A DNA stretch of 36,609 bases, from positions 1 through 36,609 of the forward strand of contig NZ_JXCA02000002.1 in assembly GCF_000828085.3 (NCBI RefSeq). The letters are read 5' to 3'. Shown here piece by piece: positions 1 through 36,609 of this stretch. The position numbers were made by a program, and so were the translations under genes. A model generated the notes under the pieces. The model did no database searches. It saw only the letters and a list, made by a program, of their open reading frames with translations, and was not told where the DNA came from. The stretch comes from Scytonema tolypothrichoides VB-61278 (GTDB lineage: Bacteria > Cyanobacteriota > Cyanobacteriia > Cyanobacteriales > Nostocaceae). Position 1 is the first letter of the stretch, and each line of letters opens with the position of its first letter.

Positions 1-2
1 TA

Positions 3-1778
3 CAGTTACCAACAGCATTTTTTCTTCAGTTGTTCGACAGTGGAGCTATTAAAATTCATGACGGAGTTACAGACGCAACAATAAATGAAACTGTACGTAA
101 TTTAATGGATACCGCTTCTCCTGCTTCTTTAAAAGAAGCAAACCGAAAATTTAATATAGTACAAGCATATTTTCAACGTCATACAGATATCTATAAAGAC
201 ATTAACGCTCGTACTTTACGTCGATGGGTGCAACAGTTCCGTGAAGCAGAAGCAAGCTATAGTTGTGGTTATGTTGGTTTGCTACCACGTACACATCAGC
301 AAGGAAATCGTCAACAAAAAGCACCAACTGACTCAAGTGAATTACTAGATAAATTTATTAGAGAGCATTTTGAGACACCAAGACAAGCGACCGCCGCTTC
401 GGTCTATCGGGCATATGTCAAAGAATGTAGCGCATTAAACATACAACCCCTTAGTAACCGCACCTTCTACCAACGTCTAAAAAAGCGCCCAACCCATGAG
501 CAGACTTTAAAGCGTCAAGGAGCAAAAGCCGCATATGCAACAGAGCCGTTTGTCTGGGAACTAGCAAAACATACACGTCCTCACGGAAACCGTCCTCACG
601 AGATAGTACATATCGACCATACCGAACTTGATATTGAATTACGCTCACTTGCTACAGGCAGATTATTAGGACGACCTTGGCTAACATTACTAACTGATGC
701 CTATTCCAGACGAATATTAGCAGTTTATCTGACGTTCGATGCACCTTCTTACAGGTCATGCATGATGGGGCTACGTATTTTAGTCCAGCGCTTTGGTCGT
801 TTTCCCTCAACACTCGTAGTAGATGGAGGCAAAGAATTTCACAGCATATACTTTGACACCTTACTTGCACGCTACCACTGCACCAAGAAAACACGTCCTG
901 GTGGCAAACCCCGCTTTGGGTCAGTAATTGAACGATTATTTGGTACGACGAATACTGAGTTGATATTTAACCTTCTAGGCAATACCCAAGCAAGTAAACA
1001 GCCTCGCCAACTCACTAAAACTGTTGACCCAAAACAGTTAGCTGTTTGGAATCTGGGAGATTTATACACTTACTTTACCCAATGGGCTTACTCTATTTAC
1101 GACGACAATCACCACGACTCATTAGGTGCGTCTCCATACGTTGTTTATCACGAAGGGCTGTCAAGAGCTGGTGAACGCTTACACCGCTCGATACCTTATA
1201 ACGAGGATTTCCTCATGGCAACACGTCCTTCTACCCCCAAAGGTAAGGCCAAAGTTCAGCCAGGACATGGAATTAAAGTCAATTATCTTTACTACTGGAG
1301 TGATGCTTTCCGCAATCCAACTGTAGAAAAAACTGATGTTCCAGTGCGTTACGACCCTTTTGATATGGGAGTTGCTTACGCCTATGTTGAGGGACGCTGG
1401 GTGAGATGCATCTCTCAGTATTACAGTACTTTTGTTGGACGCACCGAAAAAGAAGTGTTGTTAGCCGCACAGGAAATTAGACACTCGAACAAACGTAGCG
1501 CAACTTCGACAAACTTGAACGCTAAACGTTTAGCTGACTTCATTGCCAATGCCCAAGAACATGAAGCCATACTGTTGCAAAGATTACGTGATTTGGAAAG
1601 TATTGCTGTGATTGAAAACTTCTCTGGACTTAGTTTAGCTTCACCACAATCAAATCAAGTTAGCCAAACGGAGGTACCACCGCAGACTACTCAAGAGCGA
1701 AGATTTGATTCAAGGTCGTCTCAAAACCCCTCACCGTTGGATGTAACGCAACTGCCAATATTAGAGGAATACCGCTAA
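3..1778 (+). CDS. tnsB: Tn7-like transposase, TnsB/TniA type (5' end cut off by window edge)
   Basis: DDE transposase that would join transposon ends to target DNA together with a TnsC-type ATPase. The frame is open to the left edge, so the gene starts upstream; the first in-window start would be TTG at 30 without a convincing Shine-Dalgarno. Numbered from that TTG, residues 60-70 resemble an HTH end, and an RNase H-like integrase core carries HIDHTELD (Asp196), VVDGGKEF (Asp265) and VIERLFG (Glu301), a D-D-35-E arrangement. A beta-barrel Mu-transposase-C-like region follows (about 400-470) and a polar tail. The fold is seen from motifs; the TnsB assignment follows from the adjacent TnsC. No stop or frameshift interrupts the visible 582 residues. 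It overlaps the next gene by one base (TAATG), so the two are probably translated together. Confidence 0.9.
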   Translation, partial: QLPTAFFLQLFDSGAIKIHDGVTDATINETVRNLMDTASPASLKEANRKFNIVQAYFQRHTDIYKDINARTLRRWVQQFREAEASYSCGYVGLLPRTHQQGNRQQKAPTDSSELLDKFIREHFETPRQATAASVYRAYVKECSALNIQPLSNRTFYQRLKKRPTHEQTLKRQGAKAAYATEPFVWELAKHTRPHGNRPHEIVHIDHTELDIELRSLATGRLLGRPWLTLLTDAYSRRILAVYLTFDAPSYRSCMMGLRILVQRFGRFPSTLVVDGGKEFHSIYFDTLLARYHCTKKTRPGGKPRFGSVIERLFGTTNTELIFNLLGNTQASKQPRQLTKTVDPKQLAVWNLGDLYTYFTQWAYSIYDDNHHDSLGASPYVVYHEGLSRAGERLHRSIPYNEDFLMATRPSTPKGKAKVQPGHGIKVNYLYYWSDAFRNPTVEKTDVPVRYDPFDMGVAYAYVEGRWVRCISQYYSTFVGRTEKEVLLAAQEIRHSNKRSATSTNLNAKRLADFIANAQEHEAILLQRLRDLESIAVIENFSGLSLASPQSNQVSQTEVPPQTTQERRFDSRSSQNPSPLDVTQLPILEEYR

Positions 1779-3235
1779 TGTCCAAAATTGACAATGCTCA
1801 ATTATTGACGCAATTCAAGCAGTACGCTGTCAATCATCCACAACTGGCAAAAGTTGATCTGCATTTGATGCGTGCAATTCGAGAACCTGCGGGGTTTGCT
1901 CATGTACTGGTCTATGGGCCAAGCGGTGTGGGTAAGACGACCATGATACGACAAATCGCCAAACGGTTAAATGAGAACGAAACTACAGATGTAGCACCCA
2001 ATGATTCTGTCAACCGCAATGGTCATACACCTCAATTGCCCCTATTACTGATAGAAACACGACCACCTGACGCTGGAGTTTTTAATCGAACTGACTATTA
2101 CCGCACTGCGCTTAAGCTTTTGGACGAGCCATTCTATGAACGTCGAATGCTGATAGACATTGACACAGAGCAAACATGGGAGAAGAAAGGGCGAGGACGT
2201 AGTGGCAAAACAGCACAGTTTAATGATTCTCCAGAATTGCGCCTAGCACTCGAAGAGGCAATGACTAAACGTGGTGTGCGAGCGGTTATCCTTGATGAAG
2301 CACAACATTTAATGAAAATTGGTACTGGCGCAAGTGCAGGCAAGCTTTTAGACCAGTTGGACTGGATTAAATCCATCACGAATGTTACGGGTGTGTTACA
2401 CATCTTGATTGGTACTTACGAACTTTTAAATTTCCGGAATTTATGTGGTCAAGCATCCCGCCGCGGTCTGGATATCCACTTTCCGCGCTACTTGTACCAA
2501 AACGAACAAGACCGTCTGGATTTTCAAGCCGCGTTACTGGCACTCCTCAAGCAAGTACCTCTCAATACTAATATTCCCGAATTAATGCAGCGTTGGCTTT
2601 ATTTCTATGAACATTCTATTGGTTGCGTTGGAGTACTAAAAGACTGGCTCATCCGAACTGTGGCGGCGGCATTACATGATGGGAACGACACGTTGACCTT
2701 AAAACAATTACACGAACATACCTTAACATTAGCCCAATGCGAACGTATGGCTCTGGATGCTACCGAGGGTGAGCAAAAACTTAGTTACATGGAGAGCCGC
2801 CGCGAACACTTATGGCATTTACTACAAATAGGAATGGGTTCAACGGATGTCCCGACTAGTGCAGTTGATCATGAAACTCCACTCCGAAGCGAAAAAGCAA
2901 CTTCACCTCAAACAGAGCTAGCACCTAAAACAAAGCGCACTCGAAAAAAACCAAACGCACCTACACCACAAGAATTCACGACCACAACACCCCCACAGAT
3001 CCCCATAGAGCCAGCCCCAAAGAAAAAGCAGACTCGCAAGAAAACTACATCTACTGCAACACTTGAAATTACCGAAACGCCGCTTAGTAATTCCAGTACT
3101 GACAAAAATACGATAACCCGAAACACACAAGAGCAAACAGATTCCAGCACCAAGAAAAAGTCGGGCACACGTGTCGGACAACGCAAACCCAAGCGAGATG
3201 CTGTTGGGGATGAGTCACAGTCGGGAGCTACATAA
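1778..3235 (+). CDS. tnsC: Tn7-like transposition AAA+ ATPase, TnsC/TniB type, with basic C-terminal tail
   Basis: AAA+ ATPase of the family that links target selection to the TnsB transposase. Walker A GPSGVGKT is at residues 47-54, Walker B ILDEAQ at 171-176, a sensor-1-like stretch LIGTYEL near 210-216 and RRG at 228-230. The ATPase and helical lid end around residue 370. Beyond this lies a roughly 115-residue low-complexity tail rich in Lys, Thr, Pro and Ser with recurring basic clusters (KTKRTRKK, PKKKQTRKK, TKKKSGTR, QRKPKR). At 485 aa it is much longer than compact TnsC/TniB proteins of roughly 280-350 aa. The start ATG overlaps the transposase stop. No TniQ/TnsD gene follows, which is unusual for a complete element: targeting genes are either lost, on the unseen left side, or supplied elsewhere. 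Confidence 0.9.
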   Translation: MSKIDNAQLLTQFKQYAVNHPQLAKVDLHLMRAIREPAGFAHVLVYGPSGVGKTTMIRQIAKRLNENETTDVAPNDSVNRNGHTPQLPLLLIETRPPDAGVFNRTDYYRTALKLLDEPFYERRMLIDIDTEQTWEKKGRGRSGKTAQFNDSPELRLALEEAMTKRGVRAVILDEAQHLMKIGTGASAGKLLDQLDWIKSITNVTGVLHILIGTYELLNFRNLCGQASRRGLDIHFPRYLYQNEQDRLDFQAALLALLKQVPLNTNIPELMQRWLYFYEHSIGCVGVLKDWLIRTVAAALHDGNDTLTLKQLHEHTLTLAQCERMALDATEGEQKLSYMESRREHLWHLLQIGMGSTDVPTSAVDHETPLRSEKATSPQTELAPKTKRTRKKPNAPTPQEFTTTTPPQIPIEPAPKKKQTRKKTTSTATLEITETPLSNSSTDKNTITRNTQEQTDSSTKKKSGTRVGQRKPKRDAVGDESQSGAT

Positions 3236-3934
3236 GCCGCTGTGTCTGAGAAACTATAGGTTATTTGGTGCTTTAAGAATTGCCAAAAATATTGATGGAC
3301 AGAATGCTTGCACAGCAAGGATTACAGCCAAGCGCGTCAGTTTCTGCACGGATGCTCATTTGACCCCAGCCCCTAGAGATGCCATCTTTCTGAAGGGGTA
3401 CAAAGCTTCAAAATGCATTGCATGAAAAACCACGCTTACTTGAGGGGGTGGGATTCAGACGCGGCAGTTCTTCTCTGGCGTCAAGCCTTGCCTCCTCACC
3501 TAAAAGCATCAATCCAGAGAAGGGCTGACCGACGGCTGAAAGCGAAGCGTTTCCACCCCCTCGCCGCCGCCCAACCTGGATGTAACCGCTACCTACCCTT
3601 TTGACTTTGTGCGTTTTTATAACTCACGGCTAAACTACTGAAGCATATCTTGTCTTAAGTGCTTTTGAAGTATTTCGTGACCGTTTGGTCGAATTATGAT
3701 TCAAATCACAGACAACGACTCTTCTATCTCTATTTTCAGCACTCCCGACATTTTCACTTTTCCTCATCGTCATCCCTCCATCTATTTATAGCATTCTTTT
3801 TTCTATTTGATATAAGTTAACTCCAGAAACTATTCATTCTGTGACTGGATGGCAGTTTATTCTAGAGGCACTATCTGTAGCAAACATTTAGGTAATCGAT
3901 ATAACAAGTCGATGAAGCGGACAGTTGGAAGGTC
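3236..3934. other. Gene-poor stretch after tnsC
   Basis: No convincing gene is seen in about 700 bases. Short open frames at 3171-3425 and 3413-3604 have no recognisable motif or ribosome binding site, and the second lies on top of a strong inverted-repeat structure (3442-3562, listed separately). From about 3605 the DNA is AT-rich. A TniQ or Cas gene would be expected here in a complete Tn7-like operon, and none is visible on either strand. Confidence 0.6.
3442..3562. ncRNA. Candidate structured RNA: nested GC-rich hairpin
   Basis: Four consecutive stems nest inside one another: GAGGGGGTGG (3442-3451) with CCACCCCCTC (3553-3562); TTCAG (3454-3458) with CTGAA (3536-3540); CGGCAG (3462-3467) with CTGACCG (3525-3531, one bulged A); and CTTCTCTGG (3470-3478) with CCAGAGAAG (3514-3522). 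That gives 30 base pairs around a 35-nt apical loop, in DNA clearly richer in GC than its flanks. The pairing is read directly; that it is transcribed is inference. It could also be a MITE-like or REP-like palindrome or a transposon-end structure. Strand is unknown because the outer helix is symmetric. Confidence 0.35.
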
Positions 3935-4150
3935 TTGGTGGTGATGCCAAGGTTATCTGCCGCCGCTTATCTTGGTCGCGATCACGACTCTATCCGCAAG
4001 CAGATGAGAGCGGATAACAAAGCGCTGGAACTGCTGATGAGGGGCGATCGCATTTTGTTCAAGTCAGTTGCAGCCGCTCAACTAGGTGTTATGCCGCAAA
4101 TCCTGAGTGGGGATGTAGTTGAAAAGTTATTTGTTTATGCTCAGACTTAA
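3935..4150 (+). CDS. Doubtful small ORF, 71 aa, hypothetical
   Basis: I do not recognise this product. The frame begins GTG-GTG-ATG, so ATG at 3944 is the likelier start, giving about 68 aa. The visible sequence is helical and mixed-charge (RDHDSIRKQMRADNKALELL) with two Ala-rich stretches and a GCGATCGC site inside. A weak helix-turn-helix resemblance (SVAAAQLGV) exists but is not diagnostic. It sits alone between the tnsC debris and the repeat array, so it may be a remnant of a longer gene. Confidence 0.25.
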   Translation: MVVMPRLSAAAYLGRDHDSIRKQMRADNKALELLMRGDRILFKSVAAAQLGVMPQILSGDVVEKLFVYAQT

Positions 4151-4276
4151 GTTGCTTTAAGTTTGGCATAGGATGGTAATCTGAGGGATTATGCAAGTCT
4201 AAAGAGACTTTCAACTCAACTAGGCGCAATCGCCCCAACTGTTCGGTAGATAGATAAAGCCAGTCCAACCTCTACC

Positions 4277-4389
4277 TTTAGGATGTTATGCAGAAACTTT
4301 CGACCTATCCACCCAAATGAGCGTATGATGCGGAAAGATTCGGCTTAAACAGCAGCTTTAGAATATTATACAGAAACTTTCTGTCTATC
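4277..4389. repeat. Imperfect repeats with 40-bp spacing, possible transposon-end binding sites
   Basis: A 33-nt segment starting TTTAGGATGTTATGC at 4277 recurs at 4357 (27 of 33 positions equal by eye). A weaker copy of its core lies midway: ATGCAGAAACTTTCGACC at 4288, ATGCGGAAAGATTCGGCT at 4328, ATACAGAAACTTTCTGTC at 4368, each exactly 40 bases apart. A further AGAGACTTTCAACTC-like stretch is at 4203. Regularly spaced short repeats are what TnsB-type transposases bind at Tn7-like ends, and tnsB/tnsC are on the same side, but no defined TGT/ACA terminus could be fixed. Confidence 0.4.
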
Positions 4390-4394
4390 AATTG

Positions 4395-4898
4395 TTAAGC
4401 CCTACTGCGTATCCTTCACCACACCACTTATGTCAGATCAACTTACAGCAGAAATCGAACTGCTCCGCGCGGGCTACGCGGCCTTTAACGCGCGGGACAT
4501 TGACGCCGCCCTCGCCCTCATGACTCCGGACGTGACCTGGCCGAGAGCATTCAAAGGCGGTTTTGTCCGTGGACATGAACAAGTCCGCGCTTACTGGACC
4601 GAGCAATGGAGCGAGATCAACGGGCACGTGGAGCCGGTGACTTTTCACCCGGAGGAGTCCGGACGTATCTTGGTCGAAGTGCATCAGGTCGTGCGCGACC
4701 TGGCTGGAGCCGTTCTTGCTGATGAGCACGTCGGTCATCGTTTCACCATTACGCAGGGCTTGATTCAAGCCATGGAAGTCTGTCCGCTTCCATCGTCCGG
4801 ACACACAGCCTAACACGGCGCGAACGCTTCAGGGCAGCCACCCCGGTTCCGTTCTTCACACCAACAGGCGTTCTGAAGCGTCGCTCAGCTTTGATCCG
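4395..4898 (+). mobile_element. Candidate single integron gene cassette
   Basis: The unit runs from the GTT of GTTAAGC (4394-4400, fits GTTRRRY) to the matching GTT of GTTAGCT (4898-4904), the two points at which an integron integrase would cut. It holds one ORF that begins 30 bases after the left boundary and whose TAA stop lies inside the R'' box of the attC-like site, the standard compact layout of cassettes. Its GC content is far above that of both flanks. No intI gene or second cassette is visible in this window, so it would be a lone cassette, either a leftover or an out-of-place integration. Confidence 0.55.
4430..4813 (+). CDS. NTF2/SnoaL-like small protein (integron cassette gene)
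   Basis: 127-aa protein of the nuclear-transport-factor-2/SnoaL cone-barrel fold. Visible family features: an N-terminal helix ELLRAGYAAFNARDIDAAL, the ALMTPDVTWP turn, GHEQVRAYWTEQW, and C-terminal strands ending with HRFTITQGLIQAMEV. Family members include enzymes, small-ligand binders and proteins of unknown role; no catalytic residue can be assigned here. ATG 4430 fits the family N-terminus and lies just after the cassette boundary. GC is about 58-60% and codons favour C/G at third positions, unlike the neighbours, which points to transfer. A same-length ORF on the opposite strand is a composition shadow. NTF2-like proteins are a known recurrent class among environmental integron cassettes. 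Confidence 0.8.
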   Translation: MSDQLTAEIELLRAGYAAFNARDIDAALALMTPDVTWPRAFKGGFVRGHEQVRAYWTEQWSEINGHVEPVTFHPEESGRILVEVHQVVRDLAGAVLADEHVGHRFTITQGLIQAMEVCPLPSSGHTA

Positions 4899-4904
4899 TT
4901 AGCT
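4808..4904 (+). other. attC-like integron recombination site (97 bp)
   Basis: R''-like box GCCTAAC (4808-4814) matches RYYYAAC exactly; R'-like box GTTAGCT (4898-4904) matches GTTRRRY except at one position. Between them, ACGCTTCAG (4824-4832) pairs perfectly with CTGAAGCGT (4873-4881), giving the imperfect inverted symmetry expected of an attC hairpin, with a 40-nt central segment. Length is within the known attC range. The spacing between outer and inner boxes differs on the two arms (9 and 16 nt), which lowers confidence. The gene's stop codon lies within the R'' box. Confidence 0.55.
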
Positions 4905-5039
4905 CACCTTAAGAAGCAATCTCCAGATTTTGATGAACGTCGTAAATCCATTCCAAGCAAGATAGGGGAGCAACCAACGAAACGCCATTTTTGACGCATG
5001 CCATCAGTATTAAACCTTGCCGTTATATAATCCCTACCC
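4905..5039. other. Short intergenic stretch between cassette and tnpB unit
   Basis: No gene, repeat or clear hairpin is recognised. Base composition falls back to that of the host directly after the attC-like R' box. Confidence 0.5.
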
Positions 5040-5165
5040 AAAGCTACCCATAATTAGACTTTTCTATGACAGACTACTTGTACTAATCAGGTTGCTTTAA
5101 GTTTCGATTACTTCTTGCTTCATTCTGGAGAAGTCGGCTTCTACCAGTCCACAAGCTAACCTCGC
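5040..5165 (-). ncRNA. Candidate omega (reRNA) guide RNA at the 3' end of tnpB
   Basis: In IS200/IS605 elements the guide RNA used by TnpB spans the tnpB 3' end and the right end of the element. Here the downstream flank contains a compact hairpin CTGG-AGAAG / CTTCT-A-CCAG around a TCGG loop (5125-5147, plus-strand reading; one bulged A), then a purine-rich AAGCAAGAAG stretch on the minus strand. The location is inferred from family architecture; the hairpin is directly visible. The scaffold probably begins within the tnpB coding sequence and the guide would continue past the element end near 5035. Confidence 0.35.
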
Positions 5166-6341
5166 CTAACTGGCGATTTTTGACACGCCACATGCTTCAA
5201 GCCGGGAGACCCGGACGCCAGGTACCAAGTGAGGGAGACCCTCATCAAGTACTGGCTCTCCAACGCAGTGGCTCAAATTGATTGCAGCGTTTAAATCACG
5301 ATCCATTGTAAAACCACAATCTTCGCACTCAAACACTCTCTCATTCAAGGTGAGTGTTTCTTTTTTAATTCCGCAGTTGGAACAAGTCTTAGAACTGGGA
5401 AACCATCTATCAGCTACCACAAGTTTTGAACCGTACAGTTCGCACTTGTAGGTCAACTGGCGACGAAACTCGAAGAAAGACATATCCGCAATGGCTTTAG
5501 CTAGCTTATGATTAGCCAACATTCCGGATACATTCAGGTCTTCAATCACTATTGTGCCGTGGTTTTTGGCTAATAGTGTTGTAAGCTTATGGAGTGTATC
5601 TTTGCGGATATTAGCAATCTTCCTATGAAGTCTAGCAATCTGTAACTGTGATTTTTTCCAGTTAGCTGAACCAATAATTTTATGCCGATTTAACCATTGC
5701 ATTCTGGATAACTTGGTTGAGTATTTTTTGTAAGACTTGGCACCTTCTACCACTTCTCCAGTCGATAGCGTAGCCAAAGTCTTAACACCCAAATCAACGC
5801 CTACAACGTCTGTATGTTGAGATTCTTGAGTCTCTACCTCAAACCGAAAACTAATAAACCATCTGTCCGCTTGACGACTGATTGCGACTGATTTCGGCTT
5901 GATTTGAGGTAGACGCTCATAAGTCTTGAGAACACCTATCACAGGTACTTGAATTTTGTTGTTTCCTAAAATTTTGACTGTACCTTCAAGAGTGAAGGAA
6001 TCGCACCTACCTTTTTTCTTGAATTTGGGAACGCCAGCAGTTTTATTAAAGCAGCGCTTCCATGATTCGCGCAGTGCCATTAGCGCTTGTTGTGGAGTGG
6101 ACTTACTAACTTCGTAATACCATTCGTGTTCAGATTTCACCAGTGCCACCAACCATTTGTGCAAGTCAATGGCACTAGGGAACTTAATTTTAGAATTAGG
6201 ATTAGCTTTGTTATGGTCAAGAATTTGTTTAGTTAAAGCTAATCCCCAGTTCCAAGCATGACGAGCTACACCACAATGTTTTCCAAATGCTGTGCGCTGT
6301 TGGTTATTCAGTTTCAACTCAGTCTTGAAACCTAAGAGCAT
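5166..6341 (-). CDS. tnpB: TnpB, RNA-guided nuclease of IS200/IS605 family
   Basis: 391-aa TnpB (OrfB), the RuvC-type RNA-guided nuclease ancestral to Cas12. The N-terminal OrfB HTH region (FGKHCGVARHAWNWGL, 19-34) is followed by the beta-barrel/wedge region and a RuvC core with all three acidic residues in place: Asp183 (GVDLGVKTLA), Glu267 (VIEDLNVSG) and Asp349 (DRDLNAAIN). The zinc finger is complete: Cys320, Cys323, Cys339, Cys342. The protein ends with the usual short tail, so it appears full-length and potentially active. ATG 6341 lies inside the end of the small upstream ORF, so translation is probably coupled. On the family's known biology it would favour element retention by cutting empty donor sites. 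No companion tnpA is seen. Confidence 0.93.
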   Translation of the reverse strand: MLLGFKTELKLNNQQRTAFGKHCGVARHAWNWGLALTKQILDHNKANPNSKIKFPSAIDLHKWLVALVKSEHEWYYEVSKSTPQQALMALRESWKRCFNKTAGVPKFKKKGRCDSFTLEGTVKILGNNKIQVPVIGVLKTYERLPQIKPKSVAISRQADRWFISFRFEVETQESQHTDVVGVDLGVKTLATLSTGEVVEGAKSYKKYSTKLSRMQWLNRHKIIGSANWKKSQLQIARLHRKIANIRKDTLHKLTTLLAKNHGTIVIEDLNVSGMLANHKLAKAIADMSFFEFRRQLTYKCELYGSKLVVADRWFPSSKTCSNCGIKKETLTLNERVFECEDCGFTMDRDLNAAINLSHCVGEPVLDEGLPHLVPGVRVSRLEACGVSKIAS

Positions 6342-6472
6342 GGCGGCAATCCTTTAAGCCACTCTCTAAAAGCTTGGGACATTTTCCAACCTTGTTTATC
6401 TGCGTAAGCTTGGAGTTTATCCAATTCCGATTGTGTTAGCAAAACCTTAAACCATCGCTCTCTTTTTTCCAT
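6332..6472 (-). CDS. Small 46-aa ORF overlapping tnpB start
   Basis: A 46-residue frame starts at ATG 6472, preceded by GGTGAT, and ends in a TAG at 6334-6332, overlapping the tnpB start by ten bases. The product begins MEKRERWFKVLLTQSELDKL and continues QAYADKQGWKMSQAFREWLKG. The pattern (short beta strand FKVLLT, then two helices ending FREWLK) looks like a ribbon-helix-helix DNA-binding protein. Such a protein could repress or couple translation of tnpB; this is inference. The reading frame is clean and the overlap tight, which favours a real gene. Confidence 0.6.
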   Translation of the reverse strand: MEKRERWFKVLLTQSELDKLQAYADKQGWKMSQAFREWLKGLPPCS

Positions 6473-6569
6473 ATCACCTTATCTCATTCGGTCTATGGTC
6501 TAATAAGGACCCAATCTAGACCGTAACGCCAAGTAGTGAAAACCGAATACAACTAAAAGCTACCCAAAA

Positions 6570-6692
6570 ATGTCAAGCTATGGGTATAGGTGGGTAAGAA
6601 TTAAGTTACAGTTCCCAACCCCTGTTGAAAGTTCTACTGCTGAGGATTTGGCTACTCAATGGCAGGAGATTGCTGCAGATCTTGCGTTTTAA
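6570..6692 (+). pseudogene. Possible 3' remnant of a host gene next to the tnpB unit
   Basis: A 40-codon frame ends at TAA 6690-6692. Its last part reads like a genuine acidic C-terminus (KLQFPTPVESSTAEDLATQW then QEIAADLAF), while the first ten codons lie in the element margin. This suggests the tail of a gene separated from its body by the insertion. I do not recognise the protein family. Confidence 0.25.
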
Positions 6693-6986
6693 GGACTGGG
6701 CTTGTACTTCGAGATGGTCTGTAGAGAAACAATTGAAGTTATTGGTGGGGGCATTATTGAAAAAAGGATATGGGTAGGGGGCGTTAAGCGTAACTCTGCC
6801 GCAGGCAATCGCCTCTTTCCCCAATGCAGGGCAAACGCACCAAAATTGACAAACACCTACAAAGTGTTGCTGTCAAAATTTTTGGGAAGAGAAAGCAAGC
6901 TTGTTGATGAAAATTTTTCATATTGAAATGTTTGATAAACCATTTTTATGATGGACTGTACTAAGGTTTGAATAGCAGTCTTAACA
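6693..6986. other. Intergenic stretch without recognised content
   Basis: About 290 bases with no supported gene. A 74-aa frame crossing it (6702-6926) has no motif and no ribosome binding site. No strong inverted repeat was noticed. Confidence 0.4.
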
Positions 6987-7424
6987 TCAGTTACTTATGG
7001 GAGGAGCAGAATTAAAAATTTCCAGTATCTGCCTACAAAAATCTTTAAGCTTTTCCCTAACCTGTGGAGAAGGCACAGAAGTTCCCACGAAACTCCAGTT
7101 TTCTACTGTCGAAAGTCGCCACTGCTCACCAATATGGCTGAAACCAGCGACTTCTACGCCAATAGCACGACGTGAACTGTTTAAATGGTCATGATAAAAA
7201 CGGATTTGTATTAATATACTGCGACTTTGCCATGATTTACTGATGCCAGGAAAGTGAAAGCCGATGTCTATAGAATCTGGATCGACTAACTCTCTGGTTT
7301 GCGGATCATTTTTCCAAGGTTTGAGATCCGATCTGGCATCTGGAAACTCAGATTTGAATAAATTAACTACGGTAGCGATCTTGCTGGCAAATTCAAGGTT
7401 TGTTGCCATCTCAGCTGCGTTCAC
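6987..7424 (-). CDS. Hypothetical protein, 145 aa
   Basis: I do not recognise a named family. The protein starts MNAAEMATNLEFASKIATVV and is soluble, without signal peptide or membrane segment. It contains a central segment with alternating strands (SRSILIQIRFYHD, RRAIGVEVAGF, WRLSTVENWSFVG) and a C-terminal helix (VREKLKDFCRQILEIFN). The composition, length and absence of internal stops are those of a real gene. A shorter start at Met6 (7409) is possible. It is transcribed away from psbQ and separated from it by about 240 bases of AT-rich DNA. Confidence 0.65.
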   Translation of the reverse strand: MNAAEMATNLEFASKIATVVNLFKSEFPDARSDLKPWKNDPQTRELVDPDSIDIGFHFPGISKSWQSRSILIQIRFYHDHLNSSRRAIGVEVAGFSHIGEQWRLSTVENWSFVGTSVPSPQVREKLKDFCRQILEIFNSAPPISN

Positions 7425-7667
7425 AAAAACACTCCTACGTTATTTCACCAGGCGTATGAGGGTGCTTGAATATTGAATGACTTAGTCTGGCTATTTTAAG
7501 CAATTTTACTCAAAATTTCAATAAAAAAAGATCAAAAATATGCCTTTGACCGAAAATTTTAAGTAAAGATAGAAAATTTTCCGCAAAATTCGTCATTAGT
7601 AGGAACGATGGGATACGCCAGCGATATAAAATGACACTGATCATTGGTAAATGAATAAGTTCAGCTT

Positions 7668-8135
7668 ATGCCGCGTCAACGCTCAATTTTGTCATTCATT
7701 CTGGTATTGTTGGCAACATTTCTTATTAGTTGTGGCAGTCCTGGGGTCGCAACACCACCTCCAGCATACACACCAGATCAACTGGTGAAAATTCAGGAAT
7801 ACGTTTCTGACATTCAGGGTGTAAAAGAACGCTCACGAGAACTCGAAAGGCTCATCCAAACCAAACAGTGGGTGAAAGTTGGAAATTTCACACACGGTCC
7901 GATGACAGAAGCAAGGCTGTCGATGAACTATGTTACATCCAATCTGCTACCCAAAGACCAATCAGCAGGACGTGAGTTAGTGCGTGATTTGTTGGATAAG
8001 CTCATAAAAATCGACCAAGCTGCTGAGGTTGGTAACACGAATGGTGCTTTGAATAGCTCAGTAGCTGCTTTTGCAGACATTGACAAATTCTTACAACTGG
8101 TTCCTCAAACAAGCAGTCCGTCAGAAGAAAGCTAA
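7668..8135 (+). CDS. psbQ: PsbQ-like photosystem II lumenal lipoprotein (CyanoQ)
   Basis: 155-aa extrinsic subunit on the lumenal side of photosystem II, where it supports the oxygen-evolving complex and stable PSII assembly. A signal peptide with a lipobox L-I-S-C (residues 19-22) predicts lipid anchoring at Cys22, as known for CyanoQ. The mature part is a four-helix bundle; the family-typical stretch KVGNFTHGPMTEARLSMNYV and the following LLPKDQ are present. ATG 7668 gives the correct short charged n-region (MPRQR) before the hydrophobic core. The gene stands alone upstream of a ThiO-like oxidoreductase gene, separated by a palindromic spacer, so it is probably its own transcription unit. 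Confidence 0.9.
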   Translation: MPRQRSILSFILVLLATFLISCGSPGVATPPPAYTPDQLVKIQEYVSDIQGVKERSRELERLIQTKQWVKVGNFTHGPMTEARLSMNYVTSNLLPKDQSAGRELVRDLLDKLIKIDQAAEVGNTNGALNSSVAAFADIDKFLQLVPQTSSPSEES

Positions 8136-8143
8136 GCGTGATA

Positions 8144-8262
8144 GGGTGAAGAGGAAGATGGGGGAATAAAAGCACCAGGAGCACTAGGAGCACCACAAGC
8201 AGGGGAGCAAGGAAAAGTTTTCCCCCATATTCCCGCTTTCCCATAACTCCACTTCCTCACCT
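8144..8262. repeat. Imperfect intergenic palindrome after psbQ
   Basis: ATGGGGGAA (8158-8166) pairs exactly with TTCCCCCAT (8220-8228); outside these, GTGAAGAGGAAG and CTTCCTCAC pair imperfectly. The loop contains short direct repeats of AGGAGCAC. It may act as a terminator for psbQ but has the look of a dispersed cyanobacterial intergenic repeat. Confidence 0.45.
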
Positions 8263-8294
8263 CCCCGTCTTCTTTGTCTTCACTTGCACAAACA

Positions 8295-9443
8295 ATGAGT
8301 CATGTCGTTATCATCGGTTGCGGTGTGGTTGGGGCAGCAATTGCCTATGAACTTAGCAAAGTCAACGGGCTAAGAATCACAGTTGTTGACCAACAATCAC
8401 CAGCACTTGCCTCTACAGGAGCAGCACTGGGTGTTTTAATGGGTATCATCAGCCAAAAAACTAAGGGTAAAGCTTGGCAGATGCGACGAACAAGCATCCA
8501 GCGCTATGAAACTCTTATCCCTGAATTAGAAACCCTTACAAATCGTAAAATTGGCTACAACCGTCAGGGAATCCTTATGCTGCTACCTGAACCTTCTATG
8601 TCTTCTTTAGAAAAAGAAGATGGGGGAATATCTGAATGGGAAAAGTTGCAAGAAATTCGCCAATCTCAAGGTTTTTCCTTGCAAATTTGGGATACTGACA
8701 AGCTCAAGCAAATGTGTTCTCAGGTTAATAACGATAAGATGGTAGGCGCGGTTTACTCTCCGTGCGATCGCCAAGTTGATCCAACTTCCCTTACCTTAGC
8801 TCTCATTGATGCTGCAAAGCATAACGGTGTTGATTTCAAATTTGGTGTTCCGGTTTTGGGTATGGAACCCCAGGCGTTGTCTCCTTCTCAAGAAAGAGAT
8901 TCTGAAAAATATTGCCACCTACTTCAGACGCCAGAGGGAAAAATGACTGCTGATTGGTTTGTTGTGGCGGCTGGGTTGGGTTCTTCTGTGTTGAGTGCAC
9001 AATTAGAGCAAATGGTTGATATTCGCCCTGTGCTAGGGCAAGCTTTGTGTGTTCGCTTAGGACATTCTCTTGGAAATCCTGACTTTCAACCGGTAATCAC
9101 AGGTCACGATGTCCATATCGTCCCCGTAAGTGGTGGAGATTACTGGATAGGTGCAACGGTTGAATTTCCCATCAACAAAGATGAAATTATAGCTGATAAA
9201 GAACTGCTGGAGTTTGTCAGACAACAGGCGATCGCCTTTTGCCCAGACTTAGCGACAGCGACAACTATCCGTACCTGGTCAGGCTTACGTCCCCGTCCTG
9301 AAGGACGTCCAGCACCAGTGATTGGCAAGTTACCCGGATATAGTAACATCTTGCTTGCTACTGGACACTATCGCAATGGCGTTTTACTAGCACCAGCAAC
9401 AGCTGACGCGATTCGTGAGATGATTATTGCTAACCAATCATAA
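8295..9443 (+). CDS. FAD-dependent oxidoreductase, ThiO/DAO family
   Basis: 382-aa flavoprotein of the D-amino-acid oxidase/glycine oxidase family. The N-terminal dinucleotide-binding motif GCGVVGAAIAYEL (about residues 8-20) is followed by a DAO core, and the C-terminal signature GLRPRPEGRPAPVIG ... ATGHYRNGVLLAP is typical of ThiO-like glycine oxidases, which supply dehydroglycine for the thiamin thiazole ring. In many cyanobacteria ThiO is fused to ThiG; this protein is a stand-alone paralogue, so its substrate is uncertain. ATG 8295 is preferred over TTG 8274 because it places the nucleotide-binding strand at the N-terminus as in the family. No signal peptide; cytoplasmic. Confidence 0.85.
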   Translation: MSHVVIIGCGVVGAAIAYELSKVNGLRITVVDQQSPALASTGAALGVLMGIISQKTKGKAWQMRRTSIQRYETLIPELETLTNRKIGYNRQGILMLLPEPSMSSLEKEDGGISEWEKLQEIRQSQGFSLQIWDTDKLKQMCSQVNNDKMVGAVYSPCDRQVDPTSLTLALIDAAKHNGVDFKFGVPVLGMEPQALSPSQERDSEKYCHLLQTPEGKMTADWFVVAAGLGSSVLSAQLEQMVDIRPVLGQALCVRLGHSLGNPDFQPVITGHDVHIVPVSGGDYWIGATVEFPINKDEIIADKELLEFVRQQAIAFCPDLATATTIRTWSGLRPRPEGRPAPVIGKLPGYSNILLATGHYRNGVLLAPATADAIREMIIANQS

Positions 9444-9565
9444 TTCATAACTCAATCTTAATCTGACGAGAAAAAGTCGTAGCGGGAGAAACTAAACCGA
9501 CCTACGAGGCTTCCAATAAGTCCACTCATATCAAGTTCGCTTAATGAGTTAGTAAGAAAACGACT

Positions 9566-9712
9566 TCACCAGGTGCCCCTAGTCCCTCCTATGTCCTCCG
9601 GACACGCTACGCATGAACGTGGAGACCGGTGAGTTCCCCTCTGGTGAAATCGTGGAGAGGGGTGCCCGATAGCGTAGCGTGCCGTTAGGCATAGGGCGGG
9701 GTGAGGTAAGAC
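9566..9712. repeat. Long imperfect palindrome in the intergenic spacer
   Basis: CACGCTACGC (9604-9613) pairs perfectly with GCGTAGCGTG (9672-9681), and flanking bases continue in imperfect pairing (CCTATGTCC with GGCATAGG). An inner CCCCTC/GAGGGG pair lies between. The GCGTAGCG core recurs at 11475-11485, so this appears to be one family of dispersed hairpin repeats. Small ORFs here are spurious. Confidence 0.5.
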
Positions 9713-9782
9713 CAATACCAATAACAAACTTCTTTCCTTTTTTATTAACACCTTTTTTAAAAATTTTCATTCGTGAATTAAA

Positions 9783-10640
9783 ATGTCAATAACAGAAAAC
9801 AAAATTCAAGTCGGCTCTTTAGAATGGTTTTACCGGGAAGCAGTACCTACTGGTAGAAGTGAATTACTTCCTGTATTACTGCTACATGCTTTACCATCAC
9901 AAAGTTACAGTTGGCGCAACATTCTACCAGCTTTGGCAAAGCAAGGAACAAGAGCAATAGCGCCTGATTGGATTGGCTTTGGTTTTTCTTCCAAACCAGA
10001 CAAAAGAGATTTCGCTTACACACCTGATGCTTTTCTGACAGCTTTAGAAGGATTTCTCAAAACCATAGAACTTGAACGTTTTTCCTTAGTTGTGCAAGGC
10101 TTTTTAGGTTCTGTTGGTCTACAATATGCCTTGCGTCATCCAGAACAAATTGCCAATATAGCCATACTTAACACACCAATTTCAACTCAGGCAAAGCTAC
10201 CCTGGAAAATTCAACAAATGGGATTACCTCTTGCAGGTGAAATGATGACTCAAGATCCGCTGCTAGTTGACCGGACTCTAGAAGGTGGTTGTCGTTACGT
10301 CATTACAGAAGAACATTTAAATATTTATCGTAAACCGTTTTTAAAAAGTTCTGCTGCTGGAAGAAGTCTCCTCGCAACTATTCGTAATTTACAGTTGCCC
10401 TCAGCAATGAAAGAAATTGAACTTGGCTTGAAACAATCGCAACAAGAAATCTTAATTTTGTGGGGAATGATAGACCCTTGGCTACCTATAGATATAGCTC
10501 AAGATTTTGTTGGTTCCCTGAAAACTGGAAGATTAATTAAACTCAATAATGTAGGTCATTATCCTCAAGAACATTATCATGAAACAATTCTAGAAGACCT
10601 TTTGCCTTTTGTTCGTGTTAAATATGGCAACCAGCAGTAA
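9783..10640 (+). CDS. Alpha/beta hydrolase-fold protein with altered nucleophile site
   Basis: 285-aa protein of the haloalkane-dehalogenase/epoxide-hydrolase-like branch of alpha/beta hydrolases. Visible: oxyanion strand LLLHALPSQSYSWR (33-45), PDWIGFGFSSKP (61-72), nucleophile-elbow region VVQGFLGSVGLQYALRHP (103-120), the acid-strand LILWGMIDPWLP (Asp231) and histidine loop NNVGHYPQE (His259). In active relatives the elbow reads like VVQDWGG or GHSMGG; here Gly106 occupies the position of the Asp or Ser nucleophile. The Asp and His of the triad remain. It may be catalytically inactive or use another chemistry. ATG 9783 is the first start in frame. The gene is separated from its neighbours by repeat-rich spacers, so an operon is unlikely. 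Confidence 0.85.
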   Translation: MSITENKIQVGSLEWFYREAVPTGRSELLPVLLLHALPSQSYSWRNILPALAKQGTRAIAPDWIGFGFSSKPDKRDFAYTPDAFLTALEGFLKTIELERFSLVVQGFLGSVGLQYALRHPEQIANIAILNTPISTQAKLPWKIQQMGLPLAGEMMTQDPLLVDRTLEGGCRYVITEEHLNIYRKPFLKSSAAGRSLLATIRNLQLPSAMKEIELGLKQSQQEILILWGMIDPWLPIDIAQDFVGSLKTGRLIKLNNVGHYPQEHYHETILEDLLPFVRVKYGNQQ

Positions 10641-10661
10641 ACAATAATAGCAATTGGAATT

Positions 10662-10799
10662 CAAGAGTGCTATCAGCTTTATAGCTTCTTAAGATTTCAG
10701 CGTTTGTAGAGTGAGTATTTTTTGCTCATCTGTTTTGCAGTTCATTAAATAACCAGAGTTCAGTTTGATAAATCAGATAGGATTTCTATAGCACTCTTG
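10662..10799. repeat. MITE-like element, 138 bp with 12-bp terminal inverted repeats
   Basis: CAAGAGTGCTAT (10662-10673) and ATAGCACTCTTG (10788-10799) are perfect reverse complements at the ends of an AT-rich, non-coding 138-bp segment lying between the hydrolase gene and hemJ. No coding capacity. The hemJ promoter may lie inside or just beyond it. Confidence 0.45.
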
Positions 10800-10845
10800 C
10801 GTGACTTAACTTGCACCAAAAATCCATTAATGGAGAAAAAGATTT

Positions 10846-11424
10846 ATGGCTTATTCCTGGTTTAAGGCTTTTCACATTGTCGGTATAGTCGTTTGGTTTG
10901 CTGGTTTGTTCTACCTCGTGCGTCTTTTCATCTACCATGTTGAAGCAAATCTTGAACCGGAACCAGCGCGCACAATACTGAAAAATCAGTATCAGATAAT
11001 GGAAAAACGTCTGTACAATATCATCACAACTCCAGGGATGGTGGTAACAGTCGCAATGGCGATTGGTTTATTGAGTACGGAACCAGATGTTCTCAAAGAA
11101 GGATGGTTACATGTAAAACTGGGATTTGTTGTCCTTTTACTTGGCTATCATCATTACTGTAAGCGTCTTATGAAGCAGTTAGCCCAAGAGACGTGCAAAT
11201 GGAATAGTCAGCAGTTGAGGGCGTTAAATGAAGCACCTACAGTTATGTTAGTGGTGATTGTATTGCTGGCTGTGTTCAAAAACAATCTACCTACAGATAT
11301 CACAGCTTGGGGTATTGTGGGCATGATTATTGCGATGGCGGCGACTATTCAGCTTTACGCGAGAAAACGCCGCAAAGATAAGGAAAAGCTGACAACAGAA
11401 ATGGTGCAGCAGCAAAGCAGCTAA
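10846..11424 (+). CDS. hemJ: Protoporphyrinogen IX oxidase HemJ
   Basis: 192-aa integral membrane protein that oxidises protoporphyrinogen IX to protoporphyrin IX in haem and chlorophyll synthesis; most cyanobacteria use HemJ rather than HemY or HemG. The N-terminus MAYSWFKAFHIVGIVVWFAG places His10, the conserved haem-associated residue, in the first membrane helix. Further family stretches are YLVRLFIYHVEA, the EKRLYNIITTPGM region, HVKLGFVVLLLGYHH and NEAPTVMLVVIVLLAVF; four or five hydrophobic helices are visible. A polar, charged tail (RKRRKDKEK) ends the protein. The start lies about 14 bases after a GGAG (ATTAATGGAGAAAAAG); spacing is slightly long. Confidence 0.93.
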   Translation: MAYSWFKAFHIVGIVVWFAGLFYLVRLFIYHVEANLEPEPARTILKNQYQIMEKRLYNIITTPGMVVTVAMAIGLLSTEPDVLKEGWLHVKLGFVVLLLGYHHYCKRLMKQLAQETCKWNSQQLRALNEAPTVMLVVIVLLAVFKNNLPTDITAWGIVGMIIAMAATIQLYARKRRKDKEKLTTEMVQQQSS

Positions 11425-11859
11425 ATAAACCCTTGCCCATATTTTAAGCCCTGCGGGCACGCTGCGCTAACACGTTAGCGTAGCGTCTCACCAAAGACAT
11501 ACGCAGTCGCGAGAAACGTCGGTGCATAGCGCTGTCTCACCGCATTACCCTCAGTTATGCATACATACGCCGCCTGCCAAAGCAGGCTTTGTTTGTATAC
11601 GAGGAAATTACAGTATGATCCGACACACTTAAAAATACTTATCTTTTCTACTTTATTGAAATATTATCTTTATATAAATAACATTAAATTTCAGTTAAGC
11701 TTTTTTTCACAAAAGTTATTTTTGTTAGAGTCATCATTAAGCATCTATCTGCAGCTAGATAAAACTCTAAGGCTCTGGTTATTACTTTTTATAATTGCCA
11801 TATTCTATACTTGTTACTGTATTTACTTACGGAATATCCCCTAGGACGCTATTTACTAA
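11425..11859. other. Repeat-containing, gene-poor spacer after hemJ
   Basis: The first part holds a strong hairpin: CGCTGCGCTAA (11460-11470), loop CACG, TTAGCGTAGCG (11475-11485), ten Watson-Crick pairs plus one G-T, sharing GCGTAGCG with the palindrome near 9672. It could terminate hemJ transcription but lacks a T-run. The second part is very AT-rich; a 95-aa frame over it (11557-11844) is rich in Leu, Tyr and Ile only because of composition and is not supported. Confidence 0.5.
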
Positions 11860-12361
11860 ATGAAAATTATTTATTTTGGTAATTTTTTAACAATTTGGTT
11901 ATTCGTAGAATTCTCACTGAGCCTAAGCTTATCTGCTCAGGCTCAGGAAAAATTAGAAGTTAGAAGCACTACCTTACCAAAACGGCTGATATCGCAGCAG
12001 AATTTTATACCACCAAGACAAGGGAAACCAAAAGATACCTCTGGTGCAGGTTCCCGCAGCAGACTGACGATCCAATTCAACCTTTAATGTTAAAGCAAAA
12101 CTATGAGTTCACATTCCAGGAGGATGCAACGATACTTTTGAGTACGCCTAAAACGTCAGCACGTCAAGTTGTGTTGATGTTTCAGGATCGAACAGGGAAG
12201 TTTTATGAATGAGAATTTCTACCCATAAACGCTGATGGTAGATTTGTTGGTTTAACACAGTCAAAGGAAAAATAAGGCTAGCGGTGAGCAAGAATGACCA
12301 GTGCGTTTCTTTGATTATCTGTGGAGAAATTGTAAAATTAGACTTGCGTCTCAATAGTTGA
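11860..12361 (+). pseudogene. DUF928 protein gene, frameshifted and truncated
   Basis: The N-terminus is intact: a signal peptide (ATG 11860, hydrophobic core IWLFVEFSLSLSLSAQA), then FIPPRQGKPKDTSGAGSRSR, the Pro/Gly-rich start typical of DUF928. After about residue 68 the homologous sequence continues in the next frame as DDPIQPLMLKQNYEF ... LMFQDRTGKFYE up to a stop at 12212, and then in a further frame as EFLPINADGRFVGLTQSKEK ... CGEIVKLDLR up to 12361. Two frame changes and loss of the C-terminal part show that it is dead. DUF928 genes often neighbour CHASE2 genes in cyanobacteria, and a CHASE2 gene lies convergently 10 bases away. Confidence 0.75.
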
Positions 12362-12371
12362 AGTAGTAATG

Positions 12372-15134
12372 TTAGCGAAGCTCTTGGCGAAGTATCTGCT
12401 CAATTAACGCCTGATTATCAGAGCTTTCTGCTTGTTTGAGATATTCAAGGGCAATCTGTCCGACAGCAGGTTCCTCCCGTGAAATAGCAACTAACAACTC
12501 TACAGTTTGATAAAGTTGAGCTTTTTCTGATTGCCAATTTGTGACAATTGGCAGAGTCACAGCAGCAATGACAAGTCCAATCATCGGGGGAACAACAGGA
12601 ATCCAGCAACCTTGTAAAAAAGCAAGGTAGGCAATTGCTATGAGTCCTCCCTCCGCTATCGCAACGCCAGTAATTATAGATTTGGGTGACTTTCTGTGCC
12701 AAGCTAACGCAGTTCCCACACTACACCAAAGCAAAATCCAAAGCCATTCCATTGGTTTAGATCGAACTGTTAGCAGGGGTCGCCCCTGTAGCGCAGCACT
12801 CAAAATCATGCTAGTAATATTAGCGTGAATCGTCACCCCTGCCATTTGTTTTGCAGAACCAACATTCTGACTGCTTAGTGGTGTTTGAAACATATCGTTA
12901 ACGCTTTCAGCGGTGGAGCCGATGAGGACAACGCGATCGCGCATCAACTCTAGTGGTATCTTATTAGTTAACAAATCTATGAGCGAGAACCTCTGAAACT
13001 GTTGCTCAGTACCATGAAAGTTGAGCAAAACTTGATAGCCTCCAGCATCAGCCTGGACATAGCCACCATCATTGGGTTGAAAGGGAACAACCACTGTTTT
13101 GCCGAGCTGAATTTGCTCGCGATGCTTGGTCTGAGGTTGAGGGGTGATACCTTCAGCTTCTAGATAGCGAAGTGCGAGCTGCAAACCAAGATTAAGGTGT
13201 AATGAAGAGTTTTCTAGTTGAACTGAAAGCAACGCCCGACGCAACTTGCCATCTCCATCTAAAACTTGATCCGCAAGACCAACCTGACCTAATTTGGCTA
13301 AAGTTGGTGGTGCAGCTACCTGACTACCCACTGCCTTTTCAATACCAATGAGATTTTCAGTTGTTTTATAAAGTTCTACTAATTCCTGATGACCAGGTTC
13401 TATCGGCAAATCTCGATACAAATCCAGCCCGATCGCTCTAGGTTTATAGCTTTTTATTTTGCGGATCACTTGAGCTAACACCTGGTCTGTCAGAGGATAT
13501 TGACCAATTTGCTTAATATCTGGCTCATCAATTGTAATTATAGTAATACGGGGGTCAACTGCTGCTGGAGGACGCGCCTGAAAAAAAGAATCTAGCATCG
13601 ACCACTCCATCCCCTGTAGTAGTCCGGTAAAACGTAGAAGAATAACAAAACTGGCAACTCCCCCAGCAATGCATCCGATCCAGTATTTACTAAGACGTAG
13701 CTTTTGAGCTTTTCGTTTTGCGGCTTTGCGTGCGTTTGCCAATATTCGATTCGCTTGTTGGGCAGCAAGTACGGCAAATTGAGCTTTTTCTCGTTCTATT
13801 TGTCGTGCCTGTTTTTCTGCGGCTAAATCGGTTTCAACTTGTCGCTTTGCCAGTTCCTGACTGGCAGCGAGAAAGCGATAATCTAAGTCACTGAGTCTTT
13901 TATTTTTTGACCAAGCTAATGCTTGCTGCAATCCTATCCCCACTAAAAGCTGGGACTCATCTTGCTGATTTGAAGTAATCCAAGCTTTGAAGTGTTGCGC
14001 GTAGGGACGCAAATTTTCCAATTTTAGAGCAACCCATTCTGAATTAAAGACTGTTTGATAGATTGGGTTTTTTACCCTCAAATATCCCTGATCATTGACA
14101 ACCAAACCTGACAAAAGAAGTTCAATCTGTTCTGGACTATCATCGGTTCGTACGTCTTCTCCAGCCAGAATTTGTTGATATATTCCCAAGCTACGCCCTG
14201 CAATTTGCTCATTAGCAAGCAGGCGATCGCTAATTGTCCGCAAATGTTCTGGCTCATCCTGAGATTCCCATTTGTGGATTATACGTGATTTCACAATACT
14301 TTCTACCCAAAATGCCTCAGTCCCTGGGGGAACGATCAGCGTCTGATTCACTGAATCTTGAGTCGAACTTTGTACCAACAGACACAGTTTTTGCGTCAGA
14401 AAGGGTTGCCCTCCTGTCCAAGATAAAATTTCTTTAATAATTGTCTGAGCATTACCTTGCTCAACTGCTAATCCTTTAACCAATGGCTCCACTTCACCCA
14501 TCGTAAAGCCATGCAGTTCTATGGCTTTACCAATATTAAATGGAGTCCGCTTTGGATCTTGAATTAAATCTGATGGTGTTGTTACCCCAAAAATGACAAA
14601 TGTGATGCGATTATATTCTGGGTCGATAGCTCTACGATTATAGCAAAATCGAATGAAAGCAAAAAAGTCATCAACAGAAAAATCAAGGCTCTTGATACTA
14701 TCAACTTCATCAATGAAGATAAACAGTCTTTCTTTCGGAAATTGAACTAGTAAGACTTCAGAAATAAACCGGCTCAGTCTTTGGAGTACAGGGATATCCT
14801 CCTGCTCCCGCCACCAAGCTTTTAAGTTAAATTTCCCTAACAGCTTGAAACCTAGCCATAACTCAGCAACGACTCCCTTGTACCACTGCTCTGGGGTAAT
14901 ATTTTCACAACCAATATTGGTCATATCCACACTCGTGCATCTAAACCCATCTTGTTGTAAGCGATGCCGAGTTCTGACTAGAAGGGAGGACTTGCCCATT
15001 TGCCGAGAGTTTAGAACATAGCAAAATTCACCTTCTTTGAGAGCTTCATAGAGTTGCTTGTCAGCCTGTCGTTCTACATAGCTAGGAGCATTAATGGTAA
15101 GACTACCACCGACTTGATATGTGTAACGGTTCAT
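12372..15134 (-). CDS. AAA-like ATPase domain plus CHASE2 sensor membrane protein
   Basis: 920-aa cyanobacterial signalling-type protein. Residues 1-350 form an AAA-like/STAND-type NTPase: Walker [10 protein letters not shown] (42-50) and Walker [12 protein letters not shown] (about 136-146). A winged region and an Ala/Glu/Lys/Arg-rich coiled coil follow (about 435-475), then a membrane helix ([18 protein letters not shown]) and a CHASE2 extracytoplasmic sensor domain beginning [20 protein letters not shown] and ending [18 protein letters not shown]. Three C-terminal membrane helices come next, then a 60-aa cytoplasmic tail. CHASE2 domains usually feed kinases, cyclases or similar; here no output domain follows, so the N-terminal ATPase may be the output. 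The ligand is unknown. ATG 15134 gives the family N-terminus ([20 protein letters not shown]). Confidence 0.88.
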
Positions 15135-16864
15135 TTGAGAATCTGAAGGTGTCGTAGACCGAAAATCTCAGCAGTCAATTATACTAAAGCGCACGCTTGA
15201 CTTAATTTCATTATTATAATACACCAAGAAAAAGAAATAATTATGATTATTATTGGCGTCAAACTTGAATTAGATTTTAGTTCGAATTTTCCTTTTCTAC
15301 CTTCTGTGTACTTTGTTTGTCAAGTTAATACTTGCTGGAGTGTATCTGTTGAGTTGTGTGCATAAGTCTCCCAGGTATTGTTGTAAAAAAAGGTAATCCC
15401 AAAGAGCTATAGCAGCGTTTTCGTTTCTAAAAGTATGTCATCACAGATACTCTCTACAAGTCAATTCTTTCTTGCCCGTAGAAGATTTTCTCTTTTCAAA
15501 GCAATTGACACCATCAGATTTAGAACAAAAGATAAGGAGGAATTGATTTCAATACCAATCCTAAGTGTTTTAGGTATGTTGACGAAATTCTAATCAGAAA
15601 AAAACCAGCCAATCAACAGAGTGAATATGTATTTAGGGGTATATTTAGAGTCAATAGGGTGAATATCAGTAAAAAGGTATGCTGCTTGTTGGTACTGCTT
15701 TTGTCAGCTAAAGTTCTACATACTTTTGTTACCCTTGTGACTATTTATCAACGACGACGATGGGAAAGCCCGTTCTTTATCGGGATAATACCAAGTCTCT
15801 ATGAGGTTGCACTTAATAAAGCAAAGAGAATATCATCTTATCCACAAATAGAAGCTAAGGCTTCTGATGAAATGGGATTAAAAACTTTACATAACTTCTG
15901 CCTCAACTGAGAAGCGCGTTAGTGGAAAGTTCTCCATATGCCTAGTACCGCCGCGCGGAAGTCAACAGTCAAAACTATTATGGAATGGGCTTTTTAAGGA
16001 TTTTAAATGGTTGCTCTATTTACGCCGTGTTGTACTAGTACCTCAAAAGTGAAGGTAACAAGTCAAAAGCTTATCATCTAGGCCTTTCGCTCATTTAGAA
16101 CGCTAGCTTTTTTTTGGCGCTATGTGTACTAGAGCAAAGTCTTTAGTTCTCCCATTTTATGCGTATTCGTGCTTTGAAAGTATCATCAAACACTTTGTAT
16201 GATAAAAATCATTGGTATTAATGACTGATGACTCGAAATTCTTCGCGAACACTTAGCAAACAAGTCATTTTTTATCGATAAAAAATGAAAGCTTGATTTG
16301 TGAGTGCTTTACCTACTTTTCTTACTTTTCCCACTAACTTTATTTGAAAAGAAGTCATACAAGGTAGCAATTACCTAAAAAATAATCATCTATTATCAAC
16401 TAAAAAATCAAGCAAGTTCATTGCTAATAAATATACAATGCTGTATGATAAATAACCAAGATTAGTACTTGCCAATCAATTGACATATGCTGTATGATGA
16501 GCAGAAACGCAACAAAATTTAAGAAAAATCTTGGGATATATCGTGCGAATGGTTTTCCAGTGATGTTATTCCGTCCTAAGAATCAAATCGAAAAACTAAA
16601 TTTTAGCTCTTGTAGAGCTACTTTGAAAATGGCTTAACTGCTAGTTTCAAAGTGACAAAAAAATAAGTGGCGAATTCTCCAGACATTCAGAGCGCAAGAA
16701 TTGCTAGCTTATTGTCTACGAAGACTGACAAAAGGTCATGTTAAGCATATTCTCTTCTCAACGGATTTTTGGAGAAGTTATGGTGACATACTAACTTGTT
16801 GGTTACTAGCTAGCGATTTGAGTTCAAGATTCAGATATCCCTGGTTTTGGTTGCATTTAGATAT
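15135..16864. other. 1.7-kb gene-poor region upstream of the polysaccharide locus
   Basis: No recognisable gene on either strand. Frames at 15435-15593 (52 codons) and 15659-15910 (83 codons, GTG start) have no family signature. The second half contains repeated short motifs: ATGCTGTATGAT at 16438 and 16487 with a related TTTGTATGATAA near 16192, and a 22-nt pyrimidine-rich motif at 16314-16335 that recurs before the Wzc gene. The length and motifs suggest a large regulatory region or degraded DNA. Confidence 0.5.
16314..16335 (+). promoter_or_regulatory. 22-nt motif shared with the region upstream of the Wzc gene (copy 1)
   Basis: TACTTTTCT followed by TACTTTTCCCACT. A copy with a single difference (T to G at position 10) is at 20996-21017. 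Here it lies about 530 bases before the GH10 start. It also contains an internal ACTTTTC duplication. A shared regulatory site is inferred. Confidence 0.35.
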
Positions 16865-18028
16865 ATGTTCAAAAACTCGTCACAAAGCAGGCGTCGTTTT
16901 TTGTACATTGGTCTATCAAGTTTGGCAGGAGTTACTGCTCTGTCAACGGTAAAAAATAGTAACCCAATGTACTTGAGCCATGCATTAGACAACCCAAAAA
17001 GAAATTTTCAAGTAGCGGGACTTGCTTCGTTAAATAAGCGTGCTGCAGCCAAAGGATTAATTTATGGGGTAGCCTGTGGGCGAGATGTTCTTGCGTCAGA
17101 CAAAAATTTACAGGCTAGCATTGTTCGGGAGTGCGGCGTTCTGACACCAGAGAACGAGCTCAAGTGGCAATTTGTGCGACCTCGTCCAGACGTGTTTGAC
17201 TTTAGTAGAGCAGATTGGATAGCTGGATTTGCCCGGACTCACAATATGCTTTTTCAAGGACATGCTTTAGTCTGGCATGAGCAACTACCTGAGTGGTTCA
17301 AAGAAGTCGTTAACCGCCAAAATGCAGAAAAGTTTTTGGTGGAACATATTACAACTGTAACCAAACACTACGCTGGTAAAATACATTCTTGGGATGTGGT
17401 CAATGAGGCTATAAAACCAGATGATGGACTAAAATCAGGCTTACGACAAACTCCGTGGCTCAAGTTTCTAGGTCCAGATTACATAGAACTTGCCTATCGG
17501 GTTGCGGCGCAAGCTGATCCCAAAGCCATGTTGGTCTACAACGAGAATGGATTGGAGCACAATGCCCCTGAATATGAAGCTAAAAGAACTGCTGTTCTGA
17601 AACTACTAGAACGTCTGAAATCTAGAGGAACACCGATTCATGCTCTGGGTATTCAATCTCACTTGTTAGGTGACGCTTCCTTGAATCCCAAAAAGCTACG
17701 AAATTTTTTGTCTAACGTGGCGAGTCTCGGTCTAAAGATTATCATTAGCGAACTAGATGTAACAGACCAGAAATTACCTTTAGATGCCGTTGTGCGTGAT
17801 CGCATTGTAGCCGCCATATACGAAGATTATCTTTCCGTAGTCCTAGATGAGCGAGCAGTGATTGCGGTCTTAACTTGGGGATTAAGCGACAAATACTCTT
17901 GGCTTTCAAAGTTTGGTTCCCGTTCAGATGGTGCGCCAGTACGTCCTTTGCCACTAGACTTAAACTTCAAATCCAAGTTGGCATGGAATGGGATAGCAAG
18001 AGCGTTTGATAAAGCCCCGAAACGTTGA
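16865..18028 (+). CDS. Endo-beta-1,4-xylanase-like glycoside hydrolase, GH10, Tat-exported
   Basis: 387-aa GH10 enzyme, a retaining endo-glycosidase that in known members cuts beta-1,4-xylan. Catalytic residues are present: acid/base Glu181 (WDVVNEAI) and nucleophile Glu296 (ISELDV); the substrate-site stretches TPENELKW (94-101) and GHALVWHEQ (132-140) also fit. The N-terminus has a twin-arginine signal (SRRRFLYIG, 8-16) followed by a hydrophobic segment, so the folded enzyme is likely exported by Tat. ATG 16865 is chosen over upstream TTG 16847 because it places the RR motif correctly. It heads the polysaccharide locus, so its natural substrate may be the locus's own polymer (trimming or release) rather than plant xylan. 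That role is inference. Confidence 0.9.
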   Translation: MFKNSSQSRRRFLYIGLSSLAGVTALSTVKNSNPMYLSHALDNPKRNFQVAGLASLNKRAAAKGLIYGVACGRDVLASDKNLQASIVRECGVLTPENELKWQFVRPRPDVFDFSRADWIAGFARTHNMLFQGHALVWHEQLPEWFKEVVNRQNAEKFLVEHITTVTKHYAGKIHSWDVVNEAIKPDDGLKSGLRQTPWLKFLGPDYIELAYRVAAQADPKAMLVYNENGLEHNAPEYEAKRTAVLKLLERLKSRGTPIHALGIQSHLLGDASLNPKKLRNFLSNVASLGLKIIISELDVTDQKLPLDAVVRDRIVAAIYEDYLSVVLDERAVIAVLTWGLSDKYSWLSKFGSRSDGAPVRPLPLDLNFKSKLAWNGIARAFDKAPKR

Positions 18029-18043
18029 CGAGGTCTTACACGA

Positions 18044-18122
18044 AAAAAATGGGGAGGGTTCCAAGCCCCACGATTTATCAAGGGGACAATACAGATCAAT
18101 AAATAAACCCTCCCCATTTTTT
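18044..18122 (+). terminator. Perfect 17-bp inverted repeat after the GH10 gene
   Basis: AAAAAATGGGGAGGGTT (18044-18060) and its exact reverse complement (18106-18122) flank a 45-nt loop that itself contains a CCCC/GGGG pair. The right arm ends in six T, so read in either direction it resembles a rho-independent terminator, 15 bases after the GH10 stop. A long loop leaves open that it is a short palindromic repeat element. Confidence 0.55.
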
Positions 18123-18301
18123 AGGGGACAAATGCCTGACCAAGTAGCTTTGTCGTGCATGGAAAAATGTGGGTGAGGATGAAGACTTGTGAAGTTTTCC
18201 TGACCAGAATCAAAATCCTTTTTGAACTTACCTTATCAGGGTAAGGCATTTGAGAGCTTTAAATGTCTGTTTGTATTTACACATACTTAGGGTATAGAAA
18301 T

Positions 18302-19138
18302 ATGAGTATCAATAAAACCACCTCAACAATGTCGGAGGAAATATCTCAAATGCAAAAATTTGATGAGATATCCTTACTGGGAACCAGATTTCATAAGATT
18401 AAAGTTAATGAACTGATCGACTACGCTGTCCAAGCAGCAAAACTTAAGAAGAAAACAATCATCGGTCATGTCAATACTCGGGCAATGAATTTTGCCTATG
18501 AACTGCCTTGGTATAGAGAGTTTCTCAACAAATCCGATTTAGTTTTCTGCGATGGATTTGGTGTTCTGTTAGGGGCAAAACTCTGTGGTGGTTGTGTCAA
18601 TTCATCTCATCGGATGACCTGTCCAGATTATATAGAAGACTTTGCCAAAGCTTGCGAGCGCGAAAATGTTTCCTTATTCTTACTTGCTGGCGAACCTGGA
18701 ACCGTAGATAAAGCGATCGCCAAGCTAAAAGTGATTGCACCAAACTTAAGAGTGAACGGACATCACGGCTATTTTGACAAGTCTGGTGAGGAAAATGAAT
18801 TTGTTATCCAACAAATCAATACATTCAAGCCAGATATCTTGTATATTGGCTTTGGAATGCCGTTACAAGAACGTTGGATTCTAAATAATTCAGAGAAAAT
18901 AGACACAAAAGTTTTTCTCCCTCTTGGGGCATGTCTTGATTTTTATACTGGTACTGTCTCCAGAGGTCCGCGCTGGATGACTAGTAGCGGTCTAGAGTGG
19001 TTAACAAGATTAGTTACAGAACCAAAACGTTTGTGGAAACGTTATGTACTTGGCAATCCGTTGTTTTTTTATCGAGTCTTACAGCAACAGTTGACGAAAT
19101 TGTTCAGAAGGCGCTCTCGAACCTCATCCCAATATTAA
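18302..19138 (+). CDS. WecG/TagA/CpsF-family glycosyltransferase
   Basis: About 278-aa GT26 enzyme that adds the second sugar (N-acetylmannosamine-type in known members) to a polyprenyl-diphosphate-linked sugar. Family features: LGTRFHKIKVNELIDYAVQA, HVNTRAMNFAYE, DLVFCDGFGVLLGAKL, the LFLLAGEPGTVDKAIAKL segment, GYFD, and LYIGFGMPLQERWI with PLGACLDFYTGTVSRGPRWM. The C-terminal GLEWLTRLVTEPKRLWKRY motif is characteristic and associated with membrane attachment. ATG 18302 is preferred over 18263, since the extra 13 residues match nothing expected; neither start has a strong Shine-Dalgarno. It is followed by the sugar transferase gene that would make its lipid-linked acceptor. Confidence 0.9.
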   Translation: MSINKTTSTMSEEISQMQKFDEISLLGTRFHKIKVNELIDYAVQAAKLKKKTIIGHVNTRAMNFAYELPWYREFLNKSDLVFCDGFGVLLGAKLCGGCVNSSHRMTCPDYIEDFAKACERENVSLFLLAGEPGTVDKAIAKLKVIAPNLRVNGHHGYFDKSGEENEFVIQQINTFKPDILYIGFGMPLQERWILNNSEKIDTKVFLPLGACLDFYTGTVSRGPRWMTSSGLEWLTRLVTEPKRLWKRYVLGNPLFFYRVLQQQLTKLFRRRSRTSSQY

Positions 19139-19317
19139 ACTGATGCACGTACATATTACACTTTTTTTAAGGTTCTTAAGTATCAAGAGTCGATAGTACT
19201 CCAAATTTTGGATATTTGATGCTTCCAAAAAGAAATGTGCAAAATGTAACAGTTTAAAAGTTTTACCTAGTCAGGAAATTTATTTTGTAAAGTGCAAATA
19301 CAGGGGTCATAACAATC

Positions 19318-20745
19318 GTGGCATATAAATCTTTATCAGTTACAGGGTTCAAGCCAGATTTAAGGTCAGCAAATGGCACCAGGATACAGAAAGGATTAAC
19401 CAGCAAGTTTTTGCGCGTCGGAACACTTAGTGTCTCAGATGTCATTTCTTTGACATCAGCATGGAAGTTAGCAGTCATTCATGGCACTCCATTAGATTCC
19501 CCTTGGACACAAAAAATATCTTTTCTACTACTGATTCTGGCAGTAGAAATAGGCGTGATTGCGACCAGAGGACTATACAAATCAGGTATCAATCGTCGTA
19601 ACTATCTTGGTCTGATCAAAGCAGTCACACTGTCAGACCTTTTATTGTTGCTGATTGCCTTTCTCTACGAGCCAGATAGTTATATCTCGCGCTCAACTTT
19701 TCTACTTTTTTGGTTGTTATCTATTGTTTTCGTCTGTACTGGTCGCTTTATCTGTGATGTAGGTACTAAAGTACTTCGTAGTAAAGGAGCAATTCGCCAT
19801 TCCGTTTTTCTGATTACAGATCCGGAAGACAAAGACAGCCATATTCGACTAATAGAGAAAGAAAATTGCTACACCGTACAAAAAATTGCTGATTCTAGCA
19901 GTTTGGATCTGATGAACCGAGAGACAACCTTTGAATATCTACGCACACAGGGCATAGAAGAGGCTTTTGTTTCTTGGAACGCCATCAAAAACCGTCTATA
20001 TGTTTGCTGGCGTTTCCAAACAGCTGGCATTACCCTACGAATACTGCCAACTGAGGGTGAAGTTCGTCACCCCAAATCCATATTTTGGATGATTGGTGAA
20101 GTTCCTTGCATGACAATTCCGGCACCAATCATTGCAGGCAGCGATTTTTGGGTAAAGCGGAGTTTTGATCTTTGTTGTTCGACTATACTGTTACTTCTGT
20201 TATCTCCTGTTTATGTGGTGATAGCCATACTGATTAAATTAGATTCTTCTGGACCAGTGTTCTTCCAGCAAAATCGAGTTGGTCTGCATAGTAAGAGTTT
20301 CAAGATTTGGAAGTTCCGCACAATGGTTGCTAATGCAGAAAAATTGCAGGCAAAGCTAGAAGCAAAGAATGAAATCAAGGATGGGGTTCTTTTCAAGATG
20401 AAAGACGACCCTCGTATCACACGCCTAGGCAAATTTCTGCGCCGTTACAGTCTAGACGAATTGCCCCAACTGTTTAATGTTCTCCTTGGAGAGATGAGTC
20501 TAGTTGGTCCTCGTCCTCTCCCTATGCGGGATGTAGAAAAATTCAAAACAAAGCACTTTATCCGACAAGAAGTTTTACCCGGTATTACAGGATTGTGGCA
20601 GGTGTCTGGTCGATCAGATATCGATAATTTTGAAGATGGTGTGAAACTAGATATCTCTTACATAGAAAATTGGTCTGTATGGCTGGATCTGCAAATTTTG
20701 CTGAAAACTGTCAAGGTTGTCTTTAGTAAGGCAGGTGCCTACTAG
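19318..20745 (+). CDS. Initiating sugar-phosphate transferase (polyprenyl glycosylphosphotransferase)
   Basis: 475-aa membrane enzyme of the WbaP/WcaJ/ExoY class that transfers a hexose-1-phosphate to undecaprenyl phosphate and so starts the repeat unit. The N-terminal half has about four hydrophobic helices (residues 55-150) and a CoA-binding-like middle domain. The C-terminal catalytic domain begins KRSFDLCCSTILLLLLSPV (about 280), continues with GPVFFQQNRVG, KIWKFRTMV, DPRITRLGKFLRRYSLDELPQ and MSLVGPRPLP, and ends PGITGLWQVSGRSD; these are the family's signature blocks. GTG 19318 is the first available start; it gives a plausible short cytoplasmic N-terminus, although a later start cannot be excluded. 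A terminator hairpin follows. Confidence 0.92.
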   Translation: MAYKSLSVTGFKPDLRSANGTRIQKGLTSKFLRVGTLSVSDVISLTSAWKLAVIHGTPLDSPWTQKISFLLLILAVEIGVIATRGLYKSGINRRNYLGLIKAVTLSDLLLLLIAFLYEPDSYISRSTFLLFWLLSIVFVCTGRFICDVGTKVLRSKGAIRHSVFLITDPEDKDSHIRLIEKENCYTVQKIADSSSLDLMNRETTFEYLRTQGIEEAFVSWNAIKNRLYVCWRFQTAGITLRILPTEGEVRHPKSIFWMIGEVPCMTIPAPIIAGSDFWVKRSFDLCCSTILLLLLSPVYVVIAILIKLDSSGPVFFQQNRVGLHSKSFKIWKFRTMVANAEKLQAKLEAKNEIKDGVLFKMKDDPRITRLGKFLRRYSLDELPQLFNVLLGEMSLVGPRPLPMRDVEKFKTKHFIRQEVLPGITGLWQVSGRSDIDNFEDGVKLDISYIENWSVWLDLQILLKTVKVVFSKAGAY

Positions 20746-20763
20746 GTAACTCAGTAAACTAGC

Positions 20764-20797
20764 GCCACCAAAGCATCAGCTTGGTGGCAGCTTTTAG
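20764..20797 (+). terminator. Rho-independent terminator after the sugar transferase gene
   Basis: GCCACCAAAGC pairs with GCTTGGTGGC (20779-20788) around an ATCA loop with one bulged A, then AGCTTTTAG. It lies 18 bases after the stop codon and ends this transcription unit before the Wzc gene. Confidence 0.7.
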
Positions 20798-21343
20798 TCT
20801 CATAAAACCTCATGGAATGTTGAGAAACCAGTAGGATATGGCTAAGAATATTGACACATCTGGACATCAGGGAAAAAAGTGAAATTTGAATGTTTAAGTG
20901 ATTGCCTAGAGTATAGTGCAGGGCAATAGTGGTTGATACTTAAAGATTTCTAGTCATTAATTTGAATGTTGTTTCTGAAAGTATTGCCTCAAACATACTT
21001 TTCTGACTTTTCCCACTTGATGAGCTAGACAGTAAACTTTACAATATCTTTAAAGAAGTTTCTCGAATTCTACTTGAAAATACGGAAAAATAAAGCTATA
21101 TTTAGCATGAATGTTGTGTTAACTTCACACTTCAGCGTCAAAATTGATAGCAATACTCAAATTATTCACGAAACAATTGCTAATATTTAAGGACAAAAAC
21201 GATCAGTTTTGTCTTTGTATGAGAAAGCCATAGAAATCATTTTCGATGAGTGGCAAAGATAGCCTATACTATAAAGCTAATGTATTTATATCAAATTCAT
21301 TATTGGCTCCAACTTCGTACTCAACTGTGATTAGGGAACTTCT
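20798..21343. promoter_or_regulatory. Upstream region of the Wzc gene
   Basis: About 545 bases without a gene. It holds the second copy of the 22-nt shared motif (20996-21017) and is otherwise AT-rich. Following a terminator and preceding a long same-strand gene run, it probably contains the main promoter of the second polysaccharide unit. No exact -10/-35 pair is claimed. Confidence 0.4.
20996..21017 (+). promoter_or_regulatory. 22-nt shared motif (copy 2), upstream of the Wzc gene
   Basis: TACTTTTCT followed by GACTTTTCCCACT, identical to 16314-16335 at 21 of 22 positions. It lies 327 bases before the start codon of the tyrosine-kinase gene. Confidence 0.35.
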
Positions 21344-23566
21344 ATGGAGACTAGAGGCTATCAAGAAGAAGTAGAGATTCAAAAATACTGGCTGGTTTTG
21401 AAACGCCGTTGGCCAATTGTGGTAGGAGTCCTTCTCGCTTCGATAGGATTCTCGTCGTTTCTTATATTCCTTCAAAAACCAGAATATCAGGCGAGTGGGA
21501 TGCTTCTTTTTAAATCAGACAGAACCTCGTCGCTAACAAAAGTGGGAGAAAAGATAGGCGATCTTGAATCCTTAATGCGTGAGGGGAATCCGCTGGAAAC
21601 ACAAGCTGTTATTTTGAAATCCGAGCCAATTTTAAAGGAGGTTATTGATACTCTAGGGTTAAAAGATAAAAAAGGAAACGCCCTTGACCCAGAATCGCTG
21701 AAAATCAAGGTTGAACCAATTGTAGGTACAGATGTACTGAAAGTTTCCTACACTTCAGAAAATCCGGAATTGACAGCATCAGTGGTCAATCAGGTGATGA
21801 AATCATATGTAGCAAAGAACATTCAGTATAATCGAACTCAAGTGGTTGCTGCAGGAGAATTTATTAAAAAGCAACTGCCACAGGCTCGAGTCGAATTAAA
21901 CCAGGCAGCAGAGGCATTACGTGAGTTTAAAACTCGGTATAAGATTATCGAGCTTCCAGAAGAGGCAAGCGCAGCTGTTCAAAATGTGGCTAGCATAGAT
22001 GAGGAAATCAACCAAGCTCGGGCGGCGCTAGCAGATACGAGTGCTCAGGAAGAAAAAATCCGCAGTCAACTGAATTTGGCAGGCTCTCAAGCTGTAGAAA
22101 TTACCTCTATAAGTCAGATACCTGGTGTACAAGAAGTCTTAACTGAATTACAGAAGGTACAAACCAAGCTAGCAAATGAAAGAGCACGCTACACCAGTGA
22201 ACATCCAGCTATCACTGAGTTAAAAAATAAAGAAATAACTTTAAATGCTTTATTACAACAGCGGGTTGAACAGGTTTTAGGACCATCTGGAGTTAAGCAA
22301 GTTTTAGGAACGCAACAAAACGTTGCTCCTGGTAAGTTGCAGATAGGGAAAATCAAAGAAAATCTGACGACTCAATATGCACTCATACAAGCGCAACGCC
22401 AGGGTCTGGAAAACAAGATACAAGCATTGTCTAATATCCGAGGAACTTATAAGCAGAGACTTTCTGCCCTACCAAATTTAGAGAAAAAACAAGGAGATTT
22501 AGAGCGAAGGCTGTCTATCGCGCAAAAGAACTACGAAAATCTTGTGACCAGACTACAGGACATCGAAGTCGCAGAAAAGCAAACTGTTGGTAATGCAAAA
22601 GAAATTCAACTTGCTCAGGTTCCTAAAAGACCATCTGTTTCGAAAATAACATTCCTATTAGCAGGAGGCAGTGTATTTGTCGGGTTATTACTGGGTACAG
22701 CAGCTGCATTCTTTGTAGACTTAATAGATAGAACCTTGAAAACGGTTAAGGAAGCAGAGACATTTTTTGGTTACACTTTGCTGGGACTAATTCCTAAGTT
22801 TGAATCGAAGAAGACATCCGCTCCTGTTAACTTGATGTCAGACAAAGCCTCTGCTCGAATTATTGTCGCAACCTCTCCTCGATCAGTGGTTCATGAAGCT
22901 TATCAAATGCTCCAGGCAAACCTGAAGTTCATTAGCCATAGAAAAGTTCGCACAATTGTAGTAACGAGTTCTGTACCTGGCGAAGGGAAGTCAGAAGTAT
23001 CTGCCAATTTAGCTGCAGTCTTGGCTCAGGCGGGACGGCGAGTTCTCCTAGTCGATGCAGATATGCGTAAACCATCGCAACATCACCTGTGGGGTCTGGT
23101 AAACTCAGTCGGTTTAAGCAATGTGATTGTTGGTCAGGATCAACTTCCGCAAACTGTGCAAACAGTGACAAAAGAGTTATCGATCCTCACAGCAGGAGTG
23201 CAACCTCCTAATCCCCTTGGGTTGATTGACTCTGATCGCATGGCTACTCTGATTGAGACCTTCTGCGATCGCTACGATTACATCGTATTTGATACTCCTC
23301 CTTTAGCTGGTACTGCTGATGCAGCAGTTTTAGGAAAAATGGCAGATGGAGTTTTGCTAGTTGCTCGACCAGGTGTTGTGGATTCAGCAAGCGCCACAGC
23401 CGCCAAATCCTTGCTGGAACGTTCTGAAGCTAGGATTCTGGGAATGATTGCCAACGCTGTAAACTTGAAACAAGAATCAGGCAATCACTTTTACTATTCT
23501 AATGTTAGAGGAGGTCAAGATGTTATAGAAACAGCAAAGGGGAATGAACAATGGGTGTACAAATAA
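21344..23566 (+). CDS. wzc: Polysaccharide co-polymerase with BY-kinase domain (Wzc type)
   Basis: 740-aa inner-membrane regulator of polysaccharide chain length and export. Wzz domain: first membrane helix at 23-43, long periplasmic coiled coils (about 165-310 and 340-410), conserved SALPNLEKKQGDLERRL block (374-390), proline-rich VPKRPSVSK before the second helix (435-460). The cytoplasmic tyrosine kinase has Walker A SSVPGEGKS (542-550), Walker A' LVDADMRKP (569-577) and Walker B IVFDTPPL (647-654). The C-terminal tail has only three or four tyrosines (HFYYSN, QWVYK), fewer than in enterobacterial Wzc, so the phosphorylation-dependent oligomer switch may be modest. The 3' end overlaps the acetyltransferase gene by 16 bases, showing tight coupling. 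No cognate phosphatase (Wzb) gene is present nearby. Confidence 0.92.
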   Translation: METRGYQEEVEIQKYWLVLKRRWPIVVGVLLASIGFSSFLIFLQKPEYQASGMLLFKSDRTSSLTKVGEKIGDLESLMREGNPLETQAVILKSEPILKEVIDTLGLKDKKGNALDPESLKIKVEPIVGTDVLKVSYTSENPELTASVVNQVMKSYVAKNIQYNRTQVVAAGEFIKKQLPQARVELNQAAEALREFKTRYKIIELPEEASAAVQNVASIDEEINQARAALADTSAQEEKIRSQLNLAGSQAVEITSISQIPGVQEVLTELQKVQTKLANERARYTSEHPAITELKNKEITLNALLQQRVEQVLGPSGVKQVLGTQQNVAPGKLQIGKIKENLTTQYALIQAQRQGLENKIQALSNIRGTYKQRLSALPNLEKKQGDLERRLSIAQKNYENLVTRLQDIEVAEKQTVGNAKEIQLAQVPKRPSVSKITFLLAGGSVFVGLLLGTAAAFFVDLIDRTLKTVKEAETFFGYTLLGLIPKFESKKTSAPVNLMSDKASARIIVATSPRSVVHEAYQMLQANLKFISHRKVRTIVVTSSVPGEGKSEVSANLAAVLAQAGRRVLLVDADMRKPSQHHLWGLVNSVGLSNVIVGQDQLPQTVQTVTKELSILTAGVQPPNPLGLIDSDRMATLIETFCDRYDYIVFDTPPLAGTADAAVLGKMADGVLLVARPGVVDSASATAAKSLLERSEARILGMIANAVNLKQESGNHFYYSNVRGGQDVIETAKGNEQWVYK

Positions 23567-24132
23567 ACCTGACGGTCAATACAGACCAAGCAGAATCTCC
23601 TAATGGTCTTTGGCAACTGATTAAGGAAGACTGGATTGCCCACGGACGTGATTGGACTAAGCCTGGATTTCGAGCAGTGGCAATTCACCGTTTTGGAGTT
23701 TGGCGGATGAAGATTAAACCACTACTTTTGCGAGCGCCTTTGAGCATTCTCTATCGGATGCTGTTTCGCAAAGTTCGGAATCATTACGGAATAGAACTAC
23801 CCTACTCTGTGGAACTTGGTCGTCGCGTCATTGTTGAACATCAAGGAGCAATAGTCATTCACGGAGACTGCTCTATTGGAGATGAGTGTATTATTCGCCA
23901 AGGAGTGACTTTAGGCAATCGTTACCTGGATCGCCCGCTTGATGCACCGAAATTGGGTAAACGTGTCAATGTCGGTGCTGGTGCAAAAATCTTTGGCAAC
24001 GTCACTATTGGAGATAACGCAAGTATCGGTGCTAATGCCGTAGTTTTGTGCGATGTCCCCGCCGGAGCAACAGCAGTTGGGATACCTGCAAGAATCATCC
24101 ATTCTGAAAAAGTTGGCAATTCACATCTTTGA
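23551..24132 (+). CDS. Serine-acetyltransferase-like hexapeptide-repeat acyltransferase
   Basis: 193-aa left-handed beta-helix acyltransferase of the CysE/colanic-acid type. An N-terminal helical part (LIKEDWIAHGRDWTKPGFRA, then HRFGVWRMKI) is followed by hexapeptide repeats: IVEHQGAIVIHGDCSIGDECIIRQGVTLGN, KLGKRVNVGAGAKIFGNVTIGD, ASIGANAVV and the closing AVGIPARII. His91 region (VEHQGAIVIHG) resembles the catalytic His of serine acetyltransferases. In a polysaccharide locus it more likely acetylates a sugar than makes O-acetylserine; that is inference. It starts inside the end of the Wzc gene and is followed 12 bases later by a glycosyltransferase gene. Confidence 0.85.
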   Translation: MGVQINLTVNTDQAESPNGLWQLIKEDWIAHGRDWTKPGFRAVAIHRFGVWRMKIKPLLLRAPLSILYRMLFRKVRNHYGIELPYSVELGRRVIVEHQGAIVIHGDCSIGDECIIRQGVTLGNRYLDRPLDAPKLGKRVNVGAGAKIFGNVTIGDNASIGANAVVLCDVPAGATAVGIPARIIHSEKVGNSHL

Positions 24133-24144
24133 GGTAACAATGCC

Positions 24145-25371
24145 ATGTCAATGAGCCAATTCATGGCTTCGTTTACTGATATTGTTCTGTTAGTAAGCGC
24201 TAGTGGTCTATTTATTGTCTGCGTATTTTTTTTGATTGAATGTACTGCGGCTCTATTGCCAATCACTTCTTGTATTAATAAAGACAATTGCCCAGATTTG
24301 AAAGTGGCTGTCTTGGTTCCTGCACACAATGAAGAGATTGTTATCGGTTCAACAATAGAAAAACTGCTCCCAACCTTAAACAGACAGGACAGTTTGATTG
24401 TTGTTGCGGACAATTGTAGCGACACAACAGCAGAGATTGCTCGTGCCAAAGGTGCTACAGTGATTGAGCGTCAAGACAAGGATCGCAAAGGCAAGGGATA
24501 TGCCTTAGATTACGGTCTACACTTTCTTGAGTCGGCTCCTCCTGATGTAGTTGTGATTGTTGATGCTGACTGTACAGTCGATACAGATGCGATTTCGCTG
24601 TTGAGTCAGTATGCGATCGCCTTAAACGCACCTGTCCAAGCAACCTACCTGATGAGCAGACCAAAAAACTCGCAGTCATCAAAAGACTTTGTTTCACAGT
24701 TTTCTAACATCGTCAGGAATTTAGTTCGTCCCCTTGGATTAGCCAGACTTAGACAGTCCTGCCCATTGCTTGGCACAGGTATGGCTTTCCCATGGAAAGT
24801 GATTCGTTCAGTTAATGTAGCCAACTCTCACCTACTTGAAGATTTAAAACTAGGCTTGGATCTGACATTAGCTGGATACAGACCTGTATTTTGCCAATCG
24901 GCAAAAGTCACTGGATATTTGCCACAGCAGTCGCAGGCTGCCAAAAGTCAGAGAACTCGTTGGGATCACGGTCATTTACAAATTATGCAGACCTATGTCC
25001 CCATCTTGCTTAAACAAGCAGTCTTTCAAAAAAGGTTCGACTTGTTGGTGAGCTTTTTAGATTTATGTGTGCCACCTTTATCCCTGCTTGTAGTTATTTG
25101 GTTAGTGCTTATGGCACTTTCTTTGGTTTTTGGGCTTTTAGGAGCATCATTGATGCCAGCAGTTATCGTTGCCACAGCGGGACTTTGTTTCCTCATTGCA
25201 ATTCTAACAGCTTGGACTAAGTTCGCTCGACAAGATCTTCCTCTGCGCGAACTTTTAACTGTTCCTTTTTATATTCTCTGGAAAATTCCAGTTTATTTCA
25301 AGTTTTTAGTCAAACCTCAAAGTGTGTGGGTTCGTACGGAAAGAGACTCAGTTAATGCAACGGATTCTTAG
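24145..25371 (+). CDS. Membrane glycosyltransferase, GT2
   Basis: 408-aa processive-type GT2 protein. An N-terminal membrane helix (about 12-34) precedes the GT-A domain with VLVPAHNEEIVIGSTI (nucleotide binding), VVADNCSDTTAEIA, the DADC metal motif (about 134-137), an LLEDLKLGLD general-base region and QRTRWDHGH, a Q-x-x-R-W motif as in cellulose-synthase-like enzymes. Three C-terminal hydrophobic helices follow. The motif set suggests transfer from a nucleotide sugar at the membrane, possibly with chain translocation, though length is below that of full cellulose synthases. The gene is 12 bases after the acetyltransferase and likely in the same transcript. A second in-frame Met lies two codons later. 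Confidence 0.88.
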   Translation: MSMSQFMASFTDIVLLVSASGLFIVCVFFLIECTAALLPITSCINKDNCPDLKVAVLVPAHNEEIVIGSTIEKLLPTLNRQDSLIVVADNCSDTTAEIARAKGATVIERQDKDRKGKGYALDYGLHFLESAPPDVVVIVDADCTVDTDAISLLSQYAIALNAPVQATYLMSRPKNSQSSKDFVSQFSNIVRNLVRPLGLARLRQSCPLLGTGMAFPWKVIRSVNVANSHLLEDLKLGLDLTLAGYRPVFCQSAKVTGYLPQQSQAAKSQRTRWDHGHLQIMQTYVPILLKQAVFQKRFDLLVSFLDLCVPPLSLLVVIWLVLMALSLVFGLLGASLMPAVIVATAGLCFLIAILTAWTKFARQDLPLRELLTVPFYILWKIPVYFKFLVKPQSVWVRTERDSVNATDS

Positions 25372-25548
25372 TTGATATATTAACGTAATTGTTGCTAGTT
25401 AGTGTCCATAAACAGTATCTGAATTTACAAGCAAGTGTTTTTTTAGTACTCATAAATACTAAAAAATAAAATTTTGTACTTAAAGTAAAATGCTTTTTGA
25501 TAACTAGCAACTTGGGTTATTATACAAAGCGTTGAGACTATAAAGGTT

Positions 25549-26805
25549 ATGAATAAAATTCAACAGAATAGTCTTTTGCTAGTAAACTCAGTTCCGCTTC
25601 GGGAAGTAGACGGTCAATTCGGCTTGGATGATCAAACCTGCGCGGGTTTAGTTCGCTGGGCAGAAAATTTTGAGCGAATTGTAATGGCTAGTCCTGCCTT
25701 ACCAGAACACATCGCTGTACAACAACAAAATTCTTCAACTGCTGGCACAAAATGGCAAGCAGTGAAAGATTTGCCATGTGCAGACCAACTGAAATTTGTG
25801 CCACTACCGTACGCGTATAAATTGCGAGACTTTACAAAGGTATATGCAAAGACACGCGAATTCTTGAAAGAAAAGATACAGCAAAACCAGTATCTTTGTT
25901 TCGTCATCGCTCGACCTATTGGAGATTGGGGAGGAATCGCTGCTTTAGAAGCCATAAAGCTTAGACGACCTTATACTGCGTGGTTGGATCGCGTTGAGTA
26001 TGAGGTCATCCGTCGAACGTTGCCAAGTTTGCCTCTTAAAAGCCGCATTAAAGAGGTGTTGCACTTACCATTGATGAAACGCTATCAACGATACTTGATT
26101 CGTCAAAGCAGCCTAGGACTTTTTCAAGGGCAAGATTGCTATCAAGCATATTCACCTTTTTGCAAACAGCCCCATTGCATTTACGATGTTCATACAAAAA
26201 AGTCTGATCAAATTGACGAACCAAGCATAGACCTCAAAATCAAGTCACTCTTGTCTAATGAACCTTTACGGATTTGCTATGTAGGACGAGCAGCAGACAT
26301 GAAAGGACCACTCGATTGGCTGCAGGTCGTGAATCGGATTTGTAAAGCTGGTGTTGATGTCAAAGCAACTTGGGTTGGAGATGGACCACTTCTTTTGAAG
26401 ATGAAGTCGTTAACTCAAGAGTTGGGCATTGCTGACCGTGTTCATTTAGTTGGGTTTGTTGATGACCAAAGCAAAATTTTACAGACGATGAGAGAAAATC
26501 ACATCTTTCTTTTCTGCCATAAAACACCAGAATCACCTCGGTGTCTGATTGAGTCAATAGTCTCCGGTTGTCCGATTGTTGGTTATGAGAGTTCTTATTC
26601 CCAAGACCTGGTGTCTCGATATGGAGGTGGTGCATTTGTGCCAATGAACGACTGGCAAAAACTGGCTGACTTAGTTGTTGAATTGAATTCAGACCGACCA
26701 AAATTAAGTAAGTTGATTCGAGAAGCTGCATTATCTGGTCAGTTTTTTGATGAAGAAACCGTTTATCAGGAGCGAAGTGACTTAATTAAGAAATATTTAA
26801 CATGA
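25549..26805 (+). CDS. Glycosyltransferase, GT4 family (group 1)
   Basis: 418-aa GT-B glycosyltransferase. The C-terminal nucleotide-sugar domain is clear: LRICYVGRAADMKGPLDWLQ (about 241-260), ATWVGDGPLLLKMKSL, DRVHLVGFVDD and the ESPRCLIESIVSGCPIVGYES stretch corresponding to the EX7E motif region. The N-terminal half is divergent (LVNSVPLREVDGQFGLDDQT). No signal peptide or membrane helix. Start ATG 25549 has an AAAGG eight bases upstream. The 177-base AT-rich gap before it could hold a promoter. Substrate cannot be deduced. Confidence 0.87.
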   Translation: MNKIQQNSLLLVNSVPLREVDGQFGLDDQTCAGLVRWAENFERIVMASPALPEHIAVQQQNSSTAGTKWQAVKDLPCADQLKFVPLPYAYKLRDFTKVYAKTREFLKEKIQQNQYLCFVIARPIGDWGGIAALEAIKLRRPYTAWLDRVEYEVIRRTLPSLPLKSRIKEVLHLPLMKRYQRYLIRQSSLGLFQGQDCYQAYSPFCKQPHCIYDVHTKKSDQIDEPSIDLKIKSLLSNEPLRICYVGRAADMKGPLDWLQVVNRICKAGVDVKATWVGDGPLLLKMKSLTQELGIADRVHLVGFVDDQSKILQTMRENHIFLFCHKTPESPRCLIESIVSGCPIVGYESSYSQDLVSRYGGGAFVPMNDWQKLADLVVELNSDRPKLSKLIREAALSGQFFDEETVYQERSDLIKKYLT

Positions 26806-26902
26806 TTCACTTTTTAAAAGTTTAAGTAGCTGACATGTTTTAGGGTGACTGTACTTAGTATGAAAGAAATTAATCAATGTATAAATATCTTCATATACAA
26901 TT

Positions 26903-28183
26903 GTGAATAAATATATCAGAATTGCCGAGAAACTTTTTATTATTTTAGGCTTATCTTTTTTCTCAGGGGTATTTGGTGTAGACTCTCTAGGTCTTCTACT
27001 GCCAAGTATCGTTGTCACATTGATCAGATTCTTTGTTTGGGGAATGTCAACCATTCTCATTTGTATCTTCTGGAAAGATACAATAATCATATGCAAAAGA
27101 AACATATTACTTTGTATATTAACTGTCCTGGCTCTACTATCTTTTGTCTGGTCAGAATTTCCAGACTTTACGTTATCTATTAGTAGAGATATCTTGATGA
27201 TGACCTCGTTTGGCTTATACTTTGCTACACGATTTAATCAGAAAGAGCAGGTACAACTTATCGCCTATACTTTATTGATAGGATGTTTCTTAAGTATAAT
27301 TGTTGCCCTTCTCTTCCCTATGGTTGGTATACATCAAGGAAGTGCTGGAATGGACGATCATCCAGGAGCATGGAAAGGAGTATATGGGCACAAAAATAAC
27401 TTTGGAAGCATGATGGTTTTATGCTCCATCACATTTTTTACGCTACCCAAGGAAAATTCCATTATATACAAGTGGTTTGGTTTTGGTCTTTCGCTGGTCT
27501 TGATGCTACTTTCAACTTCAAAAACTTCTCTTGTTCTCTCTTTTGTACTTGTTTTAATAATAATGTTCTATAAAAATTTTCGCTGGCACGGAAAAATCAG
27601 CGTAATTTTCACAAACATTGGAATTCTTCTTATAGGATGTTTTGCTGTACCACTTTTAACTTATTGGGTAGAACTTTTAACTGGTTTAGGAAAAGACGCA
27701 ACTTTGACTGGAAGGACACCCATATGGACTTATGCACTAGGTAGATTAATGGAAAAACCATTGTTGGGTTATGGGCGTGCTGCATTTTGGGCACCGAAAA
27801 GTCCGTATGCAATCGAAGCGGGTCAAGCACTAGGAACTGGCTGGGTTGCACCTCACGGGCACAATGGTTTTCTTGATCTAGCACTTGATCTTGGCTTGAT
27901 TGGTTTCTCACTTTTTTTAATTATTTATTTAACAGTCTTTGTCCGGGCATTAAAACAAGGTTATGCAACTAAAAATCTAGAATATCTGTGGCCATTAGCT
28001 TATGTTACTTTCCTGAGCATTAATAACGTGACAGAAAGTATTTTTCTACGTGGAGAAAACGTGTATTGGACTTTGTTTCTAACAGTTGTTTTTACTTTGA
28101 CCCAACGAAAGAAAATTCAACAAATTAATATTCCGAACAAGAAAAACTATATGCATGTTACTTCAACTCGTCTAAATACATAA
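26903..28183 (+). CDS. wzy: O-antigen ligase/polymerase family membrane protein (Wzy-like)
   Basis: 426-aa protein with about ten to eleven hydrophobic segments, likely the polymerase that joins flipped repeat units outside the cytoplasmic membrane. The large extracytoplasmic loop contains GAWKGVYGHKNNFGSMMV, the G-x-x-x-H-K-N-x-x-G signature of the Wzy_C/O-antigen ligase family, and a second loop has TGRTPIWTYALG and APHGHNGFLDLALDLGLIG, also family-typical with a His. GTG 26903 is the best start; the first membrane helix begins ten residues later. In a locus with Wzx, Wzc and an initiating transferase, polymerase is more likely than ligase, since there is no lipid A core context. Confidence 0.88.
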   Translation: MNKYIRIAEKLFIILGLSFFSGVFGVDSLGLLLPSIVVTLIRFFVWGMSTILICIFWKDTIIICKRNILLCILTVLALLSFVWSEFPDFTLSISRDILMMTSFGLYFATRFNQKEQVQLIAYTLLIGCFLSIIVALLFPMVGIHQGSAGMDDHPGAWKGVYGHKNNFGSMMVLCSITFFTLPKENSIIYKWFGFGLSLVLMLLSTSKTSLVLSFVLVLIIMFYKNFRWHGKISVIFTNIGILLIGCFAVPLLTYWVELLTGLGKDATLTGRTPIWTYALGRLMEKPLLGYGRAAFWAPKSPYAIEAGQALGTGWVAPHGHNGFLDLALDLGLIGFSLFLIIYLTVFVRALKQGYATKNLEYLWPLAYVTFLSINNVTESIFLRGENVYWTLFLTVVFTLTQRKKIQQINIPNKKNYMHVTSTRLNT

Positions 28184-28203
28184 CAATTACGGGAGGTCTA
28201 GCT

Positions 28204-28341
28204 TTGCAATCTATTGGAGTTGTTGTCATCAGACGCAACGAAGGAAATCGTTTCGAAGCCTGCTTTTTATCAGTCATTCGTACGAAAGGGGACAAAATAT
28301 GTGAAACTTCGTTAATCGAATCAATTTTTACTATTTCATAG
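28204..28341 (+). pseudogene. Truncated 5' copy of the downstream GT2 gene
   Basis: After a GGGAGG ribosome binding site, TTG 28204 opens a frame reading LQSIGVVVIRRNEGNRFEAC, then FLSVIRTKGD, that matches the start of the intact glycosyltransferase gene at 29163 in about 22 of the first 25 residues, after which similarity stops and a TAG closes at 28341. Even the ribosome binding site and the TTG start are duplicated. It is a decayed duplicate or recombination scar; a 45-aa product without the GT active site would be useless as an enzyme. Confidence 0.8.
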
Positions 28342-28383
28342 TAATTTCTGATTGACTTTTTGTATATTTGTGGAGAATTAAAG

Positions 28384-29064
28384 ATGGGAATTCTAGAAAA
28401 AATATACAACCATCGACATCAGGACTCGTTAGCTACCAAGCTAAGAAAAAAACGGTTTGCTTTATTTAAAGACCTTCTTGACTCTGTCCCAAAACCTATC
28501 AAAATACTCGATGTAGGGGGAAGAGTAGATTTTTGGCAAAATACAGATTTTTGGCATGAAACTGACAAAGATCTAGAAGTCACTATCATAAACCTAGATT
28601 TTGAAATAGACGATTCAGTCTATGTAAACATTACACAAGTGAGTGGTGATGCCAGAAATATGCAACAGTTTCGAGATCAAGAATTTGATGTTGTGTTTTC
28701 TAATTCTGTTATTGAACATGTAGGAGGTTTTCAAGAACAGCTTCAAATGTCTCGTGAAGTTATGCGAGTGGGTAAAAGATACTTTATTCAAACGCCTAAT
28801 CTTTATTTTCCAATCGAACCACATTTTGTTTTTCCTTTATTTCAATTTCTTCCTGTAGGACTGAGAGTATTTCTCGTCAACCATTTTGACCTTGGTTGGA
28901 TTAAAAAGATTCCTGATAAGGAAAAAGCGAAACAGCTAGTGACTGGCATTAAATTACTGAGAAAAATGGAGTTAGTCAAGCTGTTTCCAAAATCAAATTT
29001 GTATGAAGAAAAGTTTCTGGGCTTAACTAAGTCTTTTACAGTTTATGGTGGGTGGAATACTTAG
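28384..29064 (+). CDS. SAM-dependent methyltransferase, class I
   Basis: 226-aa class I methyltransferase. Motif I is ILDVGGRVDF (about 42-51), an acidic end-of-strand-2 region VTIINLDFEI, and FDVVFSNSVIEHVGGF is the motif IV/post-IV region typical of Methyltransf_11/23 proteins in polysaccharide loci. The start is ATG 28384, not the upstream TTG 28360, because GGAGA lies at a good distance before it. It probably methylates a sugar or acts on a lipid-linked intermediate; the acceptor cannot be read. The gene sits exactly between a truncated and an intact copy of a GT2 start, as if inserted as a cassette. Confidence 0.85.
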   Translation: MGILEKIYNHRHQDSLATKLRKKRFALFKDLLDSVPKPIKILDVGGRVDFWQNTDFWHETDKDLEVTIINLDFEIDDSVYVNITQVSGDARNMQQFRDQEFDVVFSNSVIEHVGGFQEQLQMSREVMRVGKRYFIQTPNLYFPIEPHFVFPLFQFLPVGLRVFLVNHFDLGWIKKIPDKEKAKQLVTGIKLLRKMELVKLFPKSNLYEEKFLGLTKSFTVYGGWNT

Positions 29065-29162
29065 TTACAATTTTCCTTCTCTAGGTTTTGTGCTGCCAAG
29101 ATCTATTTTTATGTTATTTAAAACTGCGTGAAACATAGACGAATATTATAGGAGGTTTTACT

Positions 29163-30170
29163 TTGCAATCTATTGGGGTTGTTGTCATTGGACGCAACGA
29201 AGGAAATCGCCTCGAAGCGTGCTTGCTATCCGTGATAGGAGAAGGTAAAAGTGTAGTCTACGTTGATTCAGGCTCTACAGATGGAAGTGTAGCACTGGCT
29301 CGCTCTCTTGGTGTCCATGTTATCGAACTCGATTTATCTATTCCGTTCACTGCAGCCCGTGCTAGGAATACAGGGTTTGAATACTTATTACAAATACAAC
29401 CAGAATTAGAATTTGTCCAGTTTGTAGATGGAGACTGTCGGGTTGTAGAGGGATGGTTGGAACGTGCTGTGGATGAATTAGTCGCAAAACCTGATGTTGT
29501 GGTGGTGTGTGGGCGGCGTCGAGAAGAATTTCCTACTAACTCTATTTATAACCGCCTGTGCGACATTGAGTGGAACACTCCAATAGGTGAAGCGAAAGCT
29601 TGTGGTGGTGACTCGATGATGAGAGTGATCGCATTCAAAAAACTAGGAGGGTTCAATCCAACATTAATTGCAGGAGAAGAACCAGAACTGTGTGTACGAC
29701 TACGTCAGGCTGGTGGCAAAATTTTACGTGTCGATGCAGAAATGACATCACACGATGCCCAAATACTCCGTTTTCGTCAGTGGTGGAAACGAGAGATTCG
29801 CAATGGTCACGCTTATGCTGAGGGGGCTTGGCTACACGGTCGCAGTCCCGAACGCCATTGGGTGAGAGAAAGTTTAAGGAGTTGGTTCTGGGGTTTGCTT
29901 TTGCCTGGGTTGACCCTTGCTAGTTTATTGCCAACTCAGGGATTAAGCATACTATTACTCTTAATCGCTTATACTTGGTTAGCTTACAGAGTGTATCGAC
30001 TGGCACGGTCTAAAGGGTTTGACAAAAAAGATGCTATTTCCTACGCCCTGTTCTGTGGTGTGTTAGAAAAATACCCTAAATTATTGGGTCAAATCCAATT
30101 TCACATCAATAGATTGTTGAAACGACAACGCACCTTAGTGGAATACAAAAGCGCGCCTTCAGCCAGTTAA
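29163..30170 (+). CDS. Glycosyltransferase, GT2 family
   Basis: 335-aa GT-A enzyme: VVVIGRNEGNRLEACLLSVI at the N-terminus, VVYVDSGSTDGSVALA, FVQFVDGDCRV (D-x-D metal motif), ACGGDSMMRV, and AGEEPELCVRLRQAG (general base ED region). Two hydrophobic stretches near residues 238-275 could tether it to the membrane. Start is TTG 29163 with a perfect AGGAGG seven bases upstream; no ATG or GTG fits the family N-terminus, so this is a firm non-ATG start. The same TTG and ribosome binding site occur in the truncated copy at 28204. Confidence 0.9.
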   Translation: MQSIGVVVIGRNEGNRLEACLLSVIGEGKSVVYVDSGSTDGSVALARSLGVHVIELDLSIPFTAARARNTGFEYLLQIQPELEFVQFVDGDCRVVEGWLERAVDELVAKPDVVVVCGRRREEFPTNSIYNRLCDIEWNTPIGEAKACGGDSMMRVIAFKKLGGFNPTLIAGEEPELCVRLRQAGGKILRVDAEMTSHDAQILRFRQWWKREIRNGHAYAEGAWLHGRSPERHWVRESLRSWFWGLLLPGLTLASLLPTQGLSILLLLIAYTWLAYRVYRLARSKGFDKKDAISYALFCGVLEKYPKLLGQIQFHINRLLKRQRTLVEYKSAPSAS

Positions 30171-30283
30171 GATAATCTCTGTTTTGGCGTATATTGGTAT
30201 CTATAGTTACGCGCAATTTTTAACTAAAATCATGGCAATAATAACTTACAAAACATTTAGTTTTTTGAGAAAATAGAGTATCA

Positions 30284-31336
30284 ATGGTAACAAAACTTAA
30301 AGCAGCCGTCATTGGGACAGGGGCGATCTCCAAAGAACATCTCAGTTTTCTTTCCAAATCTGAACGCGCACATCTAGCCAGTGTTTGCGACCTTTCAAAA
30401 GTGTCTGCTAGGTATGCAGCGCGACGGTTCGGTGCAGACTCAACTTATACCGATTACCGCCAGATGCTTACGGAGATAAAGCCTGACATTGTACATATTC
30501 TCACTCCGCCTCATACACACAAACGGATTGCCAAGGACTGTTTAGAAGCTGGTGTACACGTGTTCTGTGAGAAGCCTATTACACCAACTTACGATGAATT
30601 TAAAGAACTTTGGACCTTCGCACAGTCTCACAATCGCTGGGTGATTGAAAACCAAAACTACTGTTTTAACGAACCAATTCTTGCGATTGAGAAATTAGTT
30701 GCAGATGGGACTCTTGGAGAAGTGCAGGAAGTTGAAGTCCGCATAGCGCTTCCAGTTCGCGATGGTGGAGTATTTGCAGACGAAAACCTGCCTAATCCCA
30801 TTCATAAAATGCCTGCAGGGGTTATCCATGATTTCATGACACACTTGTGCTCAATGGTGGTGCGCTTCATACCAAATTTTGAGCGTGTTAGTGCTGCATG
30901 GAGTAATCATGGTGGTGGAGACCTGTTCCGGTATGATGACCTTGATGCGATCGTTATCGGAGGATCAGCACACGCTCGAATTCGATTCAGTTGTCACACA
31001 CTACCCAAGTCTTTTGCTGTTACGGTGCGAGGTTCAAAAGGCTATGCAGAAACTGATTTGTTTCAGCCCCATCTGCGTTGTGTCATACCCCGTTCTGGAG
31101 AACTGCTCTCTCCGCTAATTAATCATTTTGTGAATGGATATGACTTCATTGGAGCATCATTCACGAACTTTCGCAACAAAATTATGCAAAAAACAGTGTA
31201 TGAGGGTATTCATCGACTTTTAGACAAAACCTATGAAGCAGTCATTGAAGATAAAACGCCACCAATCAGTTTTGAACAAATGGAACGTACACATCACTTA
31301 ATTAATGCCCTACTATTGGAGGCTAATCGCGTATGA
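30284..31336 (+). CDS. Gfo/Idh/MocA-family NAD(P)-dependent sugar oxidoreductase
   Basis: 350-aa cytoplasmic oxidoreductase acting on a sugar or nucleotide sugar. Rossmann fold at the N-terminus with AAVIGTGAISKEHL (7-20), HILTPPHTH and the hallmark VFCEKPITPTYDEF (E-K-P motif, about 96-98). The C-terminal alpha/beta domain has AGVIHDFMTHLCSMV, with the Asp/His commonly involved in catalysis. Its stop overlaps the next gene's start (ATGA, 31333-31336), so oxidoreductase and epimerase are translationally coupled and probably act in one pathway making an unusual sugar for the polymer. Confidence 0.9.
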   Translation: MVTKLKAAVIGTGAISKEHLSFLSKSERAHLASVCDLSKVSARYAARRFGADSTYTDYRQMLTEIKPDIVHILTPPHTHKRIAKDCLEAGVHVFCEKPITPTYDEFKELWTFAQSHNRWVIENQNYCFNEPILAIEKLVADGTLGEVQEVEVRIALPVRDGGVFADENLPNPIHKMPAGVIHDFMTHLCSMVVRFIPNFERVSAAWSNHGGGDLFRYDDLDAIVIGGSAHARIRFSCHTLPKSFAVTVRGSKGYAETDLFQPHLRCVIPRSGELLSPLINHFVNGYDFIGASFTNFRNKIMQKTVYEGIHRLLDKTYEAVIEDKTPPISFEQMERTHHLINALLLEANRV

Positions 31337-32379
31337 AGTTATTGATAACAGGTGCGTCCGGTTTTCTCGGACAATATGTTGTCGCCCAAGCACTGCGACA
31401 AGGACATAAAGTACGTGCAGTTGTGCGACCATCTAGTAATGAAAAGCGCCTAGCATGGCACAATCACCCAAATGTAGAGCTGATACGTATCGATTTGCGT
31501 TCACCCAATGGTATTGTTGATGCAGTCCAAGGTGTAGACGCAGTTATCCATTTGGCAGCCGCTAAAGAAGGCGACTTTTATACACGATTTGCTGGCACAG
31601 TCATTGCCACTGAAAACTTGCTCAATGCCATGATTTCAGCTAATGTGCTGCGGTTGGTTGATATCAGCACTTTCTCAGTGTACGATTATCTTCGCACGAA
31701 ATCTGGCACAACAATTACTGAAGATACACTCGTAGAGTGCGACCCTCTAGAACGGGATGAATACGCCCAAACCAAGCTTCTTCAAGAAGAACTTGTTCGC
31801 GAATTTGAGCAAGAACACAAAGCACAAGTGACAATTGTTCGTCCTGGACTGGTTTATGGACGAGATAACCTCTGGAGTACCCTGCTTGGAGGAAAATTAA
31901 GTGGCAATTTGTGGTTGCGAATCGGGGCTTATGCAACAATGCCATTGACATATGTCGAGAATTGTGCAGAGGCGATTGTCAGCGCTGTGGAACGTGAAGA
32001 GGCTATTGGTCAAACTTTGAATATCGTTGATGACGACTTGCCCACCCAGAGAGCTTATGTTAAGCAACTGGCGAAACGCAAATACTCTTTGCCCCGGATG
32101 ATTCGGATCAATTGGACACTGATGCGGGCGATCGCTTGGCTATTCTGGATCTACAACAAAAAAGTGCTGAATGGGCAAGCAAAGCTGCCTGGTATATTCA
32201 ACCCAATCATACTGGATGCTCGGTTTAAGTTATTTCGCTACAGTAATGCCCGTGCCAAAAAAGTTTTGAACTGGAATCCCAGGTATTCACTGGACACTGC
32301 ACTTGATCGCAGTTTTAGCAATACTGAATTGTTGCAGGTATCGCAGCCGACACCCTCCTTGCAACCTTTAGGTGGTTGA
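31333..32379 (+). CDS. NAD-dependent epimerase/dehydratase (extended SDR)
   Basis: 348-aa extended short-chain dehydrogenase. TGASGFLGQYV (7-17) is the TGxxGxxG cofactor motif, with DAVIHLAA, a Ser/Thr region LVDISTFSVYD, and the catalytic Y-x-x-x-K as YAQTK (about 144-148); IVRPGLVYG and TYVENCAEAIV are further family blocks. The C-terminus is longer than minimal epimerases and includes a hydrophobic segment (MRAIAWLFWIYNK), so membrane association is possible. It overlaps the upstream oxidoreductase by four bases and its TGA is six bases before the ATG of the next glycosyltransferase, forming a compact three-gene set. Confidence 0.88.
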   Translation: MKLLITGASGFLGQYVVAQALRQGHKVRAVVRPSSNEKRLAWHNHPNVELIRIDLRSPNGIVDAVQGVDAVIHLAAAKEGDFYTRFAGTVIATENLLNAMISANVLRLVDISTFSVYDYLRTKSGTTITEDTLVECDPLERDEYAQTKLLQEELVREFEQEHKAQVTIVRPGLVYGRDNLWSTLLGGKLSGNLWLRIGAYATMPLTYVENCAEAIVSAVEREEAIGQTLNIVDDDLPTQRAYVKQLAKRKYSLPRMIRINWTLMRAIAWLFWIYNKKVLNGQAKLPGIFNPIILDARFKLFRYSNARAKKVLNWNPRYSLDTALDRSFSNTELLQVSQPTPSLQPLGG

Positions 32380-32384
32380 AGAGA

Positions 32385-33698
32385 ATGCGTATCGCTTACC
32401 TAACTGGTGAATATCCCAGAGCAACAGATACTTTCATCCAGCGAGAAGTTATAACCCTGCGAGAAATGGGTGTGGACGTCCACACATTTTCTATTCGCCG
32501 AACAGGGGATGAACATATAGTGGGAGAAGAACAGAAGTTAGAGCGCGATCGCACGTTCTACATTCTTCCCCCCAATCCCATCATTTTACTCTTGGCGCAC
32601 CTGAGTTTATTACTTGCTTCCCCAACTCGATACTTACAAGCAATCAAACTCGCATTCTCAACCAGTCAACCTGGATTACGAGGTGCGTTCTATCAATTAT
32701 TTTACTTTTTGGAAGCAGGTATTCTTGCCAAACAAATCAAACAAAGGCAAATTGTACATGTACACAACCACATTGTAGAAGCTAGCGGTACCGTTGCCAT
32801 GATCGCCGCCGAAATGGGCGGTTTTACTTATAGCTTTACCTTGCACGGTCCGTATATCTTCTTCCGTCCACATCAATGGCGACTTGACGAGAAAATAAAA
32901 CGAGCGCTGTTTGTTTGTTGTATTAGTCATTATGCTCGCAGTCAAGGAATGATATTCGCATCCACCGAAAGGTGGAATCGAATGCATATCATTCATTGTG
33001 GTGTTGACCCAGCTTTATTCAATGTTGTTTCCCATAACGACTCAGGAAAACGCTTGCTTTTTGTTGGACGACTGGCTGCAGCGAAAGGTTTACCTATTTT
33101 ACTAGAAAGCTTGGTCACCTTAAGGCGATTGCATCCAGACATCATATTAACAGTGGTAGGTGACGGTCCAGACCGTCAAAATTTAGAACTTTTGACTGCT
33201 CAGTTGGGATTAAATCAGAATGTCAATTTCGTTGGCTATAAATCCCAAGCTGAAGTACGCAATTACTTTCAGCAAACAGATATTTTCGTAATGTCCAGCT
33301 TTGCTGAAGGGATACCAGTTGTACTAATGGAAGCAATGGCGGCTGGTGTACCTGTCGTCGCCACCCAGATTGCAGGCGTCAGTGAGTTGGTAGAAGATGG
33401 TGTGAATGGGTATGTTGTTCCACCAGGAGACACTGTTTCCTTAACAGAGCACATCGAAAAATTACTGAGTGATGATAAACTGAGAGCAGCATTTGGTACA
33501 GCTGGTCGAGCCAAAGTAGAAAAAGACTTTAACATACACCATGAAGTCGCACGGCTGCATCACCTAATGACTAGCGCCTTGCAAGGAAAAGTAGAACCTA
33601 TTCGTCCTGATTATCAACAAAAGCAAGTTTTTCTGAACGAATATCAGATCGTAACAACCTCTGGTTACGAATCTACTAACCGTCCTGAAAAAGCGTAG
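32385..33698 (+). CDS. Glycosyltransferase, GT4 family (group 1)
   Basis: 437-aa GT-B enzyme. N-terminal domain opens MRIAYLTGEYPRATDTFIQR; nucleotide-sugar domain has LLFVGRLAAAKGLPILLESL, LTVVGDGPDRQNLELL, NVNFVGYKSQAEV and SSFAEGIPVVLMEAMAAGVPVVAT (the EX7E motif region, E-G-I-P-V-V-L-M-E). GVSELVEDGVNGYVVPPGD completes the family signature. ATG 32385 is chosen over TTG 32376 because the latter overlaps the previous stop and adds only MKR; AAGAG lies just ahead. The N-terminus resembles colanic-acid-type transferases that extend lipid-linked oligosaccharides. Confidence 0.9.
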   Translation: MRIAYLTGEYPRATDTFIQREVITLREMGVDVHTFSIRRTGDEHIVGEEQKLERDRTFYILPPNPIILLLAHLSLLLASPTRYLQAIKLAFSTSQPGLRGAFYQLFYFLEAGILAKQIKQRQIVHVHNHIVEASGTVAMIAAEMGGFTYSFTLHGPYIFFRPHQWRLDEKIKRALFVCCISHYARSQGMIFASTERWNRMHIIHCGVDPALFNVVSHNDSGKRLLFVGRLAAAKGLPILLESLVTLRRLHPDIILTVVGDGPDRQNLELLTAQLGLNQNVNFVGYKSQAEVRNYFQQTDIFVMSSFAEGIPVVLMEAMAAGVPVVATQIAGVSELVEDGVNGYVVPPGDTVSLTEHIEKLLSDDKLRAAFGTAGRAKVEKDFNIHHEVARLHHLMTSALQGKVEPIRPDYQQKQVFLNEYQIVTTSGYESTNRPEKA

Positions 33699-33740
33699 CG
33701 CTAATATCATCCAAAAATATTTCCCAATGCTTTTCTAGAA

Positions 33741-34874
33741 ATGAACCCTAAAGTCTCATCAACAACTTCAACAACTTCAGTGGCTAAGCCCAAAGAGTAT
33801 TTCTATTTCCTTGATGCACTACGTGGGATTGCAGCCTTATGGGTGATTTTATTCCATGCTCCCTTAGATCAGCGTATTGCTTTATTAACCAGCTCCTTGC
33901 CCCACTGGCTTGTAGTTGTCGTCTTTGACTGGGGTGGCTTGGGTGTACCCATCTTCTTTGTCCTCAGTGGTTTTGTCATTGCACACTCGCTACGTGAGGC
34001 AAAGATTGACTTAGCCTACTTTGGACGTTTCAGTCTGCGTCGTCTTGCCCGACTCACTCCACCCTATTACGTCTCAATTGTCGTCGCTCTAGCTTTTGCA
34101 TTCCTATCTTCTCATGTCAAAGGTGATGCGTTTGCGCCGGGGAAGGAGCCTTTATCTTTCCCGAGATTGTTGACACATCTATTCTATGTACAAGACATTT
34201 TTGGACTGGCACATATCAACGAAGTTTTCTGGACATTGTGTATAGAAGTACAGTTCTATTTAGTCTTTTGTGCATTATTAGGACTGGCACAGTGGCTGAA
34301 TTCGTCGTGGAATTTGCGTTACAGTCGAGCAATTGTATTTGTCCCTGCTGCTATCTTGGCTGCTCTATTTCCTATGGGTTTGTTTGCAGATCATGGCAGA
34401 CCTTTTTTCTTTTTACCGTTATGGTACGGATTTCTGTTAGGGGTCTTTGCCTACTGGTCATGGCGTGATAAGTTGAAGCCTGCCTTCTTTTACTTTTATT
34501 CAGCCCTGTTGTTGACTGCTGGAGTGGTAAAATCAACACAATTTGCCATCGGGTGTGTGATTGTCGGGGTACTCCTACTTGAAGTCGCACGAGCCAATCG
34601 CATGCACCTTTGGTTAAACTGGCGATGGCTACAATTTCTCGGTCAGATTTCTTACAGTTTGTATCTTACCCATACTCCTATCTACGGAGCAGCATTTTTC
34701 CTGGGTATTAAGGTACTTCACAATAGTGCTTTGAGCCAAGCATTTAGCTTATTACTAGGAATAATTGCTAGTATTGGCTTTGCCGCCATTATGTGGCAAT
34801 TAGTAGAAAAACCATCTATCTACTTGAGCCAAAAGATCAAGCTTGTAAAGAAGAAAGAGGTTATTCGTGTCTAA
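33741..34874 (+). CDS. Acyltransferase 3 family membrane protein (OafA/YrhL-like)
   Basis: 377-aa polytopic protein with about ten hydrophobic segments. The conserved opening FLDALRGIAALWVILFHAPL contains the catalytic-type His; LGVPIFFVLSGFVIAHSL, the RLARLTPPYYVSI arginine block and EVFWTLCIEVQFYL are family hallmarks. Known members O-acylate (usually O-acetylate) extracellular polysaccharides or lipids across the membrane. A low-complexity N-terminus (Ser/Thr) precedes the first helix. It lies 42 bases after the glycosyltransferase gene and before the flippase gene, so it likely decorates the polymer. Confidence 0.9.
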   Translation: MNPKVSSTTSTTSVAKPKEYFYFLDALRGIAALWVILFHAPLDQRIALLTSSLPHWLVVVVFDWGGLGVPIFFVLSGFVIAHSLREAKIDLAYFGRFSLRRLARLTPPYYVSIVVALAFAFLSSHVKGDAFAPGKEPLSFPRLLTHLFYVQDIFGLAHINEVFWTLCIEVQFYLVFCALLGLAQWLNSSWNLRYSRAIVFVPAAILAALFPMGLFADHGRPFFFLPLWYGFLLGVFAYWSWRDKLKPAFFYFYSALLLTAGVVKSTQFAIGCVIVGVLLLEVARANRMHLWLNWRWLQFLGQISYSLYLTHTPIYGAAFFLGIKVLHNSALSQAFSLLLGIIASIGFAAIMWQLVEKPSIYLSQKIKLVKKKEVIRV

Positions 34875-34959
34875 AGCTAAAGTAGCCATACTGTATTATC
34901 AGAAGATTCATCACTTGTTCTATAAGAGCTACAAATATACCTAATTGTTTTTCTCCGTT

Positions 34960-36312
34960 ATGACATCTTTAAAAAAGCTTGCTATCCGTGGTGCAATCTG
35001 GACAATTATTGGTTTTGGAGGAATTCAAATCCTACGCTTTGGGAATAATTTGATTCTAACTCGCCTCCTAAAACCAGAATATTTTGGTTTGATGGCTTTA
35101 GTCACAACCCTAAGAGTTGGTCTAGAGTTATTCTCAGACGTTGGTATTGGTCAAAATATCATCAACAGTAAACGAGGTGATGATCCGGCTTTTTTAAATA
35201 CTGCTTGGACTATACAAGTTATTCGTGGTGTTGTCATTTGGATTGTTTGTCTACTTTTTAGCTTTCCAATGGCACAATTCTACAATGATCAACGCTTGTT
35301 GTGGCTCGTTCCTATAAGTCTATTGTACTCAATTTTTGATGGATTTAGCTCTACTAGTCACCATACTCTTCATCGTCGGATGGAATTGGGTAAACTTGCC
35401 CTGTATGAACTGATGTTGCAAGCAAGTTTTTTGTCTACCTTATGTACCTTAGTTTGGTTCCATCGAGAAGTCTGGTCTTTAGCGGTTGGAATGGTGCTAG
35501 GAGGAGTATACAAATTAGTTAGCAGTTTTTGGTTAATACCAAAATATTCTAACCGCTTCGCATGGGAGCCAGAAGCTGTCAAAGAAATTCTATCTTTTGG
35601 CAAGTGGATGTTCATTGCATCAGGGCTGATGTTTGCTGCTGAACAATCTGATCGCCTGGTTTTGGGTAAAATCCTGTCACTTGAAATGCTAGGCGTTTAC
35701 ACAGTAGCTTATACCCTGGCAAGCATACCCCGAGAAGTTATTAAACAACTTAGTTATAAAGTCATTTTTCCTGCAATTTCCCAACAAGCTGACTTACCAA
35801 GACCAACTTTGCAAGCAAAAATTATCCGCCAACGGTGGTTTATACTAATAGGGTTTGCCATTCTACTGGCGATTTTGGTGACTATTGGCGATTTAGTTGT
35901 CACTGTACTCTATGATCAAAGATATGCAGCAGCTACCTGGATGATGCCAATTCTGTGCGTTGGAATTTGGTTTTCCCTGTTGTTTTATACTATTAGCCCT
36001 GCTCTATTGGCAATTAGCAAGCCCTTGTACTCAGCTCAAAGTAATTTTGCTCGATTTGGAATCATTACTCTGGGTGTACCTCTGGCGTATTACAGTTTTG
36101 GCGAACTAGGGGCAATTATTGTTATTGCATTTAGCGATTTGCCTTTGTACATAGTCAATCTTTATGGACTTTGGCGGGAAAAACTTACTTGTTTCGTTCA
36201 AGATATTCAAACTACCGCCTTTTTTATCGGCGTACTTGCTTTATGTTTAATTGTCCGGAATTATTTGGGGTTAGGTTGGCCAATTCAAACACTACTTGGA
36301 GGTTCTTTATAA
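34960..36312 (+). CDS. wzx: Oligosaccharide flippase family protein (Wzx-like)
   Basis: About 450-aa MATE/MVF-type membrane protein, likely moving the lipid-linked repeat unit across the cytoplasmic membrane. The N-terminus KKLAIRGAIWTIIGFGGIQI and the stretch LRFGNNLILTRLLKPEYFGLMALVTT are typical of the polysaccharide synthesis/flippase family; twelve or so hydrophobic segments are visible, plus SDRLVLGKILSLEMLGVYTVAY. ATG 34960 is chosen instead of TTG 34945, because the charged MTSLKK segment directly precedes the first helix. No other flippase is in the window, which supports the role for this locus. Confidence 0.88.
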   Translation: MTSLKKLAIRGAIWTIIGFGGIQILRFGNNLILTRLLKPEYFGLMALVTTLRVGLELFSDVGIGQNIINSKRGDDPAFLNTAWTIQVIRGVVIWIVCLLFSFPMAQFYNDQRLLWLVPISLLYSIFDGFSSTSHHTLHRRMELGKLALYELMLQASFLSTLCTLVWFHREVWSLAVGMVLGGVYKLVSSFWLIPKYSNRFAWEPEAVKEILSFGKWMFIASGLMFAAEQSDRLVLGKILSLEMLGVYTVAYTLASIPREVIKQLSYKVIFPAISQQADLPRPTLQAKIIRQRWFILIGFAILLAILVTIGDLVVTVLYDQRYAAATWMMPILCVGIWFSLLFYTISPALLAISKPLYSAQSNFARFGIITLGVPLAYYSFGELGAIIVIAFSDLPLYIVNLYGLWREKLTCFVQDIQTTAFFIGVLALCLIVRNYLGLGWPIQTLLGGSL

Positions 36313-36336
36313 AGTAAATCTTTAAAACGTTTTGTA

Positions 36337-36373
36337 GGTTAGAAAGTGTCCGTTTTAGGGACTCTATCTAACC
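36337..36373. terminator. Hairpin after the flippase gene
   Basis: GGTTAGAAAGTGTCC pairs with GGGACTCTATCTAACC (two or three mismatches) around a short TTTTA-rich loop, 24 bases after the stop codon. No T-run follows. It could end the polysaccharide transcript or belong to the adjoining insertion sequence. Confidence 0.45.
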
Positions 36374-36429
36374 AATCAACTTCAAACACTGGCGTTGCAT
36401 AATAGAGGGATGAATTGAGGAATTCTACT

Positions 36430-36609
36430 GTGCATTGTCCATACTGCGAGTCTACTGAGATTAGAAAAAACGGTAAGCGAAGAGGTAAGCAAAACCACAT
36501 TTGTGTAAGTTGCGGTCGTCAATTTATAGATGTCTATAGTCCACCAAGAGGGTACTCAGATTCGGTCAAACAAGAGTGTTTAAGGTCATACGTTAATGGC
36601 ATGGGATTT
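36430..36609 (+). CDS. insA: IS1-family transposase InsA N-terminus (cut by window edge)
   Basis: Frame starts GTG 36430 and is open to the window end: residues 1-20 begin with HCPYCES, followed by KNGKRRGKQNHICVSCGRQF. The Cys-x-x-Cys ... Cys-x-x-Cys zinc ribbon is the hallmark of the InsA DNA-binding protein of IS1 elements. The next residues (SPPRGYSDSVKQECLRSYV, then NGMGF) begin the helix-turn-helix. The left end of the element lies between about 36374 and 36429; a precise inverted repeat could not be fixed without its partner. Confidence 0.8.
   Translation, partial: MHCPYCESTEIRKNGKRRGKQNHICVSCGRQFIDVYSPPRGYSDSVKQECLRSYVNGMGF

Follow-up and report, generated by a model that had tools for sequence, protein, structure and literature searches.

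The unit at positions 4395-4898 of the window, the 36,609-nt stretch of Scytonema tolypothrichoides VB-61278 DNA analysed here, is very probably a stranded integron gene cassette, a relic inserted by an integrase that is now absent (Table 1). An integron gene cassette had been proposed at this place in an earlier note made from the sequence, and the proposal is supported by the sharp boundaries of the unit, by another cassette sitting at the same junctions in a relative and by homologues of its gene located beside attC-model matches. The gene is indeed bounded by GTTAAGC and GTTAGCT, its stop codon TAA falls within the RYYYAAC box GCCTAAC, and the cassette is G+C-rich (52-56 % vs ~43 % in the surroundings).

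Table 1. Features of the cassette and its neighbourhood in the window
Feature	Position	Strand	Remarks
TnsB/TnsC block	1..3711	+	identical to C11:9126-12836
Joined IS end fragments	3711..3905	.	IS of ~1.1 kb where complete; many near-identical copies in the genome
Second attC, cyanobacterial integron type, truncated	3905..3978	+	R1 48.8 bits, E 9.8e-10; positions 7-80 of 86; both outer boxes lost
Possible further degenerate attC (weak)	4012..4094	+	R1 17.6 bits, E 0.026
Left flank, common to relatives	4190..4393	+	repeated ACAGAAA/TTTCTGT-type palindromes; putative promoter/operator-like role
5' boundary GTTAAGC (GTTRRRY)	4394..4400	+	from sequence and boundary comparison; putative R' box in the circular form of the cassette
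Integrated gene cassette	4395..4898	+	504 bp, from after the G of GTTAAGC to the G of GTTAGCT
SnoaL/NTF2-like gene	4430..4813	+	127 aa; PF12680 (SnoaL_2) E 2e-11; PDB 1tuh E 0.0044
Cassette attC, L'' arm damaged (6 nt missing)	4808..4904	+	R'' 4808-4814 (GCCTAAC), R' 4898-4904
3' boundary GTTAGCT	4898..4904	+	R' of the cassette attC; crossover between G and TTAGCT
Right flank, 3'-terminal remnant of a TspO/MBR-like gene	4899..5013	-	intact gene in L235 (PF03073 E 6e-19)
TnpB (IS605 OrfB) element after the right flank	5020..6341	-	profile match; repeat copies start at 5020

The ends of the unit are clear from the comparison with the copy in Cyanomargarita (L030), which can be aligned over 4394-4903 with 92.8 % identity. 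Counted per 20-base step near the cassette ends, 16-20 bases are identical inside and 1-9 outside, and the similarity falls to chance level at both GTT boxes. GTT crossover points at both ends, as in integron cassettes, were found in the comparisons with L030 and L109. None of 2000 sequences obtained by dinucleotide shuffling of 4394-4905 contained a RYYYAAC/GTTR pair with an inner stem like that of the window site; when the whole window was shuffled 60 times and both strands were scanned, one such combination was seen.

The left flank is present, whole or partly, in L029, L031, L032, L109 and L115, and it is preceded by an SDR gene in the four loci examined (L029, L032, L109 and L115; PF00106 for L109). 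A genome matched to Scytonema hyalinum has the SnoaL cassette between the same flanks on contig C133. On its contig C70 (L109), the same flanks enclose another insert, which encodes a regulator of the HxlR type (PF01638) plus a zinc-type dehydrogenase (PF00107) and is closed by its own attC (38.5 bits, E 4.6e-6) at the same junction. In a further genome (L234), the left flank is followed by the same second insert. Relatives with conserved flanks extending past both GTT boxes, which the earlier note had named as evidence against a cassette, do exist, as L029, L031, L032 and L115 carry the cassette plus both flanks as one block, but L030 and L109 contradict this objection. We read the four blocks as the same insertion as in the window. 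Because at least four relatives share the block, it may be that a larger segment was inherited, or acquired by ordinary transfer, and brought the window copy with it. The search of 217 family genomes brought up no clean empty site and additional genomes carrying a single flank or both, part of which were inspected. A match across the joined flanks in G658 was rejected as an empty site, since to the left of the junction it covers only a few bases. Operator-like palindromes of the ACAGAAA/TTTCTGT type, seen at 4283-4394 of the window, also occur in the other cyanobacterial loci L036, L041 and L119.

Regarding the attC-like site, the type of the R''/R' boxes and L''/L' arms is backed by covariation in relatives, but the window's own copy is damaged and not recognised by our model. 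In the helix common to eight sites of this type, 8 pairs changed on both sides, a value reached in none of 500 shuffles; six of the eight sites are near-identical and the contrast comes mostly from L033 and L070. Compared with seven other aligned copies, the window site is 6 nt short in the L'' arm. It was scored with R1, a covariance model built from 13 other attC sites, which were found by a script in the surroundings of cyanobacterial integrases and show changes of both bases in 11 of 18 pairs (0 of 500 shuffles). The window site obtained 0.5 bits, i.e. it is unrecognised, and Rfam gave no attC match for it. On its face, this result of the covariance check, which the earlier note had proposed, would refute the cassette; the likely reason for the miss is the 6-nt gap in the L'' arm. 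Moreover, R1 is a poor fit to this attC type even when undamaged, as undamaged relatives scored weakly (L032 16.3 bits, E 0.85; L030 13.8 bits, E 3.3) or had no match at the position of the cassette attC (L029, L031 and L115). Folding of the window site as DNA was only mildly more favourable than that of its shuffled versions (z between -1.5 and -2.0). In the comparison with relatives' sites, z was -3.4 for L029, -2.5 for L032 and -1.8 for the window site, and the L033 and L109 sites, folded as single DNA strands, were no better than shuffles (z -0.6 and -0.3). The window copy is probably no longer a recombination substrate and would be immobile.

Homologues of the gene were also found beside other attC sites, as expected for an integron cassette. 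At E up to 10, R1 gave 46 plus-strand matches over 80 homologue loci, spread over 24 of them, and the other 56 loci had no attC-model match. Of these matches, 22 lie directly beside the SnoaL gene (2.4 expected), in 17 of the 80 loci; the match is directly upstream of the gene in 10 loci and directly downstream in 12. With the threshold lowered to E 0.01, 12 of 30 matches were beside the gene, in 10 of the 80 loci (hand count). The locus count excludes the L109 row and three minus-strand rows, each overlapping a plus-strand match, and all independent matches are on the same strand as the gene. No integron integrase was present within up to 4 kb on each side of the 80 homologues. A RYYYAAC box at the gene end was found in 38 of 81 loci vs 107 of 3658 random stretches. 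Its absence in the other 43 loci, like the failure of R1 and Rfam to recognise the window site, is what would be expected of an ordinary chromosomal gene with GTT boxes and a stem formed by chance; this explanation seems extremely improbable and is already contradicted by the boundary comparison and by the adjacency of homologues and attC-model matches, and it does not account for the other cassette at the same site or for the 0 of 2000 shuffles.

The SnoaL gene has a dN/dS of 0.09-0.22 against four distant copies; the values against near copies (0.6-1.4) are too noisy for reading. In the gene tree, the window copy grouped with copies of Nostocaceae, Scytonemataceae and Cyanomargaritaceae (support 99/86). 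The tree, which rests on few columns, requires 5 transitions between Cyanobacteria and other phyla, two of them forced by well-supported branches, with MAG binning as a caveat for these transitions. Homologues were found in 26 plasmid records, in 20 cases with less than 60 % identity, and the plasmid viewed in detail was a conjugative Tolypothrix plasmid. In viral_contigs, five stretches matched a pattern used to look for virus-borne copies, and none was confirmed. In one relative (L113, 4180-4991), the SnoaL gene is present in two tandem copies ~70 bases apart.

The cassette had been called lone, which is slightly wrong, as another decayed attC precedes it. The IS fragments abut this second attC, an arrangement that suggests either a deletion or a faulty assembly, and the assembly may be faulty at this contig end. 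The truncated site and the weak one following it could also be what is left of a former cassette array of the lineage, from which the integrase and the other cassettes were deleted, and not the neighbours of a single off-target insertion. This possibility, which we consider doubtful but worth keeping in mind, is in line with weak attC-model matches just upstream of the gene in L030 (19.5 bits, E 0.15) and L070 (19.9 bits, E 0.12); however, in L029, L032, L109 and L115, which share the left flank, this place is taken by the SDR gene and the operator-like region, and no attC-model match was found to the left of the cassette in their examined surroundings.

The partnership with a Tn7-like transposon, also raised in the earlier note, found no support. 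The TnsB/TnsC block stops at 3711, with the joined IS fragments next to it, and no link between the cassette and the Tn7-like genes is visible. It is very unlikely that the cassette is cargo of the neighbouring Tn7-like element in the manner of the integron-Tn7 partnership: the TnsC-like ORF does end only ~1.2 kb upstream, but IS fragments intervene, the C11 copy of the block runs on into different DNA, and the homology common to relatives starts at 4190 or later. On C11 (L218), the complete TnsB-like ORF has 854 aa, and its N-terminal part weakly resembles TnsA (NF033179, E 3.4e-5, under the cut-off), which suggests a TnsA-TnsB fusion.

The earlier observation that no integrase is visible holds for the window's contig (C2), where TIGR02249 (integron integrase) had no match at E up to 0.001, so the cassette does not adjoin intI as in a complete integron. 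In the whole genome, one integron integrase exceeds the cut-off, but it is located on a contaminant-like contig, C14 (480.8 bits), together with 16 attC-model matches at E up to 10. The first 19 kb of C14 (L009, L193 and L194) have a GC content of 66 %, vs 41 % in C2:36000-50000, and the contig contains N runs and repeated junctions that resemble sequencing-adapter sequence. C14 looks like a contaminant contig, which is a judgement and not a proof, and on these features its integrase was not taken to be the host's own. Outside C14, attC matches above 48 bits were found on C2 (in the window), C3:533399, C6:294194 and C7:525653. Contigs C3, C6 and C7 have no integrase over the cut-off, and their sites adjoin genes of the RidA, T5orf172 and LysR types, respectively; one further match (37.0 bits) is on C15. 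An integrase over the cut-off was found in 23 of 386 genomes of the phylum and in 6 of the 58 genomes in the set of relatives, which includes the genome itself. Matches of the attC model at E up to 0.01 were present in 45 of the 58 genomes, two of which (G020 and G025) had supplied R1 training sites; all six integrase-bearing genomes are among the 45, and so are 39 of the 52 relatives without an integrase over the cut-off.

For the stranded cassette, we propose that an integrase now gone from the genome, either foreign or lost by an ancestor, acted in trans. A circular SnoaL cassette would have been inserted, by recombination of its folded attC, at a GTT triplet that has a promoter-like region on one side and the 3' end of the TspO-like gene on the other, and the upstream region may drive expression of the SnoaL gene. 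Afterwards, the copy would have lost 6 nt of its attC and thereby probably its mobility.

Several known systems are similar. The SnoaL-like protein Bal32a, which we take to be PDB 1tuh, is alike in belonging to a related fold family (phmmer E 0.0044 to 1tuh) and in coming from an integron cassette, but the sequence similarity is weak and it is a different protein. In attG insertions, reportedly described by Loot et al. 2024, cassettes enter the chromosome at GTT triplets outside attI. The proposed insertion in the window resembles them in that a chromosomal GTT triplet, and not attI, holds the cassette, and differs in that a relative holds another cassette at the same site. Published work treats attG, citing Loot et al. 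2024 (PMC12901181), and GTT secondary sites (PMC10127599), and the title of the Bal32a paper stands among the references of PMC3548836. Other papers refer to integrases in Cyanobacteria and Chloroflexi (PMC2426708), to an existing Cyanobacteria attC model (PMC8352920) and to exogenous integrases that can excise or capture CALIN cassettes (PMC9668308). The CALIN or single-attC locus of IntegronFinder, as outlined in PMC9024848, is alike in having a gene and attC without a nearby integrase; the window unit differs by its damaged attC, so that it is likely missed by covariance models. The same paper gives a two-attC threshold and states that single attC sites may be real. Among the matches listed in our search of mostly open-access literature, no title dealt with this cassette family or with dispersed cyanobacterial cassettes.

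A broader idea, speculative and on balance unlikely, is that cyanobacterial chromosomes serve as a diffuse, platform-less integron, in which visiting integrases would bring in and move cassettes that insert singly at GTT sites behind regulated promoters. The flank 4190-4393/4899, occupied by SnoaL in some genomes and by HxlR-oxidoreductase in others, would then be a reused landing site in place of attI. Among the 58 genomes, attC-bearing ones (45, E up to 0.01) far outnumber integrase-bearing ones (6). If these sites are stranded cassettes, single or damaged attC sites would be what tools with a two-site threshold miss, and cyanobacterial integron gene flow would be larger than integrase surveys suggest.
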